From Niveibacterium microcysteis (GTDB taxonomy: Bacteria > Pseudomonadota > Gammaproteobacteria > Burkholderiales > Rhodocyclaceae), in assembly GCF_017161445.1 (NCBI RefSeq), contig NZ_CP071060.1:434001-498000 (forward strand): a stretch of DNA of 64,000 bases. The letters run 5' to 3'. Of this stretch, positions 1 through 64,000 are shown in pieces. The notes beneath the pieces were generated by a model. The model was not told the origin of the DNA. It made no database searches and was given only the letters and a program-made list of their open reading frames with translations. Within the stretch, counting starts at the first letter, position 1. Every line of letters begins with the position of its first letter. The translations under genes were made by a program, and so were the position numbers.

Positions 1-410
1 TGGTGCCGCCGATCTGGGACAAGGTGAACAAGCGACGCAACGACAAGCGGCTTTATGTCATGGGCCACCTGCTGAACAACAAGCTCGGCGGCCCCGGCGA
101 CAACATCGCCAACCTCACGCCGATCACCTTCAGCTGCAACGCGGCGCATCAGGCTGCGGTGGAAAGCACGCTCAAATCGATGATCAACACCGCACGCAAG
201 TTCGTGTACTACAAAGTCAGTGTGAAGTATCCGCGCAGCCCGGTCGCCACACCGCCGGAAGCCGCCCCCGAAGAGGGCTTCCTCGCCACCGCGATTTCGT
301 GGGAATGGCAGCAGCTCAAGCGCAAGAAGACGGGTGGCGGCTACGAGCGCATGGGCAGCCCGCAGCGCGGATCGGTGCCCAACTTCCCCAACGGTTTTCC
401 GCAGACCTGA
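1..410 (+). CDS. C-terminal fragment of a non-specific endonuclease/toxin-like protein (partial)
   Basis: The reading frame is open at the left edge, so only the last ~135 residues are seen; a GTG at position 3 is probably internal. The visible part carries the motif GHLLNNKLGGPGDNIANLTP followed by a His ~10 residues later. This pattern (GH[LM]x4LGGxGxxxxNLxP) is found in DNA/RNA non-specific endonuclease-fold domains, often at the C-terminus of polymorphic toxins or proteins linked to contractile injection systems. A basic, Pro/Gly-rich tail follows. It stops 35 bases before a patatin gene on the same strand. The nuclease assignment comes from this single motif, and the missing N-terminal part would decide what kind of protein it is. 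Confidence 0.5.
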   Translation, partial: VPPIWDKVNKRRNDKRLYVMGHLLNNKLGGPGDNIANLTPITFSCNAAHQAAVESTLKSMINTARKFVYYKVSVKYPRSPVATPPEAAPEEGFLATAISWEWQQLKRKKTGGGYERMGSPQRGSVPNFPNGFPQT

Positions 411-445
411 GGGCCAGACCGGCTCTGCCGGACAGGAGATCAAGC

Positions 446-1765
446 ATGCAGGCACAACAGTTCTTCGATTGCGTGAAGCCGACGGTCGCTCTGCTCAAAG
501 CCCGGGGGCTGGATCAGCGGATCTACAGCGACGTGGTCGACGCCGCCGGCCACCAGTATGTCGACCTGGTGATGGAGGGCGGCGGCGTGCTGGGCGTTGC
601 GCTGCTCGGCTACGTCTACATTCTGGAGCAGGCGGGGCTGCGCTTCTCCGGGCTTGGGGGCGCATCAGCCGGCTCGATCACTGCGCTGGCGCTCGCTGCC
701 CTGGGCACGCCCGCCGAGGCGAAGAGCGAGCGCCTGACCGAGATCGTCGCCAACATGCCGATGGCGAGTTTCGTCGACGGCAAGGACGACGATGACGACG
801 ACGCGCCCGACTTCATCGACACCATGCTCAAGCGGCCGGGACTCGCGAAGGGCATCTGGAAGGCGATGCAGGTGGTCGACAACATGAACGAGATCCACGG
901 GCTGAACCGCGGCGAACGCTTCCATGCCTGGATGCGCGACGTGGTGCTGGGCAAGGAGGTCGCCACCACGTCCGCGCTGCGGGCGCGCATGGGTACGACG
1001 CCGGCCGGATGGCGCCTGCGCGATGGCACGCGGCACCGTGCCTCGCAGCTCGACGGTGCGGATGCGCTGCCGCCGCTCGACCCGGCGAAGGACTATCTGT
1101 GTGTGGTGGCCGCGGACATCGCGACCGAAACGAAGGTCGAGTTCCCGCGCATGGCCGCGCTGTATTGGGCCGATGTCGGTGCGGTGAACCCGGCGGACTA
1201 TGCACGCTGCTCGATGTCGATCCCGCTCTTCTTCAAGCCGGTGCGGGTGCCCTTGAGCCTGCGCGACGAGGGCCATCTGAAGCAGTGGGAAGACATGGGC
1301 GGGCTGGTGGCCGACGACAACATCGGCTTCCCGCCGCCGGAGGCGGTGTTCGTGGATGGCGGCGTGCTGTCCAACTTCCCGATCGATGTCTTCCATTCCA
1401 CGCACAAGGTGCCGACGCGGCCGACCTTCGGCGTGAAGCTGCAATGGGATGAACGCGCCCACACCATCACTGGCGCGCTGAAGCTGATCACACAGACCTT
1501 CAACTCATCGCGCCACTGCCTGGACTACGAGTTCATCCGGAAGAACCCGGACTTCCGCCAACTGGTGGCCTACATCGATACGGCCGACCACGACTGGTTG
1601 AACTTCCAGCTCAGTGACGCGGCCAAGCTGGATCTGTTCGATCGCGGCGCGAAGACGGCGCTCGAATTCCTCGAAGGTTTTGACTGGGAACGCTACAAGG
1701 ACACCCGCGCCAGCCTCATCGGCGCCTATCAGGAGGCCTGGCGGCCGAAGACGACACCCGTCTGA
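446..1765 (+). CDS. Patatin-like phospholipase
   Basis: A 439-residue serine acyl hydrolase of the patatin family, expected to cleave acyl chains from phospholipids or other lipids with a Ser-Asp dyad. Motifs seen in order: oxyanion-hole glycines GGGVLG (about residues 45-50), nucleophile elbow GASAG with Ser74, and DGG in VFVDGGVLSNFP (around residue 309), which supplies the catalytic Asp. The ATG at 446 is chosen because AGGAGAT lies 7 bases upstream; a longer frame reaches back to 299 but would overlap the preceding gene. A run of acidic residues (DGKDDDDDDAPD) follows the elbow. No signal peptide is visible. The neighbouring toxin-like fragment leaves open a role as a secreted effector rather than a housekeeping lipase. 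Confidence 0.85.
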   Translation: MQAQQFFDCVKPTVALLKARGLDQRIYSDVVDAAGHQYVDLVMEGGGVLGVALLGYVYILEQAGLRFSGLGGASAGSITALALAALGTPAEAKSERLTEIVANMPMASFVDGKDDDDDDAPDFIDTMLKRPGLAKGIWKAMQVVDNMNEIHGLNRGERFHAWMRDVVLGKEVATTSALRARMGTTPAGWRLRDGTRHRASQLDGADALPPLDPAKDYLCVVAADIATETKVEFPRMAALYWADVGAVNPADYARCSMSIPLFFKPVRVPLSLRDEGHLKQWEDMGGLVADDNIGFPPPEAVFVDGGVLSNFPIDVFHSTHKVPTRPTFGVKLQWDERAHTITGALKLITQTFNSSRHCLDYEFIRKNPDFRQLVAYIDTADHDWLNFQLSDAAKLDLFDRGAKTALEFLEGFDWERYKDTRASLIGAYQEAWRPKTTPV

Positions 1766-1787
1766 CCGGCCAGGCTGCGAGCCGGAT

Positions 1788-3536
1788 TCAGAGCCGCTGG
1801 ATGGCTTCGCGAACCTTGTCCGGCTCGTCGAGCTTCATCAGCTTGCCGACTTTCACCGCCAGCTCGCCGGTGTGGGCACGCAGGATCTCTTGCTTGACCT
1901 CGAGGATCTGCGTCGGGTGCATCGAGAAGTCGCGCAGCCCCATGCCCAGCAGCAAGCGGGTGTTGGCCACGTCGCCGGCCATTTCGCCACACACGGAGAC
2001 CGGGACGCCCGCCCGGTTACCGGCCTGGATCGTGCGATGGATCAGCATCAGCACAGCCGGGTGCCATGGGTCGTACAGGTGTGACACGGCCGCGTCGGTG
2101 CGGTCAATCGCCAGCGTGTATTGAATCAGGTCGTTGGTGCCGATCGAGAGGAAATCGAGCTTGCGCGTGAACAGCCCGACCGACAGCGCGGCGGCGGGAA
2201 TCTCGATCATGCCGCCGATCGGTACGCCGTCGGCGAACTTCACTTTCTCGGCTCGCAGTTCGGCCTTCGCGCGTTCGATCATCGCAAGGCTTTGCGTGAT
2301 TTCGTCGAGCGTCGCGAGCATCGGCAGCATGATCTGCAACTGCCCGAAGTGCGAGGCACGCAGCAGCGCGCGCAGCTGCGTCAGGAACATGCGCGGTTCA
2401 GCAAGGCAGTAGCGGATTGCGCGCAGGCCCAGCGCGGGGTTCTGATCGCCGTGCACCTCCATGCCGCGCAGCGCCTTGTCGGCACCGATGTCCAGCGTGC
2501 GGATCGTCACCGGCTTGCCTGGCAGGGCCTTGAGCACGCTGCGATAGGCTTCGAACTGTTCGTCCTCGTCTGGCAGCTCGTCGCGGCCCATGAAGAGGAA
2601 CTCGGTGCGGAACAAGCCCACCCCGTCGGCTTCGACCTCGCGAACGCCTTGCATGTCGCGCGGGAGCTCGATGTTGCCCTTGATGAAGACGCGTTCGGTA
2701 TCCAGCGTACGTGCGGTGGCGCTGGTAATCCGCTTGAGCTTGGAGCGTTCGAGTTCGAGCTGCCCCTGGCGGATGCGGTATTCCTCGAGCACCCGCTCGT
2801 CCGGCGCGACGATCACGACGCCACGCGTGCCGTCCACAATCAGCACATCGCCGTCGTTCACGGTGTGGCGCACATGCTGCAGGCCGACTACGGCCGGGAT
2901 CGCCAGGCTGCGCGCGACGATCGCGGTGTGCGAGGTGGCGCCGCCGATGTCGGTCACGAAACCGGCGATCTTGGCGTCCTTGAAATGGATCGTGTCGGAC
3001 GGTGACAGATCATGCGCGACGACGATCGTCGCGAAGCCATCACTTTGTTTCGGCGGCACGTAGCCGGGGTGGCCCAGCAGGCTCTTGACGAGGCGCTCGA
3101 CCAGCTGCACGACGTCGGCCTTGCGCTCGCGCAGGTAGGCGTCCTCGATCGCGTCGAACTGCTCGACCAGCACTTCCATCTGCTGCACCAGCGCCCACTC
3201 CGCATTGCAGCGGCGGGTGCGGATATGCTCGCGGGCTTCCTCGATCAGCAGCGGGTCCTGCAGCAACATGCGCTGCAGGTCGACGAACACGGCGACTTCA
3301 GACGCCGCGGCGCTTTGCGTCTGGCGGAGCACGTCGAGTTCGGCGCCGACCGCGGCGATGGCATCGTCAAGCCGGGCCAGTTCCTTCGCGGTGGCCTTGG
3401 GCGACACCACATAGTGATGCACTTCCAGCAGCGCATGCGAGATCAGGTGGGCGTAGCCGATCGCGATCCCGTGCGAGACCGGCAGGCCATGCAGCGCAAA
3501 GGAGACCGATTCCGGCCGTGCCACCGTTTGCGGCAT
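1788..3536 (-). CDS. ptsI: Phosphoenolpyruvate-protein phosphotransferase (PTS enzyme I)
   Basis: First protein of the PTS cascade: it autophosphorylates from phosphoenolpyruvate and passes the phosphate to HPr. The 582-residue protein has the HPr-binding N-domain, the swivelling domain with the active His near residue 203 (GGATSHTAI), and the C-terminal PEP-binding barrel with motifs GxGLFRTEFLF and GTNDLIQYTLA. Start chosen at the ATG that overlaps the HPr stop by one base (TAATG), just before MPQTVARPES. Last gene of the EIIA-HPr-EI operon. No sugar permease (EIIB/C) is encoded nearby, so the system is probably regulatory, as in many betaproteobacteria. Confidence 0.95.
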   Translation of the reverse strand: MPQTVARPESVSFALHGLPVSHGIAIGYAHLISHALLEVHHYVVSPKATAKELARLDDAIAAVGAELDVLRQTQSAAASEVAVFVDLQRMLLQDPLLIEEAREHIRTRRCNAEWALVQQMEVLVEQFDAIEDAYLRERKADVVQLVERLVKSLLGHPGYVPPKQSDGFATIVVAHDLSPSDTIHFKDAKIAGFVTDIGGATSHTAIVARSLAIPAVVGLQHVRHTVNDGDVLIVDGTRGVVIVAPDERVLEEYRIRQGQLELERSKLKRITSATARTLDTERVFIKGNIELPRDMQGVREVEADGVGLFRTEFLFMGRDELPDEDEQFEAYRSVLKALPGKPVTIRTLDIGADKALRGMEVHGDQNPALGLRAIRYCLAEPRMFLTQLRALLRASHFGQLQIMLPMLATLDEITQSLAMIERAKAELRAEKVKFADGVPIGGMIEIPAAALSVGLFTRKLDFLSIGTNDLIQYTLAIDRTDAAVSHLYDPWHPAVLMLIHRTIQAGNRAGVPVSVCGEMAGDVANTRLLLGMGLRDFSMHPTQILEVKQEILRAHTGELAVKVGKLMKLDEPDKVREAIQRL

Positions 3537-3805
3537 TACTCGGACTCGCCGAACCGGTTTGCCACGAGGGTGACCAACGCCTGCATGGCGGCGTCGGCGT
3601 CCGAGCCCTCGGTCTCGATGATCACCTTCGCCCCCTTGCCGGCGGCGAGCATCATGACGCCCATGATGCTCTTGGCGTTGACACGACGCCCATTGCGTTC
3701 GAGCCAAACCTCCGATTCATGCGCGCTCGCGACCTGCGTGAGCTTGGCCGACGCGCGCGCGTGCAAACCGAGCTTGTTGACGATCTCGACTTCAGTTCTT
3801 GGCAT
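3536..3805 (-). CDS. ptsH: Phosphocarrier protein HPr
   Basis: An 89-residue phosphocarrier that accepts phosphate from EI on His15 (KLGLHARAS) and hands it to EIIA. Ser46 in NAKSIMGVMML sits in the sequence context of the regulatory serine phosphorylated by HPr kinase, so dual control is possible. The start overlaps the end of the EIIA gene by 14 bases and the stop overlaps the EI start by one, which indicates tight translational coupling. Confidence 0.95.
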   Translation of the reverse strand: MPRTEVEIVNKLGLHARASAKLTQVASAHESEVWLERNGRRVNAKSIMGVMMLAAGKGAKVIIETEGSDADAAMQALVTLVANRFGESE

Positions 3806-4199
3806 CCCGATCCACTTTCATATGGAGCACGCCATCACAACCCCCCGCAATCGCCTTGGTGATCACGGTGTGGATGTCGTTCTTTTCGCGGTAGGTGAGG
3901 ATTCGCAGCAGCATCGGCAGGTTTGCGCCTGCCAGGCCTTCTACGACGCCGGGCTTGAGGAGCTTGAGGGCAATGTTGCTCGGCGTGGCCCCGTAGATGT
4001 CGGTGAGCACGATCACGCCATCGCCGCTGTCCACGGTCTGCATCAGCGCGCGTGCTGTTGGCAGCGCGTCGAGCGGGTCGTCCGCTGCCGATACGCCCAG
4101 TTGCGCGATCTGCGCCGGACGCCGGTTCAGCACATGGCAGGCGCACTGGATCAGTGACTCGCCGAGCGTGCCGTGGGTGACGAGGAATATTCCGAGCAT
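3792..4199 (-). CDS. PTS EIIA component, mannose family
   Basis: A 135-residue EIIA of the mannose (ManX) fold. His9 in LVTHGTLG is the expected phosphorylation site, and the IVLTDIYGATPSN segment is typical of the family. Free-standing EIIA-Man proteins of this type, without EIIB/C partners, belong to regulatory PTS branches in beta- and alphaproteobacteria. First gene of the EIIA-ptsH-ptsI operon. A TAGAAT sequence (4237-4242, minus strand) about 40 bases upstream could be a -10 element, but no convincing -35 is visible. Confidence 0.9.
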   Translation of the reverse strand: MLGIFLVTHGTLGESLIQCACHVLNRRPAQIAQLGVSAADDPLDALPTARALMQTVDSGDGVIVLTDIYGATPSNIALKLLKPGVVEGLAGANLPMLLRILTYREKNDIHTVITKAIAGGCDGVLHMKVDRDAKN

Positions 4200-4278
4200 G
4201 CCTGACTCCGGTCTGCAGGGCAGAGGGTAACTTGCGATTCTAAAGCACCCTGCCGGGCAAAGTGCTGCGTCGCGCCAA

Positions 4279-5325
4279 TTACTCGACGACCTCGTCCGGC
4301 TTGCTGCCGTTGAGCCATTCGATGCGCCGCGCGAGTGCTTCGGTCACCTGGATGCGGCCCGCGGCATCCACACGCAGGCCCTGGTCGATGCCGTAGGCTG
4401 CAATGCGTTGGCGCCAGTGTGCGCCGTCAATGAAGGCCGGCTTGCTGGCTGCGTCGGACAGTGTGCCGGCACGCGGCCGCGCTGTGATCAGGATCGTGAG
4501 GCTGCGTGTCTCGGTCGCGGGGCTGCCGGTACGCGGATCGATTAGGTGGCAGAAGCGCTGGCCGTCACGCTCGAAGAAGCGCTGGTAATCGCCTGAGGTG
4601 CCGATCGCCTCGCCGTCTTTCAGCGGGAGCGCGGCAATCGCGCCGGCGCCGCGCGGATTCTGGATGCCGACTTTCCAAGGCTGCTCGCCCTTCGCGCCCA
4701 GGGCGAGCACGTTTCCGCCGATGTTGATCAGCGCGTTGGCGACGCCCTGGTCACGCAGGATGGTTGCAGCGCGATCCAAAGCCCAGCCCTTCGCATAGCC
4801 ACCCAGATCGAGCTGCACCGCACGGTTGCGGCTGCTGACGCGGGTGCCATCGATCGTCAGATCTTCCATCGACGGGTGCGCAGCCACGGCCGCCCGCAGC
4901 GCCTCCGGATCGGGGGTGACGGGCTCGTACTGGTCGCGATGGAAACCCCAAAGGCCGATCAATTTGCCGATCGCCGGATCGAAGAGCTGCCCGCCCTGTG
5001 CCGCAAGGGTCTTGGCTTCGCTCAGCATGCCGGCCAGCTCCGACGACACCGTCGCCGTCTCGCCGCGGGCCAGCGCCTCGTTCAGTGCGGTCAGTTCCGA
5101 CGGCTGCCAGCCATGGTAGGCCCGGTGCATACGGTCGAACTCGCGCAACACGGCTCCCACGGCCTCGCGCGCCTTGGCCTCGGGCACTCCCCAGGTCGTG
5201 ATCTCAACCCGAGTGCCGAAGACGAAGGATTCTTCATGGTGGGCGGTGTAGCGAGCACAGGCACTCAAACCCGCGATCGCGAACAGGGAGAGAATGGCTG
5301 CAATGAGTCGTCGGGCGCGTTGCAT
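4279..5325 (-). CDS. apbE: FAD:protein FMN transferase (ApbE), lipoprotein
   Basis: Covalently attaches FMN from FAD to Thr/Ser of acceptor proteins in the periplasm. The 348-residue protein begins MQRARRLIAAILSLFAIAG and has a lipobox LSAC with Cys23. Family motifs are LDLGGYAKGWALD, NIGGNVLALG and, near the C-terminus, LSDAASKPAFI. The start is the ATG ahead of the signal peptide; a longer upstream frame has no coding character. No NosX-type ApbE lies in the nos cluster 5 kb away. NosR there carries a perfect flavinylation site (DAISGAT), so this enzyme is a good candidate for NosR maturation; Nqr/Rnf-type proteins elsewhere are alternative substrates. Confidence 0.9.
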   Translation of the reverse strand: MQRARRLIAAILSLFAIAGLSACARYTAHHEESFVFGTRVEITTWGVPEAKAREAVGAVLREFDRMHRAYHGWQPSELTALNEALARGETATVSSELAGMLSEAKTLAAQGGQLFDPAIGKLIGLWGFHRDQYEPVTPDPEALRAAVAAHPSMEDLTIDGTRVSSRNRAVQLDLGGYAKGWALDRAATILRDQGVANALINIGGNVLALGAKGEQPWKVGIQNPRGAGAIAALPLKDGEAIGTSGDYQRFFERDGQRFCHLIDPRTGSPATETRSLTILITARPRAGTLSDAASKPAFIDGAHWRQRIAAYGIDQGLRVDAAGRIQVTEALARRIEWLNGSKPDEVVE

Positions 5326-5431
5326 CGGCGGCGTATTCTTGGTTCGGTGACGACCAGAATGTACCTTGCCTGAAAGCGCCCGGCATTGCGCTTGATTCAG
5401 AATTGGAGCACCGCAGCCCCCGCCGCCAAAG

Positions 5432-6322
5432 TCAGCGGACTTCGACTGAATAGTCTTGCAATGTAGTTGTCCCAGCCCCTGCGATGACCTCATTTCCAAG
5501 GTCGATCGACGATAGCCACTCGGCTCCGGTAATGACGCGGCGGGCTATCAGGTCGTCGAGAAATAGACGCACACTGACCTGATAAGGTGAGCTGGGCTTT
5601 TGCTTGGGCTGGTAGGTGACGAACTGCCACGGCCCGGGGCCCCATGTTGCAGTGATCTGGTACACATTCCAGTCGCGTCCGTCGATCGTTGTCTCGCCGA
5701 TCTTGTCGCCAACTGGTGAGAAGTTGCCCCATTCGTCCAGCAGGATCATGAGCTCCGTATGGAGCGGTAGGTTGCTGGCGCCTGGTGCGAGAATGCTTGC
5801 CTTCGTGATCCAGATGTCGAAGGCGAAATTGCCGCCGCCGTTGTTCGAGTGTGTGACCTGTGCGCCGAAACGCGCGGTGACATCCTTGATCGTGTTGATG
5901 ACCCGAGGCAGTGCCGCAGTTGTGGAGCTGGAGAACCAAGGGTTCTGTCCGAAAAAAAGCTCCGGAAACGCGTGTATCGACTCGTTGCTACTCAGTGGCC
6001 AATCCCAGCGCCAAGTTGGGCTTACGCTGCCGTCAGCGCCAGGTCTCATCGTCAGGCAACTTGTATAGTTGGTGACGGCCCCCTTGTTCCAGTTGTTGTT
6101 TACCAGCAAGTATGAGCCGAGACGGCCGTTGGCCTGGTCTTTGCAGAACTCCTGGCCGGAGAGATCTTGGGACTGCGGCACGCGTGGAGCCACAGATGGA
6201 CTTGAGACGTTAAAGTCCGCAATCCCGTTCTGGTCGTTCGTTGTGCCTTCATCTCCGCCGCCACAGGCGCACAACATCAGCGCAAGGGCAAGGGCGGGAA
6301 GCAGGCGGATATGCGCGTTCAT
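5432..6322 (-). CDS. GH12-like glycoside hydrolase (endoglucanase/xyloglucanase), lipoprotein
   Basis: A 296-residue lipoprotein: signal peptide MNAHIRLLPALALALMLCAC with the lipidated Cys followed by a Gly/Asp/Thr/Asn linker. The remainder resembles glycoside hydrolase family 12 beta-jelly-roll enzymes, which cleave beta-1,4-glucan or xyloglucan: NNNWN and TNYTSC near the N-terminus, FPELFFG, and TELMILLDEWG, where the Glu matches the family nucleophile (YELMIW-type). A second Glu near the end (ITGAEWLSS) may be the acid/base. Start set by AGAGGTG upstream; a GTG-type extension adds 10 residues without a better site. G+C is about 53-58 percent in places, visibly below its neighbours, which suggests acquisition by transfer. 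Confidence 0.75.
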   Translation of the reverse strand: MNAHIRLLPALALALMLCACGGGDEGTTNDQNGIADFNVSSPSVAPRVPQSQDLSGQEFCKDQANGRLGSYLLVNNNWNKGAVTNYTSCLTMRPGADGSVSPTWRWDWPLSSNESIHAFPELFFGQNPWFSSSTTAALPRVINTIKDVTARFGAQVTHSNNGGGNFAFDIWITKASILAPGASNLPLHTELMILLDEWGNFSPVGDKIGETTIDGRDWNVYQITATWGPGPWQFVTYQPKQKPSSPYQVSVRLFLDDLIARRVITGAEWLSSIDLGNEVIAGAGTTTLQDYSVEVR

Positions 6323-6430
6323 CCAACACCTCTTTGGTATAGGCAAACGCAAACATTAGCTCAGTGACGATGTTCTGAAAGGGAAAACGCCACAGTCGGA
6401 TCAGTGTCGCGTCGTCAGGCCGCGGCGTTT

Positions 6431-7363
6431 TCAGGGCTCCAGCGCCTCTATCGCCTTCGTTGCCACCATACAGCCGGTCTGCGCCTCGATCTCGACCATG
6501 CAGGTCGGGCTGGTGACGTTGATCTCGGTGAGGTAATCGCCGATGACGTCGAGGCCCACGATCAGAAGTCCGCGTGCCCAGAGCACTGGCGCGAGTGTTT
6601 CGGCGATCTCGCGGTCACGTGGCGACAGTGCTTGCGCCACGCCGCGGCCGCCGGCGGCTAGGTTGCCGCGCGATTCGCCGGCCTTCGGGATGCGCGCAAG
6701 GCTGTAGGGCATGACTTCGCCGCCGATGATCAGTATCCGCTTGTCGCCCGCGCTGATGGCCGGGATGTAGCGTTGCGCCATGATGGTCTGGCTGCCAAGC
6801 TGGCCCAGCATCTCGATGATCGAGTTGCGATTCGGATCGTCGCGGCGTACGCGGAAGATGCCGCTGCCGCCCATGCCATCGAGCGGTTTGAGGATCACGT
6901 CGCCGAACTCTTCGATGAAGGCGTCGATGTCTTCCGTGGCGCGGGCGACCAGCGTGGGCGCGGTGAATTGCGAGAACTCGGTGATTGCGATCTTTTCCGA
7001 GTGGTCGCGCACCGCGCGCGGGTCGTTCCAGATCTTCGCGCCCTGCGCCTTGGCGCGTTCGAGCAGCCAGGTGGCGGTGATGTACTCGAAGTCGAAAGGC
7101 GGGTCCTGCCGCATCAACACCGCATCGAAGGCGCTCAGTGCGAAGTCGCCGGGCTCACCCGCCGTGTGCCAGTCGTGATTGTCGGCGGCCAGCGTGAGCG
7201 GCACTGCGCGCGCGCTGACGATGCCATCGCGCAGCCGCAGATCCTTGCGCAGGATCGCGAACACCTGGTGCCCGCGCGCCTGCGCCGCCCGCATCATCGC
7301 GATGCTCGAATCCTTGTAGGGTTTGAGTCCTTCGAGCGGATCGACGATGAAGGCGATTTTCAT
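6431..7363 (-). CDS. gshB: Glutathione synthetase
   Basis: ATP-grasp ligase joining gamma-glutamylcysteine and glycine to form glutathione in the cytosol. At 310 residues it is close to the usual ~315. Motifs include MRQDPPFDFEYITATWLLE, KPLDGMGGSGIFRV (ATP-binding glycine loop), RGNLAAGGRG, and the C-terminal Mg-binding EINVTSPT. Its start overlaps the gshA stop by 4 bases (ATGA), so the pair is one translational unit. Confidence 0.97.
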   Translation of the reverse strand: MKIAFIVDPLEGLKPYKDSSIAMMRAAQARGHQVFAILRKDLRLRDGIVSARAVPLTLAADNHDWHTAGEPGDFALSAFDAVLMRQDPPFDFEYITATWLLERAKAQGAKIWNDPRAVRDHSEKIAITEFSQFTAPTLVARATEDIDAFIEEFGDVILKPLDGMGGSGIFRVRRDDPNRNSIIEMLGQLGSQTIMAQRYIPAISAGDKRILIIGGEVMPYSLARIPKAGESRGNLAAGGRGVAQALSPRDREIAETLAPVLWARGLLIVGLDVIGDYLTEINVTSPTCMVEIEAQTGCMVATKAIEALEP

Positions 7364-8652
7364 GCGAGTTCCAGTTCGGCCGGTGCGGTTTCTTCCAGCT
7401 CGACCGAGGCGGCGAGCAGCGCCAGCCGCGCGACCACGCCGTAGGCGTAGAAGCGGTTCGGTGCTGCGTCGGGGGCTTGTGCGCAGTCAGGTGTATTGCA
7501 GCAGGTTTCGAACGCGAGTGGCTCGAAGCGCATGCCCGGCGCGTTGAGGTTTTCGTCGATGCCGCGCTCGGTATTGACGCGGTAGAAGCCGCCAACGACG
7601 TACTTGTCGAGCATGTAGACGACCGGTTCGGCGACGCCGCCATTGACCTGTTCGACGGTATGCACGCCTTCCTGGATGATCACCTCGCTGACTTGCATGC
7701 CTTCCTTGATGACCGACATCTTGTTGCGCTGCTTGCGGTTGAGGCCGGTCACTTCCGACGCATCGCGCACGGTCATCACACCCATGCCGTAGGTGCCGGC
7801 ATCGGCTTTGACGATCACGAAAGGCTGATCCTCGACGCCGTACTCGGCGTACTTTGCGCGGATCTTCGTCAGCGTGGCATCGACCTGCGCTGCCAGGCAT
7901 TCCTCGCCCACACGCTCATGGAAGTCGATCTTCCCGCAGCGGCCGAAGTAGGGGTTGATCAGCCATGGATCGATCCTCAGCATCTTCGCGAACGACTCGG
8001 CAACGCGGTCGTAGGCGGCGAAGTGGATCGACTTGCGGCGGGTGGTCCAGCCCGCGTGCAGCGGCGGTATCACCCACTGCGAATCGAGATCCTTCAGGAT
8101 TGTCGGCACGCCGGCCGAGAGGTCGTTGTTCAGCAGCACCGCGCAGGGGTCGAAGTCCTTCAGGCCCAGGCGATCACCTTTGCGTACCAGCGGTTCGAGC
8201 GTGAGCTTCTGGCCGTCCGGCAGATCGAGCGTGGTCGGTTCGGTGATGTCGGGCAGCAGGCTGCCGATACGCACCTTCAGGCCCGCGTGGCCGAGGATGT
8301 TCGCCAGCCGCGCCACGTTCATCAGGTAGAACTGGTTGCGCGTGTGGTTCTCGGGTACCAGCAGCAGCTTCGACGCGTCCGGGCAGATGCGCTCGACTGC
8401 CGATTGCGCGGCCTGCACGCATAGCGGCAGGAAGCTCTCATGCAGGTTGTTGAAGCCGCCCGGGAACAGGTTCATGTCCACCGGCGCGAGTTTGAAGCCG
8501 GCGTTGCGCAGATCGACCGACCCGTAGAAGGGCGGCATGTGATCGAGCCATTGTTGCCGCAGCCAGGCCTCGATGCTCGTGGCGTTATCGAGGAAGCAGC
8601 GTTCGAGTTCCAGAAGCGGTCCGGTCAGGGCCGTCGTCAGATGCGGGACCAT
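7360..8652 (-). CDS. gshA: Glutamate-cysteine ligase, proteobacterial type
   Basis: First and rate-limiting step of glutathione synthesis, forming gamma-glutamylcysteine. The 430-residue protein belongs to the glutamate-cysteine ligase group found in betaproteobacteria beside gshB, not the E. coli GshA or plant-type families. Recognisable segments are PVDMNLFPGGFNNLHESF, VPENHTRNQFYLMNVARL, VKADAGTYGMGVMTV and VEQVNGGVAEPVVYMLDK. First gene of the gshAB pair. Downstream genes now include ApbE and a GH12 enzyme before the PTS operon, which commonly lies directly after gshAB in related genomes. Confidence 0.93.
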   Translation of the reverse strand: MVPHLTTALTGPLLELERCFLDNATSIEAWLRQQWLDHMPPFYGSVDLRNAGFKLAPVDMNLFPGGFNNLHESFLPLCVQAAQSAVERICPDASKLLLVPENHTRNQFYLMNVARLANILGHAGLKVRIGSLLPDITEPTTLDLPDGQKLTLEPLVRKGDRLGLKDFDPCAVLLNNDLSAGVPTILKDLDSQWVIPPLHAGWTTRRKSIHFAAYDRVAESFAKMLRIDPWLINPYFGRCGKIDFHERVGEECLAAQVDATLTKIRAKYAEYGVEDQPFVIVKADAGTYGMGVMTVRDASEVTGLNRKQRNKMSVIKEGMQVSEVIIQEGVHTVEQVNGGVAEPVVYMLDKYVVGGFYRVNTERGIDENLNAPGMRFEPLAFETCCNTPDCAQAPDAAPNRFYAYGVVARLALLAASVELEETAPAELELA

Positions 8653-8713
8653 TGGGGTGTCTCCTCGGTCGGGGCGCCAAGTTTAACCCCGACGAGGCGG
8701 CGCGGGTCGGCGC

Positions 8714-9982
8714 TCAGGCGCTGTCGGGGTTCCGTGCAAAAGCCGCAAACGCTGCCGGCAGGCGGGCGTTTTGCAGCGCGCGCTGGCCGAAGATGAAACG
8801 GCCGTCGCAGACGAAGCCTTGCTCCGCCCAGTCGACCGCGTTCAGCATCGCACACAGCACATTCAGCCCTACATCGGGGCGATGCGGGAAAAGCGCAAGT
8901 ACCGCCCCGTCGAAATGGGGACTGTCGTGCAGGAAAAAAGGTTCCGCAACCCGGGTGCGGTGGTTGACGTAGATGCGCGGCGCGCTGCTTTGCGGATAGC
9001 CGCGTCCCCACTGCCACCAGTCCGCTTCGCCAAAGGGCTTGATGCGACGTGCGAGCAGCGCGGTCTTGTGCGGCAGCAAGGCCGGGTGGGGTGACTCGGG
9101 TTGCCAGATCATGCGGCGCGTCTCGCCGCTGGTGCGGGTGCGCGAGCAGACGAAATCGCGGGTGCCGTGCTGCGGGTCGGCGAAGATCGGGTCTGCGCCG
9201 GACACGGCACCGACGCGCACCGCAAACACCTCGGTCAGCGGTACCTCGTGGGCGTCGCGCACGAAGGCGAGCTGCCCGGCGTGTTCGACGAAGTCCCGCA
9301 TCTCCCAGTCGCCGCGCGCGGCCGCGGCCAGCGCGTCGTCGAGCGTGCGGTGGTGGGCGGCGTCGATCAGCGCAGTGCGGCGCGAGAAATCGCCCTCGAC
9401 AAAGCGCCAGATCAGGCAGTTGGGCAGCGCGCCATCGAAGCTCTTCTTGTCGCCCAGTTCGATCACATGCGTGATCGTGCCGCGTGCATGCAGCAGCCGG
9501 TTCAGCGGCCGTGCGCTGGTGGCTTTGAGGAAGTCGCGCGGGGTGATGAAGATCAGCTCACCGCCCGTGGCCAGGTGATCCAGGCATTTGGCGATGAAGA
9601 ACAGGAACAGGTTGCTGCGGCGATCGAAGCCCAGCGCGTTGGGCAGCAGCGCACGGGTGCTGGCGGCGATGTCCTGGTGCCTGACGTACGGTGGGTTGCC
9701 GATGATGGTGTCGAACTTCTCATGTACCGGCAGCGCGAAGAAGTCGCCGACCAGGGCGCCCGGCGGGGCATGGCGCGGATCGAGTTCGATGCCGACCGCG
9801 CCTGGCAGATGGCGCAGGAAGGCACCGTTGCCGCAGGAGGGCTCCAGCACGCGTCCGTGGCGCTGCCGCAGCGCCAGCATCGCCTGCACGACCGATTCTG
9901 GCGTGAAGACTTGTCCGAGTTGCGCAACGTCGAAGTCGGGCAAATCGGGGCGGGTGGGCGCGGGGCTGCAGACGGTGTTCAT
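8714..9982 (-). CDS. N6-adenine DNA methyltransferase (orphan, TaqI-like)
   Basis: A 422-residue class I SAM-dependent methyltransferase of the gamma-type N6-adenine family. Motif X region LGQVFTPESVVQAML, motif I VLEPSCGNGAFL, and the catalytic motif IV NPPYVRH are all intact. The rest resembles the target-recognition half of TaqI-like enzymes. No restriction endonuclease or specificity subunit is adjacent: gshA lies downstream and nosL upstream. It is therefore an orphan methylase or a solitary remnant of a restriction-modification system. The ATG at 9982 is preferred over an in-frame TTG 21 bases upstream. Neither has a clear ribosome binding site. Confidence 0.82.
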   Translation of the reverse strand: MNTVCSPAPTRPDLPDFDVAQLGQVFTPESVVQAMLALRQRHGRVLEPSCGNGAFLRHLPGAVGIELDPRHAPPGALVGDFFALPVHEKFDTIIGNPPYVRHQDIAASTRALLPNALGFDRRSNLFLFFIAKCLDHLATGGELIFITPRDFLKATSARPLNRLLHARGTITHVIELGDKKSFDGALPNCLIWRFVEGDFSRRTALIDAAHHRTLDDALAAAARGDWEMRDFVEHAGQLAFVRDAHEVPLTEVFAVRVGAVSGADPIFADPQHGTRDFVCSRTRTSGETRRMIWQPESPHPALLPHKTALLARRIKPFGEADWWQWGRGYPQSSAPRIYVNHRTRVAEPFFLHDSPHFDGAVLALFPHRPDVGLNVLCAMLNAVDWAEQGFVCDGRFIFGQRALQNARLPAAFAAFARNPDSA

Positions 9983-10027
9983 CGGGGCGGCATTGTCCCA
10001 CAAGCCGACCGGCTGCCCCGCGTGGGC

Positions 10028-10534
10028 TCACATCTTCTGGTCGTGGTCCATGCCGCCGTCCATGCTCACGGCGTCCGGCTTGATCTCGGCGTAGGCCACC
10101 ACCTTGCCGCCGTATTGCTGTGCGAAGGCGTCGGCTGCGCCGCGTTCGGCAAAGCTCGCGAGCGTCGGGCCCATGCTGCCGTGGCGCTTGGAGCCCTGCA
10201 CGTAGAAGGCGGCCTTCGCGTCGATCCACGCGTCCTGCGGCTTGTCCCAGTCGGTCTTCGCCATGTCCTGCACATAGGCACCCTTCATTGCGCGCTGCTG
10301 TTCGGGCTTGAGCAGGGTCGCGATGATCTCGCGCGTATCGCAGAAGAAGTCGTGCTGGCCGTCGGCCCACACGATCTGGCCCTTGGGGCCGGGGAAGTCG
10401 GCCAGCGTCATGCCGTCCAGCGAGCACGCGTCGCCACGCGCGATGGAAGCCGGCTTGTCGTCGACCGGTGCCTTGCTGCAGGCGGCCAGGGCTAGAAACA
10501 GGCCGAGGGTCAGGATGCGGAAACGGGGTTTCAC
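10028..10534 (-). CDS. nosL: NosL copper chaperone lipoprotein
   Basis: Outer-face lipoprotein that delivers Cu(I) to apo-N2O reductase through NosDFY. At 168 residues it has signal MKPRFRILTLGLFLALAAC with lipidated Cys19. The conserved NosL region CSLDGMTLADFPGPKGQI contains the Cys/Met pair expected to bind copper. FFCDTREI and VYVQGSKRHGSMG-like segments follow, then a Met/His-rich tail (SMDGGMDHDQKM). The start overlaps nosY by 4 bases. Last gene of the nosRDFYL operon. Confidence 0.93.
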   Translation of the reverse strand: MKPRFRILTLGLFLALAACSKAPVDDKPASIARGDACSLDGMTLADFPGPKGQIVWADGQHDFFCDTREIIATLLKPEQQRAMKGAYVQDMAKTDWDKPQDAWIDAKAAFYVQGSKRHGSMGPTLASFAERGAADAFAQQYGGKVVAYAEIKPDAVSMDGGMDHDQKM

Positions 10535-11346
10535 TTGAATCTCCAGTAGGCAAGGGCCAGCGGTGCGGCGATCCAGCCGGCCATCACGCCGCCGAGCACC
10601 GCAGGGTTGGCGAGCGCGGGCGGGAAGACGGTGGCCAGGCCGTACAGCGCGCCGACCTGGTCGAGGCTGAACACGTTGAGGATGCGGAAGACGTCGGTCG
10701 GGTTGGCGAGCAGCAGCCAGGGCAGGGCGTCACCTGCGCCGCTGCCGCCCAGGGCGATGAGGCCGCCGAGCAACACCAGATCGAACACGATGACGAAGAG
10801 GAACCAGGCGCCGACCGCGTAGCCCGAGGCGCGCGCGCGGTCGCTTGCCAGTACCGACAGCAGTACCGCGATCGCGAGGAACACCAGCCCGAGCAGGATC
10901 GCCGACGCAACAAAGCCGGCGTAGTGGAACAACGCGTCGCCACCCGCGGTGAGGAAGGCCGCGCCGGCCAGCCCGAAGCCGAGCACCGTGGCCACCGTCA
11001 GCGTGGCGGCAAGCCCGACGAACTTGCCGACCAGCACCTCGCCGCGCGTCACCGGTAGCGCAAGCAGCAGTTCCATCGTGCCGCGCTCGCGTTCGCCGAC
11101 GATCACGTCGAAGCCCAGCACCAGCGCGATCAGCGGGATCAGGTAGGTGACCAGCGAGACGAGGCTTGCGATCGTCACGTCGATGCCGCGAAAGCCGACC
11201 TGGCCTTCACTCGCGGCACCGAAGTAGGCAATTGCGAGCGCGAAGCCGGCGAACACCGTGGCGATCACCCACACCCAACGGTTCCGCACGCGGTCGCGGA
11301 ATTCCTTGCCGGCGATCGCGGTGATCTGTTGCAGCACGATGTTCAT
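10531..11346 (-). CDS. nosY: NosY, membrane permease of the NosDFY copper-site assembly transporter
   Basis: A 271-residue ABC-2 type membrane protein with about six hydrophobic segments. With NosF and NosD it forms the complex that assembles the CuZ centre of N2O reductase. The N-terminus IAGKEFRDRVRNRWVW is the cytoplasmic coupling region of NosY-like permeases, and VGERERGTMELLLALPVTR is the ABC-2 signature. Both ends overlap neighbours by 4 bases (nosF before, nosL after), so it is translated as part of a coupled block. Confidence 0.95.
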   Translation of the reverse strand: MNIVLQQITAIAGKEFRDRVRNRWVWVIATVFAGFALAIAYFGAASEGQVGFRGIDVTIASLVSLVTYLIPLIALVLGFDVIVGERERGTMELLLALPVTRGEVLVGKFVGLAATLTVATVLGFGLAGAAFLTAGGDALFHYAGFVASAILLGLVFLAIAVLLSVLASDRARASGYAVGAWFLFVIVFDLVLLGGLIALGGSGAGDALPWLLLANPTDVFRILNVFSLDQVGALYGLATVFPPALANPAVLGGVMAGWIAAPLALAYWRFK

Positions 11347-12245
11347 GCGGCCTCCTGCGAGTGTTCGAGGAACACGGCTTCGAGCGAAGGCTCGACCAGC
11401 CGCAGGTCGCTGACGCCCGGCTCCGCCGCCAACTGAGCGATGCGCGCGAGCTTGTCGCCGCGATTCACGCTCAACGCCACATGGGCCGCGTCTTCCGCGC
11501 TAGCGCCCAGCGTTGCGATCAGTCGCTCGCGTGCTTCGGCCGTCACCCGAACGATCAGCCGCACCGGCAGCTCGGCCCGTTCGCGCAGTTCGGCGACGCT
11601 GCCCTGCGCCACGATGCGGCCTTCGCGCAGGATCGCCACCTCATCCACCCGCTGCTCGATCTCGGCGAGGATGTGCGAGGTCAGCACCACGGTTGCGCCT
11701 TCGGCCTTGAGCTCGGCGATGACGCGGTAAAAATCGTGGATCGCCTGCGGGTCCAGCCCGTTCGTGGGCTCGTCGAGAAACAGCAGTTTCGGTTTGCCCA
11801 GCAGCGCCTGCGCAAAACCGAGCCGTTGCCGCATCCCCTTCGAGTAACCGCGCACCTTGCGTGTCGCCGCATGGGCGAGGCCGACACGTTCCAGTGCCGC
11901 ATCGCATTCGGCGCGCGCCGCGCCGCGCAGCTTGGCGTAGAAGCGCAGGGTTTCGAGGCCGCTCAGGTTGTCGTACAGCGCGACGTGTTCGGGCAGGTAG
12001 CCGATCTGCTGGCGCACTTCGCGGAAGCGCGCGCCGTCGCTGGGCTCGCCGAGCAGGCGCAGCGTTCCGGCGTCCGGCACGATCAACCCGAGCATCATGC
12101 GGAACAACGTGCTCTTGCCGGCGCCGTTGTGGCCGATCAGGCCGAAGGTGCGACCGGGTGCGACGGCAAGTGAGACGCCGCGCACGGCTTCCACTTCGCC
12201 GAAGCGCTTGGTGACGCCGGTGAGTTCAATGGCGGGCGCGTTCAA
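11343..12245 (-). CDS. nosF: NosF, ATPase of the NosDFY transporter
   Basis: ABC ATPase powering NosDFY. Walker A GHNGAGKST, signature YSKGMRQRLGFAQALLG and Walker B LLFLDEPTNGLD are intact. I choose the TTG at 12245 (giving MNAPAIELTG, 300 residues, the usual NosF length) because TGGAGA lies 8 bases upstream. The frame stays open upstream to 12338, but that stretch overlaps nosD and looks non-coding. The start lies 20 bases inside the end of nosD. Confidence 0.93.
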   Translation of the reverse strand: MNAPAIELTGVTKRFGEVEAVRGVSLAVAPGRTFGLIGHNGAGKSTLFRMMLGLIVPDAGTLRLLGEPSDGARFREVRQQIGYLPEHVALYDNLSGLETLRFYAKLRGAARAECDAALERVGLAHAATRKVRGYSKGMRQRLGFAQALLGKPKLLFLDEPTNGLDPQAIHDFYRVIAELKAEGATVVLTSHILAEIEQRVDEVAILREGRIVAQGSVAELRERAELPVRLIVRVTAEARERLIATLGASAEDAAHVALSVNRGDKLARIAQLAAEPGVSDLRLVEPSLEAVFLEHSQEAA

Positions 12246-13491
12246 GCCAGTATCTCCATTCTGGGTGGCGGGGGCGCATCGCAGGCGAGGGTTCCACCAC
12301 GGTGGGTGCGCGCAGCACCGGGAACTGCCGGGCGGCAAGGCGCAGGGTTTCGACCGCCGGGCTGTTGAGCAGTACGCGGGCCGCGGGGTAGCGCCACATC
12401 AGGCGGTCCACCAGGTCGGCGGCTTCGAAGGGTACGTCGCCGCGGCCATCGCCGTTGCGATCCCAGCCGAGGTAGCCGCTCCAGTGGTTGCCGGCTTTCG
12501 GCCCCCACACCTCGTCCTTCGCGCCAACGTAGCGCACGCCTTCGTGGTTGCCGATGAAGTCGTTGCCGTCGACCTGGTTGTGCCAGGAGCCGGCCGACAG
12601 GTGCACACCGACTTCGTTGCGCACCACGAGGTTGCCGGTCAGGGTGTTGTCCTGGGCGTCGTAGATGAAGAAGCCGCGGCCGTTGCCGGCGATGATGTTG
12701 CCGCTGACCTCGGCGCGCTGGATCGTGCGCAGCATGATGCCGTGATCGGTGTTGGCCCACGCGATGTTGTTGCGCACCACCTGGTCATGCACCTCCATCA
12801 GCGCGAGCCCGCCGCGGTTGTGGTGCACGAAGTTCTTCTCCCAGGTGTTGAAGTAGGAGTTCATGTAGTGCGTGCCGTAGCGGCTGTCGTGGATCTCGTT
12901 GCCGCGGAACAGCGCGTGGTGCGACACGTCGACATAGATGCCGTCGCGCGAGTAGCTGATGTGGTTGTCGAGGATCTTCGCGCCCTGCGTGTTGTAGAGC
13001 TGGATGCCGTTGCCGCGGTTGGGCGAGAGGTAGTCGCGCTTGCCGGCGATGCGGTTCTTTTCCACCACCACGTCGTTGGCCTTCTCGATCCACAGCCCGA
13101 ACAGGTTGTAGGCGAGCTGGTTGTTGCGCACCACCGCGCGGTGCGCGCCCGGCTGGATGTAGATGCCAGCCTGCTGCTTCGCGAGGTCGTCACCCGAATC
13201 GCGCACCACGAAACCTTCGACGCGCACGTCGGGCGAGACGATGCGGATCACATCCCCCGACATGTCTCCGCTGATCGTTGGCATGTTCTCGCCAATCAGC
13301 GTGAGCGGCTTTTCGATCCGCAGGTGCTCGTGATACTGGCCGCGCGCCACGCGGATCGTGTCGCCCGGCTGGGCGCGCACGATCGCCGCCGCAATCGACT
13401 CGCCGGCCGCCACATGCAGTTCGGCGGCAGCGGCCGTGCCGGCAAGCAGCAGCGTGATCGACAGGAAGGCGATGCGAAGGGCGGAGCACAT
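12226..13491 (-). CDS. nosD: NosD, periplasmic copper-processing beta-helix protein
   Basis: A 421-residue secreted protein that receives copper from NosL and works with NosFY on NosZ maturation. Signal peptide MCSALRIAFLSITLLLAGTAAAA, then repeated right-handed beta-helix (PbH1/CASH) units rich in the pattern hxxNxh, for example VVRNNQLAYNLFG, VVEKNRIAGKRDY and VSGNIIAGNGRG. It starts 10 bases after nosR. A much longer upstream frame lies within nosR on another frame and is discarded. Confidence 0.94.
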   Translation of the reverse strand: MCSALRIAFLSITLLLAGTAAAAELHVAAGESIAAAIVRAQPGDTIRVARGQYHEHLRIEKPLTLIGENMPTISGDMSGDVIRIVSPDVRVEGFVVRDSGDDLAKQQAGIYIQPGAHRAVVRNNQLAYNLFGLWIEKANDVVVEKNRIAGKRDYLSPNRGNGIQLYNTQGAKILDNHISYSRDGIYVDVSHHALFRGNEIHDSRYGTHYMNSYFNTWEKNFVHHNRGGLALMEVHDQVVRNNIAWANTDHGIMLRTIQRAEVSGNIIAGNGRGFFIYDAQDNTLTGNLVVRNEVGVHLSAGSWHNQVDGNDFIGNHEGVRYVGAKDEVWGPKAGNHWSGYLGWDRNGDGRGDVPFEAADLVDRLMWRYPAARVLLNSPAVETLRLAARQFPVLRAPTVVEPSPAMRPRHPEWRYWLERARH

Positions 13492-13501
13492 GCGCTTGAG
13501 C

Positions 13502-15655
13502 CTACGGAGCCTCGCCCCGCACTTCCTTGATCGGAATGAAGTAGCCGTCGCGCCCGATCGGGGTGAGCTTGAGGCCCGCCTTCTCGCGCCGCTTGCGCTC
13601 GGTCGCCAGGGGCGGGCAGGCGTGCGCGTCGTGGTAGTACACCATGCAGTCGAGGCATAGCAGGCACTCGCGCTGGTCGATCTTGCCGTCTGCCGCAATC
13701 GCCAGCGAGCCGCACTGCACAGCGCAGGCCTTGCACGGGCCGCATTCCTTTTTGCGGCGCAGGCCAAAGAGGCGGAAGCTGGTCGGAATCGCAAGCCCGG
13801 CGCCCAGCGGGCAGAGGTATTTGCAGAATGGGCGTTCGATGAACAACGAGAGCCCCAGCACGACCGTGAAGAACAACTGGAAGGGCCAGCTGCGGTTCCA
13901 CGGGCCAACGAGGAAGGTTGTCTTGAAGGGTTCGACCTCGGCGAATTGCTCGGCCACCGTCATCGACCACAGCGACACCGCCATCAGCGCAAAGAACACG
14001 CCGTACTTCACCCACTTCAGCTTGTCGTGCAGCGGCTTCGGGACGTGGCGCTGGAAGCGCTTCAAACCCAGCTTGCCGGCGATCTTGTAGGCCAGCTCGG
14101 ACAGCGAACCGAAGGGGCACAGCCAGCCGCAAAAGAGCCCGCGGCCCCATACGAACAGCGTGATGAAGATGAACCACCAGAAGACGAAGATGAAGGGGTC
14201 GGTGAGGAACAGCTCCCACTCCCAGCGCGAGATCAGGGAGTGGAACCAGGTCATCACATGCGTGATCGAGGGCTGCGCCATCAGCACGCCACCAATCCAC
14301 ACGATGCTGACCGTCCAGAACACATACTTGGGCCAGGCCACCCAGCGCTTGTCGCGGATCGTCGCGCGCGCAGTCAGCCAGTCGCGGCGTGAGTAGGTGA
14401 AGGCGACGATGGTGAGGAAGGCGACGAAGAAGACGATGCTGACCGCCTTGTCGCGCCAGATCTTCTTCCAAGGGGCCTCGGGTTCGCTCACTGCCGGGCG
14501 GCCACCTTCGAGCCAGGCATCCGGCAGCCACAGCTTGGTCTCGAAGTTGATGAACTGGCGCTGACCGGTCGACTTGTCCTGCTTGTTGGCGAGGTAGACG
14601 AAGCGGAACGGCCAGGCGGCGGAGAAGCTTGCATCGCGCAGGATGAAGATGCTCGATTCGCGGAAGTTCGGGTGGCCTTTCGCCTGCAGGGAATAGAGGT
14701 TCAGGTAGTCGAGATCGCGAAAGGTGTAGGTGTCCGCATCCTGCTTCACCTGAACGCGATCGAAGATGCCGCCGCGCACGAAGCCGGAGCCCTTGAAGGA
14801 GCCGGCGCCATCGCTGATCACCATCAGCGCGGTTTCATGCGGCTTGAGCCGCGTCATCAGCGCACGCCATTCGGTCGCACCCAGCACCGCACGGCCCAGC
14901 GTCGGGTGGTTCAGCACGCCGACCCACAAATCGAGGTAAGGCTGGCCGGTATCGGGCTCGCCCACGTCGGCCGGCTGCAGGGTCAGGCGCGATACGGCGC
15001 CGGCCTTCACCAGCGCGTCCCAGTCCGCGATGTCACCGACGTCCTTGTAACGCGCGCTCGGGCGCACTTCGCTCTTCAGGATGCCGACCTTGCGTGCCAC
15101 CTGCTGCGCCGCGCGGGTGATGACCTGATTTTCGGCAACGACGGTCACCGTCGCGCCGGAAATTGCATCGAGCCCGACGGTCTGCTTGTCACCACTACCG
15201 ACCTCGAAATGCTGCGCAACCGATTTGCCGAGGTACTGGCCGACGAAGGCGTCCAGCTTCGTTTCCGGAATTCCCAGCAGAAGAATCGGTTCGGAGTGCT
15301 TCAGCACATGGATGCCGGTGAAGCGCCCGGCAGTGTCCATGCCGATCAGCGTGATCACCGGCTTGCCGGAGTAGGCCGGGATGTCGACCAGATCGGTCGA
15401 GAGAAAGACGTAGCCGATCGCCTTGTCGCCCTTGTAGCCGGTCGCGAAGCGCGGCTGCCCATCGCGTGGCGAGAAGCGCTCGGCGCCGGGCAGCACCGCC
15501 TTGCAATCGGTGTAGGCGCAGAGATCCGGTGCGGTGAAGAGTTCGGGCGCGAGCTTGGCTTCATACGCCAGCGCCTGTACTGCCGTGGGCTGCAGGCACA
15601 AGAGCGCGGCGGCCAAGGCGATCGTTGCGCGAAGAAAACGGGTGAAACGGGGCAT
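13502..15655 (-). CDS. nosR: NosR, flavo-iron-sulfur membrane protein for N2O reduction
   Basis: Polytopic protein that passes quinol electrons towards NosZ and supports nosZ expression and activity. The 717 residues comprise a signal sequence, a periplasmic FMN-binding domain with acceptor motif DAISGAT (Thr169 predicted flavinylated), and five to six membrane helices from about residue 415. Two CxxxCP motifs (CGWLCPFG, CKYLCPLG) and two C-terminal 4Fe-4S binding sets (CGPCKACAVQC and CLLCLDC) follow. First gene of nosRDFYL. GGAG lies 9 bases before the ATG. Upstream are two regulatory elements shared with the distant nosZ promoter. Confidence 0.97.
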   Translation of the reverse strand: MPRFTRFLRATIALAAALLCLQPTAVQALAYEAKLAPELFTAPDLCAYTDCKAVLPGAERFSPRDGQPRFATGYKGDKAIGYVFLSTDLVDIPAYSGKPVITLIGMDTAGRFTGIHVLKHSEPILLLGIPETKLDAFVGQYLGKSVAQHFEVGSGDKQTVGLDAISGATVTVVAENQVITRAAQQVARKVGILKSEVRPSARYKDVGDIADWDALVKAGAVSRLTLQPADVGEPDTGQPYLDLWVGVLNHPTLGRAVLGATEWRALMTRLKPHETALMVISDGAGSFKGSGFVRGGIFDRVQVKQDADTYTFRDLDYLNLYSLQAKGHPNFRESSIFILRDASFSAAWPFRFVYLANKQDKSTGQRQFINFETKLWLPDAWLEGGRPAVSEPEAPWKKIWRDKAVSIVFFVAFLTIVAFTYSRRDWLTARATIRDKRWVAWPKYVFWTVSIVWIGGVLMAQPSITHVMTWFHSLISRWEWELFLTDPFIFVFWWFIFITLFVWGRGLFCGWLCPFGSLSELAYKIAGKLGLKRFQRHVPKPLHDKLKWVKYGVFFALMAVSLWSMTVAEQFAEVEPFKTTFLVGPWNRSWPFQLFFTVVLGLSLFIERPFCKYLCPLGAGLAIPTSFRLFGLRRKKECGPCKACAVQCGSLAIAADGKIDQRECLLCLDCMVYYHDAHACPPLATERKRREKAGLKLTPIGRDGYFIPIKEVRGEAP

Positions 15656-15679
15656 TGCCAGGCACTCCGGACCTTTGGT

Positions 15680-15694
15680 GCGGCAAAGTGTCGC
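15680..15694. promoter_or_regulatory. Inverted repeat GCGGCAAAGTGTCGC upstream of nosR
   Basis: Half-sites GCGGC and GTCGC are separated by 5 bases and flanked by T and A (TGCGGCAAAGTGTCGCA). The element lies 25-39 bases before the nosR ATG. The same pattern, TGCGNCAAAKTGTCGC, occurs twice upstream of nosZ. It resembles the two-half-site GCGNC/GNCGC element described for RegA/PrrA/RoxR response regulators, and a regA gene lies beside nosZ. The match is seen directly; binding is inferred. Confidence 0.55.
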
Positions 15695-15715
15695 AGTCCG
15701 GGGGCGGTCGCTTCC

Positions 15716-15729
15716 TTGTCGCGGGGCAA
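15716..15729. promoter_or_regulatory. Crp/Fnr-type box TTGTCGCGGGGCAA upstream of nosR
   Basis: A TTG-N8-CAA inverted repeat centred 67.5 bases before the nosR ATG. It matches 12 of 14 bases with the box TTGTCGCGAGTCAA upstream of nosZ. It departs from the canonical FNR site (TTGAT-N4-ATCAA) but keeps the TTG/CAA core recognised by the Crp/Fnr family, including NO-responsive Dnr/Nnr regulators. If the box acts at -41.5, transcription would begin near 15681. Confidence 0.4.
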
Positions 15730-15838
15730 GAAACGGGATCCGCCCTGTTGCGCGCTGGTAGCGCGGTCCGCTGACTGGTGACGGTCGCGAATTAGAATGC
15801 CGTTCGCCGTTGCGCTGACTCGACGCTCAGGACTCTTC

Positions 15839-16249
15839 ATGAACCGACTGCTTACCTGTCTCTCACTGTCTTTCCTCGCCATGCCGGCGACCGTGGCGGC
15901 GGGTGATTTCACGCAGCGCTTCTGCGCTGCCGACCCGCGTTACTACGTTGAGATGGCGCAGGCGGGGGATGTTGTGAGCCTCACGTACGGCCGGCCGGAG
16001 GGGACGGATGTGGCGCTGTACGCCCTGCAGACTGCTGGGCGTGTCGATGATCAACCGGTGCTGAAGATCCTCGGCGCCGAGGCCGATGCGAGCTTGCAGG
16101 ACGCCATCGGATTCAGCCTGGCGCCAAAGGACGCGGCGAACGCGCCGGTCGAGGCCTTCATCGGAACGACGGCCGACGATTTGCTGTATTTCGAGTTGGG
16201 GCGCGACCGTGTGTATTACGGGGGGTCCGCGAAACAATGCGGCCGCTAG
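15839..16249 (+). CDS. Small exported protein of unknown function
   Basis: A 136-residue protein with signal peptide MNRLLTCLSLSFLAMPATVAA; the mature part is about 115 residues. Two Cys (one in RFCAADPRYY near the start, one three residues from the end, KQCGR) could form a disulfide. The middle contains DVVSLTYGRP and VALYALQTAGR. I do not recognise the family. Start at the ATG with AGGA 7 bases upstream. It is divergent from nosR but nothing ties it to denitrification. The last 4 bases overlap the convergent membrane-protein gene. Confidence 0.7.
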   Translation: MNRLLTCLSLSFLAMPATVAAGDFTQRFCAADPRYYVEMAQAGDVVSLTYGRPEGTDVALYALQTAGRVDDQPVLKILGAEADASLQDAIGFSLAPKDAANAPVEAFIGTTADDLLYFELGRDRVYYGGSAKQCGR

Positions 16250-16704
16250 GTTTGTTGTGCCCGCGTGCTGCGCTGTGGCGCCACCTTGCCGGCGAAGCGC
16301 ACGCATAGCCAGACGATGGGCGGAGCGACGATCGCGGAGGTGCTGAGGATGTCCGCCACGCTGTGATAACGCTGATAAAGCATCAGCGCGAAGTAGGCGA
16401 GCAGCGATGCCAGCCACACCGGGCGCCCGCGCGGCAACAGGGTGCACAGGATGGCGACCGCGGCAATCGCGACCGCACTGTGGGTGCTGTAGTCGAGGCC
16501 CACGGCGGGCCAGAGGCCCAAAGCCTTGTCGGCAAACATCAGGCTGTAGCAGACCACCAGTGTCGCCAGCCCGAACCCGATGCGCATGCCGGCGAGACGC
16601 CACTGCCGCTGTGCCAGCGGCGACAGCGCCAAGATCAGCCAAAGCCCCCCGAGCAAGGGCGTGTAGGCGTCGGCAATCGCATCGAGGGTTTCGTAGTCGG
16701 GCAT
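16246..16704 (-). CDS. PAP2-like integral membrane protein
   Basis: A 152-residue protein with about five hydrophobic segments. DYSTHSAVA and, after the next helix, YQRYHSVADILSTS resemble the second and third phosphatase motifs of the PAP2 superfamily (SxxxH, and RxxxxxHxxxD in shortened form). The first KxxxxxxRP motif is not evident, so catalytic activity is uncertain. It could be a PAP2-fold protein without activity. It ends overlapping the convergent upstream gene by 4 bases. Confidence 0.5.
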   Translation of the reverse strand: MPDYETLDAIADAYTPLLGGLWLILALSPLAQRQWRLAGMRIGFGLATLVVCYSLMFADKALGLWPAVGLDYSTHSAVAIAAVAILCTLLPRGRPVWLASLLAYFALMLYQRYHSVADILSTSAIVAPPIVWLCVRFAGKVAPQRSTRAQQT

Positions 16705-16851
16705 CAGGTGAATCTTCCGCGCGGGAAGTGGCGGGGCAGGCGGTGCCCTGCGCGACGGATGCGCTCGCGGTGCGGCGTGGTGGACGGCAGCGCGGAGGCG
16801 TTCAGTTGATTGGTAGTGGATGCAAGCGTGCTCAGCTGAGCCTTCTGCGCA

Positions 16852-17649
16852 CTACTTCCACTCATAGCCGGACTCGAGCGCGAAAGCGCTGAGTGCGTCA
16901 TCGAGCAATCTGGCGGGTATCCCTTTGGCATTGAGCTCCGAAAGGCGCGCGTCCATGTCCTTGAGAAGGCCGATGCAGGCAGATCTGCGGCTGAAGCCGA
17001 AGTGGATGCTGCCGCTGCTGATGGGCGGATCGATGCTGACCACGCGCGCTCCGGCTTTGCCAGCGGCACTGCGCAGGTAGGCGCGCCCGAGGTAGTCGCC
17101 GGAGACGAAGTAGTCGATGCGACCGAGTTTGAGTTTGCGGAAGTTCTCGATCATCGTCGGCGCAGTGTCAACCTTCAGGTTGTCCCGCATGTATTCGTCG
17201 AAGCCGTTGCCGAAGGCGTCGCCCAGGCTCACTCCGCCCTGGTAGCTCTTCAGGGTTTGCCAGTCTGCGTACTTGATCGGGCTGGTCTCCGGCACGAACA
17301 CCACGATCGGGTTGGCGAAGGCCGCCGTGCGCGTGAAACTCAGGTAGCGCTCGCGTTCAGGGGTGATGCGCAAACTCAGCAGGAGATCGATCTGGCCCGC
17401 TTCGGCCATGGCTTGCGAGCGTTTCCAGGGGAACATCATTGGCACCAGCGTGACGCCGGGCGGGGCCACCAGCTTGAGGAGCTCGACGCTGGCGCCGTTG
17501 TAGTCATCGCGCTCGCCGGGCCAACTGAAGGGTGGGTAGTTCGGGTTTGTTGCGTAGCGAAGCAGGGTACAGTCGGCGGCGGCCGGCATGGGGGGCAGCA
17601 GGAGCAGCGCTGCGGCGATCAGGACAAGAACTCTGCGCAGGAGGGTCAT
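16852..17649 (-). CDS. Periplasmic solute-binding-like protein (SBP family 3)
   Basis: A 265-residue secreted protein: signal peptide MTLLRRVLVLIAAALLLLPP ending near ADC, then an amino-acid-type substrate-binding fold. Indicators are YATNPNYPPFSWPG at the start of lobe 1, the GQIDLLLSLRITPERERYLSF segment and a second lobe from about residue 120. No permease or ATPase gene is adjacent. It may serve an unlinked transporter or act as a free-standing sensor/binding protein of the kind common near signalling genes. Confidence 0.75.
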   Translation of the reverse strand: MTLLRRVLVLIAAALLLLPPMPAAADCTLLRYATNPNYPPFSWPGERDDYNGASVELLKLVAPPGVTLVPMMFPWKRSQAMAEAGQIDLLLSLRITPERERYLSFTRTAAFANPIVVFVPETSPIKYADWQTLKSYQGGVSLGDAFGNGFDEYMRDNLKVDTAPTMIENFRKLKLGRIDYFVSGDYLGRAYLRSAAGKAGARVVSIDPPISSGSIHFGFSRRSACIGLLKDMDARLSELNAKGIPARLLDDALSAFALESGYEWK

Positions 17650-17796
17650 CGCACTTCAGGATGCTCGATGGAGGTAGCTGGTCGCCGCTACAACAGACGC
17701 TGCGGCGCCAGCCGGCATCGTATCCCTCAAGGCATGCCGGGTGGCGGGAATATTGTCCGCGCCGATCGCTCGACGCGGGCAGCGCCGCCTCGGGAA

Positions 17797-19035
17797 TCAG
17801 CGGCCGAGCTCCTTCAGGTAAGCGGCGCGTGCGGCGACCGCGGTGTCGGTGAAGTCGGAGAACAGACCGTCGATGCCGAGCCGGTAGTACTGCAGGTACT
17901 CGGCCTGCGGATCGCCCTTGTAGTCAAAGGCAAGCCGCCGTTTCTCGTTGCGGAAGGTGTAGGCGTGCACCATCAGGCCGGCCTTGTGCGCATCGGCAAT
18001 CAGCGTGGTCGGCGTCTGCGTGGTTGCATCGGCATAGTTGATCTTGCCGTCGCCGTTCATGTCCTTGACCGCGCCGTTCGCATCCAGCGTGCCCTTTACC
18101 GGCACGATGTAAGGCTTCCACGGGCCGATACCGTCGGCGTAGGTGGCGATCTCGGCGAGGCCGGCCGGCGTCACCATGTCCTTGAAGCCGCGCGGGTCGC
18201 CCGCCTTGGCCCAGTCGTAAGGCTTGTCGTAGGGCGCTGCATAGGTGAGCTGGCCGGTCTTCAGATCCACGTCGTCGGCGTCGATCAACTGGATCAGCTT
18301 GGTGTTGAGGCCGTTTTCCTTCATGTACTTGAGGCTGCCCGGCTCGAAGCTCTGCACATAGATCGGCGCCGTCTTGCTGTTCCATCCGGCGGCATTGATC
18401 ATCGAGATCAGCGTGCCCTCCAGCGGCAGGCCCAGGTCGCGGTGGTAGCTCGGGTTCTTCGTCTCGGGGTACACCGCAATCGTGCGGCCGAGCTTGGCGC
18501 TCTGCGCTTTCGCGAGGTCAATGATCTCCTTGAAGGTCGCGATCTTGTAGAGGCCGTTGTACTGCTGGGGGCGCTCGGCGTCGGTCGAGATGCCGCCCAG
18601 CGTCTTGATTTCCGCCAGGGTGAAGTCGCTGGCGAACCAGCCGGTCTGCACTTCGCCATCGACCGTGGTGGTCTTCTTCCGATCGGCGAACTCCGGGTGA
18701 CTGGCGACGTCGGTGCTGTAGGCGAGGTTGGGGTCGTGCCGCGCGATCAGTACGCCGTCCTTGGTCGACACCAGGTCGGGCTCGATCACGTCGGCGCCCA
18801 TGTCGATCGCCATCTGGTAGGCCTCCAGCGTCTCCTCGGGCAGATAGCCGGAAGCGCCGCGGTGGGCGACGACGATCGGTTGCGTGCCGCCGAGGGTGCG
18901 GAAGGCTTGCGGTGTCGGCGTGATGGCCGGCGAACTGTCGTCGCCACCACAGCCGCCAAGCGTGAGCATGCCCGCGATGGCGAGGGAAATGGCGAGGGTT
19001 TGATGGCGGGGGCGGTGCGAGGTGTGGGTGTGCAT
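17797..19035 (-). CDS. glpQ: Glycerophosphodiester phosphodiesterase, lipoprotein with EF-hand insert
   Basis: Periplasmic GlpQ-like enzyme that hydrolyses deacylated phospholipids to glycerol-3-phosphate and alcohol. 412 residues. Lipobox LGGC with Cys29; catalytic HR (His58-Arg59, AHRGASGYLPEET), IEPDLV with Glu85/Asp87, and His100 (ARHDPNL). It is longer than usual and carries an inserted calcium-binding loop DMNGDGKINYAD (325-336), a canonical EF-hand/dockerin-like 12-residue loop. Start at the ATG with AGGA 7 bases upstream; the upstream frame extension is non-coding. Divergent from thiL. Confidence 0.9.
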   Translation of the reverse strand: MHTHTSHRPRHQTLAISLAIAGMLTLGGCGGDDSSPAITPTPQAFRTLGGTQPIVVAHRGASGYLPEETLEAYQMAIDMGADVIEPDLVSTKDGVLIARHDPNLAYSTDVASHPEFADRKKTTTVDGEVQTGWFASDFTLAEIKTLGGISTDAERPQQYNGLYKIATFKEIIDLAKAQSAKLGRTIAVYPETKNPSYHRDLGLPLEGTLISMINAAGWNSKTAPIYVQSFEPGSLKYMKENGLNTKLIQLIDADDVDLKTGQLTYAAPYDKPYDWAKAGDPRGFKDMVTPAGLAEIATYADGIGPWKPYIVPVKGTLDANGAVKDMNGDGKINYADATTQTPTTLIADAHKAGLMVHAYTFRNEKRRLAFDYKGDPQAEYLQYYRLGIDGLFSDFTDTAVAARAAYLKELGR

Positions 19036-19222
19036 CGAAGGATCCTGTGGTCGGGTGGATCGCCCGAGCCTATGCAGTGCCGATGACGCGACCGTGAGCC
19101 TTTGATGGCAAACGCATGACAGGCCGCGTGGCGAGCGAGCGGCAGCGCCAACATCTGACGCGTACCCGGCTGCACAGGGGATAATCGCGCCTCGCGCTGC
19201 CACCGGACCTGCCCGTAGAACG

Positions 19223-20179
19223 ATGACTTCCGAATTCGACTTGATCGCCCGCCACTTCACCCGCCCCACGCGGCATACCGTGCTGGGGGTGGGCGACGAC
19301 TGCGCGATCGTGCAGCCGTCGGCTCGGCACGCACTGGTGGTGACGACCGACATGCTGGTTGCCGGCACGCATTTCCTGCCGGATACCGACGCCGAACGGT
19401 TGGGCTGGAAGACCGCGGCGGTGAACATTTCCGACCTCGCCGCGATGGGCGCGCAGCCGCGTTGGATCACGCTCGCCTTGTCGCTGCCCGCGGTCGACGA
19501 GCATTGGATCGCAGCGCTGGCGCGCGGCTTTGCCGAGTGCAGCGAGGCCTACGGCGTCGACTGGATCGGCGGCGACACGACCCGCGGCCCCTTGAACCTG
19601 TGCGCGACCGCGTTCGGTGAGGTCGAGGTGGGCGGTGCAATCCGCCGCAGTGGCGCCCACGCGGGCGACGACATCTGGGTTTCCGGCTGGCCGGGCTTGG
19701 CCGCGCTGGGCCTGCGCCATCTGCTCGACGGCACGCCGCTCGACGCCGACTGGCGCGACACCTGTGTCGAGGCGCTCGAACGGCCTCAGCCTCGCGTGGC
19801 GCTCGGTCTGGCGCTGCGTGGTGTGGCGAGGGCGATGCTGGATGTGTCGGACGGGCTTGCCGGCGACCTGGCGCACATCCTCGAACGTTCGGCCTGCGGC
19901 GCGGTGCTCGACGAGGCAGCGCTGCCGCTGGCGCACGCGCAGGCGGCCTGTGGCGATGCCGCGCTGGCGCAGCGCTGTGTGCTGGCCGGCGGCGACGACT
20001 ACGAACTGCTTTTCTGCGCCGCACCGGACAAACGCGACGCGATTACGGCCATCTCAAAACAGCTTGATCTGCCGCTGAGCCGTATCGGCACCTGCGTGGC
20101 CCCACCCGGCCTGCAACTGCGGCAGCGCGATGGCGCGATCGTGGCACTACCCCCGCGCGGTTTCGATCACTTCGCATGA
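19223..20179 (+). CDS. thiL: Thiamine-monophosphate kinase
   Basis: Phosphorylates thiamine monophosphate to the active pyrophosphate. The 318-residue protein has the AIR-synthase-like fold: GVGDDCAIV near residue 22, TTDMLVAGTHF, WKTAAVNISDLAAMGAQP and, in the C-terminal half, MLDVSDGLAGDL. First gene of a tightly packed plus-strand group; its stop overlaps the next start by 4 bases. Confidence 0.96.
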   Translation: MTSEFDLIARHFTRPTRHTVLGVGDDCAIVQPSARHALVVTTDMLVAGTHFLPDTDAERLGWKTAAVNISDLAAMGAQPRWITLALSLPAVDEHWIAALARGFAECSEAYGVDWIGGDTTRGPLNLCATAFGEVEVGGAIRRSGAHAGDDIWVSGWPGLAALGLRHLLDGTPLDADWRDTCVEALERPQPRVALGLALRGVARAMLDVSDGLAGDLAHILERSACGAVLDEAALPLAHAQAACGDAALAQRCVLAGGDDYELLFCAAPDKRDAITAISKQLDLPLSRIGTCVAPPGLQLRQRDGAIVALPPRGFDHFA

Positions 20180-21042
20180 ACCGCCCTGCACTGACGCTGA
20201 TCGGCACTGCCATGTGCTGGGCCGCAATCTGGTGGCCCTTCCGCTGGTTGCTGGAGCGCGGCCTCAGCAGCGCACAGGCCAACACCTTGGCGTTCGCCTT
20301 CGGCGCTGTTGGCGCGCTGATCTGGTCGCGCGGGCGCCTGCCAGCTTTCCTGCGCGATCCGCGGCTGCTCGTGATGGCGCTTGCCTCGGCGATCTGCAAC
20401 CTCGGCTATAACGCGGCCGCGACCCATGCACCGGTGATGAAAGTGGTGCTGCTGCTCTACACCGCACCGCTATGGACGGTGCCGCTCGCATGGTGGCTCT
20501 TGCACGAGCGTCCCGGTCTGCGCGGCTACGTTGCGCTGGCGCTGTGCAGCAGTGGCGCGCTGCTCATGCTGTGGCATCCCGCGCTGGGCTATCCATGGCC
20601 CGCCACGCCGTGGGAATGGGTGGCGCTGCTCGCCGGGCTCAGCCTCGCGGTCTACAACGTGCTGATCCGCGCGCTGCCCCATGGCGACGAGCGGCCGCGC
20701 GTGGCGCTGATCTTTCTTGTCGAGCTGGTGCTGGCAGCGGGCTGGCTGCTCGCCGAGGGCGAAATGCCGGCCTCGGATGCGGCGCCGCTTGGCATGGCGG
20801 CCTTCGTCGGCCTTGCGATGCTCGGCATCATCGTGGCGATGCAGTGGGGTTTGCAGCGCCTGCCCGCCAACCTGGCGGCGATGCTGATGAGTACCGAGCT
20901 GGTGTTCGCCGCGCTGTTCTCCTGGTGGTGGGCCGGCGAGGCGATGGGCGTTCGCGAAATCGCTGGCGCACTGCTGGTCGCAAGTGCTGCGCTGGTGTCC
21001 GCCTGGCAGCCGGCGCCCGCAGCCGTCAGCGATGCGGCCTGA
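20176..21042 (+). CDS. EamA/DMT-family membrane transporter
   Basis: A 288-residue protein with about ten hydrophobic segments in two EamA halves (the second starts near residue 150 at WVALLAGLSLAVYN). The drug/metabolite transporter superfamily exports or imports small metabolites, and the substrate cannot be read from sequence. Start overlaps thiL by 4 bases (ATGA). Confidence 0.85.
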   Translation: MNRPALTLIGTAMCWAAIWWPFRWLLERGLSSAQANTLAFAFGAVGALIWSRGRLPAFLRDPRLLVMALASAICNLGYNAAATHAPVMKVVLLLYTAPLWTVPLAWWLLHERPGLRGYVALALCSSGALLMLWHPALGYPWPATPWEWVALLAGLSLAVYNVLIRALPHGDERPRVALIFLVELVLAAGWLLAEGEMPASDAAPLGMAAFVGLAMLGIIVAMQWGLQRLPANLAAMLMSTELVFAALFSWWWAGEAMGVREIAGALLVASAALVSAWQPAPAAVSDAA

Positions 21043-21054
21043 TAGGATCGCGCC

Positions 21055-21543
21055 ATGAGCATCCGCCCCACAGTCCGTTTCCTGTTTGCGCATCCGGCGC
21101 ACTTTCTCGCGCTGGGCTTCGGGTCCGGCCTTGCCCCGAAGGCGCCCGGTACCTTCGGCACGCTTGCCGCATGGGCGCTGTATCCGATGCTGCGCGGGCT
21201 GTTCCACACCGAATGGAGCTTCCTGCTGTTTCTCGCTTGGTGCTTCGTGCTGGGGGCGTTTGCGATTGAAGTGACCGGCCGCAAGCTGGGTGAGATCGAC
21301 CACGGTGGCATCGTGTGGGACGAGTTCGTTGCGATGTGGCTGGTGCTGTTCTTCACCCCGGCGGGCCTGTTGTGGCAGCTGCTGGCCTTCGTCCTGTTTC
21401 GCGGCTTTGACATCGTCAAGCCGCCGCCGATCCGCCAGTGCGACGCGCGCTTCAAGCACGGCCTCGGCGTAATGTTCGACGATCTGCTGGCGGCCGGTTA
21501 TGCGCTACTGGTGCTGGCGATTCTGAAAAGGCTGATCGGCTGA
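21055..21543 (+). CDS. pgpA: Phosphatidylglycerophosphatase A
   Basis: Inner-membrane phosphatase that converts phosphatidylglycerol phosphate to phosphatidylglycerol. At 162 residues it shows the family features FGSGLAPKAPGTFGTLAA near residue 21, DHGGIVWDEFVAMW around residue 80, and DIVKPPPI followed by VMFDDLLAG. Its TGA overlaps the next ATG by one base (TGATG). Confidence 0.95.
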   Translation: MSIRPTVRFLFAHPAHFLALGFGSGLAPKAPGTFGTLAAWALYPMLRGLFHTEWSFLLFLAWCFVLGAFAIEVTGRKLGEIDHGGIVWDEFVAMWLVLFFTPAGLLWQLLAFVLFRGFDIVKPPPIRQCDARFKHGLGVMFDDLLAAGYALLVLAILKRLIG

Positions 21544-22037
21544 TGGAACACGAGCTCGAACGACTCTCGCAGGACGCCGGCGACTGGCTCGCCTCCCGCG
21601 GACACACGCTTGCAACCGCCGAGTCCTGCACCGGCGGGTGGATCGCAGAAGTGATCACCGCAACCTCGGGCAGCTCTGCATGGTTCGATCGCGGCTGGGT
21701 CACCTATTCCAACGACGCCAAGCAGGAGATGCTCGGCGTGCGTGCCGCGACGCTCGCCGAACACGGCGCCGTAAGCGAAGCGGTGGTGCGCGAGATGGCC
21801 GAAGGCGCGCTTGCCCGCTCGAACGCGAGTCACGCGATCGCGGTCTCCGGTGTCGCCGGCCCGACCGGCGGTTCGCCCGAGAAGCCAGTCGGCACCGTCT
21901 GGATCGCCTGGGCGAGTCGCGCAGGCATGACCCTTGCAGAACTGCACCGCTTCGACGGATCGCGCGAAGCGGTACGCCGCCAGACCGTGACGCGCGCGCT
22001 CGAGGCGCTGCCTCAGCTCCCATTGACCCGCACCTGA
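21543..22037 (+). CDS. pncC: Nicotinamide-nucleotide amidohydrolase (CinA C-terminal domain)
   Basis: Deamidates nicotinamide mononucleotide for NAD recycling. The 164-residue stand-alone CinA C-terminal domain has TAESCTGGWIAEVITATSGS, WVTYSNDAKQEMLGV and AVSGVAGPTGGSPEKPVGTVW. The start is the ATG overlapping the pgpA stop; a longer frame to 21438 lies within pgpA. Usual order pgpA-pncC supports the call. Confidence 0.95.
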   Translation: MEHELERLSQDAGDWLASRGHTLATAESCTGGWIAEVITATSGSSAWFDRGWVTYSNDAKQEMLGVRAATLAEHGAVSEAVVREMAEGALARSNASHAIAVSGVAGPTGGSPEKPVGTVWIAWASRAGMTLAELHRFDGSREAVRRQTVTRALEALPQLPLTRT

Positions 22038-22046
22038 ACCGACACG

Positions 22047-22535
22047 ATGAAGCTCGACATCTTCCGCGCCGACCTGCACCAACCCGAACACGCTGCCGCC
22101 ATGCTGCTGCTGCTGGACGCCTACGCCCACGACCCGGCCGGTGGTGGCGACGGGCTCAGCGATCAGGCCAAGGCACGCCTGCCGCGCGCGCTCGCCGATC
22201 GCCCCGGCGTTCATGTGTTGCTGGCCTATGTCGAAGAGCAGCCGGCTGGCCTGGCGATCTGCATGGAGGGCTTTTCAACCTTTGCGGCAGCGCCGCTGCT
22301 CAATGTGCACGACTTTGCCGTGCTCCCCGCGCACCGCGGCTGCGGGGTCGGGCGCGCGCTGATGCAGCAGGTGATCGCGCTGGCCCAGTCGCTGGATTGC
22401 TGCAAGGTGACGCTGGAGGTGCTCGAAGGCAATGCGCCAGCGCGTGCGCTGTATCAGGCCTGCGGCTTTGCCGATTATGCATTGGACCCGGCGTGGGGCA
22501 AGGCGATGTTCATGCAGCGCTGGCTGGGCGAATGA
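22047..22535 (+). CDS. GNAT-family N-acetyltransferase
   Basis: A 162-residue acetyltransferase. The acetyl-CoA pyrophosphate loop is seen as VLPAHRGCGVGRALMQQ (near residue 95), followed by EVLEGNAPARALYQACGF, the typical motif B region. Substrate unknown. It sits 9 bases after pncC and probably shares its transcript. Confidence 0.85.
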   Translation: MKLDIFRADLHQPEHAAAMLLLLDAYAHDPAGGGDGLSDQAKARLPRALADRPGVHVLLAYVEEQPAGLAICMEGFSTFAAAPLLNVHDFAVLPAHRGCGVGRALMQQVIALAQSLDCCKVTLEVLEGNAPARALYQACGFADYALDPAWGKAMFMQRWLGE

Positions 22536-22654
22536 GCGCTTGCTCAAGCCGGCGGCCACTCGCCCGTAAACCGGTCGTGAGGGCCGCGCGCAGGCCCGGA
22601 TGAACCGCCGGCATCGGGCTGGCGGCAAATCGTTCGCGCGAGAAGGGTGCATCA

Positions 22655-23707
22655 ATGCTTGACCTGCGTTCCCGGCCGACGGTGCTGATCGTCGATGATG
22701 CCGCCGACAACCTGGACCTGCTCTCCGCGGTGCTCAAGGATGAGTACCGCGTCAAGGTGGCCAACAGCGGCGAACGCGCGCTGCGGCAGATCTACTCGGA
22801 TGCACCGCCCGACCTGATCCTCCTCGACGTGATGATGCCCGGCATGAGTGGCCATGAAGTGTGCCGGCGCCTGAAGGCGAATCCGGACCGCCGCCGTATC
22901 CCGGTAATTTTCGTAACGGCGATGGACGCCGCCGAGGACGAGGAATTCGGGCTGTCGCTTGGCGCGGTCGACTACATCACCAAGCCGATCAGCCCTGCGA
23001 TCGTGCGCGCACGTGTGCGCACCCACCTCGCGTTGTATGACCAGACGCAGGAACTCGAGCGCATGGTGGCGCAGCGCACCGGTGAGCTGAGCGAATCGCG
23101 CCGCCAGTTGATCGGCTGCCTGGCTCGCGCGGCGGAATTCCGCGACAACGAGACCGGCAACCATGTGATGCGAATGAGCCAGAGTGCAAGGCTGATCGCG
23201 CTGGCCTACGGCCTCGGGCCGGCGACTGCTGAGTTGATCCTGATGGCGGCGCCGATGCACGACATCGGCAAGATCGGCATTCCGGACAACATCCTGCTCA
23301 AACCGGGTCCGCTGGATCCGCAGGAGTGGGCGACGATGAAGCTGCACGCCACGATCGGCGCCGAGATCATCGGCATTCACGACGACGACCTGCTGCGCGC
23401 GGCACGCTCGATTGCGCTATCGCACCACGAAAAATGGGATGGCAGCGGTTACCCGGCCGGGCTGGCGGGTGAAGCGATCCCGATTGAGGGGCGCGTGGTG
23501 GCGATCGCCGATGTGTTCGACGCGCTGATGTCGGTGCGGCCATACAAGCCGGCCATGTCCCTCGACGAGGCGCTGGCCTACATCCGTGGCCAGTCCGGGC
23601 GGCACTTCGACCCTGCCGTGGTGGCCGCTTTCGAAGCCTGCCTGCCCGATATCCTGGTGCTGCGCCGTCGCTATCTCGACGTTGGCGATACGCGCGCCGA
23701 GTTGTAA
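22655..23707 (+). CDS. Response regulator with HD-GYP c-di-GMP phosphodiesterase output
   Basis: A 350-residue cytoplasmic regulator. A receiver domain with phospho-acceptor Asp58 (LILLDVMMPG) and Lys110 (YITKP) is followed by a short coiled linker (TQELERMVAQRTGEL) and an HD-GYP domain: HDIGKIGIPD (His202-Asp203), HHEKWDGSGYP (GYP at 265-267) and ADVFDALMSVRPYKPA. It is expected to degrade cyclic di-GMP when phosphorylated. The partner kinase is not adjacent. It is separated by 119 bases from the upstream GNAT gene. Confidence 0.93.
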   Translation: MLDLRSRPTVLIVDDAADNLDLLSAVLKDEYRVKVANSGERALRQIYSDAPPDLILLDVMMPGMSGHEVCRRLKANPDRRRIPVIFVTAMDAAEDEEFGLSLGAVDYITKPISPAIVRARVRTHLALYDQTQELERMVAQRTGELSESRRQLIGCLARAAEFRDNETGNHVMRMSQSARLIALAYGLGPATAELILMAAPMHDIGKIGIPDNILLKPGPLDPQEWATMKLHATIGAEIIGIHDDDLLRAARSIALSHHEKWDGSGYPAGLAGEAIPIEGRVVAIADVFDALMSVRPYKPAMSLDEALAYIRGQSGRHFDPAVVAAFEACLPDILVLRRRYLDVGDTRAEL

Positions 23708-23722
23708 CGCCCGCGTTCGCGC

Positions 23723-23977
23723 CTACTTGAGGTTGTGCGCGGACATCAGCACGAGTTTGCCGGCGACGAAGTTCGCCTTCACATTGCGCGCTTCATCGCC
23801 CCAGGTGCAGGCGCGGATGCCCAGCGTTTCGTCGCAACTGCCGGCTGACCCGATCAGGGCTTCCACCTCTTGCTGTGTCATGCCGGTTTGCAGCTTCTGA
23901 TAGTTCTGCATCGTCAGCTTGCTGCAGCCGGCCAGCGTCAGCGCGATCAGTGCGCTGGTCCAGATTACGCGTCTCAT
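23723..23977 (-). CDS. Small SmpA/BamE-like lipoprotein
   Basis: An 84-residue lipoprotein: signal [18 protein letters not shown] with lipidated Cys18, then [25 protein letters not shown] and a short beta region with two Cys ([12 protein letters not shown]). This is the minimal SmpA/OmlA-like fold seen in DUF3862-type proteins; it may support outer-membrane processes. GGAGGT lies 7 bases before the ATG, and the start overlaps the ubiX stop by 4 bases. Confidence 0.75.
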
Positions 23978-24594
23978 GCATCGACCTCCGGAGTCTCGCC
24001 CCAGCGGGCGATCAGCGTGTGGGGCACACCGAGCTGATCGAGGATTCGCGCGACGACAAAATCCACCATGTCCTGCACAGTCTGCGGATGCGTGTAGAAA
24101 CCGGGGCTGGGCGGCAGAATCACGACGCCCATGCGCGAGAGCTTCAGCATGTTTTCCAGATGCAGCGTGGAGAAGGGCGTCTCCCGTGGCACCAGTACCA
24201 GTGGGCGGCGCTCCTTCAGGCAAACGTCCGCGGCACGCTCGATCAGGTTGGACGACAGCCCTGCGGCGATCGAAGCCAGCGTGCCCATCGTGCAAGGGCA
24301 GATCACCATCGCGTCGGGCGGATTCGAGCCGGAGGCAAGCGGCGCGAACCATTCTTCGCGGCCATACACGGCAAGCAGCCCTTCGGCGGCACCGAAACGT
24401 TCGGCAAAGAGGGCCTGCACTTCGGCTGGCCGCGCTGGCAGCGCGAGATCCATCTCCTGGCGCGCGACGATCTGGGCGACCTGCGAGTACAGCAACTCGA
24501 CCTTCACGCCGGCCGCCAGCAGGCATTCGAGCAGGCGGATGCCGTAGGGCATGCCGGAGGCGCCGGTGAAGGCAAGGGCGATGCGGCGGGTCAT
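23974..24594 (-). CDS. ubiX: Flavin prenyltransferase UbiX
   Basis: Makes the prenylated FMN cofactor needed by UbiD-type decarboxylases in ubiquinone synthesis. 206 residues. FMN-binding [13 protein letters not shown] near the N-terminus, the [26 protein letters not shown] region and [18 protein letters not shown] are characteristic. ATG chosen with GGAG 8 bases upstream. Transcribed with the small lipoprotein gene downstream. Confidence 0.95.
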
Positions 24595-24684
24595 CGGTTT
24601 ACTCCGTGAGCGAGCATCGCGCAATTGTACGTGGCCCTGCGGCCGTGGTGCCCGCGCGTCGGTGCGATCTCGCCGTGTTGCGGT

Positions 24685-24756
24685 TCAGCCTGCCTCGCCG
24701 AGGGCTGCAAGCGTCTCGACGAGAACCTCGGCCGCTGTGTGGAGGAAGGCGCGCAT
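24685..24756 (-). CDS. Possible 23-residue small protein
   Basis: ATG at 24756 is preceded by CAGGAG with 6-base spacing and opens a short frame to TGA. The peptide (MRAFLHTAAEVLVETLAALG plus three residues) reads as a single amphipathic or hydrophobic helix with regularly spaced Ala/Leu/Val and four acidic residues. It lies between ubiX and purU with no overlap with other genes. The evidence is only the ribosome site and helical pattern, so it may be chance or an upstream leader for ubiX. Confidence 0.35.
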   Translation of the reverse strand: MRAFLHTAAEVLVETLAALGEAG

Positions 24757-24873
24757 GTCGTGCTCCTGCTGGTCGTGTGTGATCGATGTGCCGAGTTTAG
24801 GTAGCCACGAGCGTTGAGGCCAATCGACTGTCTCGATGCCGTCGATAGATGGCGGCTATGCGGCATCCCCAAC

Positions 24874-24900
24874 AAAAAGGGCGCCCACTCGCGGGCGCCC
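24874..24900 (-). terminator. Rho-independent terminator after purU
   Basis: Read on the minus strand: GGGCGCCC, loop GCGAGT, GGGCGCCC, then TTTTT. It begins 22 bases beyond the purU stop codon. Confidence 0.85.
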
Positions 24901-24921
24901 TGATTGCGGACGGGGGCAGGT

Positions 24922-25782
24922 TCAGCGGAAGACGACCGTCTTGTTGCCATGCACCAGCACCCGGTCTTCCAAGTGGTAGCGCAGGCCGCGCGCGAGCACC
25001 GCCTTCTCGATGTCCTTGCCGTAGCGGACCATGTCTTCGACCGAGTCGGAGTGATCCACGCGGATCACGTCCTGATCGATGATCGGCCCCTGGTCCAGTT
25101 CTTCGGTGACGTAGTGGCAGGTCGCACCGATCAGCTTCACGCCGCGGGTGTGCGCCTGGTGATAGGGCTTGGCGCCGACGAAGCTGGGCAGGAAGCTGTG
25201 GTGGATGTTGATGATCTGGCCCGGATAGTCGCGGCACATCTCCGGCGGGATGATCTGCATGTAGCGCGCCAGCACCATCACATCACCACGCACCTCCTCG
25301 AAGATGCGGCGCACTTCCGCATAGGCGGCCGGCTTGTTGTCGGCATTGACCGGCACATGGTGGAACGGGATCCCATGCCACTCGACGAAGCCGCGGAAGG
25401 TGTCGTGGTTCGAGATCACGCAGGGGATCTCGATGTCCAGCTCCTTGCTCTGCCAACGGCCGATCAGGTCGTACAGGCAGTGCTCCTGCTTGCTCACCAT
25501 CAGCACGACGCGCTTCTTCACCGCGCTGTCGGTGATCTTCCAGTCCATGTCGAACTCGCGCGCAATCGGCGCGAAGCGCTCGCGCAACTCGGCCAGCAGG
25601 AAGGGCAGCGAATTGGCGCGGATCTCGATGCGCAGGAAATAGCGCTGCGCTTCGTGATCGGTGTGCATGTTGGATTCGAAGATCCAGCCGCCGTGCTCGG
25701 CAATGAAGCCGGTCACGCGAGCGACGATGCCGGCGCGGTCGGGGCACGAAGCGGTGAGGGTGTAGAAGCGTTGCGTGTGCAT
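24922..25782 (-). CDS. purU: Formyltetrahydrofolate deformylase
   Basis: Hydrolyses 10-formyl-THF to THF and formate, balancing one-carbon pools. 286 residues: an N-terminal ACT domain (FYTLTASCPDRAGIVARVTGF) and a C-terminal formyltransferase fold with NIHHSFLPSFVGAKPYHQA and ELDQGPIIDQD. The start is the ATG at MHTQRF, since the frame open further upstream runs through the thrH region in a non-coding register. A terminator follows. Confidence 0.95.
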   Translation of the reverse strand: MHTQRFYTLTASCPDRAGIVARVTGFIAEHGGWIFESNMHTDHEAQRYFLRIEIRANSLPFLLAELRERFAPIAREFDMDWKITDSAVKKRVVLMVSKQEHCLYDLIGRWQSKELDIEIPCVISNHDTFRGFVEWHGIPFHHVPVNADNKPAAYAEVRRIFEEVRGDVMVLARYMQIIPPEMCRDYPGQIINIHHSFLPSFVGAKPYHQAHTRGVKLIGATCHYVTEELDQGPIIDQDVIRVDHSDSVEDMVRYGKDIEKAVLARGLRYHLEDRVLVHGNKTVVFR

Positions 25783-25829
25783 GGGGGGATGCGTCCAGAA
25801 GGGGCGCCGTCCGGCGCCCCGGGCAAGGC

Positions 25830-26438
25830 TCAGATGCGGGCGGCGGCTTCGTCGATGTAGCGACGCAGCGTGTCGTAGTCGCGCGCCACCGGATACTGCG
25901 GGAACTCGCGGATCACGTTCTCGGGCGGGTGCATCAGGATGCCGGCTTCGGCTTGGCCGAGCATCGCGGTATCGTTGTACGAATCGCCGGCGGCGATGCA
26001 CTTGAAGTTGAGCCCTTGGAAAGCCTTCACCGCGGCGCGCTTCTGATCCGGCATGCGCAGGTGGTAGTTCACCAGCTTGCCGGTGGCGTCCGCTTCGAGG
26101 CGATGGCAGAACAGCGTCGGCATGCCGAGCTGTTCCATCAGGGGCTTGGCGAATTCGTAGAAGGTGTCGGACAGGATCACGACCTGATACTGCTCGCGCA
26201 GCCCGTCGAGGAACGCCTTGGCGCCTTCGAGCGGCGACAGGCCGGCGATCACTTTCTGGATCTGTGGCAGGCCCAGCCCCTTCTCGGCCAGGATGTCGAG
26301 GCGATACTTCATCAGCTTGTCGTAGTCCGGCTCGTCACGCGTGGTGCGGCGCAGGGCTTCGATGCCGGTGGCTTCGGCGAAGGCGATCCAGATTTCGGGG
26401 ACGAGTACGCCTTCGAGGTCGAGACAGACGATCTTCAC
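25830..26438 (-). CDS. thrH: Bifunctional phosphoserine phosphatase/homoserine phosphotransferase ThrH
   Basis: HAD-family enzyme that dephosphorylates phosphoserine and can transfer phosphate to homoserine. 202 residues. Motif I is the ThrH form CLDLEGVLVPE rather than DxDST; motif II lies in VVILSDTFYEF and motif III in KCIAAGDSYNDTAML. It lies 48 bases upstream of purU in the same direction. A TAGAAT element is seen on the minus strand about 40 bases before the start. Confidence 0.93.
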   Translation of the reverse strand: MKIVCLDLEGVLVPEIWIAFAEATGIEALRRTTRDEPDYDKLMKYRLDILAEKGLGLPQIQKVIAGLSPLEGAKAFLDGLREQYQVVILSDTFYEFAKPLMEQLGMPTLFCHRLEADATGKLVNYHLRMPDQKRAAVKAFQGLNFKCIAAGDSYNDTAMLGQAEAGILMHPPENVIREFPQYPVARDYDTLRRYIDEAAARI

Positions 26439-26509
26439 GGGACTTCCTGGCTAGGGTTGCGGGTAACCTGTAATTCTAACAGGCCGGCGCGCTAGCCTCG
26501 CGGCCTGGG

Positions 26510-27205
26510 TCACGGGTGGAAGTCGATGTCGCAACTGCCGACCTTGCTGACTTCGCGCTGTGTGGCGGGGCCGTACACATCGATATCGCCCGAGCCGGTG
26601 CAACTGGCGGCAGCCCGCTCGCCGGCGCGCGCTTCGATGTCGCCGGAGCCGGCAAGCGCCAGCGTTGCCTCTCGCGCTTGCAGCGCCTTCAGCTTGATAT
26701 CGCCGGAGCCCGAAAGCGCGGCCTGCAAGGTGTCGGTTTCGCCGTCTGCGACCACGTCGCCCGAGCCGGACAAACGCACATCGAGACGCTTCGCCTTGAC
26801 GCCGTGCGCGACCAGGTCGCCGGAGCCGGAAAGGCTGATCGCAAGCGCCTCGCCGCTCAGCGCATTGAGCATCAGATCGCCCGAACCGATCAGCCGGGCT
26901 TCGCGCAGGCCGGGCGAGCTGATGCGGATCTTGAGCTTGCGCTCGGCCCCGAACCAGCTGAAGTTGCCAGGGCGGGCGTCAACGAACAGTTTGCTGTCGC
27001 GTACCTCAAACCGCAGGCGTTCGATGTATTCGGCATCACCCTCGGCCGACACATGCGGTGGCCCCGCCTGCCAGCTCACGTCGAAGGGCATGCTCACTTC
27101 GATCCGATCAAAGGCAGGCAGCGCCTTGTCGAGCGTTCCGTTGTCGGCCCACGCGGCAGGCGCCGAGATCGAAAGCACGGCGGTGAAGAGCATCAAGCGC
27201 AGCAT
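26510..27205 (-). CDS. Exported GIN-domain (DUF2807) beta-repeat protein
   Basis: A 231-residue secreted protein with signal peptide MLRLMLFTAVLSISAPAAWA. After an N-terminal strand region (FDRIEVSMPFDVSW) come seven repeats of about 19-20 residues centred on GSGD (the last is GSCD), each separated by short strands. This is the single-stranded beta-helix GIN domain (putative adhesin head). The role is unknown; the family is often envelope-associated. GGAGG lies 7 bases before the ATG. It ends with Cys-Asp-Ile-Asp near the stop. Monocistronic by appearance. Confidence 0.85.
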   Translation of the reverse strand: MLRLMLFTAVLSISAPAAWADNGTLDKALPAFDRIEVSMPFDVSWQAGPPHVSAEGDAEYIERLRFEVRDSKLFVDARPGNFSWFGAERKLKIRISSPGLREARLIGSGDLMLNALSGEALAISLSGSGDLVAHGVKAKRLDVRLSGSGDVVADGETDTLQAALSGSGDIKLKALQAREATLALAGSGDIEARAGERAAASCTGSGDIDVYGPATQREVSKVGSCDIDFHP

Positions 27206-27305
27206 GTCGAGCCTCCGGGTAATGGGCAGGTCGGCATGCTGCGCTTGATGTGTATGCAGTGTGTGTCGGCGCCAAGTGCCGACACGATTCAGCGCGGTGC
27301 GGCGT

Positions 27306-28439
27306 TCAGACGATGTCGAGGTTCTGGATGCCCGCCGACAGGTCGCGGTCCGAATGTTTGCTGTTGAGCTTGATCTGCAGGCGCAGGTCGTTGATCGAGT
27401 CGGCGTTGCGCAGCGCATCCTCGTAGCTGATCAGCCCCTGTTCGTACAGCTCGAAGAGCGATTGATCGAAGGTCTGCATGCCCAGCTCGCGCGAGCGCTT
27501 CATCAGATCCTTGATCTCCGCGATCTCGCCTTTGAAGATCAGGTCGGAAATCAGCGGCGAGTTGAGCAGGATCTCGACTGCCGGCACGCGGCCCTTGCGA
27601 TCCTTCATCGGAATCAGGCGCTGCGACACCATGCCGCGCAGGTTCAGCGACAGATCCATCAGCAGTTGGTGACGACGGTCTTCCGGGAAGAAGTTGATGA
27701 TCCGGTCGATCGCCTGGTTCGCACTGTTGGCGTGCAGCGTGGCGAGGCAAAGGTGGCCGGTTTCGGCGAAGGCGACGGCGTAGTCCATCGTCTCGCGGTC
27801 GCGGATTTCACCCATCAGGATCACGTCCGGCGCCTGCCGCAGCGTGTTCTTCAGGCCCATTTCCCAGCTGTCGGTATCGATGCCGACCTCGCGCTGCGTC
27901 ACGACGCAGTTCTTGTGCGGGTGAACGTACTCGATCGGGTCTTCCAGCGTGATGATGTGGCCGTAGCTGTTCTCGTTGCGGTAATCGACGAGGCCGGCGA
28001 GCGAGGTGGTCTTACCGGTGCCGGTGCCGCCGACGAAGATCACCAGGCCACGCTTAGACATCGCGATGTCCTTCAGGATCGGCGGCAGCCCCAGTTCGTC
28101 GATCGTCGGGATCTTCTGCGCAATCGTCCGGCACACCATGCCCACTCGGCTTTGCTGGATGAACGCGTTGGTCCGGAAGCGCCCGATGCCGGCCGGCGAG
28201 ATCGCGAAGTTACATTCCTTCGTGGACTCGAATTCCGCGGCCTGACGGTCGTTCATCACCGAGCGCACCAGCTCAGCGGTGTGCTGTGGTGTCAGCACCT
28301 GGTTCGACTGCGGCACGATCTTGCCGTCGATCTTGATCGCCGGCGGAAAGCCCGCGGTGATGAACAAGTCCGACCCGCGCTTGCTGATCATCAGCTTGAG
28401 CAGGTCGTGCATGAATTTGAGTGCCTGATCGCGTTCCAT
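27306..28439 (-). CDS. pilU: Type IV pilus retraction ATPase PilU
   Basis: Hexameric ATPase, PilT-dependent, that helps depolymerise type IV pili during twitching. 377 residues: Walker A GGTGTGKTT, Asp box (HIITLEDPIEYVH), Walker B DVILMGEIRD and His box (LATLHANSANQA). The N-terminal domain has RGSDLFITAGFPP. It lies 151 bases downstream of pilT with the same orientation, the usual pilT-pilU order. Confidence 0.95.
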   Translation of the reverse strand: MERDQALKFMHDLLKLMISKRGSDLFITAGFPPAIKIDGKIVPQSNQVLTPQHTAELVRSVMNDRQAAEFESTKECNFAISPAGIGRFRTNAFIQQSRVGMVCRTIAQKIPTIDELGLPPILKDIAMSKRGLVIFVGGTGTGKTTSLAGLVDYRNENSYGHIITLEDPIEYVHPHKNCVVTQREVGIDTDSWEMGLKNTLRQAPDVILMGEIRDRETMDYAVAFAETGHLCLATLHANSANQAIDRIINFFPEDRRHQLLMDLSLNLRGMVSQRLIPMKDRKGRVPAVEILLNSPLISDLIFKGEIAEIKDLMKRSRELGMQTFDQSLFELYEQGLISYEDALRNADSINDLRLQIKLNSKHSDRDLSAGIQNLDIV

Positions 28440-28590
28440 GATGTTCAGTCCCTTTGTTGTTCGCGCGGCAGACGTGTGCAGAGGCCGTTGCGAGCGGACC
28501 GAGGTCGAAACGCGCAGCGCAGCCGTACATCCGGCACGGCAAGTAGCACAGTTTCGAGATCGGTTTGCGCAGCGGGCCTATGCATGCGTA

Positions 28591-29634
28591 TCAGCCGGGG
28601 AAGTTGTCTTTGTTTGCGGCGCGCAGGCGGGCTTCGGCCGTGCTCACGATGTTGCGCTTCACGAGCTCCTGCAGGCACTGGTCCAGCGTCTGCATACCGT
28701 ATTGCTGGCCGGTCTGAATCTGCGAGTACATCTGCGCGATCTTCGCTTCGCGGATCAGGTTCCGGATCGCGGGCGTGCCGATCATGATCTCGTGCGCGGC
28801 GACGCGGCCGGTGGCGTCCTTTTTCTTCAGCAGCGTCTGCGAGATCACCGCGCGCAGCGATTCGGACAGCATCGCACGGACCATCTCCTTTTCGGCCGCC
28901 GGGAACACGTCGATGATACGGTCGATCGTCTTGGCGGCCGACGAGGTATGCAGCGTGCCGAACACGAGGTGGCCGGTTTCGGCGGCGGTCAGCGCGAGGC
29001 GGATGGTCTCCAGGTCGCGCAATTCGCCGACCAGGATCACGTCCGGATCTTCACGCAGCGCGGAACGCAGCGCGTTGTTGAACGACTGCGTGTCGCGCGA
29101 CACTTCGCGCTGGTTGATCAGGCTGCGCTTGGATTCGTGCACGAATTCGATCGGATCCTCGATCGTGAGGATGTGGCCGTATTCGTTTTCATTGACGAAG
29201 TCGATCATCGCCGCGAGCGTCGTCGACTTGCCCGAGCCGGTGGGCCCGGTCACCAGCACGATGCCGCGCGGGTTCTGAGAAATGTCCTTGAAGATCTTCG
29301 GGCATTCGAGCTCTTCGAGCGTCAGCACCTTGGACGGAATCGTCCGGAACACGGCGGCCGCGCCGCGGTCCTGGTTGAAGGCGTTGACCCGGAAACGCGC
29401 AAGGTTGGGCACGTTGAAGGAGAAGTCGGTCTCCCACACGTCCTCGTACTGCTTGCGCTGCGAGTCGTTCATGATGTCGTACACCATGGCGTGCACTTCC
29501 TTGTGCTCCATGGGCGGCAGGTTGATCCGACGCACGTCGCCGTGGACCCGGATCATCGGCGGCAGGCCGGCCGATAGATGTAAGTCGGAGGCCTTGTTCT
29601 TGACCGCGAAGGCAAGCAGTTCGGTGATATCCAT
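28591..29634 (-). CDS. pilT: Type IV pilus retraction ATPase PilT
   Basis: Main pilus retraction motor. At 347 residues it shows KASDLHLSAGLPPMIRVHGD, Walker A GPTGSGKST, Asp box (HILTIEDPIEFVHE), AIRNLIREAKIAQMYSQIQTG (the conserved PilT AIRNLIRE signature) and Walker B DVILVGELRD. Divergent from yggS, as commonly found in beta- and gammaproteobacteria. Confidence 0.97.
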   Translation of the reverse strand: MDITELLAFAVKNKASDLHLSAGLPPMIRVHGDVRRINLPPMEHKEVHAMVYDIMNDSQRKQYEDVWETDFSFNVPNLARFRVNAFNQDRGAAAVFRTIPSKVLTLEELECPKIFKDISQNPRGIVLVTGPTGSGKSTTLAAMIDFVNENEYGHILTIEDPIEFVHESKRSLINQREVSRDTQSFNNALRSALREDPDVILVGELRDLETIRLALTAAETGHLVFGTLHTSSAAKTIDRIIDVFPAAEKEMVRAMLSESLRAVISQTLLKKKDATGRVAAHEIMIGTPAIRNLIREAKIAQMYSQIQTGQQYGMQTLDQCLQELVKRNIVSTAEARLRAANKDNFPG

Positions 29635-29723
29635 GGCGTCTCTCTGGAAGCGGGGCGCAGACAGTGGGCGCCAAGCGCGCTGCTATACTTGGCCAGCCCG
29701 GTCGAATGACTCGAAACGATTAT

Positions 29724-30431
29724 ATGACAGCCCTTTCGGCCAATCTGCAAGCAGTTCGCGCAAGGATCGAGTCTGCCTGCCTTCGTGCCGGCCGCGATCC
29801 GGCCGAAGTTCGCCTGCTCGCCGTCAGCAAAACCTTTCCGGCGGATGCGGTTGTCGAGGCCGCCGCAGAAGGCCAGCGCGCCTTTGGCGAGAACTACGTT
29901 CAGGAAGGTTGCGCCAAGGTTGAACAGCTCGCTGCGCTAGGTCTGGAGTGGCATTTCATCGGTCCGCTGCAGAGCAACAAGAGCCGCCTGGTGGCCACCC
30001 ATTTCGATTGGGTGCATTCGGTCGACCGCCTGAAGATCGCGCAGCGCCTGTCCGAACAGCGCGCGCCGCATCACGCGCCGCTCAACATCTGCATCCAGGT
30101 GAACGTCAGTGGCGAGGCCTCGAAATCCGGCGTCGCGCCCGGCGAGCTGATCGAACTTGCGCGCGCAGTCTCGCTTCTGCCGCAACTGCGGCTTCGCGGC
30201 CTGATGGCGATACCGGAGCCTACCGAGGACGAAGGCCTGCTTCGCAGCCGTTTCGCGCTGCTGCGTACGCTGCGCGACCAGTTGAACGAAACCTTTGCGT
30301 TGGGGCTGGATACGCTGTCGATGGGCATGTCGGCCGATCTTGACCTTGCGATCGCCGAAGGCGCGACGGTCGTGCGCATTGGCACGGCCATTTTCGGCAC
30401 TCGCACCCCTCTTACTGAATCGACTCCATAG
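29724..30431 (+). CDS. YggS/PLPBP-family pyridoxal-phosphate homeostasis protein
   Basis: PLP-binding barrel protein that buffers pyridoxal phosphate. 235 residues from MTALSANLQA. The lysine that holds PLP is in LLAVSKTFPADAV, followed by FGENYVQEG, WHFIGPLQSNK and LSMGMSADLDLAIAEGATVVRIG. Another ATG at 29706 is possible; neither has a good ribosome site. A TATACT hexamer at 29684-29689 is a likely -10 with a weak -35. First gene of yggS-proC-yggT-yggU. Confidence 0.93.
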   Translation: MTALSANLQAVRARIESACLRAGRDPAEVRLLAVSKTFPADAVVEAAAEGQRAFGENYVQEGCAKVEQLAALGLEWHFIGPLQSNKSRLVATHFDWVHSVDRLKIAQRLSEQRAPHHAPLNICIQVNVSGEASKSGVAPGELIELARAVSLLPQLRLRGLMAIPEPTEDEGLLRSRFALLRTLRDQLNETFALGLDTLSMGMSADLDLAIAEGATVVRIGTAIFGTRTPLTESTP

Positions 30432-30439
30432 AGAACCCT

Positions 30440-31252
30440 ATGCGCATCACCTTCCTTGGCGGCGGCAATATGGCGGCCGCGTTGATCGGCGGCCTGATCG
30501 AACGTGGCTTCGCGGCGAGCGACCTGCAGGCGATTGACCTCAATGCCGATGCCCGCAAGGGGCTTGAAACGCGTTTCGGTGTGCGCACGGCTGATCGCGT
30601 TGATGCGCAGGCGCTTGCGTGCGATGTGCTGGTCTTGGCGGTGAAGCCGCAAAGCATGCGCGAGGCGCTCGCGCCAATTGCCGGCCAACTGAAGACGCAA
30701 CTGGTGCTGAGTATCGCCGCCGGCATCCGTGTCGATGCGTTGGTGCGCTGGCTTGGCGGCTATCGCCGAATCGTGCGTGCGATGCCGAACACCCCGGCTC
30801 TGGTGGGTGCCGGTGCAGCCGGCCTCTTCGCTGATGCGAGCGTCACCGCGGACGAACGCGATGCCGCCGCGCGCATTCTGGGCGCGGTCGGGTCCGTCGC
30901 ATGGTTGAGCAGCGAGCCACAGGTGGATGCGGTTACCGCCTTGTCTGGCAGCGGCCCTGCCTACGTCTTCTACTTTATCGAGGCACTCATCGAAGGCGGC
31001 GAGGCGATCGGCCTGTTGCGCGACGTGGCGCGGGCGCTGGCCATCGATACCGTGCTGGGCGCTGCCAAACTTGCGGCGGCGAGTGAGGACGATGCGGCCA
31101 CGCTGCGCGCGCGGGTCACATCGAAAGGCGGCACCACCGCCGCGGCACTTGCGTCGATGGAGCAGGATGACTTCAAAGGCCTGATCGCACGGGCGCTGGC
31201 CGCCGCCGACGCGCGCGGTCGCGAGCTCGGCGACGAACTCGGGCGCGATTGA
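30440..31252 (+). CDS. proC: Pyrroline-5-carboxylate reductase
   Basis: Last step of proline synthesis, NAD(P)H-dependent. 270 residues with the Rossmann motif FLGGGNMAAALIGGL at the N-terminus, VRAMPNTPALVGAGA, and the C-terminal signature ALSGSGPAYVFYFIEALIEG and TSKGGTTAAAL. Nine bases after yggS. Confidence 0.97.
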   Translation: MRITFLGGGNMAAALIGGLIERGFAASDLQAIDLNADARKGLETRFGVRTADRVDAQALACDVLVLAVKPQSMREALAPIAGQLKTQLVLSIAAGIRVDALVRWLGGYRRIVRAMPNTPALVGAGAAGLFADASVTADERDAAARILGAVGSVAWLSSEPQVDAVTALSGSGPAYVFYFIEALIEGGEAIGLLRDVARALAIDTVLGAAKLAAASEDDAATLRARVTSKGGTTAAALASMEQDDFKGLIARALAAADARGRELGDELGRD

Positions 31253-31286
31253 TTCCCCCCGCACAACGCAAAGGAGATACACAACG

Positions 31287-31853
31287 ATGTTTGCGGGTCT
31301 GGTCATTCTGGTTCTGAACGCCGTCGGGAGCTTCATCACATCCCTGCTGCTCGTCCGCGCCCTGATGCGCTGGCAGCGGCTCTCCTTCATCAACCCGCTC
31401 GGGCATTTCATTCTCGCGACGACGGACTGGGTCGTCGTGCCGATGCAGAAGCTGTTCGGTTCGCGCAGCGGGTTGGATCTGTCGTGCATCGTGCCGGCCT
31501 GGCTGATCGAATGTCTGGTCATCGCCGCGGTGTTGCTGCTCAAAGGCGTCTTCGCCGATCCGGCGGCGTTGATCGGCACGGTGCTTCTGACCGGTAGTGT
31601 GGCCTTTCTGATCAGCCTGGTGCGGCTGATCATGATGGTGGTGATCGTCGCGGCGGTGCTGTCCTGGGTTAATCCGCGCGCGCCGATCGCGCCGCTGGTG
31701 AATGGGCTGTGCCGCCCGTTCCTGCTGCCCTTGCAGCGCCGAATGCCGCCGATCGGCGGAGTGGATCTGTCACCGCTGTTGCTGCTGCTGGTCCTGCAGG
31801 TGCTGGTGTATCTGCTAGCAAGCATGGCGCCGGCCAGTCTTGCATTGATGTGA
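31287..31853 (+). CDS. YggT-family integral membrane protein
   Basis: A 188-residue protein with two YggT repeats, each a pair of hydrophobic segments ([20 protein letters not shown], and from about residue 95 onward). [11 protein letters not shown] and [22 protein letters not shown] are family hallmarks. Proposed roles include osmotic or chromosome-related functions, unproven. AAAGGAG lies upstream of the ATG. Confidence 0.9.
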
Positions 31854-32140
31854 GCTGGCTGACGCTCTGCGCCGACGGCAGTGCTGTGCTGGCGCTGCAT
31901 ATTCAGCCAGGCGCCAAGCGAACCGAGATCGCGGGGTTGCACGGCGATGCGCTGAAGATCCGCTTGGCTGCGCCCCCGGTGGATGGCAAGGCGAACGAGG
32001 CGCTGCTGGCCTTCATCGCCACCACGCTGGGCATTGCCAAGCGCTCGGTCAGCCTGGAATCCGGCGCCACGTCGCGCCAGAAACGCGTGCGAGTGACCGA
32101 CGCAGATCCGGCGCGTCTCGCGCGCCTTACCGAACACTGA
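31850..32140 (+). CDS. DUF167/YggU-family protein
   Basis: A 96-residue protein of the UPF0235 (YggU) family: [41 protein letters not shown] and [11 protein letters not shown]. The start is a GTG that overlaps the yggT stop by 4 bases (GTGA); the longer frame to 31709 lies inside yggT. Function unknown. Its place after yggT is the conserved order. Confidence 0.88.
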
Positions 32141-32166
32141 GTGCATACCGAAACGGAGACGCTGCT

Positions 32167-32757
32167 GTGAGCATCGCAGTCGACAACCCCTATACGCTCT
32201 TCGGCGAGTGGCTGGCCGAGGCTACCGCAAACGAACCGAACGATCCGAACGCGATGGCCCTGTCCACCGTGGGCGAGGACGGCATGCCCTCCTGCCGCAT
32301 GGTGTTGCTGAAGGATTTCGACGAGCAGGGTTTCGTCTTCTACACCAATCTCGGGAGCCAGAAGGCGCGCGAGCTGGCCGCGCACCCCAAGGCGGCGCTG
32401 CTGTTCCACTGGAAGAGCCTGCAGCGCCAGGTCCGCGTGCAGGGAACGATCACGCCAGTCAGCAAGGAAGAGGCGGACGCCTACTTTGCCAGCCGTGCAC
32501 GTGACTCGCGCATCGGCGCATGGGCCTCGAAACAGTCTCAGCCGATGGAAGGGCGCTGGGAGCTGGAAAAGCGTGTCGCCGCGTTCGCGCTCAAATTCGG
32601 CATCGGCGAGATTCCACGGCCGGCGTTCTGGTCCGGTTTCCGCGTTGCGCCGCAGGTGATCGAATTCTGGAAAGCCGGCGCCTTCCGGCTCCATGACCGC
32701 GTTCGCCTCGAACGGCAGGCAGACGGTAGCTGGAAAGGTACGCCGCTGTTTCCCTGA
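32167..32757 (+). CDS. pdxH: Pyridoxamine 5'-phosphate oxidase
   Basis: FMN-dependent oxidase making pyridoxal phosphate. 196 residues from a GTG start with GGAG 9 bases upstream. Conserved segments are [34 protein letters not shown] (start of the FMN-binding barrel), [18 protein letters not shown] and the C-terminal [14 protein letters not shown]. Functionally coherent with the PLP-homeostasis gene four genes upstream. Confidence 0.95.
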
Positions 32758-33028
32758 TGCGCGGGCGATAGCGCTCAGGCGTGCGGCGATCGACGGATTG
32801 CGCCGGTTTTCGCGTTTCCAAAGCGCGGGACCTCGGTCGCCGCGCTGCCTGCGCCGCCGCCGGTACTCGCCTTCTGCCCAGGCCCATATAGAAAGAATTG
32901 AAGTCGAATGTGACCTGCTTCGCGCCCAGGAATGCGAACGGCATTTCGCGCGCGCGTGAACGCGCCCATGATTTAGGCGTTTTTGTCAGAGTTTCACGCC
33001 GCCGGCGCGACGCACAGAGGTCGATTCA

Positions 33029-33634
33029 ATGCTCAACGTATTCTCGGGCGCATGGTTGGAGAGCTGGAACGTGTTCGCGGACATCGTGTCGAGCTACGGC
33101 TACCTCATCGCGGTGTTGATGGGGCTCGCGCTGGTCTTCTTCTGTTCTGCACCGATTTTTCGCACGCAGCCGCTGACACCGGCCGAGCAGCGCGAGCGCC
33201 CCGAGGTGCCATCGCGCCAAAGATCGATCCTGGTCGTCGATGATTCGGCGGTTGTTCGCGCCAAGCTTGCCAAGTTGCTGCAACTGGCGGGCTACCGCGT
33301 GACGCTGGCGCAGGACGGGGTGGAGGCGGAAGAAGCGCTGGCCCGTGAGCGCTTCCATCTGATGATTACCGACCTTGAAATGCCGCGCATGGATGGTTTC
33401 GAGCTGATCGCGTCGGTCCAGGGTAGTCTCGCGACCGAACAGCTACCGATCATTGCCATCACCGGGCACGAAGCCCTGCAGGGCCGGGTGCGGGACTGCG
33501 AGGGCGTATTCGGCATCTTCCAGAAGCCGTGGAACGACCGCGAACTGCTGCGCCGTGTGGCGGCGCTGACGCAGCTGAGCGAACTGACCTGGAACGTCGA
33601 GCACGGCGCGCCGACACTGCTTGGCGGAGCCTGA
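33029..33634 (+). CDS. Membrane-anchored receiver-domain protein
   Basis: A 201-residue protein with an N-terminal membrane segment (about residues 23-41, SYGYLIAVLMGLALVFFCSA), a proline-rich linker, then a complete CheY-like receiver: acidic pair in ILVVDDSAVV, phospho-acceptor Asp115 (LMITDLEMPRMDG), Thr in IAITGHE and Lys in IFQKPW. No output domain follows. AGAGGTC lies upstream of the ATG. No kinase is adjacent. Tethering a stand-alone receiver to the membrane is uncommon and may localise a phosphorelay. Confidence 0.82.
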   Translation: MLNVFSGAWLESWNVFADIVSSYGYLIAVLMGLALVFFCSAPIFRTQPLTPAEQRERPEVPSRQRSILVVDDSAVVRAKLAKLLQLAGYRVTLAQDGVEAEEALARERFHLMITDLEMPRMDGFELIASVQGSLATEQLPIIAITGHEALQGRVRDCEGVFGIFQKPWNDRELLRRVAALTQLSELTWNVEHGAPTLLGGA

Positions 33635-33649
33635 GCCCCGCGCGAGCTG

Positions 33650-33976
33650 CTACTCCGCCAGCGGCGGATATTTCTTCGCGTTGAGCGCAATCTTGTCGCG
33701 CACGGCCGCATCCACGTCGATCTTCAAGACCATCGCCAGCCGCATCAGGTAGAGCAGCACGTCGGCGACCTCCTGCCGTACATGCTCGGCCTCGTCCCCC
33801 TGCATGATTGCCTCGGCCTGTGCGTCGGTGAGCCACTGGAAGATCTCGGCCAGCTCGCCAACCTCGCCGGTGAGCGCGAGGATCAGGTTGCGCGGGTTAT
33901 GGAAGCGGTCCCAGTCGCGTTCGCGCGCGAAGTCGGCGAGGCGCGCCTCCAGTGCCGCGGTGTCGATCAGTTTCAT
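33650..33976 (-). CDS. MazG-like nucleotide pyrophosphohydrolase
   Basis: A 108-residue all-alpha NTP pyrophosphatase of the RS21-C6/XTP3TPA-like type. GEVGELAEIFQWL provides the ExxE metal ligands and EVADVLLYLMRLA the ExxD pair. It probably removes modified dNTPs. Start at the ATG before MKLIDTAALE; an upstream extension is non-coding. Confidence 0.88.
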   Translation of the reverse strand: MKLIDTAALEARLADFARERDWDRFHNPRNLILALTGEVGELAEIFQWLTDAQAEAIMQGDEAEHVRQEVADVLLYLMRLAMVLKIDVDAAVRDKIALNAKKYPPLAE

Positions 33977-34019
33977 GGCGGTAGGCGACGGGCCGTGAAC
34001 GTAGGGAGCGTGGGGGGTG

Positions 34020-34622
34020 TCATCCTGGCCGCCGCGCGACGAGCTGCACCACCGACGCAAGGCCGTTGTGGGCGGGGCCTTCGATGACCTCGCGTTCGAG
34101 CTCGATCAGGTGATCGAACGTCAGCGGCGCGAGTTCGGCGTGCAGCGCCTCCGCTTCGCACAGCATGTCCGGGTCGCTTGGCCCGCCGGTGCCGTAGTTC
34201 AGTTGGCGTGGCGTGTAGGCCTCAAGGATGATGCGCCCGCCGGGCGCCAGCGCGTGTGCGGCGCGGCGATGCACATCGACGCGCAGCGCGCTTGGCAGAT
34301 GGCAGAAGATCGACACGATGGCCGTCCAGCGTGCTGCGCCGAAATCGAACTCAGCCAGATCCGCGACCATCGCCTCGACCGCCAGCTGCTCTGCCGCAGC
34401 GCGTTCGCGCAATTTGGCCATGCCGACTTCGGACTGATCCACCGCGGTGACGCGATGCCCTAGGCGCGCCAGGTGCAGCGCATTGCGGCCTTCGCCTTCG
34501 CCGATGCACAGCACCTCGCCGATCGGCAGCGCGGCCGCCTGCGCGCGCAGGAAGTCGTTCGGCTCGGTACCGTAGAAGTAGCCCGGCCGGCCGTAGCGCT
34601 CGTCCCAGAAGCTATGTTGCAT
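34020..34622 (-). CDS. SAM-dependent class I methyltransferase (TehB-like)
   Basis: A 200-residue methyltransferase. SAM-binding motif VLCIGEGEGRNALHLARLG, then VTAVDQSEVGMAKL (acidic residue contacting the ribose) and post-motif LAPGGRIILEAYTP. The N-terminus MQHSFWDERYGRPGYFYGTEPNDFL is typical of TehB/thiopurine-like small methyltransferases. Substrate unknown. Nine bases downstream of the pyrX stop and probably in the same transcript. Confidence 0.85.
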   Translation of the reverse strand: MQHSFWDERYGRPGYFYGTEPNDFLRAQAAALPIGEVLCIGEGEGRNALHLARLGHRVTAVDQSEVGMAKLRERAAAEQLAVEAMVADLAEFDFGAARWTAIVSIFCHLPSALRVDVHRRAAHALAPGGRIILEAYTPRQLNYGTGGPSDPDMLCEAEALHAELAPLTFDHLIELEREVIEGPAHNGLASVVQLVARRPG

Positions 34623-34631
34623 CGCGTGCGC

Positions 34632-35906
34632 TCAGCCGCCGAACATCACGCGGCCTTCGACCAGCGTGTGCTTCACGACACCCGGCAGTTCGTAGCCGAG
34701 GAAGGGCGTGTTCTTGCCCTGGCTGCGCAGGCTTTCGCGGGTGACGGTACGGTGCGCTTCGGCATCGAAGATGCACACGTCGGCGCGGGCACCAACGCCG
34801 AGATGGCCGCCTTTGGTGATGCCCATGATGCGGGCGGCGTCGGCGGTCACGCGCGACAGCGCGATAAGCAGCGGCAGCTTCATCTCGGCGCCCCACTTGA
34901 GCGTCAGCGGCAGCAGCAGTTCGAGGCCGGTTGCGCCCGGCGCAGCTTCGGCGAACGGCATCTGCTTCTCGTCGTCGTCCACCGGCGTGTGGTCGGAACA
35001 CACCGCGTCGATTTCGCCATTCGCCAGTGCTGCGCGCAGTGCTTCGCGGTCGCGCTGGGCGCGCAGCGGCGGCACCAGATGCGTGAGCGGGTTGAAGAAG
35101 CCGATATCGATGTCGCACAGGTGCAGGTGGTGCGCGCTAACGTCGCAGGTGACATCCAGCCCGTCTGCACGTGCGCGGCGAATCAGATCGAGGCCGGCGG
35201 CAGACGACAGGCGGGTGATGTGGAGCTTCACGCCGGTGGTCTTCGCCAGTTGCAGTTGCGTGGCGAGTGCCACGGTTTCGGCTTCGACCGGGATGCCGGT
35301 CAGGCCGAAGCGCGACGCGACTTCGCCGTCATGGGCAACGCCTCGCGACATGTAGGGATCGAGCGGCTGCAGCCAGACGCGATAGCCGAAGGTGGAGGCG
35401 TACTGCATTGCGCGCAGCAGCACCAGGTTGTCCTTCATCGGTGTGTTGGCCTGGCCGAATGCGACGCAGCCGGCCTCGGTCAGCTCGGCCATCTCGGTCA
35501 GCCGTTCGCCCTTGAGGCCCGCGGTCAGCGCGCCGACCGGATAGACGTGGGCACAGTTGAGCTTGCGTGCGCGGTGGCACAGCATTTCGACGAGGCCCGG
35601 CTCGTCCAGCGCCGGGTCGGTATCGGGCGGGCAGGCGAGGCTGGTGATGCCACCGGCCATCGCAGCCTGCATCTCCGATTCAAGGGTCGCGCGGTATTCG
35701 AAACCCGGCTCGCGCAGGCGTGCGGAGAGGTCGACCAGACCGGGTGCTACGACCAGGCCGCGCGCGTCGATCACGCGGTCCGCGGTGAAGCCGGCCGGCG
35801 CGGCACCGAGCGCGACGATCTTGTCGTCGGCAATGAACACGTCTTGCTGGGTATCGAGCTTGTGGGCCGGATCAACGACACGGCCGTTGGCAATCTGGAT
35901 CTTCAT
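34632..35906 (-). CDS. pyrX: Dihydroorotase-like protein without catalytic metal site (PyrX/PyrC')
   Basis: A 424-residue member of the dihydroorotase family, but the metal-binding motif DxHxHLREPG near the N-terminus reads VDLSARLREPG: both histidines are replaced by Ser and Arg. The later DAVCSDHTPVDDDEK region remains. In Pseudomonas, a similarly inactive PyrC' encoded directly after pyrB is needed to hold the aspartate transcarbamoylase dodecamer together. The gene order here (pyrB then this gene, 10 bases apart) points to the same structural role. An active PyrC must be encoded elsewhere. Confidence 0.9.
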   Translation of the reverse strand: MKIQIANGRVVDPAHKLDTQQDVFIADDKIVALGAAPAGFTADRVIDARGLVVAPGLVDLSARLREPGFEYRATLESEMQAAMAGGITSLACPPDTDPALDEPGLVEMLCHRARKLNCAHVYPVGALTAGLKGERLTEMAELTEAGCVAFGQANTPMKDNLVLLRAMQYASTFGYRVWLQPLDPYMSRGVAHDGEVASRFGLTGIPVEAETVALATQLQLAKTTGVKLHITRLSSAAGLDLIRRARADGLDVTCDVSAHHLHLCDIDIGFFNPLTHLVPPLRAQRDREALRAALANGEIDAVCSDHTPVDDDEKQMPFAEAAPGATGLELLLPLTLKWGAEMKLPLLIALSRVTADAARIMGITKGGHLGVGARADVCIFDAEAHRTVTRESLRSQGKNTPFLGYELPGVVKHTLVEGRVMFGG

Positions 35907-35916
35907 CGTCTTGGTC

Positions 35917-36876
35917 TCAGTGTCCGGCCAGCATGCTCATCACGGCCATCCGCACCGCGATGCCGAAAGTCACCTGCGGCAGGATCACCGCATTGCCGCC
36001 ATCGGCGACGGCGGAGTCGATCTCGACGCCGCGGTTCATCGGGCCCGGGTGCATCACGATCGCGTCCGGTTTGGCGAGTGCGAGTTTTTCCGGGGTCAGG
36101 CCCCAGACCTTGAAGTACTCCTGGCTGGAGGGCAGCAGCGCGCCTTGCATGCGTTCGTTCTGCAAGCGCAGCATCATCACCACATCGACGCCCTTGAGGC
36201 CCTCGCGCATGTCGTGGAAGACGCGCACGCCCATGCGTTCGACGTCGGTCGGCAGCAGGGTCTTCGGGCCGATCACACGCACTTCCGGCACGCCCAGCGT
36301 GGTCAGCGCGGCGATCTCGGAGCGTGCCACGCGCGAATGCAGCACATCGCCCACCACTGCCACCGTCAGGTTGGTGAAGTCCTTTTTGTAGTGGCGGATC
36401 GTGTACATGTCGAGCAGGCCCTGCGTCGGGTGCGCATGGCGCCCGTCGCCGGCGTTGACCACGCTGATGTGGTCGCGCCCGGTGGCGCGCAGGTGCTGGG
36501 CGAGCAGGTAGGGCGCACCGCTCGATGCGTGCCGCATCACGAACATGTCCGCGCCCATCGCGCAGAGGTTGTCCACCGTGTCGAGCAGGGTCTCGCCCTT
36601 GCTCGTCGAGCTGGTGGACACGTTCAGGTTGATCACGTCGGCCGACAACCGCTTGGCAGCGATCTCGAAGGTGGTACGGGTGCGCGTGCTGTTCTCGAAG
36701 AACACGTTGAACACGCTCTTGCCGCGCAAGAGCGGCAGCTTCTTGACCTCGCGCTCGGCGACCTCGGTGAACGGCGCCGCGATATCGAGGATCTCGGTGA
36801 GGATGCTCTTGGGCAGGCCTTCCAGCGTCAGCAGGTGCGCGAGCTTGCCGTCCTTGGTCAGTTGCGGGTTAAGCAT
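35917..36876 (-). CDS. pyrB: Aspartate carbamoyltransferase catalytic subunit
   Basis: Forms carbamoyl aspartate, the committed step of pyrimidine synthesis. 319 residues: carbamoyl-phosphate motif [30 protein letters not shown], and the C-terminal [13 protein letters not shown]. The start overlaps the pyrR end by 8 bases. It presumably assembles with the PyrX protein encoded next. Confidence 0.97.
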
Positions 36877-37378
36877 GGATCAGCCTCAGGGTCAGTGCGC
36901 CTTCGCCGGCCTCTTCGAGTTGCAGGCTATCGGTGGGGGCGAGCGGGGTTTCCAGCGTGTGGGCGACGAAGCGCGGCGCAACCGGCAGCTCGCGGCCGCC
37001 GCGGTCGACCAGCACCGCGAGGTCAACACGCGCCGGACGGCCGTAGTCGAACAGCTCGTTGAGTGCGGCGCGGGTGGTGCGGCCGGTGTAGAGCACATCG
37101 TCGACCAGGATGATCGGTGCGCCCGCGACATCGAAGGGGATCTCGCTCTTGCGCGGACTCGGGTGCAGCCCCTTCTTGCCGTAGTCATCGCGGTAGAAGG
37201 CAACGTCCATCACGCCGAGCGGTTTGCTCAGGCCGAGTGCCGCATGCAGCCGTTTGGCGAGCCACACCCCGCCGGTGTGGATGCCGACCATCGCGGTGTC
37301 GGCGGTGACATGGGGACGGATCTGCTCCGTCAGCGCAGCGATCAGCTGCTCAGCATCCGGTAAGGTCATCGGTGGCAT
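36869..37378 (-). CDS. pyrR: PyrR, pyrimidine operon regulator/uracil phosphoribosyltransferase-like
   Basis: A 169-residue type I phosphoribosyltransferase fold with the PRPP loop [17 protein letters not shown] and the flanking [17 protein letters not shown]. In Gram-positives PyrR binds pyr mRNA; in proteobacteria its regulatory role is less clear. The ATG at 37378 has GAAAG upstream and overlaps ruvX by 29 bases; an ATG 9 bases further in is equally possible. Confidence 0.9.
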
Positions 37379-37787
37379 GTGAGCTTTCAAACCAGGTTTG
37401 CAGAATGCGTTGCGCGGCAACGGCATCGAGGTGTTGCTTGCGTCCGCGCCAGCCGTGGCCAGCTTCGCGCAGCATCGCTTCGGCTTCGAGCGAGGTAAGT
37501 CGTTCATCGACCAGCACCACCGGCAGCCGGAAGCGGCCGTTGAGCTGGTTGGCAAAACGGCGCGCGCGCGCCGTCATGTCGTGTTCGGTGCCGTCGACAT
37601 GCACGGGGAGGCCGACGACCAGGGTGGTCGGCCGCCATTCGTCGATCAGCTTGGCAATCGCAGCGAAGCGCGCATCGTTGGCTTCGCCCTGGATCACCTG
37701 AATCGGCTGGGCCATGCCCACCTCGGTCTCGCCAACGGCGACGCCGATGCGGGCGGTGCCGAAGTCGAATCCGAGCACCGTGGCCAT
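37350..37787 (-). CDS. ruvX: Putative pre-16S rRNA nuclease/Holliday junction resolvase-like protein
   Basis: A 145-residue YqgF protein with RNase H-like fold: [17 protein letters not shown] at the N-terminus, [24 protein letters not shown], and [13 protein letters not shown]. It processes the 5' end of 16S rRNA in E. coli. Directly follows yqgE; its stop codon lies inside pyrR. Confidence 0.95.
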
Positions 37788-38338
37788 CAGGCGTGCCCGG
37801 CGACGTCCGAGAGGTTGGTGAAATCCACGCCCAGCAGTTTCATCGCGGCATCGAGCCGGTCTTCGGGCGGCAGATCGAAGATGATGCTCAGGTCGGCGGG
37901 CACCGTCAGCCAGGCGTTCTGCTTGAGCTCGTCTTCAAGCTGCCCGGCCGACCAGCCGGCATAACCGAGCGAGATCAGTACCTCGCCGGGCTCGCCGTTC
38001 GCGCCGAGCGATTCGAGGATGTCTTTCGAGCTGGTCAGGGCCACGCTGTCATTCACTTTCAGCGACGAATGCCACTCGCCGGCCGGCCGATGCAGCACGA
38101 AGCCGCGATCGGTCTGCACCGGGCCGCCGAAGTAGACCGGGCGCTGGGCCAGGTCGGCCGATTCGAGTGCGATGTCGACCTTGCTGAAGAGCTCGCCGAG
38201 CGTCATGTCGATCGGCCGATTGACGATCACGCCGAGCGCACCGTCTTCGTTGTGCTCGGCGATGTAGGTCAGCGTGCGGGCGAAATTCGGATCGTCCATG
38301 GCGGGCATGGCGATCAGGAAATGATGGGTCAGGTTCAT
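37787..38338 (-). CDS. YqgE/AlgH-family protein
   Basis: A 183-residue DUF179 protein: [47 protein letters not shown] and [14 protein letters not shown]. The biochemical role is unknown; it is nearly always next to ruvX. The ATG at 38338 has GGAG just upstream; a GTG 9 bases earlier is an alternative. First gene of the yqgE-ruvX-pyrR-pyrB-pyrX group. Confidence 0.93.
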
Positions 38339-38455
38339 GGGCTCCACACCCTCATTCTATCAGGCGTGCCGCCGGGTGCAGTGACCGCGGTGGCGCTTGC
38401 GTAATTGTTTGCGCTCAAGGGCATGCGGCAGGGGCCGGCGCTAGGCTTGCGCCCC

Positions 38456-39697
38456 ATGTCGATCCATTGCCTTCCGCGCACGCTGTCGCCGCTCGAGCCC
38501 GCTGCGCAGGCGCGCCTGATGCTGTTGGTGCGCTTGCGCTGGCTGTTTGTCGCGGTGTGTTGGGTGCTTGCCGCGCTCGGGCTGTTCGGCGCGCACCTTC
38601 CGGTTGAGGGCGTTGCACTGGCCGGATTGGCCTTGCTGGCGCTCAACCTTGCAACGCTGTGTGCCCTGCGCAGGCGGCAGGTGGCCTGGCTGACGCCGCG
38701 CGGCATCTTCCTTCAGTTGCTTGCGGATACGTTGGCGTTATCCGTGCTGGTGCAGCAGACCGGCGGGCTTGCGAGCCCCGCAGTGGGCGCATATCTGGTA
38801 CCGATCGCGCTGGGCGCGAACCTGCTGCCGCGTGCTGGCTGTTGGGCGATGTTCGCCTGCGCGGTGGCGAGCTACAGCGTGCAGGCTTTGCTGCCGAGCC
38901 GGGTACCCCATGTGCACGGCGTTGCCGCGTTCACACTGCACCAGGCCGGCATGTGGCTGACGGTGGTTGCGGCCGCTGCACTGCTGGCGGGCTTCCTGGC
39001 ACGTGCAGCGGACTTGCTGCGACGCTGCGAACGCGAGTTGGCCACGGCGCGCGAAGCGGTACTGCACCAGGAGCGACTGGTTGCACTGGCGGGCTTGGCG
39101 AGCACGACCGCGCATGAACTGGCGACGCCACTGGCGACGATGAGCGTCACGCTTGAGGACTTGGCGGCTGACGCCGCGCTGCCCGCGGCGCTGCGCGGCG
39201 ACGTGGCGCAACTTGGCAGACAACTGGCCCGTTGCCGCACGGCCATGGAAACGCTCGCCAGCGCGGCAGGCGTAGCACGCGGCGGAAACGCGCGGCGCAT
39301 GCCGCTGGCTGAGTGGCTAGCCGAGCTGGCGGACCAATGGCGTATTCGCCAGCCGCAGGTGCGCGTGGATCTGGAATGCGACAGCGCGCACACCGTCGTG
39401 GCTGAACAAAGCCTCGGCCATACGCTGCAGTGGCTGCTTGACCATGCCGCGTCGTTGGCGCCCGCCGCGGTGTCGCTTGCGGCGCGCGTGGAGGCGGACA
39501 GTCTGCAGATTGCCGTGCGCGACTGCGGGGCGCGTGTGCCTGAAGCGCTGCGCGACGCGATGCGTGATCCGACGCAAAGTCACGGCGAGTTGAGCCACGC
39601 TACCATCGCCCGGCTCGGCGGCCGCCTGGACGCACGCCCGTTCCGCGGTGGTACCGAGCTGGTGATAACCCTCCCCCTGGCTGCACTGAGCCCATGA
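38456..39697 (+). CDS. regB: RegB/PrrB-type redox sensor kinase with degenerate ATP-binding domain
   Basis: A 413-residue membrane sensor with about six N-terminal helices. Between them QTGGLASPAV resembles the quinone-binding GGxxNPF heptapeptide of RegB. The H-box ASTTAHELATPLATM (His220) matches the RegB/RoxS signature, and Cys260 in QLARCRTAM sits where RegB has its redox-active Cys. The catalytic domain is eroded. The N-box Asn is absent (LLDHAA), G1 reads DCGAR instead of DxGxG, and the GLGL motif is missing (DPTQSHGELSH). It may act as a phosphatase or need another kinase. Start uncertain: an ATG at 38423 is also possible. Overlaps regA by 4 bases. Confidence 0.82.
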   Translation: MSIHCLPRTLSPLEPAAQARLMLLVRLRWLFVAVCWVLAALGLFGAHLPVEGVALAGLALLALNLATLCALRRRQVAWLTPRGIFLQLLADTLALSVLVQQTGGLASPAVGAYLVPIALGANLLPRAGCWAMFACAVASYSVQALLPSRVPHVHGVAAFTLHQAGMWLTVVAAAALLAGFLARAADLLRRCERELATAREAVLHQERLVALAGLASTTAHELATPLATMSVTLEDLAADAALPAALRGDVAQLGRQLARCRTAMETLASAAGVARGGNARRMPLAEWLAELADQWRIRQPQVRVDLECDSAHTVVAEQSLGHTLQWLLDHAASLAPAAVSLAARVEADSLQIAVRDCGARVPEALRDAMRDPTQSHGELSHATIARLGGRLDARPFRGGTELVITLPLAALSP

Positions 39698-40224
39698 ACG
39701 TACGCCGTTTGCTGATCGTTGAAGACGACCCCTCCTTGTCCGAGGTGCTGTGTCGCGCCTTTGAGCGGCGCGGCTACGAGGTCCATGCGGAAATGCATGT
39801 CGCGGGCGCTTGCCGAGCCGCGTGCGAGTGGCCGAGCGATTGCGCGGTGGTGGACCTGAAGTTGCCGGATGGGTCGGGCTTGAAAGTCGTCGAGGCGCTC
39901 GCAACCGCGCAGCCGGATTGCCGCATCGTCGTGATGACCGGCTATGCCAGCGTCGCCACCGCGGTTGAAGCGATCAAGCTGGGCGCCACGCACTACCTGA
40001 CCAAGCCGGCGAGCATCGCAGAAATCGAAGCGGCGTTTGATCGCACCGAAGGCGATGCCGAGGCGGAGGCGATTGATGAGCCGATGCGCGTTGATGCGGT
40101 CGAGTGGGAGTACATCAATCGCGTGCTGACCGAGCAGGACGGCAACATTTCTGCGACCGCCCGGGCGCTTGGCATGCACCGCCGGACCCTGCAGCGCAAG
40201 CTCGCGCGCCCGCCCGAGTCCTGA
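39694..40224 (+). CDS. regA: RegA/PrrA/ActR-type response regulator
   Basis: A 176-residue redox response regulator. Receiver domain with LLIVEDDPSL, Asp54 (VVDLKLPDG), Thr82 (VVMTGYAS) and Lys104 (LTKPAS), a linker, then a Fis-type helix-turn-helix. Its GNISATARALGMHRRTLQRK is the near-invariant RegA recognition helix. Such regulators control respiration and denitrification genes in alpha- and betaproteobacteria. nosZ follows after 137 bases that contain two GCGNC/GTCGC inverted repeats. Confidence 0.93.
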   Translation: MNVRRLLIVEDDPSLSEVLCRAFERRGYEVHAEMHVAGACRAACEWPSDCAVVDLKLPDGSGLKVVEALATAQPDCRIVVMTGYASVATAVEAIKLGATHYLTKPASIAEIEAAFDRTEGDAEAEAIDEPMRVDAVEWEYINRVLTEQDGNISATARALGMHRRTLQRKLARPPES

Positions 40225-40239
40225 GCCTTCGGGGCGCCT

Positions 40240-40254
40240 GCGACAAATTGTCGC
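40240..40254. promoter_or_regulatory. Inverted repeat GCGACAAATTGTCGC upstream of nosZ (site 1)
   Basis: Half-sites GCGAC and GTCGC separated by AAATT. Centre at 40247, 115 bases before the nosZ ATG. It has the layout of the GCGNC-N5-GNCGC element described for RegA/PrrA/RegR-type regulators. It could also affect readthrough from regA, whose stop is only 16 bases upstream. Confidence 0.55.
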
Positions 40255-40261
40255 GAGTCAA
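40248..40261. promoter_or_regulatory. Crp/Fnr-type box TTGTCGCGAGTCAA upstream of nosZ
   Basis: TTG-N8-CAA repeat overlapping the right half of site 1. It is 12/14 identical to the box upstream of nosR. If centred at -41.5, transcription starts near 40296 and the -10 falls on TAGAGT (40284-40289), which matches TATAAT at four of six positions. The spacing supports an activator site, but no binding evidence exists. Confidence 0.42.
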
Positions 40262-40283
40262 TTTTTTCCCTCCGCGCGGCGCA

Positions 40284-40289
40284 TAGAGT
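40284..40289 (+). promoter_or_regulatory. Candidate -10 hexamer TAGAGT of the nosZ promoter
   Basis: Correctly placed relative to the Crp/Fnr-like box (centre 40254.5) for class II activation. No -35 consensus is needed in that geometry and none is obvious. Confidence 0.35.
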
Positions 40290-40291
40290 CC

Positions 40292-40310
40292 GTGCGTCAA
40301 ATTGTCGCAC
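40292..40310. promoter_or_regulatory. Inverted repeat GTGCGTCAAATTGTCGCAC upstream of nosZ (site 2)
   Basis: The core GCGTC-AAATT-GTCGC has the same spacer as site 1 and longer arms (GTGCG/CGCAC). Its centre lies 54 bases, about five helical turns, from site 1, so a regulator could bind both on one face. It overlaps the predicted transcription start, which would suit a repressing or fine-tuning role. It closely matches the nosR-upstream repeat at 15680. Confidence 0.55.
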
Positions 40311-40361
40311 CCGTGCCACACCGGCGTGGGCCCGCGCCGACCATTCCGGAGGAGAGAGAAC

Positions 40362-42299
40362 ATGGACAAGAAGCAGGAACACCAGGAGCCGAGCACCCCC
40401 GACGTCAGCCGCCGCAAGTTCCTCGGCAGCTCGGCGATGGCTGGTCTGGCCGGCGCGACCTTGGGTCTGGCCGGTTGCAACAAGGGTGAACAGGGCGCGA
40501 CGCCGGCACAGTCCGCCCCCGCCAAGGCGGCCGCGGCGGCAGGCGGTGATGCACACGAGATCAAGCCCGGCCAGCTCGACGAGTACTACGGCCTGTGGTC
40601 CGGTGGTCACTCCGGCGACGTGCGCGTGCTGGGTTTGCCGTCCGGCCGCCAGATCAAGCGCATTCCCGTATTCACGCCCGATCCGCTGACCGGCTGGGGT
40701 ACCACCAACGAATCCAAGGCCATCATCGGCACGAAGCCCGATGGCACGCCGCTGTACCACGTTGGCGACACCCACCATGTGCACGGCAGCTATGCCGACG
40801 GCACTTACGACGGCAAGTATGCGTGGGTGAACGACAAGCTCAATTCGCGCATTGCCCGTATCCGCCTGGACATCATGGAATGCGACAAGATCACCGACAT
40901 TCCGAACGTTCAGGGCTTCCACGGCATCTTCCCGGACAAGCGCGACCCGGTCGATGCGGCAATCAATCGCACGACGCGTGTGTTCTGCGGCGCCGAGTTC
41001 TCGATTCCGCTGCCGAACAACGGCAAGACCTCGGATGACCCGGCGACCTACCGCTCGCTGTTTACCTGCGTGGACGCCGAGACCATGGATGTGCGCTGGC
41101 AGGTGGTGATCGACGGCAACTGCGACCTCGTTGCGACCACCTACGACGGCGCTTTTGCGGCGACCAACCAGTACAACACCGAGATGGGCGTGCACTACCA
41201 GGACATGATGTCCGCCGAGAAGGACGCCTGCCTGTTCTTCCACGTTGCGCGCATCGAGGAAGCAGTCAAGGCGGGCAAGTTCAAGACCTACGGCGACAGC
41301 AAGGTGCCTGTGGTCGACGGCACCAAGGAAGCCAACAAGGATCCGAAGACCGCGCTGACCGCGTATGTGCCGGTGCCGAAGAACCCGCACGGCGTGAATG
41401 CTTCGCCCGATGGCAAGTACTTCATCTGCGCCGGCAAGCTCTCGCCGACGACGACCACGATCGAAATCGCCAAGATGCACGAGTGGTTCGACGGCAAGCT
41501 CGACGACATCAAGAAGACCATCGTCGCCGAAGTGGAAGTCGGCCTCGGCCCGCTGCACACCGCCTTCGACGGTCGCGGCAATGCCTACACCACGCTGTTC
41601 CTCGACTCGCAGGTCGTGAAGTGGAACATCGACGCGGCGATCAAGTTCTACGCTGGCGACAAGAACAGCAAGTATGTGGTTGACCGCATCGATGTGCACT
41701 ACCAGCCAGGTCACATCAACGCCTCGATGTCCGAGACCAAGGAAGCGGACGGCAAGTACCTCAACGTCGGCTGCAAGTTCTCGAAGGATCGCTTCCTGCC
41801 GGTCGGCCCGCTGCACCCCGAGAACGAACAGATCATCGACATCTCGGGCGAGAAGATGCGCCTGCTGCGCGACGACCCGGTCTGGCCGGAGCCGCACGAC
41901 TTCATCATCGTCAAGCGCGACATCATCAAGACCAAGCAGGTCTTCCAGCTCGACGACTTCCCGCTCGCGACCAAGAAGGCCGAAGACTCCGGCGTGGAGC
42001 GCAAGGGCAACAAGGTCACGGTGCGCATCGCGTCCTACGCGCCGCAGTACCAGTTGCAGGAGTTCAAGCTGAAGAAGGGCGACGAGGTCACGATCATCCT
42101 GACCAACCTCGACAACGTGGAAGACCTGACGCACGGCTTTGGCATCCCGAAGTACGACGTTCAGTTCATCGTGAACCCGCAGGAAACCAAGTCGGTCACC
42201 TTCAAGGCGGACAAGGTCGGCGTGTTCTGGATCTACTGCACGCACTTCTGCCACGCGCTGCACCTGGAGATGCGCTCGCGCATGATCGTGGAAGCCTGA
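40362..42299 (+). CDS. nosZ: Nitrous-oxide reductase (clade I, Tat-exported)
   Basis: Periplasmic copper enzyme reducing N2O to N2, the final step of denitrification. 645 residues with a twin-arginine signal (VSRRKFLGSSAMAGLAGATL). A seven-bladed propeller holds the CuZ histidines (VGDTHHVHGSY, and others such as HGIFPDKRD and KNPHGVNASPDG), and the C-terminal cupredoxin domain has the CuA motif CTHFCHALHLEM (Cys626, Cys630, His634, Met637). The Tat signal and length mark the typical clade I form. GGAGGAGAG precedes the ATG. Unusually it stands apart from nosRDFYL and directly after regBA. A terminator follows at 42337. Confidence 0.98.
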   Translation: MDKKQEHQEPSTPDVSRRKFLGSSAMAGLAGATLGLAGCNKGEQGATPAQSAPAKAAAAAGGDAHEIKPGQLDEYYGLWSGGHSGDVRVLGLPSGRQIKRIPVFTPDPLTGWGTTNESKAIIGTKPDGTPLYHVGDTHHVHGSYADGTYDGKYAWVNDKLNSRIARIRLDIMECDKITDIPNVQGFHGIFPDKRDPVDAAINRTTRVFCGAEFSIPLPNNGKTSDDPATYRSLFTCVDAETMDVRWQVVIDGNCDLVATTYDGAFAATNQYNTEMGVHYQDMMSAEKDACLFFHVARIEEAVKAGKFKTYGDSKVPVVDGTKEANKDPKTALTAYVPVPKNPHGVNASPDGKYFICAGKLSPTTTTIEIAKMHEWFDGKLDDIKKTIVAEVEVGLGPLHTAFDGRGNAYTTLFLDSQVVKWNIDAAIKFYAGDKNSKYVVDRIDVHYQPGHINASMSETKEADGKYLNVGCKFSKDRFLPVGPLHPENEQIIDISGEKMRLLRDDPVWPEPHDFIIVKRDIIKTKQVFQLDDFPLATKKAEDSGVERKGNKVTVRIASYAPQYQLQEFKLKKGDEVTIILTNLDNVEDLTHGFGIPKYDVQFIVNPQETKSVTFKADKVGVFWIYCTHFCHALHLEMRSRMIVEA

Positions 42300-42336
42300 T
42301 CGAACGCACCGCCTCCGAGGTGGCGGCAAGAGAGTT

Positions 42337-42364
42337 GGGGAGCGCGCGTGCGCTCCCCTTTTTT
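42337..42364 (+). terminator. Rho-independent terminator after nosZ
   Basis: Stem GGGGAGCGC/GCGCTCCCC with loop GCGT, followed by TTTTTT. It starts 38 bases after the nosZ stop and suggests that nosZ is the last gene of its transcript. Confidence 0.9.
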
Positions 42365-42375
42365 ATGCCGATTCG

Positions 42376-42762
42376 TCAGCAGGCATAACTCTCGACGAAC
42401 TGGTCCGGCGCCCGGGCTGCGCAGCTGACATGGGCCGCCTGTACGGAAAACTGCGAACCGGAGATCAAGCGGAACTCCGCAACGATCGAGCCGGATGCGT
42501 CGAGCGGTAGTTCGAAACGTGTTTGCCGCACAGCGCCAACCGACAGGCTCCCGTCAGCCAACCCTCCGATGCAGCGTTCAGGCGCACCAGTCCAGTGGGC
42601 GTTCGAAAAGTGCATCATGAGCTTGCCGGCGTAGCCGGGCACGCGGGTGCCGCCCGGCGCGACCGCGTGCAGATGTGCGGCCGAAAAATGTACCTTGAGC
42701 TCGCTGCCGTCCGCCTCGATGCGTTCGATCTCTGAACTGTAGAACTCGAATTCGAATTGCAT
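42376..42762 (-). CDS. Hypothetical protein (128 residues)
   Basis: Soluble, no signal peptide. The N-terminus MQFEFEFYSSEIERIEADGS and the pattern of alternating strands (LKVHFSAAHLHAV, KLMMHFSNAHWTG, RFELPLDASGSIVAEFRLISGS) suggest a small beta-barrel or sandwich. Several Cys/His (HLHA, NAHW, terminal ESYAC) are present without a clear metal motif. I do not recognise a family. GGAG lies 9 bases before the ATG. It is convergent with nosZ and separated from the upstream pilus ATPase gene by a terminator. Confidence 0.6.
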   Translation of the reverse strand: MQFEFEFYSSEIERIEADGSELKVHFSAAHLHAVAPGGTRVPGYAGKLMMHFSNAHWTGAPERCIGGLADGSLSVGAVRQTRFELPLDASGSIVAEFRLISGSQFSVQAAHVSCAARAPDQFVESYAC

Positions 42763-42854
42763 GCGACGCGCTCCAATCCGCCGAACTTCGATGCGGTGAA
42801 TAATGCCCCGTATTGTCGGGGGCCGCGAGTCGGCCGGCCTTCCGGCACTTCGCA

Positions 42855-42885
42855 AAAGAAAAACGGCGAGCAAGCGCCCGCCGTC
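42855..42885 (-). terminator. Rho-independent terminator after the PilT-like gene
   Basis: Minus strand: stem ACGGCG/CGCCGT around a 10-base loop, then TTTTCTTTT. It begins 23 bases after the stop of the third PilT-like gene. Confidence 0.75.
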
Positions 42886-42907
42886 TCGTTCGTTGCCTGC
42901 GAAGCAA

Positions 42908-44044
42908 TCAGCGTTCGAATAGCTCGTGGAAGCGCGCCAGGTCGGTGGTTGCCTTGCGGGCGTCGGCGAGACCGACGCGTTTGGCTTTCAGCAGGATCTG
43001 CAGGTCGGAGTTCATCGTGTGCGAGCGGGAGTCCGGCACCGCGTTGAGCTTGTCGAGCAAGGGGCGGATGCCGCCGACGTTGCGCGATGCGATCAGCGCC
43101 TGCGCTTCGGCGTTGGGCGTCAGGCATTCGGTGGCGAGGTAGTAGGAGTCGCCCTTCAGTGACGGAATCAGCGCCTGGCAGATCACGCTGCGCAGCGAGC
43201 TGGCCAGCGTCTGCGCCTGGGTTTCGGTGTTGCCGAGCAGGCGCAGCATCTTCTGCAGGCCCAGCTCGGTGGTCTTCGCGTGCAGCGTAGCAAACACCAG
43301 CGGGCCGGATTCCGACAAGGCGAGCGCTTCCTGCGCCGTTTGCGCGTCACGGATCTCGCCAATCAGGATGACGTCGGGGCGTTCGCGCAGTGCATCGAGG
43401 GCGCCCAGGTAGTAGCTGCCAACGTCGCCGTCTTCGCCCACTTCGCGTTGTGTGATGATGCAACGGCGCTGCGGGATCAGGGTTTCGACCGGGTCTTCGA
43501 TCGTGATGATGTGGCCCGAGCGGGTCTTGTTGATCTCGTCGAGCAGCGAGGCGATCGTCGTCGATTTGCCTTGGCAGGTGTCGCCAATGAACAGCACGAG
43601 GCCGCTGTTGAGCTTGACCAGCTCCTGGATCGACGGGCGCAGACCGAGGTCTTCCATCGGCATCGGCTCGGTCGGGAAACGGCGAATCACGCAGCCTAGG
43701 CGCTTGCGGCCCTGGAAGGTGAAGCAGTTAGCGCGGATGCGGGCGCTGTAGAGGTCCTTCGAGCGATCGAAGGCGCGCTCCATGATGCGCTCTTCCCAGT
43801 TCGGTTCGATGACCTTGAAGAACTCCTCCAGATCCTCGCCGGTTACCGGCGTGTCGCAGGCAGCCACCAGGCGCTTGGGCTGGCGCAGCATCACCGGGCT
43901 GTTCTGGTGAATGATGATGTCGCTGAACACGATGTTCGAGTTGAGCAGGTGCAGGATCTGCTCAACCAGCGTACCGAGGGCGGGGTAGCCCGCATTCTCG
44001 GCCGGGGACAGCGTCTCGATCATCGAGTAGTTCTGGAATTCCAT
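42908..44044 (-). CDS. Third PilT/PilU-like ATPase, divergent
   Basis: A 378-residue secretion-type ATPase related to PilT/PilU but clearly distinct. Walker A is GDTCQGKST, the Asp box HIITIEDPVETLIPQRR, Walker B DVILIGEIRD and the His box VFATLHAKTTE. The N-terminal part lacks the usual SDLHL motif and instead has VFSDIIIHQNSPVMLRQP. GGGAG lies 6 bases before the ATG. It is monocistronic, 13 kb from pilT and pilU. Probably an accessory retraction or regulatory motor for type IV pili. Confidence 0.88.
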   Translation of the reverse strand: MEFQNYSMIETLSPAENAGYPALGTLVEQILHLLNSNIVFSDIIIHQNSPVMLRQPKRLVAACDTPVTGEDLEEFFKVIEPNWEERIMERAFDRSKDLYSARIRANCFTFQGRKRLGCVIRRFPTEPMPMEDLGLRPSIQELVKLNSGLVLFIGDTCQGKSTTIASLLDEINKTRSGHIITIEDPVETLIPQRRCIITQREVGEDGDVGSYYLGALDALRERPDVILIGEIRDAQTAQEALALSESGPLVFATLHAKTTELGLQKMLRLLGNTETQAQTLASSLRSVICQALIPSLKGDSYYLATECLTPNAEAQALIASRNVGGIRPLLDKLNAVPDSRSHTMNSDLQILLKAKRVGLADARKATTDLARFHELFER

Positions 44045-44205
44045 TCAGGCTCCCTGCGCAAGCATTTTGTTCGTGCGGGCGTGACTATATACCGCTGTGC
44101 GCCGATTTCTACGGGCGCGCCGACAGGCGGCCAGCAGATCGATGGCTGTACGTAATTTCAGTATTCTAGCTGTTTACTGATTTGCGCCGGAATGGGGGCG
44201 GCGCT

Positions 44206-44778
44206 TCAGGCGATACGCACGTAAACCGCTGCCTCGCCGGCGTCGCCGCCGTGTTCCGGAGTGTTCTGCGGTCGCAGGTGTTCCAGCACAAAGCCGCAAC
44301 GCTCTGCCAGCGCGCGGCTGCGGAGGTTGCGTGCGTTGGTGACGATTTCCAGTCGGCGAGCATGGAGCGTGTGCAAGGCCAGGTCGCGGATCGCGCTGAC
44401 TGCTTCGCTTAGGTAGCCGTGGCCAAGGCTTGGCGTATGCCCCCAATAGCCGATCTCGAACCGTCGCGCGAGCCAATCAAAGCGGTGAAGGCCGCAGGCA
44501 CCGACAAGGCGATCCTCGGTACGGTGCCGGATCAGGAAAGTGAAGTCTTCGCGCAGGACGAACTGGGCTTCGGCGCGCCGGCAGAAGGTTTCGAAGCTCT
44601 CCAGCGTTGGCTCCGGCACTGCCCACGGCAGGTTTGCCGGCCACTGGCGCAGCGCCACCAACGAGTCGCACACCGCTTCCATGACGGCCGCGCCGTCGCC
44701 CGCGCGGGGCGGGCGCAGCGTGAGGCGCGCCGTGTCGATCTGCCCGGGCATGTCGAGCAGAACCGGCGCGCGGCTCAC
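44206..44778 (-). CDS. RimJ/RimL-type GNAT N-acetyltransferase
   Basis: A 190-residue acetyltransferase: IDTARLTLRPPRAGD near the start, EIGYWGHTPSLGHGYLSEAV (acetyl-CoA loop) and IVTNARNLRSRALAERCGF. This resembles ribosomal-protein or antibiotic-modifying RimL-like enzymes; the substrate is unknown. I choose the GTG overlapping the nusB stop by 4 bases (GTGA). An ATG at 44751 is the alternative; neither has a strong ribosome site. Last gene of the rib-nusB operon. Confidence 0.82.
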   Translation of the reverse strand: MSRAPVLLDMPGQIDTARLTLRPPRAGDGAAVMEAVCDSLVALRQWPANLPWAVPEPTLESFETFCRRAEAQFVLREDFTFLIRHRTEDRLVGACGLHRFDWLARRFEIGYWGHTPSLGHGYLSEAVSAIRDLALHTLHARRLEIVTNARNLRSRALAERCGFVLEHLRPQNTPEHGGDAGEAAVYVRIA

Positions 44779-45251
44779 TTGCGTGGCGCGCCCTTCTTGG
44801 CGTGTTCCACTTCCACCGCGCGCAGCCGCGCCGCGCACTTGTCCAGCACGCCATTCACGAAGCGGTGCCCTTCGGTGCCGCCGAAGTTCTTTGCCAGCTC
44901 GATGGCTTCGTTGAGGATCACGCGATACGGCGTTTCGGGGCAGTGCTTCAGTTCGTACACGCCGAGCAGCACGATTGCGCGTTCGATCGGCGAGAGTTCC
45001 CCGATCGGGCGATCGATGTGCGGCACGAACTCGGCTTCAAGTTCGCTGGCGTGCTCGGTCGCGCCGGTCAGCAACGCGCGCAGCAGGATGCGGTCGGAGC
45101 GCACCCAGTCGCCCGCGGTTTCTTCCGAGATCTCAAGGTGTTCCTCGATCATCGGAACCGAATTGCCGGTCAGCTGCCACTGGTACAGGCCTTGCAGCAC
45201 CAGTTCGCGCGCCAGGCGGCGCGGCGTTTTGTTCGGGGTTGGGGTGTTCAT
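44775..45251 (-). CDS. nusB: Transcription antitermination factor NusB
   Basis: A 158-residue protein that binds boxA RNA with NusE/S10 during rRNA transcription. [19 protein letters not shown] at the N-terminus, [44 protein letters not shown] at the C-terminus are conserved. It overlaps ribH by 4 bases; the ribH-nusB order is standard. Confidence 0.97.
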
Positions 45252-45721
45252 GCGCGGAGTGCCTTTTGCAGGTTGGCCATCTCGATCGCCGCCTGAGCGG
45301 CCTCGGTGCCTTTTTGATGCATGCGGAATTCGGCCTGGTTGTCATCCTCGGTCGTCAGCACGCCGTTCGCGATCGGGATGCTCTCGTCGAGCGTGACGCG
45401 GGTGATGCCGGCGCCCTGTTCGTTCGACACCAGTTCGAAGTGGTAGGTCTCGCCGCGGATTACCGCGCCGAGCGCGATCAGGGCATCGAAACGGCCCGAT
45501 CGTGCCATCGTCTGCAGCGCCAGGGGGATCTCGAGTGCGCCCGGCACGGTGGCGATCTGGATCGCATCGTGGGCAACACCGCGGTTGATCAGTTCAGTGG
45601 TCGCGGCCGACAGCAGGCCTTCGCATACGTACTGGTTGAAACGGCTCATCACGATGCCGACACGCAGGCCGGCGCCGTTGAGGTCGGGGGTGATCTCGGC
45701 AATCTTCTCGAAGCGGGGCAT
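45248..45721 (-). CDS. ribH: 6,7-dimethyl-8-ribityllumazine synthase
   Basis: Penultimate step of riboflavin synthesis. 157 residues: [52 protein letters not shown] with the catalytic His, and [23 protein letters not shown] precedes the ATG. 45 bases after ribBA. Confidence 0.97.
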
Positions 45722-45766
45722 GTCAGTCCTTGTAGGCGCCATGCGGGCGCCGTGCGATGTTTGGGG

Positions 45767-46864
45767 TCAGGCGGTCGGCGCGTCGTAACCGGTGATTTCG
45801 AGGCCGAAGCCGGTCATGCTGGGGATCTTGCGCGGGCTTGCGAGCACGCGCATCTTGCCGACGCCGAGGTTGCGCAGGATCTGCGCGCCGATACCGAAAA
45901 TCCGCGGGTCCCATTTCAGCGCCGGGCGGCGGTTGCTGTCCGGCGTGAGCTTGGCGATCAGTTCTTCGCCGCTTTCGGGCCTGCGCAGCAGAATCAGCAC
46001 GCCGTTACCGTGCGCGGCAATCCGGCGCAGCGAATCGTCAATGCCAAAGCTGTGGTGACTGCCGGCGGGGTCGAGAAAGTCCAGCACCGAAACCGGCTCA
46101 TGCACCCGCACCAGCGCCTCGGTGTCGGGGCGCACGTCACCACGCGACAGCGCCAGATGCACATCGCCCGATACCCGGTCAGCGAAAGCACAGAGTTGGA
46201 ACGGCCCGTGCGCGGTGTCCACGGTCTTTTCGGTGACGCGCTCGATCAGCACCTCGGCCTGGGCGCGATACTCGATCAGATCGCGGATTGCGCCGATCTT
46301 CAGGTCGTGTTCCTTCGCGAATTCCAGCAGATCCGGCAGGCGCGCCATCGTGCCGTCGTCCTTGAGAATCTCGCAGATCACCGCCGCAGGCTCGCAACCG
46401 GCCAACTGTGCGAGATCGCAACCGGCTTCGGTGTGGCCGGCACGCACCAGCACACCGCCGGGCTGTGCCATCAGCGGGAAGATGTGGCCCGGCTGCACGA
46501 TCGAATCCGGCGTTGCGTTTCGGGCGACGGCTGCCTGCACGGTGACCGCACGGTCCTGCGCGGAGATGCCCGTCGTCACCCCTTCGGCCGCCTCGATCGA
46601 GGTGGTGAAGGCGGTGGAAAAGGGCGAGCGGTTGTCCTTTACCATCAAGCCCAGCCCCAACTGCTTGCAGCGCTGTTGCGTGAGCGTCAGGCAGATCAGG
46701 CCGCGGCCATGCTTGGCCATGAAGTTGATCGCTTCAGGCGTGACATGTTCGGCGGCAAGAACCAGGTCGCCCTCGTTTTCGCGATCCTCTTCATCCACCA
46801 GCACCACCATCTTGCCGGCGCGGATGTCTTCGATGATTGCGGTAATCGGTGCCAGTACGCTCAT
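45767..46864 (-). CDS. ribBA: 3,4-dihydroxy-2-butanone-4-phosphate synthase with degenerate GTP cyclohydrolase II domain
   Basis: A 365-residue two-domain protein. The N-terminal RibB half is complete: VDEEDRENEGDLVLAAE, RHGRGLICLTL-type segment and RAGHTEAGCDLAQLAG. The C-terminal half aligns with GTP cyclohydrolase II but lacks the Cys-x2-G...Cys-x-Cys zinc site: the region reads VRVHEPVSVLDFLDPAGSHH with no Cys. It therefore supplies only the RibB activity. A separate RibA is expected elsewhere. Overlaps ribE by 4 bases. Confidence 0.93.
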   Translation of the reverse strand: MSVLAPITAIIEDIRAGKMVVLVDEEDRENEGDLVLAAEHVTPEAINFMAKHGRGLICLTLTQQRCKQLGLGLMVKDNRSPFSTAFTTSIEAAEGVTTGISAQDRAVTVQAAVARNATPDSIVQPGHIFPLMAQPGGVLVRAGHTEAGCDLAQLAGCEPAAVICEILKDDGTMARLPDLLEFAKEHDLKIGAIRDLIEYRAQAEVLIERVTEKTVDTAHGPFQLCAFADRVSGDVHLALSRGDVRPDTEALVRVHEPVSVLDFLDPAGSHHSFGIDDSLRRIAAHGNGVLILLRRPESGEELIAKLTPDSNRRPALKWDPRIFGIGAQILRNLGVGKMRVLASPRKIPSMTGFGLEITGYDAPTA

Positions 46865-47493
46865 GACTGCCCTCCGCCGGTCTGCATGTCGGAGGCTGAC
46901 GCTTCTTTTTCCCAGGCCAGCATGCGCTCGACGTGGCGGGCGATCAGGTCGACTTCGAGGTTCACCTTGGTTCCTGGCGTGAGGCGCTTGAGGGTCGTGA
47001 CTTCAACCGTGTGCGGGATCAGGTTGATCGAGAAATCCGTGCCTTCGATGCGGTTCACCGTGAGGCTCACACCATCCACCGTGATCGATCCTTTGCGGGC
47101 GATGTAGCCGGCCAATGCGCGCGGGGCACGGATCACCAGCTCGTGGCTCTCGCCGATCGGCGCGAACTTCAGCACTTCGCCGACGCCATCGACGTGGCCG
47201 CTGACAAGGTGGCCACCGATTCGGTCGGCCAGACGCAGCGCCTTCTCGAGGTTCACCTCGCCCGGCTCGGCGAGCCCGACGGTGCAGGCCAGCGTTTCGG
47301 CCGACACGTCAAACTGCATCCGCTGGCCTTCCTTCGCGATCACGGTAAGGCAGACGCCGTTGTGGGCGATCGAATCACCGAGCGCCACATCGGAAAGATC
47401 CCAGTTGCCAACATCGGTGGTCAGGCGGACGCCTTGGTCGAGCGGGGTCACCGCAACGATGCGGCCGGTTGCGGCCACGATTCCGGAGAACAT
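46861..47493 (-). CDS. ribE: Riboflavin synthase alpha chain
   Basis: Dismutates two lumazines into riboflavin. 210 residues in two lumazine-binding repeats: MFSGIVAATGRI at the N-terminus and the second repeat starting near GGHLVSGHVDGVGEV. CGGAG lies 7 bases before the ATG; the upstream extension is discarded. First gene of ribE-ribBA-ribH-nusB. A TAGAAT (47520-47525, minus) could be the -10. No FMN riboswitch is recognisable in the short upstream region. Confidence 0.96.
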   Translation of the reverse strand: MFSGIVAATGRIVAVTPLDQGVRLTTDVGNWDLSDVALGDSIAHNGVCLTVIAKEGQRMQFDVSAETLACTVGLAEPGEVNLEKALRLADRIGGHLVSGHVDGVGEVLKFAPIGESHELVIRAPRALAGYIARKGSITVDGVSLTVNRIEGTDFSINLIPHTVEVTTLKRLTPGTKVNLEVDLIARHVERMLAWEKEASASDMQTGGGQS

Positions 47494-47650
47494 GCTTCGC
47501 TCCGCTTGGAAAAACCGCAATTCTAGCCGATCCGCCGGGGCCGGCACCGATCGCGGCAGGTGGCGCGCGCTGAAGCGGCGCCGGGCTTCCCTCCCAATCT
47601 TGCGAACTGTGCCGCGGGTAGCCGGGCCGGCGCGCCGCTATCATCGCGCC

Positions 47651-50600
47651 ATGTCCCCCATCCGCCCCTCGTTTGTCGCCGTTGCAGCCTGGGCTGCGCG
47701 TGTGTGCGCTGCCGTGCTCGTTCTCTCGACCCAACCCGCCGGTGCCGCACCGGTTGAAGCCACGCCGTCCGAGCGTGCATGGCTGGCTACGCATCCGGTG
47801 ATCCGGGTCGGTGTCGCGCGCCAGGACTGGGCGCCGATCGAACAGTTCAGCGCAGAGGGGCGCTACATCGGTATGTCGGCCGACATGCTCGAGCTGATTG
47901 CGCGGCGTATCGGCGCGACTTACGAAATTCGTGTCGAACGCGACGCCGCGGCGCTGTTTGCCAAAGTGCGTGCCGGCGAGATTGACGTGGTGCCGTCGAT
48001 CGGTCGCACCGGCGAGCGCGAGCGCTTCATGGACTTCACGCAGTCCTACCTCGACACGCCGGTCGTCATGATCGCCCGGCGCGATACCAGTGGCCTGTCG
48101 CCGGACGCAACGCTGGAAGGGCGCACCGTGGCGGTCGAGGAGGGCTATGCCGCGGCCGAGCTGGTGCCACAGCGCTACCCGCGCGCAAAGTTACTCAGGG
48201 TGCCGACGACGGCGGATGCGCTGCGCGCGGTATCCGAAGCGCGTGCCGACGCTTATTTCGGCGCGCTCGCACCGGCCGAGTATCAGGTCGAACGCGGCTT
48301 GCTTTCCAACCTCTCGGTACGCGGCCCGGTACCGATCGATTCCGGCCTGCGCTTTGGTGTCGGCCGCCAGGCCGCCGCGCTCGCGCCGCTGCTCGATCGC
48401 GCGATTGCCTCGATCAGTGCCGACGAACGCGCGGCGGTCGTGCGTCGTTGGGCGCCGGTGCCGCTCCAGTTGGCCCCGGTCGCAACCCCCTTGCAGCTCG
48501 ACGCAGCCCAGCGCGCGTGGCTGGCCGCTCATCCGCGCCTGCGCATCGGCTATATCGCCGACTACGCGCCGCTGACCGAGCGCGGGCCGGATGGCCGCAT
48601 GCAGGGTCTGTTCGCCGACAAGTTCGACCTTCTTGCGCGGCGCCTCGGCGTTGGCATCGAGACCCCGCGCGCCTACACCCTGGCTGACCTGCAGCGTGCA
48701 CTCGCCACACGCGAGATCGATCTCGCCTTGGGCCTTTCGCGCAGCGCCGAACGCGAAGAGTTCGCGCGCTTCGCCGGCCCGCTGCTCACGACCGCCACCG
48801 TGGCGGTCACGCGCAGCGAAGGCGACTTCTTCCACGAGCCGGGGCAGTACCTCGGGAAGGTCGTGGCGATGAAGCGCGGTCATTTCCTGGTGCCGCGGCT
48901 TGCGCGCAACTACCCGGGCGTCCATGTCATCGAGTTCGATACCCTGGAGCAGGCGCTCGATGCGGTGGCGCGCGGCGAAGCCGAGGCAAGCTTCAACGAC
49001 CTGACCGCCGTGGCGCCGCGCCTCGCCAAGGATTACGCCGGCGTGCTGAAAGTGGCCGGCAGCTGGGTCGAGGCGCCGAGCGAGGTGCACATCGCAGTGC
49101 GCAGCGATTGGCCCGAGCTGGTCGCGCTACTCGGGCTTGCGCTCGATTCACTGACGCCGGCCGAAGTGCACCAGCTCAATGAACGCTGGCTGGTGCCGAA
49201 GTACCGATTCGTGTTGCCGTGGCAGAAGGTGCTGTCGATCGGCCTGCCGGTGCTGGCGGTGCTGGCGCTGGTGATCGGCATCATCGTCGTCTGGAACCGT
49301 CGCCTGCAGCGCGAGGTGACTCGCCGGCTGGCAAGCGAGGCGGCGCTGGCTGAGGCGCGCGATGCGGCGCTGGATTCGGCCGACCGCAAGGCCGCCTTCC
49401 TGGCCGCCTTGTCACACGAAATGCGCACGCCGATGAACGGTGTGACCGGCATGGTCGACGCGCTGGCGCATGGCCGACTCGACGAAAACCAGCACTATCA
49501 GCTGGGCGTCGTGGCGCGCTCGGCGCGGGTTGCGCTGTCGATCCTGAACGATGCGCTCGACTTCGCCCGTATCGAAGCAGGCCGGCTCTCGCTCGATCCG
49601 CAGCCGACCGATGTGCGCGCGCTGGCCGAGGATGTCGCTTCGCTGTTTGCGCCGATGGCCGCCGAGCGCGGGCTTGCCTTGCAGCTTTCGGTCGCGCCGC
49701 AGGTGCCGCCGCTGGTGCTCGACGGCCTGCGCGTGCGGCAGGTGATGGCAAACCTGGTATCCAACGCGATCCGCTACACCGAACGTGGCGCCGTTCGCCT
49801 CAAGCTCGCCGCTGCTCCGCTCACGACGCGTCGCTGGCGCCTGATCGTCGAGGTGGAGGACAGCGGCCCCGGCATTCCCGACAGCGAGCGTCACCGTCTG
49901 TTCCAACCCTTCGAGCCGCTCGGCGGACCTGGCTCGCCCGGCACCGGGCTCGGGCTCGCAATCTGCCGTGCGCTGACCGATGCGATGCACGGCCGGCTCG
50001 ACTACACCGCCGGCGGGCAGGGTGGCAGCCTCTTCAGCTTCACCGTCGAGGCGGATTCGGCCTTGCTGGCATCGGCCGATGAACGCAGCTTCGTCGGCGT
50101 TTGCGTTCGCATGGCGGTTGCTGACCCGTTCTGGCGGCAGGAAAGCGAAGCCTGGCTGCGCAACTGGGGGGCACATGTGGTGAGCCCCGAGGCGCGCGAC
50201 TTCACACAGATCACGCTGTCCGACGGCGCCCCCGCGCTCGAGGGCCAACCCAGCGTGAGGCTTACGCGCGACGTCGGCGGCACGATTCGCAGCCTGCGCG
50301 GTGCCGTCATCGAATTGGCAGCCGAGCCGCTGCTGCCCTCGCGGCTGCAGCAGGCACTCAGCCGTGCGCTGGACCCCGCACCGTTGCGCGCAGCTGAGCC
50401 AGCCGCCGCGCCGCCCGCGAATCGCGTGGTGCTGGTGGTCGACGACGAGCCGTTGAACCTGCGCGTTGCGAAGGAGCTGCTGTCTTTGCTTGGCTTCGAT
50501 GCGCAGCTGGTCGGCGAATCGCAGGCGGGATTCGAGGCCTTCTGCACCGGCACCTACTGCGCGGTGCTGCTGGATTACCGCATGCCGGGTGAGGACGGCA

Positions 50601-51175
50601 TCAGCCTCGCGGCCCGCATGCGCCAGCGCGAGCGCCTGAGGGGGCTGGCGCGCACGCCGATCGCAGCGGTCACCGCCGATGGCAGCGAGACCACCGCCAG
50701 CGCATGTGCCGCTGCCGGCATGGACAGCGTGGTACTCAAGCCGCTGACGCTGGAGACGCTGCATGCGGCGCTGACCCAGCTGGGCTGCGCGCCGGCGATG
50801 CCGCCGCAAGGTCTGATGGCCGAGGAGGTGCACGACGAGGAGGCGGAGCCCCTCGCCCATCTGGCGGCACTGCTGGGTTCAACCGAGCGGGCGCATGGCA
50901 TCGCGCAGGGCTTCGTGACGGCCTCGGCCGAAGATTTGGTGGCGCTGCGCGAAAAGCTCGACATCGAAGATCTCGAAGCCGTCCGCTTCCTTGCTCACCG
51001 GATCAAGGGCGGCGCCCGCAATGCCGGTTTCGAGCGCGTCGGGACTGCTGCGGCGGAACTCGAGGGGGCTGCCAAGGCGGGCGATGCGGCCGCCACGCGC
51101 CGGCTTACGGTGCCGCTGGGCCGGGCGCTCGAACGCCTCCGCCTGCGCCTCGCCGAGATCGCACCGAGCGCCTGA
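47651..51175 (+). CDS. Hybrid sensor histidine kinase with tandem solute-binding domains (BvgS/EvgS-like)
   Basis: A 1174-residue membrane sensor: signal sequence, two periplasmic SBP_bac_3 (Venus-flytrap) domains (about 45-270 and 290-515), one membrane helix (about 526-548), then HisKA with His589 (ALSHEMRTPMNG). HATPase follows (Asn701, DSGPGIP, GTGLGLAI), then a receiver with Asp975 (VLLDYRMPGEDG) and a C-terminal HPt domain with His1116 (LAHRIKGGARNAG). The order matches BvgS/EvgS without a PAS domain. No partner response regulator is adjacent. The ligand is unknown. Divergent from ribE. Confidence 0.93.
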   Translation: MSPIRPSFVAVAAWAARVCAAVLVLSTQPAGAAPVEATPSERAWLATHPVIRVGVARQDWAPIEQFSAEGRYIGMSADMLELIARRIGATYEIRVERDAAALFAKVRAGEIDVVPSIGRTGERERFMDFTQSYLDTPVVMIARRDTSGLSPDATLEGRTVAVEEGYAAAELVPQRYPRAKLLRVPTTADALRAVSEARADAYFGALAPAEYQVERGLLSNLSVRGPVPIDSGLRFGVGRQAAALAPLLDRAIASISADERAAVVRRWAPVPLQLAPVATPLQLDAAQRAWLAAHPRLRIGYIADYAPLTERGPDGRMQGLFADKFDLLARRLGVGIETPRAYTLADLQRALATREIDLALGLSRSAEREEFARFAGPLLTTATVAVTRSEGDFFHEPGQYLGKVVAMKRGHFLVPRLARNYPGVHVIEFDTLEQALDAVARGEAEASFNDLTAVAPRLAKDYAGVLKVAGSWVEAPSEVHIAVRSDWPELVALLGLALDSLTPAEVHQLNERWLVPKYRFVLPWQKVLSIGLPVLAVLALVIGIIVVWNRRLQREVTRRLASEAALAEARDAALDSADRKAAFLAALSHEMRTPMNGVTGMVDALAHGRLDENQHYQLGVVARSARVALSILNDALDFARIEAGRLSLDPQPTDVRALAEDVASLFAPMAAERGLALQLSVAPQVPPLVLDGLRVRQVMANLVSNAIRYTERGAVRLKLAAAPLTTRRWRLIVEVEDSGPGIPDSERHRLFQPFEPLGGPGSPGTGLGLAICRALTDAMHGRLDYTAGGQGGSLFSFTVEADSALLASADERSFVGVCVRMAVADPFWRQESEAWLRNWGAHVVSPEARDFTQITLSDGAPALEGQPSVRLTRDVGGTIRSLRGAVIELAAEPLLPSRLQQALSRALDPAPLRAAEPAAAPPANRVVLVVDDEPLNLRVAKELLSLLGFDAQLVGESQAGFEAFCTGTYCAVLLDYRMPGEDGISLAARMRQRERLRGLARTPIAAVTADGSETTASACAAAGMDSVVLKPLTLETLHAALTQLGCAPAMPPQGLMAEEVHDEEAEPLAHLAALLGSTERAHGIAQGFVTASAEDLVALREKLDIEDLEAVRFLAHRIKGGARNAGFERVGTAAAELEGAAKAGDAAATRRLTVPLGRALERLRLRLAEIAPSA

Positions 51176-51178
51176 CCG

Positions 51179-51799
51179 CTAGGGCTTGTTCTCGGCCGCG
51201 TTGGCGGGCGGGCGCAGCCGGATCGGGCTGGCGAGTTCGGGGTGGTAGCCGACCACGCCTTGATAGGCCTCGGTGATACGCGCCATGTCGGCCGCGTCGT
51301 CGCCGCTGAGTGTCATGTAGCTGCGGATGCCGATCGTTCGCGTTGCGAAGTCGATGTAGGCAAGGCCCAGCTGCATGTCGGCCGCGCGGGCGATGCGCAG
51401 GAAGCCGGACTTCCAGTGATCCAGGCGGCGCCGCGTGCCTTCCGGCGCCATCGCGAGGATCAGGGTGTCGCGACGGCGGATGTCGGCCGCCAGTGTTTCG
51501 ATGAAGCCCCCGGTCGCGGCACGATTGACCGGAATCCCGCCCCAGCTGCGCAACAGGCGGTTGAATGGGCCGACGAAGATGGTGTGTTTGCCGATCCAGC
51601 GCACTGGCCAGCCGCAGGCCCAACGTGCCAGCAGACCGAGCGGGAAGTCCCAGTTCGAGGTGTGCGGATACACGATCAGCAGGACTTTGGCTGCTGTCGG
51701 TGGCGGCAGGTCGATGCGCCAGCCGACCAGGCGCAACAAGGTGTGGGCCCAGCGGCGTGGGCGGGGAGCGAGGCTGGGCGCGTGATCGGGCTGCGACAA
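51179..51799 (-). CDS. 1-acyl-glycerol-3-phosphate acyltransferase-like protein
   Basis: A 206-residue PlsC-like acyltransferase. HTSNWDF supplies the HxxxxD catalytic motif (YPHTSNWDFPLG), MAPEGTRRR the substrate-binding motif III, and GGIPVNR motif II. It has one hydrophobic segment near the N-terminus. The likely start is a TTG at 51799 with AGGA 9 bases upstream, because no ATG or GTG gives the full domain; the frame is open to 51985 but upstream sequence looks non-coding. It ends 3 bases from the convergent kinase gene. Confidence 0.8.
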   Translation of the reverse strand: MSQPDHAPSLAPRPRRWAHTLLRLVGWRIDLPPPTAAKVLLIVYPHTSNWDFPLGLLARWACGWPVRWIGKHTIFVGPFNRLLRSWGGIPVNRAATGGFIETLAADIRRRDTLILAMAPEGTRRRLDHWKSGFLRIARAADMQLGLAYIDFATRTIGIRSYMTLSGDDAADMARITEAYQGVVGYHPELASPIRLRPPANAAENKP

Positions 51800-51887
51800 G
51801 GCGTGGGTTCCTGAACTAGGGTGCGCGACTATCCCAGCTTGCGCGCGCAGCGTCCATCGTGCACTGCAACCCGCAAGGCCTGCGCGC

Positions 51888-54383
51888 TCACCTCGGGCTG
51901 GCGGCTTCGATGGGGGCCACTCGCGGCAGGTCGACGGTGAGGCGGGTGCCCTCGCCGAGGGTGGATTCGAGGCTGAGCGCCCCACCCAGCGGGGCTTCGA
52001 TCAGATTGCGCACGATATAGAGCCCGAGCCCGGTGCCGCCGTGGCCAACGCGCGTGCTGAAGAAGGGCTCGAAGGCGCGCTGCATGATCTCCGGCGCCAT
52101 GCCGTTGCCGTCGTCCGAAAACACGATCTGCACCCGGTCGGCATCCACGGCCTCTGCGCTCAGCCGCATGTGACCGTCGCTTCGATCGTCAAAGGCATGC
52201 AACAGCGCGTTGTTGATGAAGTTGGTGATGACCTGTTCGAGCGGGCCCGGGTAGCTGTCCAGCTCGACGTCGTCCGGCAGATCGAGTTCGAGCTTTTGCG
52301 GCACATGGGCCAAACGTGGGCGCAAGGCTGCGACCACGCCCTCGATGGTGTTCTTCAGGTCAAAGCGGCGACGGCGCTCGCTGGTCTGGTCGGCCGCCAC
52401 TTGCTTGAAGTTGGCCATCAGCTCGGAGGCGCGTCGCGCGTTGTGTTCGATCAGCCCGGCGACTTCGCCCGCATCCTTGGTGAAACCGGCGAGGGTGGAT
52501 TTTCGCAGGCTGCCGTCTTCGAGCGAGCGGGCGAAGTTGCTGATCCGCTGGCGCAGGCTGCTGGCCAGGGTCAGCGTGTTGCCCAGCGGGGAGTTCAATT
52601 CGTGCGCCACGCCGGCGACCAGGCCGCCCAGCGCGGCGAGCTTTTCCGCCTGCACCAGTTGCTGCATCGCGAGCCCGAGCTCGGCATGCTTGGCACGCAG
52701 TTCCTCGCTGCGGTGCGCGACGCGCATTTCGAGTTCCCGGTTCATGCTCTCCACGCGGGCCTGCAGCGCCCGCTGGGTGCTGACATCGACCACCGAGGAC
52801 AGGAACATCCGGTGGCCGTCCAGTTCGAGCTGCACACCCGAGAGTTCGCAGACGCGGGGTTCGCCGTCACGTGGCTGGCCGTGCACCTCCATCTGTGTGA
52901 CGCGCCCTTCGCGCGCCACGGTTTCGAGCATTACGTCGCGCTCTGCCGGGTCGAACCAGAGCCCAAGCGCGAGCGTGGACTGGCCGATCGCCTCGTCGGC
53001 CTCGATGCCGAACAGCGCGCGCCACGCCGAATTGACCTTGACCAGCACGCGTCGATCGAGATCGGACAGGCTCAGCGCCACCGGGCTGTGCTCGAACAGG
53101 GTTTCGAACAGCACGCGGGCCGAATTCGCCGACGCGCGGGCGAGTTCGAGGTCGCTGACATCGGTGGCGGTCACCCGCAGCACGGGTTCGCGTTCGGCAG
53201 TGACTTCAAGATGCCCGCGCACCAGCAGATGGCGGCCGCTCATGCTGTCCACCGCGCAGCGCGCCTCGACCGCCACCCCACTGGTGCGCAGCGCGCGCCA
53301 CTGTGCGATCAGCTCATGCCGGCAACGGCGATTGATGCGGCCGAGCAGGCGACGGATCGGCTGGTCCACCTCGCCCGGCGGCAGGCCGAGCAGTGTGATC
53401 ATCTGGCTTGAGCAATGGGCCAGGCGCTCGCCCGGCGCCCAACGCATGGAGCCGAGGGCCGCGATGCGCTGCGCTTCGTCGAGATCGGCATGTTCGCGAT
53501 GGGCCTTGTCCTCGGCATTGCGGCGCGCGGTGATGTCCTGCACCACGCGGATCGTGCCGGAGAAGGCTTCGTTGCTGTCGTACAGCGCCACGCTGAGCAC
53601 ATGCAACCACAGCGTTTGGCCGCGAATTGTCTCGCAGCGGATCTCCTCGCTGCGCGGCGCCACGGTGGCCGGGTCGGCATGGCCGAGCAAATGCTCACCC
53701 AACACGGCGGCGGCCATGGCGCCCTGGGCGTTGCGCGCATCGCTGCGGCCAACGATGTCCTCGCGCCGTACGCCGAACAGCCGCTGCGCGGCAGCGTTCC
53801 AGAGTTGTACCCGCCCTGCGGCGTCGAGCACGACCAGCGCAACCGGCAGCGCATCGAGGATCGTCGCGAGGCGTTGCTCGCTCTCCTGCAGCGCCAGTTC
53901 GGCCTGCTTGCGCCGGGTTTCGTCACGCGCGTAGCCGAAATAGCCGGTGAAGTTGCCGTGTTCGTCGTACTCCGGCCGGCCGCTGCTGACGTACCAGCGG
54001 AAGTCGCCATCCGGCTTGCGGACGCCGTATTCGAAGTCGTAGTAGGGCTGGTGGGCCTCCACCGTGGCGCGGTGCGTCGCCATTTCCTGCGGGTCGCAGA
54101 CCAGACCCGGGATTTCCCAGCGGCGGTGGCCGAGCAGATGCTCAACCGGCACCTTGTGGCGCGAGATCGTGCCGCCGAAGAAGCGTACGAAGCGTAGTTC
54201 TGCGTCCTGCTCCCACTGCCAGTCGGCGGTGAAGGCGGAAATGTCGCGCAGGCGGTTCAGCTCGCGGGCGCTGAGCTGCTCTTCGCCAGCCGCCGCACGC
54301 AGGCGGCGGTGCGCCTGAAACAGGGCCAGCGTTACGGCACACAGCACCAGCGCGAGGCTTGCCACCAGCAGCCAGACTTGCAT
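51888..54383 (-). CDS. Membrane-anchored multi-PAS sensor histidine kinase
   Basis: An 831-residue kinase. One N-terminal membrane helix (MQVWLLVASLALVLCAVTLA), then about four PAS-type domains (roughly 45-160, 165-290, 300-410 and 420-540). The first contains FEYGVRKPDGDFRWYVSSGR and the second LDALPVALVVLDAAGRV. A coiled segment (about 540-585) leads to HisKA with His594 (GVAHELNSPLGN) and HATPase with NFINNAL, DDGNGMAP and GTGLGLYIV. The ATG at 54383 has GGAG 5 bases upstream. No receiver or response regulator is fused or adjacent, so the partner is unlinked. Divergent from ilvA. Confidence 0.9.
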   Translation of the reverse strand: MQVWLLVASLALVLCAVTLALFQAHRRLRAAAGEEQLSARELNRLRDISAFTADWQWEQDAELRFVRFFGGTISRHKVPVEHLLGHRRWEIPGLVCDPQEMATHRATVEAHQPYYDFEYGVRKPDGDFRWYVSSGRPEYDEHGNFTGYFGYARDETRRKQAELALQESEQRLATILDALPVALVVLDAAGRVQLWNAAAQRLFGVRREDIVGRSDARNAQGAMAAAVLGEHLLGHADPATVAPRSEEIRCETIRGQTLWLHVLSVALYDSNEAFSGTIRVVQDITARRNAEDKAHREHADLDEAQRIAALGSMRWAPGERLAHCSSQMITLLGLPPGEVDQPIRRLLGRINRRCRHELIAQWRALRTSGVAVEARCAVDSMSGRHLLVRGHLEVTAEREPVLRVTATDVSDLELARASANSARVLFETLFEHSPVALSLSDLDRRVLVKVNSAWRALFGIEADEAIGQSTLALGLWFDPAERDVMLETVAREGRVTQMEVHGQPRDGEPRVCELSGVQLELDGHRMFLSSVVDVSTQRALQARVESMNRELEMRVAHRSEELRAKHAELGLAMQQLVQAEKLAALGGLVAGVAHELNSPLGNTLTLASSLRQRISNFARSLEDGSLRKSTLAGFTKDAGEVAGLIEHNARRASELMANFKQVAADQTSERRRRFDLKNTIEGVVAALRPRLAHVPQKLELDLPDDVELDSYPGPLEQVITNFINNALLHAFDDRSDGHMRLSAEAVDADRVQIVFSDDGNGMAPEIMQRAFEPFFSTRVGHGGTGLGLYIVRNLIEAPLGGALSLESTLGEGTRLTVDLPRVAPIEAASPR

Positions 54384-54562
54384 GCGGGCTCCGACGTCGG
54401 GGGGAGGGAAAACACATTCTACTGCCCGGTCTACGGCGGGCATGACAACCGACTTGAGGAACCCGACCAACGGCGCACGGCTTGCTGATTGTGGGGCCGT
54501 CGGCCCAGAATCCGCCGCGAGGCGGCGCCCACCCGGCGCTACCACCTTTGACGCGAGCCGCC

Positions 54563-55840
54563 ATGAGCCCCAGCGCGAACCCGAATCTGCACCCCCTAAC
54601 CGACCTGCCGGCGGAATGTCCCGATCTGGCGCAACTGCGCCGGGTGGCCGACAGCATCGCCGACGCCGTGCTGCGCACCGTGCAATGGCAGAACGACATC
54701 CTCAGCGAAGAGCTTGGCGCGCCGGTGTGGCTGAAGATGGAGAACCTGCAGCGCACGGGGTCGTTCAAGATCCGCGGTGCGACGCACAAGATGCGCCGCC
54801 TGATCGCCGCACGCCCTGATCTGCGCGGCGTGGTGGCGGTGTCTGCCGGCAATCATGCGCAGGGCGTCGCGCGCGCTGCGGCCAATGCCGGTGTCGCGGC
54901 GACGGTGGTGATGCCGGTCAACGCCCCGATCACCAAGATCCAGTCGTGTCGGCGCATGGGCGCGACGATCCTGCTGCACGGCGAGAATCTCGAGCAGGCG
55001 CGCGAGCTCGCTGATCGCGTGGCGGCCGAGCAGGATCTCGCCTTCATGCATCCCTACGACGACTGGGACGTGATCGCCGGCCAGGCCTCCTGCGGGCTGG
55101 AGATGCTCGAAGACTGCCCGGACATGACGGTGGCGGTGGTGCCGCTGGGCGGCGGCGGCCTGCTCTCGGGTATTGCGCTGGCGCTCAAGCTGCAGCGGCC
55201 CGATATTCGAATCATCGGTGTGCAGACCGAGACGGTCGCCCCCTACCGCCACTTCCTGAAAGACGGCCTGTTCGAAACCTGCGCACCGGGCGCCCACACG
55301 ATCGCCGACGGCATCAAGGTGAAGGCGCCGGGGCGTTGTACCTCGGCGGTGATTGCAGGTTTCGTCGATGAGATCGTGACGGTGGACGACAACGCGATTG
55401 CCGAGGCGATTGTCGCAACACTGGAGCGAACCCGCACGATCGCAGAGGGCGCGGGTGCGGTGGGGCTCGCGGCGCTGATGCGCGGCAAGGTCAAGCTGCA
55501 GCCGAACGACCGCGCGGTGGTGGTGATCTCGGGCGGCAATGTCGACATGACGCTGGTCGGCCGTTCGATCGACTACGGGCTGGCCTCAAGCGGCCGCCTG
55601 ATGAGCGTGGCGGTAACGATCCCGGACAGCCCTGGCCGGCTTTTGAGCCTGCTCAAGACGGTCGCCGCGCTCGGGATCAACGTGCGACATGTGGAGCACC
55701 GGCGCGGTGAGCTGCATGTGCCGGTGGGCAAAACGGAGGTCATTCTGCAGATGGAAACACGCGACTTCGCACACCAGGCCGAACTGATCGAAACCTTTGT
55801 CGCTGAAGGCTTGCATGTACGGAACCTGATGGCGGATTGA
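54563..55840 (+). CDS. ilvA: Threonine ammonia-lyase with ACT domain
   Basis: PLP enzyme deaminating threonine to 2-oxobutyrate. 425 residues: PLP lysine Lys69 (LQRTGSFKIRGA), SAGNHAQGVARAA, GGGGLLSG, and a C-terminal ACT-like domain from about residue 335 (SVAVTIPDSPGRLLSLLKTV). The length and single ACT domain match the shorter ilvA/tdcB-like form rather than the 500-residue E. coli IlvA. The ATG at MSPSANPN is preferred; no clear ribosome site is visible. Confidence 0.93.
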   Translation: MSPSANPNLHPLTDLPAECPDLAQLRRVADSIADAVLRTVQWQNDILSEELGAPVWLKMENLQRTGSFKIRGATHKMRRLIAARPDLRGVVAVSAGNHAQGVARAAANAGVAATVVMPVNAPITKIQSCRRMGATILLHGENLEQARELADRVAAEQDLAFMHPYDDWDVIAGQASCGLEMLEDCPDMTVAVVPLGGGGLLSGIALALKLQRPDIRIIGVQTETVAPYRHFLKDGLFETCAPGAHTIADGIKVKAPGRCTSAVIAGFVDEIVTVDDNAIAEAIVATLERTRTIAEGAGAVGLAALMRGKVKLQPNDRAVVVISGGNVDMTLVGRSIDYGLASSGRLMSVAVTIPDSPGRLLSLLKTVAALGINVRHVEHRRGELHVPVGKTEVILQMETRDFAHQAELIETFVAEGLHVRNLMAD

Positions 55841-55885
55841 CACGCCGCGGGGCTACCATCGTCCGTCTGCACTGGGGGTGATGGC

Positions 55886-56434
55886 ATGACAAGAACGAAC
55901 GAACCGAACTGTCTGCGTCTCGAAATGCGCTCGGTGGCCGCCCTGCTGGCGCCGGACGACTCGCCGTTCGCCGGCCCCGCGTTGCATGCGGATGTCGCGG
56001 AGCGTTTGCTTGACGAAGCGGATTCGAAGCGCGGCAACGTGCCGCTGCGAATCGAGTTCGTTGTCGACGAAGACCGGCCCGGCGATGTTCAACGGGTGGT
56101 CAAGGCGCTGCGCCGCCATTTCGAGGACGAAGCGCTCGCCGCGACGCGCGACCTGTCGCGCGTGATGCGCAGCGGCCGTATCGCGACCGTGATTGGCCTG
56201 CTCGTCGTCGCAATCCTGCTCGGCTTCGCGAACACGATCGACCCCGACTCGACATCGCGCTTCGCGCGCGCGGTGCGCGAAAGCCTGACGATCTTTGCCT
56301 GGGTGGCGATGTGGCGGCCGGCCGAGTTGCTGCTCTACGACCACATGCCGATACGGCGCCGCCGCTCGCTCTCACTGCGGCTGGCGGCCGCCCCGGTCAG
56401 CCTGATCGCACGGGACGGCACAACCGTTGCCTGA
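55886..56434 (+). CDS. Hypothetical membrane protein
   Basis: A 182-residue protein. The N-terminal half is soluble (RLEMRSVAALLAPDDSPFAG, then an alpha/beta-looking RIEFVVDEDRPGDVQRVVKALRRHF). The second half has two hydrophobic segments (IATVIGLLVVAILLGFA and LTIFAWVAMWRPAELLLY) flanked by Arg-rich stretches. I do not recognise the family. It stands 45 bases after ilvA and ends 6 bases before the convergent rlmL-like gene. Confidence 0.65.
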   Translation: MTRTNEPNCLRLEMRSVAALLAPDDSPFAGPALHADVAERLLDEADSKRGNVPLRIEFVVDEDRPGDVQRVVKALRRHFEDEALAATRDLSRVMRSGRIATVIGLLVVAILLGFANTIDPDSTSRFARAVRESLTIFAWVAMWRPAELLLYDHMPIRRRRSLSLRLAAAPVSLIARDGTTVA

Positions 56435-56440
56435 TCGCCC

Positions 56441-57664
56441 TCAGTCCTCGGCGGGCGCTTCGTCCCGCACGCGGCGATTGGAGCCCGCGACCACGTCGTA
56501 GGCAAACAGTCGGCATTCGATGTCGCCATTCATCAGCGGCGTGCGGCGGCTTGCCTTGAGGCCGATCTTCTTCGGCAGGGCCGGGTCGCCGCTGAAGAAG
56601 AAGCACTGCCAGCCGGCAAACGCGTGCTTCAGGTGGTCACCGAGCTTCGGATACCAGGCGGCGAGTTCGCTTTCCTCGCCCTCCGCCGCGGGCGCCGGTT
56701 CATCGCGCCGGCCGGCTGCCGCGCGCGGCGCGGTCAGCCGAACGCCGTAAGGCGGATTACACAGCAGCACGCCGCGCGACTCCGGGGCTTCGAGCTTCAG
56801 GATGTCGCTGGTGCGGAACTGCGCCAGATCATCCAGCCCGGCTTCGCGCAGGTTGTAGCGCGCTGCGTCCACCGCACGCATGTCGATGTCCGCGCCGTAC
56901 AGGCGTACGTCGTCCGCGGGGCGGCGACGCTGCAGCGCCATCGTGCGTTGCCGTTTCCAAGCCACCGGGTCGAAGCTGTGCAGGCGTTCGAAACCAAAAT
57001 CGCGTTCTGCGCCCGGCGGGATGTCCAGCGCGATCAGCCCGGCCTCGATCAGGAAGGTGCCGCTGCCGCACATCGGATCCAGCAAGGCTTCGTCGGGCTG
57101 CCAGCCGCTCAGTTTCAGGATGCCGGCGGCGAGGTTCTCCTTCAGCGGCGCTTCGTGCTTGGCGCGCTTGAAGCCGCGCCGCGACAGCGGTTCGCCCGAG
57201 GTGTCGAGGTACAACGTGCAGGTTTCGGCGGTGAGGAAGGCATATACCCGGATGTCCGGGGCCTCGGTGTTGATCGATGGGCGGCGGCCACGCACATCGC
57301 GGAAGCGATCGCAGATCGCGTCCTTCACGCGCAGCGTCGTGAAATTCAGGCTACGCAGCGGCGAGCGGATCGCGGTGACATAGATGCGCAGCGTGCGGTC
57401 CACCGAGAAGCACTTCTCCCACGCCTGTTCGCGTGCGAGCGTGTAAATGTCGTCTTCGCTGCGGTAGCCGCGTTCGGCCACGCGCCACAGCACGCGGGTG
57501 GCGATGCGGCTCTCCAGATTAACCCGCCAGCACAGGGCCCAGTCACCGGCAAAAGCGACGCCGCCATGCACCGGCTTCACGTACTGTGCGCCGAGCGCCG
57601 TCAGTTCGTCGGCGAGCAAGGGCTCGAGCCCGCGCGGGCAGGGGGAGAAGAAGTTCTCGCTCAT
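56441..57664 (-). CDS. rlmL: THUMP-domain class I rRNA methyltransferase (RlmL-like)
   Basis: A 407-residue RNA guanine-N2 methyltransferase related to the N-terminal half of E. coli RlmL (m2G2445 of 23S rRNA). N-terminal THUMP region (FFSPCPRGLEPLLADELTALG), DPMCGSGTFLIEAGLIAL as SAM motif I, and catalytic LLCNPPYGVRL. The RlmK half is absent, as in other single-domain homologues. Ends in a charged tail. Confidence 0.9.
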   Translation of the reverse strand: MSENFFSPCPRGLEPLLADELTALGAQYVKPVHGGVAFAGDWALCWRVNLESRIATRVLWRVAERGYRSEDDIYTLAREQAWEKCFSVDRTLRIYVTAIRSPLRSLNFTTLRVKDAICDRFRDVRGRRPSINTEAPDIRVYAFLTAETCTLYLDTSGEPLSRRGFKRAKHEAPLKENLAAGILKLSGWQPDEALLDPMCGSGTFLIEAGLIALDIPPGAERDFGFERLHSFDPVAWKRQRTMALQRRRPADDVRLYGADIDMRAVDAARYNLREAGLDDLAQFRTSDILKLEAPESRGVLLCNPPYGVRLTAPRAAAGRRDEPAPAAEGEESELAAWYPKLGDHLKHAFAGWQCFFFSGDPALPKKIGLKASRRTPLMNGDIECRLFAYDVVAGSNRRVRDEAPAED

Positions 57665-57674
57665 CGGCGCGATC

Positions 57675-58118
57675 TCAGAAGGGTTTGACGATCACGAGGA
57701 TCACGACGAAGAGCAGCGCGACCGCCGGCACTTCGTTGAAGACGCGGAACCACACATGGCTCTTGGTGTTGCGGCCAGCGGCAAAGTCGCGCAGCAAACG
57801 GCCGCAGTAGCCGTCGTAGCCGGTTAGCAGCAGCACGATGAACAGCTTGGCATGCAACCAGCCCTGCGAGAGCCAGACCTTGGCTGCTTCCAGCCCGCCG
57901 TAGAAGATCATCGAGAGACCGAAGATCCAGGTGCCGATCATCAGCGGGAGCATGAAACGCTTGAGCTTCTTCGCCATCATCAGCAGGCGATCACGTTCGG
58001 CATGGCTGTCGGCCGGCACCATCGCCAGGTTCACATAGATGCGCGGCAGGTAGAACAGGCCGGCGAACCAGCTGACGACGAAGAAGGCATGGATCGCCTT
58101 GAGCCACATGTACATCAT
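57675..58118 (-). CDS. hemJ: HemJ-like protoporphyrinogen oxidase (CopD family)
   Basis: A 147-residue protein with four hydrophobic segments. MWLKAIHAFFVVSWFAGLFYLPRIYVNLA with His10 is the HemJ N-terminal signature, and the segment WLHAKLFIVLLLTGYDGY with a second His/Lys follows. HemJ oxidises protoporphyrinogen IX in heme synthesis in many proteobacteria lacking HemG/HemY. The ATG overlaps the upstream gene's stop by 4 bases; two further in-frame ATGs lie within the first four codons. Confidence 0.9.
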   Translation of the reverse strand: MMYMWLKAIHAFFVVSWFAGLFYLPRIYVNLAMVPADSHAERDRLLMMAKKLKRFMLPLMIGTWIFGLSMIFYGGLEAAKVWLSQGWLHAKLFIVLLLTGYDGYCGRLLRDFAAGRNTKSHVWFRVFNEVPAVALLFVVILVIVKPF

Positions 58119-59086
58119 TGCTTGTTTCCCTTGTGTTGATCGAACCAGGCACGCGCGTGTGCGAGCCCGGCATCGACGGTCGGATAGCGAAGCTGCACGC
58201 GGAGTTCCCGGTGCAGGCGGGTGTTGTCGAGGCGGCGGGATTCGGACATGAAGGACAGCATCATCGGGCTCAGCACGCGCTCGATCTCGCTGCGCGTGGC
58301 GCGTGGCGGACGCGGCAGGCCGAAGGTGTCGGCCATGCGGTCGTACCACTCGCCCATACGCAGGTCGGAATCATCGCTCGCATTCCACGCGCGGCAATTG
58401 CCGCCACGCGTGAGCGCGGCGATTGCCAGCCGCGCGAGGTCGTCGGCATGAATGTGATTGGTGAACACGTCTTCGCTGGCATGCAGTACCGGGTCACCGC
58501 GTTCCAGCCGGGCGAGCGACAGTCGTTCGGCCGCGTAGATGCCGGGGGCACGCAGGATCGCGAGCCGGCAGCCGCTGCGCCGCGCAAATGCGCGCAGCGT
58601 GCGTTCCGCGGCAACGCGGCGTTTGGCACGTGCGGTGCCTGCGCGCAAGGGGCGCGTTTCCGGCACCGAGGCGCCCGCACAATCGCCATACACGCCGGTT
58701 GTGCTGATATAGACGAGGCGTGTCGGAAGCCCGCGACGCGCCAGTGTGGCGACGAGGCGGCGGCTGCGCGGATCGCCATCGCCGCGATCAGGCGGCGGCG
58801 CAAAGTGCAGCACGGCCGGCGCAATGCCGGCCAGGCGGCGCAGGCTGCGCGCATCGTCGAGATCGGCGTGCAGCGGCAGCGCCCCCAGGGCGCGCAGCGG
58901 CGCGGCCGCTTCAGCACGGCGAACCAGTGCGAATACGCGCGCGCGCTTTGCCAGCAGCGGAATCGCACGCGCAGCGACGTCGCCGCTGCCTACGATCAGC
59001 ACACGGCGGCGAGTAAGTCTGCCGGCCGGGCGTCGGCCGGTCGTTGCGCGGGCGGGGCGGCGTTTCGGGTTGCGTTGGGCTACCAT
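58115..59086 (-). CDS. NAD-dependent epimerase/dehydratase-like SDR protein
   Basis: A 323-residue extended short-chain dehydrogenase fold. After a basic N-terminus comes VLIVGSGDVAARAIPLLAKR (nucleotide-binding, GSGDVA in place of GxxGxxG), then LVYISTTGVYGDCAGA, where YISTTGVYG gives the Ser/Tyr catalytic region (YxxxK spacing not obvious), and FTNHIHADDLARLA. Substrate unknown. The Arg-rich N-terminus suggests the true start could be later, near RVLIVG. Confidence 0.8.
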   Translation of the reverse strand: MVAQRNPKRRPARATTGRRPAGRLTRRRVLIVGSGDVAARAIPLLAKRARVFALVRRAEAAAPLRALGALPLHADLDDARSLRRLAGIAPAVLHFAPPPDRGDGDPRSRRLVATLARRGLPTRLVYISTTGVYGDCAGASVPETRPLRAGTARAKRRVAAERTLRAFARRSGCRLAILRAPGIYAAERLSLARLERGDPVLHASEDVFTNHIHADDLARLAIAALTRGGNCRAWNASDDSDLRMGEWYDRMADTFGLPRPPRATRSEIERVLSPMMLSFMSESRRLDNTRLHRELRVQLRYPTVDAGLAHARAWFDQHKGNKQ

Positions 59087-59124
59087 CCCCGGATTATCGC
59101 ATTGCCTTCAAGCTCAACACTTCC

Positions 59125-60147
59125 ATGTCTTACCAGGTCAAGCTTCAACCCGCCGGTCTCGAATTTCCTGCCAACCCCGATACCTCGGTCCTGCAGTCCG
59201 CATTGGACGCCGGGCTGATGCTGCCCTACGGCTGCCGCGACGGCGCCTGCGGATCGTGCAAAGGCCGGGTTCTGGAGGGGTCGGTGGATCACGGCAAATC
59301 GCCGGAGACGACCTTGCCGGTGGCCGAGCGCGAAACGGGCTTCGCCCTGTTCTGCTGCGCCAAGCCCACCTCCGACCTGGTGCTGGAGGTGCGCGATGTG
59401 CGCCGCATCACCGACATCCCGATCAAGAAGCTGCCTTGCCGGGTGCAGAGCATCGTGCGCGCCGCTGACGACGTGATCGTGCTGACGCTGAAGCTGCCGG
59501 CCAACGATACCTTCCGCTTCCTCGCCGGTCAGTACATCGACTTCCTGCTTGCCGGCGGCAAGCGTCGCAGCTTCTCGATCGCGAATGCGCCGGAGCGCGA
59601 GGGCGAGATGGAGCTGCATATCCGCCTCGTCGAAGGCGGCAGCTTCACCACTCATGTGTTCAACACCATGAAGGAGCGCGACATCCTGCGCTTCGAGGGG
59701 CCGCTCGGGAGCTTCTACCTGCGTGAGAGCAGCAAGCCGATCGTGATGGTCGCCGGCGGCACCGGCTTCGCGCCCATGAAGGGCCTGATCGAACACATGA
59801 TCGCGACCGGCAATCACCGCCCGGTCACGCTGTACTGGGGCGCGCGCGACCGCGCCGGGCTTTACCTGTTCGACCTTGCCCGCGAGTGGGAAGCGAGCCT
59901 GCCCGGGTTCAAGTTTGTGCCTGTCATATCCGATATGCCTCCGGAGGGCTGGCAAGGCCGCACCGGTCTGGTCCACCAAGCCGCGCTGGCAGATTTTCCG
60001 GACATGAGCGGCGTGCAGGTCTACGCTTGCGGGGCGCCGCCGATGATCGACGCCGCGCGGGCGGACTTTACGACCCGCTGCGGTCTGCCGGCCGACGCGT
60101 TTTTTGCCGATGCCTTCAGCTTTTCGTCCGACAGCAGTTCAACCTGA
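59125..60147 (+). CDS. 2Fe-2S ferredoxin-NAD(P)H flavin reductase (AscD/CDP-6-deoxyglucoseen reductase-like)
   Basis: A 340-residue three-domain reductase: an N-terminal plant-type ferredoxin domain with GCRDGACGSCKG (Cys37, Cys42, Cys45; fourth Cys in LFCCAKP), an FAD domain with RRSFSIANAP, and an NAD(P) domain with MVAGGTGFAPMKGLIEH and VYACGAPPMIDAA. It moves electrons from NAD(P)H to an oxygenase or other acceptor. In betaproteobacteria such stand-alone proteins are often labelled CDP-6-deoxy-delta-3,4-glucoseen reductase without proof; no sugar genes are near. Confidence 0.85.
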   Translation: MSYQVKLQPAGLEFPANPDTSVLQSALDAGLMLPYGCRDGACGSCKGRVLEGSVDHGKSPETTLPVAERETGFALFCCAKPTSDLVLEVRDVRRITDIPIKKLPCRVQSIVRAADDVIVLTLKLPANDTFRFLAGQYIDFLLAGGKRRSFSIANAPEREGEMELHIRLVEGGSFTTHVFNTMKERDILRFEGPLGSFYLRESSKPIVMVAGGTGFAPMKGLIEHMIATGNHRPVTLYWGARDRAGLYLFDLAREWEASLPGFKFVPVISDMPPEGWQGRTGLVHQAALADFPDMSGVQVYACGAPPMIDAARADFTTRCGLPADAFFADAFSFSSDSSST

Positions 60148-60159
60148 TACCGTGCCGAT

Positions 60160-61299
60160 ATGAGCCAAGCCGTTCTGATCACCCGCGAACCGGTCGTCAA
60201 CAAGCAGCGCGCGATCACCGCAAACCGCCTGGTCGTGCATGCGCCCAGTGTGCCGGTGGCCGTGGCGGCGCTGAATGCCTTGTCCGCCAGCTGGCCAAGC
60301 AACCATACGGTTTTTGTCAGCCTCGGCCGACTGGTGCCGACCGCCGAGCTGATGGACTGGCAGATGCCGCCCAACACGATGGTCGAGATCCCGGCACCGG
60401 CCTTGGCGTACGAGCAGACGAAGGCGCTGATTCCGCAACTGCAGGAAGCGGGCATCAACGTGTGCCTCTCGTGGTATCAGCCGGGCATGGCGCTGCCCGA
60501 CGGGGCCGAATTCCGCTTCGTGCTGGCCGATGCAAACAAAACGCCCAAGCCCGTGGGCTTCCCCGGCATCGCGATCGCGACGGGTTTGCCCGATCTGCCG
60601 GCCTTCGCCACTGCGGTGCAGAACGGCTATGACGGCGCTTCTGGCTGGTTCTTCCTGAAAGGCGTCAAGGCGGCGAAGGAGCTCGCCCCCTCGCATGCGC
60701 AGATCGTCCGCCTGCTGAACCTCGTGCGCAACGAGGCCGAGGTCAAGGAAATCGAGGCGGCGCTGAAGCTTGACGTGGCCTTGTCCTACAAGCTGCTTCG
60801 CTACATCAATTCGCCGGCCTTCGGCCTGATGGTCGAGGTGCAGTCCTTCCGCCATGCGGTCACGATTCTTGGCATGGACAAGCTGAACAAGTGGCTGTCG
60901 CTGCTGCTGGTGTCCGCGAGCAAGGATCCGCTCGCGCCGGCCCTGATGCAGGCCGCGATTGCGCGTGGCCGCTTCATGGAACTGATCGGCGCGGCCTTCG
61001 TCGAGAAACGCGAGGTCGATAACCTCTTCATCACCGGCGCCTTCTCGCTGATCCATGTGCTGCTCGGCACCACGCCCGAAGCGGTGTTGAGCGAAATGAC
61101 GCTGCCTGAGCCCATCAACGACGCGTTGCTGCGCGGAGAAGGGATCTATCGCCCCTTCCTCGATCTCGCAATCGCGTGTGAGCGACTCGACCCGGCGTTG
61201 CTCGGCGAACAGATCAGCAAGCTGCAGCTCCGCGCGGAGGATGTCAGCAAGGCGCTGGTAGCCGCGGTGGCGTTCGCCGATAGCCTTCAGTTCGGGTGA
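60160..61299 (+). CDS. EAL-like/HDOD signalling protein
   Basis: A 379-residue cytoplasmic protein of the YuxH type. The N-terminal ~175 residues have the EAL barrel outline (QRAITANRLVVHA, VEIPAPALAYEQTKALIPQLQEAG) but no EAL or other c-di-GMP catalytic residues, so that domain is probably structural. The C-terminal HDOD domain starts near residue 185 (HAQIVRLLNLVRNEAEVKEIE) and contains LSYKLLRYINSPAFG. HDOD proteins modulate signalling without HD phosphohydrolase activity. The role here is unknown. Confidence 0.82.
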   Translation: MSQAVLITREPVVNKQRAITANRLVVHAPSVPVAVAALNALSASWPSNHTVFVSLGRLVPTAELMDWQMPPNTMVEIPAPALAYEQTKALIPQLQEAGINVCLSWYQPGMALPDGAEFRFVLADANKTPKPVGFPGIAIATGLPDLPAFATAVQNGYDGASGWFFLKGVKAAKELAPSHAQIVRLLNLVRNEAEVKEIEAALKLDVALSYKLLRYINSPAFGLMVEVQSFRHAVTILGMDKLNKWLSLLLVSASKDPLAPALMQAAIARGRFMELIGAAFVEKREVDNLFITGAFSLIHVLLGTTPEAVLSEMTLPEPINDALLRGEGIYRPFLDLAIACERLDPALLGEQISKLQLRAEDVSKALVAAVAFADSLQFG

Positions 61300-61304
61300 T
61301 TGCG

Positions 61305-61526
61305 ATGGAACGTCTATGCCCCGTCCATGCCACGCCGCTCGAATCGCGCGGCAAGCTGTGGCACTGCGAAGCCTGCGCTGCGGATTACCGAGTGCGCGGC
61401 GAATGTGCCGACTGCGGCAGCGAGCTGGAAAAGATCGCTGCCTGTGGCGCCAGCAACTGGTGGTGCAACCGCTGCAACGAGCTTAAATCTAAGACCAAGG
61501 TAAAGACCGATCTGGTGCGCGCCTGA
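61305..61526 (+). CDS. Small zinc-ribbon protein
   Basis: A 73-residue protein with four Cys/His pairs: CPVH, CEAC, CADC and, after a lone Cys (AACGAS), CNRC. These make two zinc ribbons of the YfgJ-like kind. Function unknown, possibly nucleic-acid or protein binding. The ATG at 61305 is used; a GTG at 61296 overlapping the HDOD stop is also possible. A bidirectional terminator follows. Confidence 0.75.
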   Translation: MERLCPVHATPLESRGKLWHCEACAADYRVRGECADCGSELEKIAACGASNWWCNRCNELKSKTKVKTDLVRA

Positions 61527-61537
61527 CGCGCCCGTAA

Positions 61538-61568
61538 CAAAAAAGGCCGACTTCAAGTCGGCCTTTTT
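61538..61568. terminator. Bidirectional Rho-independent terminator
   Basis: AAAAAAA, stem GGCCGAC with loop TTCAA and GTCGGCC, then TTTTT. It serves the zinc-ribbon gene on the plus strand and the cytochrome c gene on the minus strand. Confidence 0.92.
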
Positions 61569-61585
61569 GCTTTGCGGCGAGACGC

Positions 61586-61900
61586 TTATTTCTGGCTCAG
61601 CACCCACTGCACCAGTTGCTTCGCTTCGGCGTCATTCACCTGCGGGTTCGGCGGCATCGGCACATTGCCCCACACGCCCGAACCACCCTTCTTGACCTTG
61701 TCGATCAGCTTCGCTTCGGCGCCCTTGTCGCCTTTGTACTTTGCGGCAACATCCTTGTATGCGGGGCCAACGACCTTTTTGTCGACAGCGTGGCAGGCCA
61801 GGCAGTTCTTGGCTTTCGCCAGGTCGGCGCCCGCGTCGGCAAAGGCCGCGCCGGAAGCCAGCAGGCCAGCGACGGCAACGGCGGTCAGGATTTGCTTCAT
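61586..61900 (-). CDS. Class I cytochrome c (c-551/c8 type)
   Basis: A 104-residue periplasmic cytochrome: signal MKQILTAVAVAGLLASGAAFA, then an 83-residue mature protein with heme site CLACH (Cys33, Cys36, His37) and axial Met82 in GNVPMPPNPQV. This is the Pseudomonas c-551 type, which commonly donates electrons to cytochrome cd1 nitrite reductase, peroxidases or NosZ; the partner is inferred. GAGAGGAC lies 8 bases before the ATG. Confidence 0.94.
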   Translation of the reverse strand: MKQILTAVAVAGLLASGAAFADAGADLAKAKNCLACHAVDKKVVGPAYKDVAAKYKGDKGAEAKLIDKVKKGGSGVWGNVPMPPNPQVNDAEAKQLVQWVLSQK

Positions 61901-62044
61901 GTCTCTTGTCCTCTCTCGGATGGTTAGAGCAGCCGGGCCAGTCTAGCGCATCGATTGCGTGAATGACTACCGCCACGGGTGCCAGGGCGGCGATCATTGA
62001 ACGGCAAGCCGCTAATGGCCATAACGCGGATCAAGTTTGCCACG

Positions 62045-62058
62045 TTGACTGCGATCAA
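62045..62058. promoter_or_regulatory. FNR-box-like repeat TTGACTGCGATCAA
   Basis: Matches the FNR/Dnr consensus TTGAT-N4-ATCAA at nine of ten specified positions. It lies between the cytochrome c gene (centre 151 bases before its ATG) and the leuA leader (about 50 bases before the predicted start of transcription). Neither distance is a textbook -41.5, so the target is unclear. Confidence 0.4.
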
Positions 62059-62064
62059 ACCCAC

Positions 62065-62094
62065 TTGACGGATCGGTGTCGCGCCGATTATGGT
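62065..62094 (+). promoter_or_regulatory. Candidate sigma70 promoter of the leuA leader
   Basis: -35 TTGACG (five of six matches), 18-base spacer, -10 TATGGT (four of six). Transcription would begin near 62101, at or next to the ATG of the first small frame, which would then be nearly leaderless. Confidence 0.45.
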
Positions 62095-62101
62095 TTGAGC
62101 C

Positions 62102-62197
62102 ATGCAACTGCAATCGGCCCTCGCTCTCCTGCTGAGCCTGACCTCCCTGACCCTGTTCCTGGGTCTGGGCCGACTGCTGCGCCCCGCGCGCATCTAA
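62102..62197 (+). CDS. Leu-rich small reading frame 1 in the leuA leader (31 codons)
   Basis: ATG to TAA; 12 of 31 residues are Leu ([20 protein letters not shown] then [11 protein letters not shown]). The high Leu content fits a leader peptide whose translation senses charged tRNA-Leu, but the same sequence also reads as a tiny membrane helix with a basic C-terminus. No Shine-Dalgarno is present; the predicted transcript starts right at the ATG. Confidence 0.4.
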
Positions 62198-62273
62198 ATC
62201 CCAACCCCTCCTGTTGAGTTGTACCCGTCCGCCTTGCGGGATTCGTGCGTCTTCGCGCGTCCGCCGGCGGTAT

Positions 62274-62395
62274 CCCCGATCCCGAGGAGACTCCCATGCT
62301 GACCCTGATTCACCTGTTCTCTGCGCTACGACTGCTGACCGACTGCCGGGCCGTGTACAGCGGCAGCCTGGCAGTCCGGGAGTCCCTGATCGGGG
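62274..62395 (+). promoter_or_regulatory. Long-range RNA helix in the leuA leader
   Basis: CCCCGATC (62274-62281) can pair with GATCGGGG (62388-62395), AGG (62285-62287) with CCT (62385-62387), and GACTCCC (62289-62295) with GGGAGTC (62378-62384). This gives an 18-pair stem with two small left-side bulges. It would trap the Shine-Dalgarno GAGGAG of the second small frame and close an 82-base loop holding its start codon. Seen by hand pairing only. Confidence 0.4.
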
Positions 62396-62454
62396 CCCGC
62401 GCCGCGACTCGAAATGTCCGTATCGAAAGCGCATCCAGGAGAAAACGATGTTGA
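62296..62454 (+). CDS. Leu-rich small reading frame 2 overlapping the leuA start (52 codons)
   Basis: ATG preceded by GAGGAG with 6-base spacing. Six of the first 14 residues are Leu ([14 protein letters not shown]); the C-terminus is Arg/Ser-rich and ends RRKRC. It overlaps the leuA start by 7 bases (ATGTTGA), so ribosomes finishing here could restart on leuA. A leader peptide controlling leuA by Leu supply or coupling is the simplest reading; a true small protein is possible. Confidence 0.45.
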
Positions 62455-64000
62455 AGCAGCCCGCCACCAAGTACCGAGCATTTGAACCTGTCCGCCTTGC
62501 CGACCGCCGCTGGCCGGACAAGGTGATCACCGAGGCGCCGATCTGGCTCTCGACCGACTTGCGCGACGGCAACCAGGCCCTCTTCGAGCCGATGTCCGGC
62601 GCCGCCAAGCTCAAGCTTTTCAAGACCCTCGTCGCAGTTGGCTTCAAGGAAATCGAAGTCGCGTTCCCTTCCGCCTCGCAGACCGATTTCGACTTCGTCC
62701 GCACGCTCATCGAAGGCGACCACATCCCGGACGACGTGACGATCGGCGTGCTGACCCAAGCGCGCGAGCACCTCATCCGCCGTACCTTCGAGTCGCTCGC
62801 CGGCGCGCGCCGCGCGATCGTGCACTTCTACAATGCCACCGCGCCGAACTTCCGCCGCATCGTGTTCAACACCGATCGCGAAGGCACCAAGGCGATTGCC
62901 GTAGAAAGCGCACAGCTCGTCCAGCAGCTGGCCGTCGAACGGCCGGAGACGGATTGGACTTTCCAGTACAGCCCGGAAGTGTTCTCCGGCACCGAGCTTG
63001 AATTCGCCAAGGAGATCGTCGATGCGGTGACCGCGGTGTGGGCGCCGACGCCGGCGAAGCGCGTGATCATCAACCTGCCCGCGACGGTGGAGGGCGCCAC
63101 GCCGAATGTGTACGCCGACCAGATCGAGTGGATGCATCGCAAGCTCGCACGCCGCGACGGCATCATCCTCAGCGTGCATCCACACAACGACCGCGGCTGC
63201 GCAGTGGCGGCGGCCGAACTCGCGGTGATGGCGGGCGCCGACCGCATCGAAGGCTGCCTCTTCGGCAACGGCGAGCGCACCGGCAACGTCGACCTCGTGA
63301 CGCTTGCGCTCAACCTCTACACCCAGGGCGTCGACCCGAAGCTCGACTTCTCTGACATCAACGCCGTCGCGCGCGTGGCGGAAGAGGTGACGCAGCTGCC
63401 GATCCACCCGCGCCACCCGTATGTGGGCGACCTCGTGTTCACCGCCTTCTCCGGATCGCACCAGGATGCGATCAAGAAGGGCCTCGCGGTGCAGGACCCG
63501 AACGCGATCTGGGAAGTGCCGTATCTTCCGGTCGATCCGAAGGACCTCGGCCGCAGCTACGAATCGGTGATCCGTGTGAACAGTCAGTCGGGCAAGGGCG
63601 GCATCGCCTACCTGCTCGAAGAGCATTACGGCGTGGCGATGCCGCGCCGCATGCAGGTGGAGTTCGCAGCCGAGGTACAGCGCCATCTCGATGATGTCGG
63701 CCGCGAAGTGACGGCGTCCGAGCTCTGGCGCATCTTCCGCGAGACCTACCTCGCGGCGGAGTCGCCGGCCTATGTCGAGCACCACTTGTTTGAATCCGGT
63801 GAGCAGCAGGGCATCCGCCTTGTTACCCGCGACGGCGGTGTTGAGACGCGCCGCGAGGGCACTGGCAACGGCCCGCTCGACGCTGCGGTGCACGCGCTGG
63901 GCTTGCCGGTGAAAGTGGTGTCGTTCGAGGAGCGCTCGCTGACGGCGGGCTCCGATGCCCGCGCGATTGCCTTCGTCGAGATCGCGATGGAAGGCGTGCC
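62448..64000 (+). CDS. leuA: 2-isopropylmalate synthase (partial, continues past the window)
   Basis: First committed enzyme of leucine synthesis, condensing acetyl-CoA with 2-ketoisovalerate. About 517 residues are visible of the ~560-residue type 2 LeuA. They include [16 protein letters not shown] with the catalytic Arg, [35 protein letters not shown] (metal-binding HxH) and [18 protein letters not shown]. The C-terminal regulatory domain that binds leucine has begun. ATG at 62448 has AGGAG 7 bases upstream. The 3' end lies beyond the window. Confidence 0.96.

Follow-up and report, generated by a model that had tools for sequence, protein, structure and literature searches.

The two nearly identical palindromes between a RegA-like regulator gene and nosZ are, judged from sequence comparison, very probably RegA-type boxes, and nosZ is very probably a direct RegA target. 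We give about even chances to the reading that RegA directly brakes an FNR-type-activated nosZ promoter, for which we infer the sign of control, the binding, the transcription start and the signal.

Probable RegA-type boxes between regA and nosZ

Removal of N2O is the function of the enzyme NosZ; transcription of its gene is usually explained by FNR/DNR-type activators. In the window (the whole stretch of 64,000 nucleotides analysed) nosZ (40362..42299, + strand) codes for a nitrous oxide reductase of clade I (TAT), which scores 1011.6 bits with TIGR04244 (cutoff 625). The signal region of the protein, SRRKFLGSSAM...LAGC, is of the TAT type with a possible lipobox.

A RegB-like sensor kinase gene (38405..39697, +), a RegA-like response regulator gene (39694..40224, +) and nosZ are arranged in tandem. 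Both regulatory proteins match their family models with scores under the NCBIfam equivalog cutoffs (ActS/PrrB/RegB, 145 bits, cutoff 350; ActR/PrrA/RegA, 180.2 bits, cutoff 250). The RegA-like protein of 176 aa consists of a receiver (PF00072) and a Fis-type HTH_8 domain (PF02954), which is the architecture of about 180 aa expected for the family. Its recognition helix MHRRTLQR is identical to that of the PrrA effector domain 1umq, and the helix residues H, R, R, L, R and L are invariant in all 72 sequences compared, our own included. It is the single RegA match of the genome at E up to 1e-20; the next-best match (E 1.4e-14) covers the receiver only. The RegB-like protein has the H-box HELATPL and the cysteine in QLARCR, but its quinone motif is degenerate, with GGLASPA (GGLASPL in congener G035) instead of GGXXNPF, a motif found in strict form in 30 of the 68 RegB-type sequences compared (own included). 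As the H-box and the cysteine are kept without GGXXNPF, the sensed signal may differ.

The 137-bp gap between the stop of the RegA-like gene (40224) and the nosZ ATG (40362) contains both palindromes, which are assigned no strand: site 1, TGCGACAAATTGTCGCG, at 40239..40255 and site 2, TGCGTCAAATTGTCGCA, at 40293..40309. Re-reading of the sequence places GCGACAAATTGTCGC at 40240-40254 (centre 40247) and GTGCGTCAAATTGTCGCAC at 40292-40310 (centre 40301), 54 bp or 5.1 turns apart from centre to centre. The sequence-only reading, which had reported two repeats with this spacing between regA and nosZ, was thus correct in sequence and coordinates.

It had left to a genome scan whether the motif occurs at chance frequency, and the scan found it to be non-random. 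The exact 17-mer TGCGNCANNNTGNCGCA occurs at only two places in 4.85 Mb, namely at site 2 and at 15679-15695 of the window, before nosR, and allowing one mismatch adds nine further places in the genome, site 1 among them. Within the window there are four matches at up to one mismatch, compared to a mean of 0.86 in shuffled sequence, and four were reached in none of 100 shuffles. When a RegA-box profile was built from the nosZ boxes of 14 other organisms, with our own window excluded, site 1 scored 16.5 bits (E 0.08) and site 2 15.8 bits (E 0.14) in this genome. They are the top two among the five places listed at E up to 10, with 150 of 2838 first-look candidates scored; the box before nosR is absent from these five.

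Co-occurrence of box and RegA

The distribution of the box was analysed in two sets of genomes, with RegA counted as present at E up to 1e-20. The GTDB set comprises 30 nosZ loci, 29 of them with usable upstream DNA, and the box was sought in the 600 bp that precede the nosZ match. RegA is present in 19 of these 29 genomes and a box with up to one mismatch at 14 of the 29 loci; the box occurs in 14 of the 19 genomes with RegA and in none of the 10 without (Fisher 2e-4). With up to two mismatches the counts are 14 of 19 and 2 of 10 (p 0.016). Five of the 19 RegA-bearing genomes have no box at nosZ, and their RegA match reaches at most 146.3 bits, while 13 of the 14 boxed genomes have a RegA match above 160 bits and the remaining one (G007) has 146.5 bits.

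In the family set, nosZ was found (E up to 1e-100) in 66 of 199 genomes, and the best 30 of the 66 loci were taken; 29 promoters have upstream DNA, L186 being left out because it lies at a contig end. With up to two mismatches, a threshold set after viewing the listing, all 20 genomes with RegA have the box and none of the nine without (Fisher 1e-7). Counted by genus, with our own genus entered on both sides, the box is found in 10 of 10 with RegA compared to 0 of 5 without (3e-4), and at up to one mismatch it is found in 13 of 20 genomes compared to 0 of 9. L010 of the GTDB set and L187 of the family set are apparently one genome, without RegA and without box; the sets were counted separately. 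In four family genomes (L196, L206, L207, L209), the predicted nosZ leader carries a tandem of two adjoining RegA-type boxes at a distance of 16 bp, and regB is transcribed divergently from nosZ.

RegA-type boxes also lie before other genes of relatives, namely before regB and, for eight of the 21 exact boxes inspected, before DUF2244-coxB genes (names from translations). These eight boxes come from seven genomes, and the 21 from chosen stretches of the 61 places found in 29 genomes (reversed-pattern control, 21). A palindrome of the form GCGNC-N5-GNCGC thus stands before nosZ and co-occurs with RegA, as expected of a RegA-type box. Two claims of the sequence-only reading, that the repeats are RegA-type boxes and that nosZ is probably a direct RegA target, therefore gain support from the RegA co-occurrence, from the recognition helix common with PrrA and from the boxes before regB and cox in relatives.

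Geometry of the nosZ promoter

Site 1 overlaps a putative FNR/DNR-type box, TTGTCGCGAGTCAA (40248..40261, no strand assigned), with which it has TTGTCGCG in common. This box is one mismatch away from TTGAY-N4-RTCAA and non-canonical relative to TTGAT-N4-ATCAA; TTGTC variants occur at the same place in L196, L200, L206, L207 and L209. In our own genome TTGAY-N4-RTCAA is enriched, with 23 places compared to 4 in the reversed control, and the scan detected no mismatch-free copy in the nosZ promoter.

The -10-like hexamer TAGAGT (40284..40289, +) lies 22 nt after the FNR-type box, the distance expected for a -10 element at an FNR/DNR class II promoter. To judge from the sequence, the spacing of these two elements is class II geometry. 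It predicts a transcription start (+1) near 40296, which puts the FNR-type box at -41.5, the centre of site 1 at -49 and site 2 at -3 to +14, an operator-like position.

The same arrangement is seen in other promoters. We collected 34 nosZ promoters that carry a box and, 35-65 bp before it, an FNR-like dyad with up to two mismatches; the count includes L017 and L208, where the choice of box is doubtful (spacings 63 and 59). The -10 hexamer score has its maximum at an offset of 22 nt after the FNR-type box (mean 1.43, compared to -4.07 at the next-best offset), and TA...T is found at this offset in 20 of the 34. There is no such peak after the RegA box in these promoters. In 32 of the 34, an FNR-type box begins 42-53 bp before the beginning of the RegA box and is its conserved upstream partner; the predicted transcription start falls within the conserved RegA box or shortly before it. 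Four of the nine RegA-less family genomes (L185, L197, L201, L212) combine an FNR-like element with TAnnnT in a similar promoter that lacks a box, a pattern not found in the other five. From these four it seems that the box is an addition to a promoter that also occurs on its own. The idea that site 1 replaces the FNR box (54 bp, compared to about 53.5 bp in Methylotenera) was rejected, as an FNR-type box overlaps site 1 and is correctly spaced to TAGAGT.

The congeners provide a natural experiment. G033 (RegA 97% identical) and G035 (84%) keep the gene order regB-regA-nosZ, both boxes and their spacing. In G032, whose NosZ is 92% identical, no RegA match was found at E up to 1e-20, and neither a RegB nor a RegA match in the DNA examined before nosZ. 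Its nosZ promoter has each box broken in one arm, site 1 in the left and site 2 in the right, and the FNR-type box TTGTCGCGAGTCAA and TAGAGT are unchanged; the -10 is kept in four congeners. Outside the genus a counterpart exists for site 2 alone; site 1 is genus-specific and was observed in no congeners other than the three that bear RegA.

Brake or activation

In the proposed mechanism, the boxes would be operators for the RegA-type regulator encoded directly upstream, and the nosZ promoter would be activated by a regulator of the FNR/DNR type. With RegA bound at site 2, which covers the predicted start, RNA polymerase would be obstructed, and this would put a brake on nosZ and thereby on N2O reduction whenever the RegB-like sensor puts RegA into its binding state. 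In this genus site 1 may provide a double lock: as it has TTGTCGCG in common with the FNR-type box, RegA bound there should compete with the activator and could exclude it.

It is the location of site 2 over the predicted start that suggests braking, and it makes doubtful the activation that the sequence-only reading had implied. The positions of the -10 elements point in the same direction. At nosZ the best -10 lies before the RegA box in 33 of 34 promoters. For regB boxes it lies after the box in 24 of 30 cases, with four opposite and two ties; loci where regB and nosZ have a common gap were left out of this count, one promoter contributed several of the 30 boxes, and in L155 sequence upstream of the box is lacking. 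The before/after comparison was used because the offset profile of regB boxes alone is diffuse. At the eight cox boxes of relatives this comparison by itself is undecided (5 of 8), but with a -35/-10 pattern composed after viewing the sequences, seven of the eight boxes stand 5-8 nt behind a TTGA..-N16-18-(-10) pair, compared to 0.2 expected. Relative to the -10, placement is thus activator-like at regB and operator-like at cox and nosZ.

Published RegA effects on nos genes differ in sign, as far as the accessible parts of the sources go. In Rhodobacter capsulatus, RNA-seq is reported to indicate aerobic repression of nosZ and nosR by RegA (PMC5359404), while RegR of Bradyrhizobium japonicum acts positively on nos and binds the nosR promoter in EMSA (PMC4064962), and the RegA-type regulator of Burkholderia pseudomallei is likewise described as positive (PMC8191878). 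Among oxidase genes, cox is reported to be repressed by RoxSR in Pseudomonas aeruginosa (PMC5436846), and of six oxidases in Burkholderia cenocepacia a roxS deletion is described to affect none but cyd and cio-1 (PMC11742914). RegA of Acidithiobacillus ferrooxidans reportedly bound mostly upstream of -35, and according to the same source no RegA motif could be found (PMC5506826).

The two positive cases on nos, B. japonicum and B. pseudomallei, favour direct activation of nosZ by RegA, with site 1 near -49 recruiting polymerase or replacing an FNR-type activator and site 2 being auxiliary or fine-tuning. There is also a parallel in spacing, since the regB boxes of L155, L161 and L164 stand 27 nt before TAAAAT and site 1 stands 28 nt before TAGAGT. 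However, it is site 2, located over the predicted start, that the family conserves; site 1 is confined to the genus and coincides in part with the FNR-type box. Moreover, both the FNR-type box and the -10 persist in RegA-less G032, as though expression could do without RegA. We therefore consider direct activation rather unlikely.

Other roles for the palindromes

Site 1 might instead be an intrinsic terminator of regBA without regulatory function, so that RegA would bind only site 2. It scans as a stem of seven pairs with a loop of 3 nt and a T-rich tail (-8.1 kcal/mol on its own), and the stem is lost in G032, which has no RegB/RegA match before nosZ; the loss of site 1 could equally be explained by the absence of regBA upstream. 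Yet the RegA-box profile built from foreign sequences scores site 1 slightly above site 2. The T-run is kept in stemless G032, and L190 and L199, for which no box is listed at that place, likewise have a T-run behind the FNR-type box. It therefore seems to be part of the promoter. A terminator role that displaces the RegA box is thus unlikely; both roles of site 1 could coexist.

The suggestion, made on the basis of the 54-bp spacing, that RegA dimers on sites 1 and 2 act cooperatively or by looping across five turns fared less well, and we consider it improbable as the main mechanism. The exact spacing is kept in three congeners, a pair of boxes 54 bp apart occurs before regB in one relative (L156:66-136), and RegA of At. 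ferrooxidans is reported, in the accessible part of the paper, to multimerise on its targets (PMC5506826). Beyond the genus, however, a single box position is conserved, that of site 2, and its upstream partner is the FNR-type box; in L196, L206, L207 and L209 the second box lies 16 bp downstream instead.

It is very improbable that the palindromes act as RNA hairpins in the nosZ leader rather than as DNA sites. Site 2 would be located in the leader and folds at -4.2 kcal/mol, but site 1 is upstream of the predicted start. In addition, pairs 2/16, 4/14 and 6/12 are intact in all 21 distinct boxes, but a Watson-Crick pair at 5/13 is formed in just 11 of them; such freedom at the N of GCGNC is what one expects of a protein site. 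That sites 1 and 2 are chance palindromes of a GC-rich genome has next to no probability, for although the loose class of palindromes (up to two mismatches) is frequent, with 773 places in the genome compared to 531 in the reversed control, chance is contradicted by the genome rarity, the profile scores, the shuffles, the conservation, the RegA co-occurrence and the decay of the boxes in G032.

The nosR box and the extent of the regulon

The sequence-only reading had overlooked a third RegA-type box in the window, TGCGACACTTTGCCGCA when read towards nosR (15679..15695, no strand assigned), which ends 23 nt before the start codon of a nosR-like gene (13502..15655, - strand; NCBIfam NosR, 620 bits, below the cutoff of 1000). 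This box lies within a conserved block, and all four congeners have it in identical form, even G032, for which no RegA match was found. As it is intact in this RegA-less congener, its assignment to RegA is less confident.

The nosR-like gene is located about 25 kb from nosZ, together with accessory genes on the - strand: a NosD-like ORF (12226-13908), which overlaps nosR and has a provisional start codon, a nos ABC ATPase (11343-12338) and a nos ABC permease (10531-11346), all three assigned by Pfam and NCBIfam. An ApbE-family gene (4279-5499, Pfam) is close to this block. Congener G032, by contrast, has nosZ and nosR side by side.

Boxes comparable to those at cox and regB of relatives were not found in our genome. 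There is no DUF2244 gene in the genome, which does not imply the absence of an aa3 oxidase, and in the regB region of the window there is no further box at up to one mismatch, nor any at up to four mismatches in 38150-38410. The third-best place in the profile search, L148 (C1:2591235-2591249), is about 95 bp upstream of a NifQ gene, which is followed by a gene for a solute-binding protein; on this sequence match nifQ may be a weaker candidate RegA target. In a Methylophilaceae genome, boxes were noticed upstream of a katG-like gene (L129:2008) and a TonB-receptor-like gene (L128:7741), named from translations.

With the strongest boxes at nos genes and none found at cox or regB, the RegA regulon may have narrowed to nos. 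A more far-reaching version, which we put forward as a tentative possibility, is that a formerly broad RegBA system has in this genus become a largely dedicated brake on N2O reduction, its two boxes blocking the activator site and the start. It builds on the tandem arrangement of RegBA with nosZ and on the strongest boxes being those at nosZ and nosR.

Relation to known systems and biological meaning

The system resembles RegB/RegA, PrrB/PrrA, RegS/RegR and RoxS/RoxR in its linked kinase and short Fis-type HTH regulator, in the helix MHRRTLQR and in a box of the GCGNC-N5-GNCGC type. It differs from RegB/RegA-type systems in its sub-cutoff NCBIfam scores, in the quinone motif GGLASPA and in having its strongest own-genome boxes at nos genes.

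Control of nos genes by the RegA family is already known. R. capsulatus RegA, a RegA-type protein that lowers nosZ and nosR, parallels what is predicted here; that case comes from RNA-seq, and no operator or promoter geometry for nos was noticed in the accessible part of the paper (PMC5359404). Bradyrhizobium RegR provides the parallel for direct binding of a RegA-family protein to a nos promoter, demonstrated there by EMSA and predicted here, but it differs in exerting positive control, in acting at the nosR promoter and in its imperfectly conserved half-sites, according to the accessible text (PMC4064962).

As in CRP/FNR class II nos promoters, the FNR-type box is near -41 with the start at the expected distance; the accessible parts of the respective papers describe a FixK2-like box whose centre is 40.5 bp from a mapped nosR start in Bradyrhizobium (PMC5582078) and DNR boxes before nosZ (PMC1274295). 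Unlike in those promoters, one RegA box lies over the predicted start and another over the FNR-type box. For Ca. Accumulibacter an FNR motif before nos genes is described, and a RegA box goes unmentioned in the accessible text (PMC6446978). In the literature searched, mostly outside subscription journals, we found no RegA box over a nosZ start, and likewise neither a family-wide co-occurrence with RegA nor a second box over the FNR-type site.

In summary, the repeats resemble real docking sites of a redox-sensing regulator on the nosZ switch, where it is predicted to act mainly as a brake. The sign of control may be determined by where the box lies, and this could explain why opposite signs have been reported for RegA-type control of nos genes.
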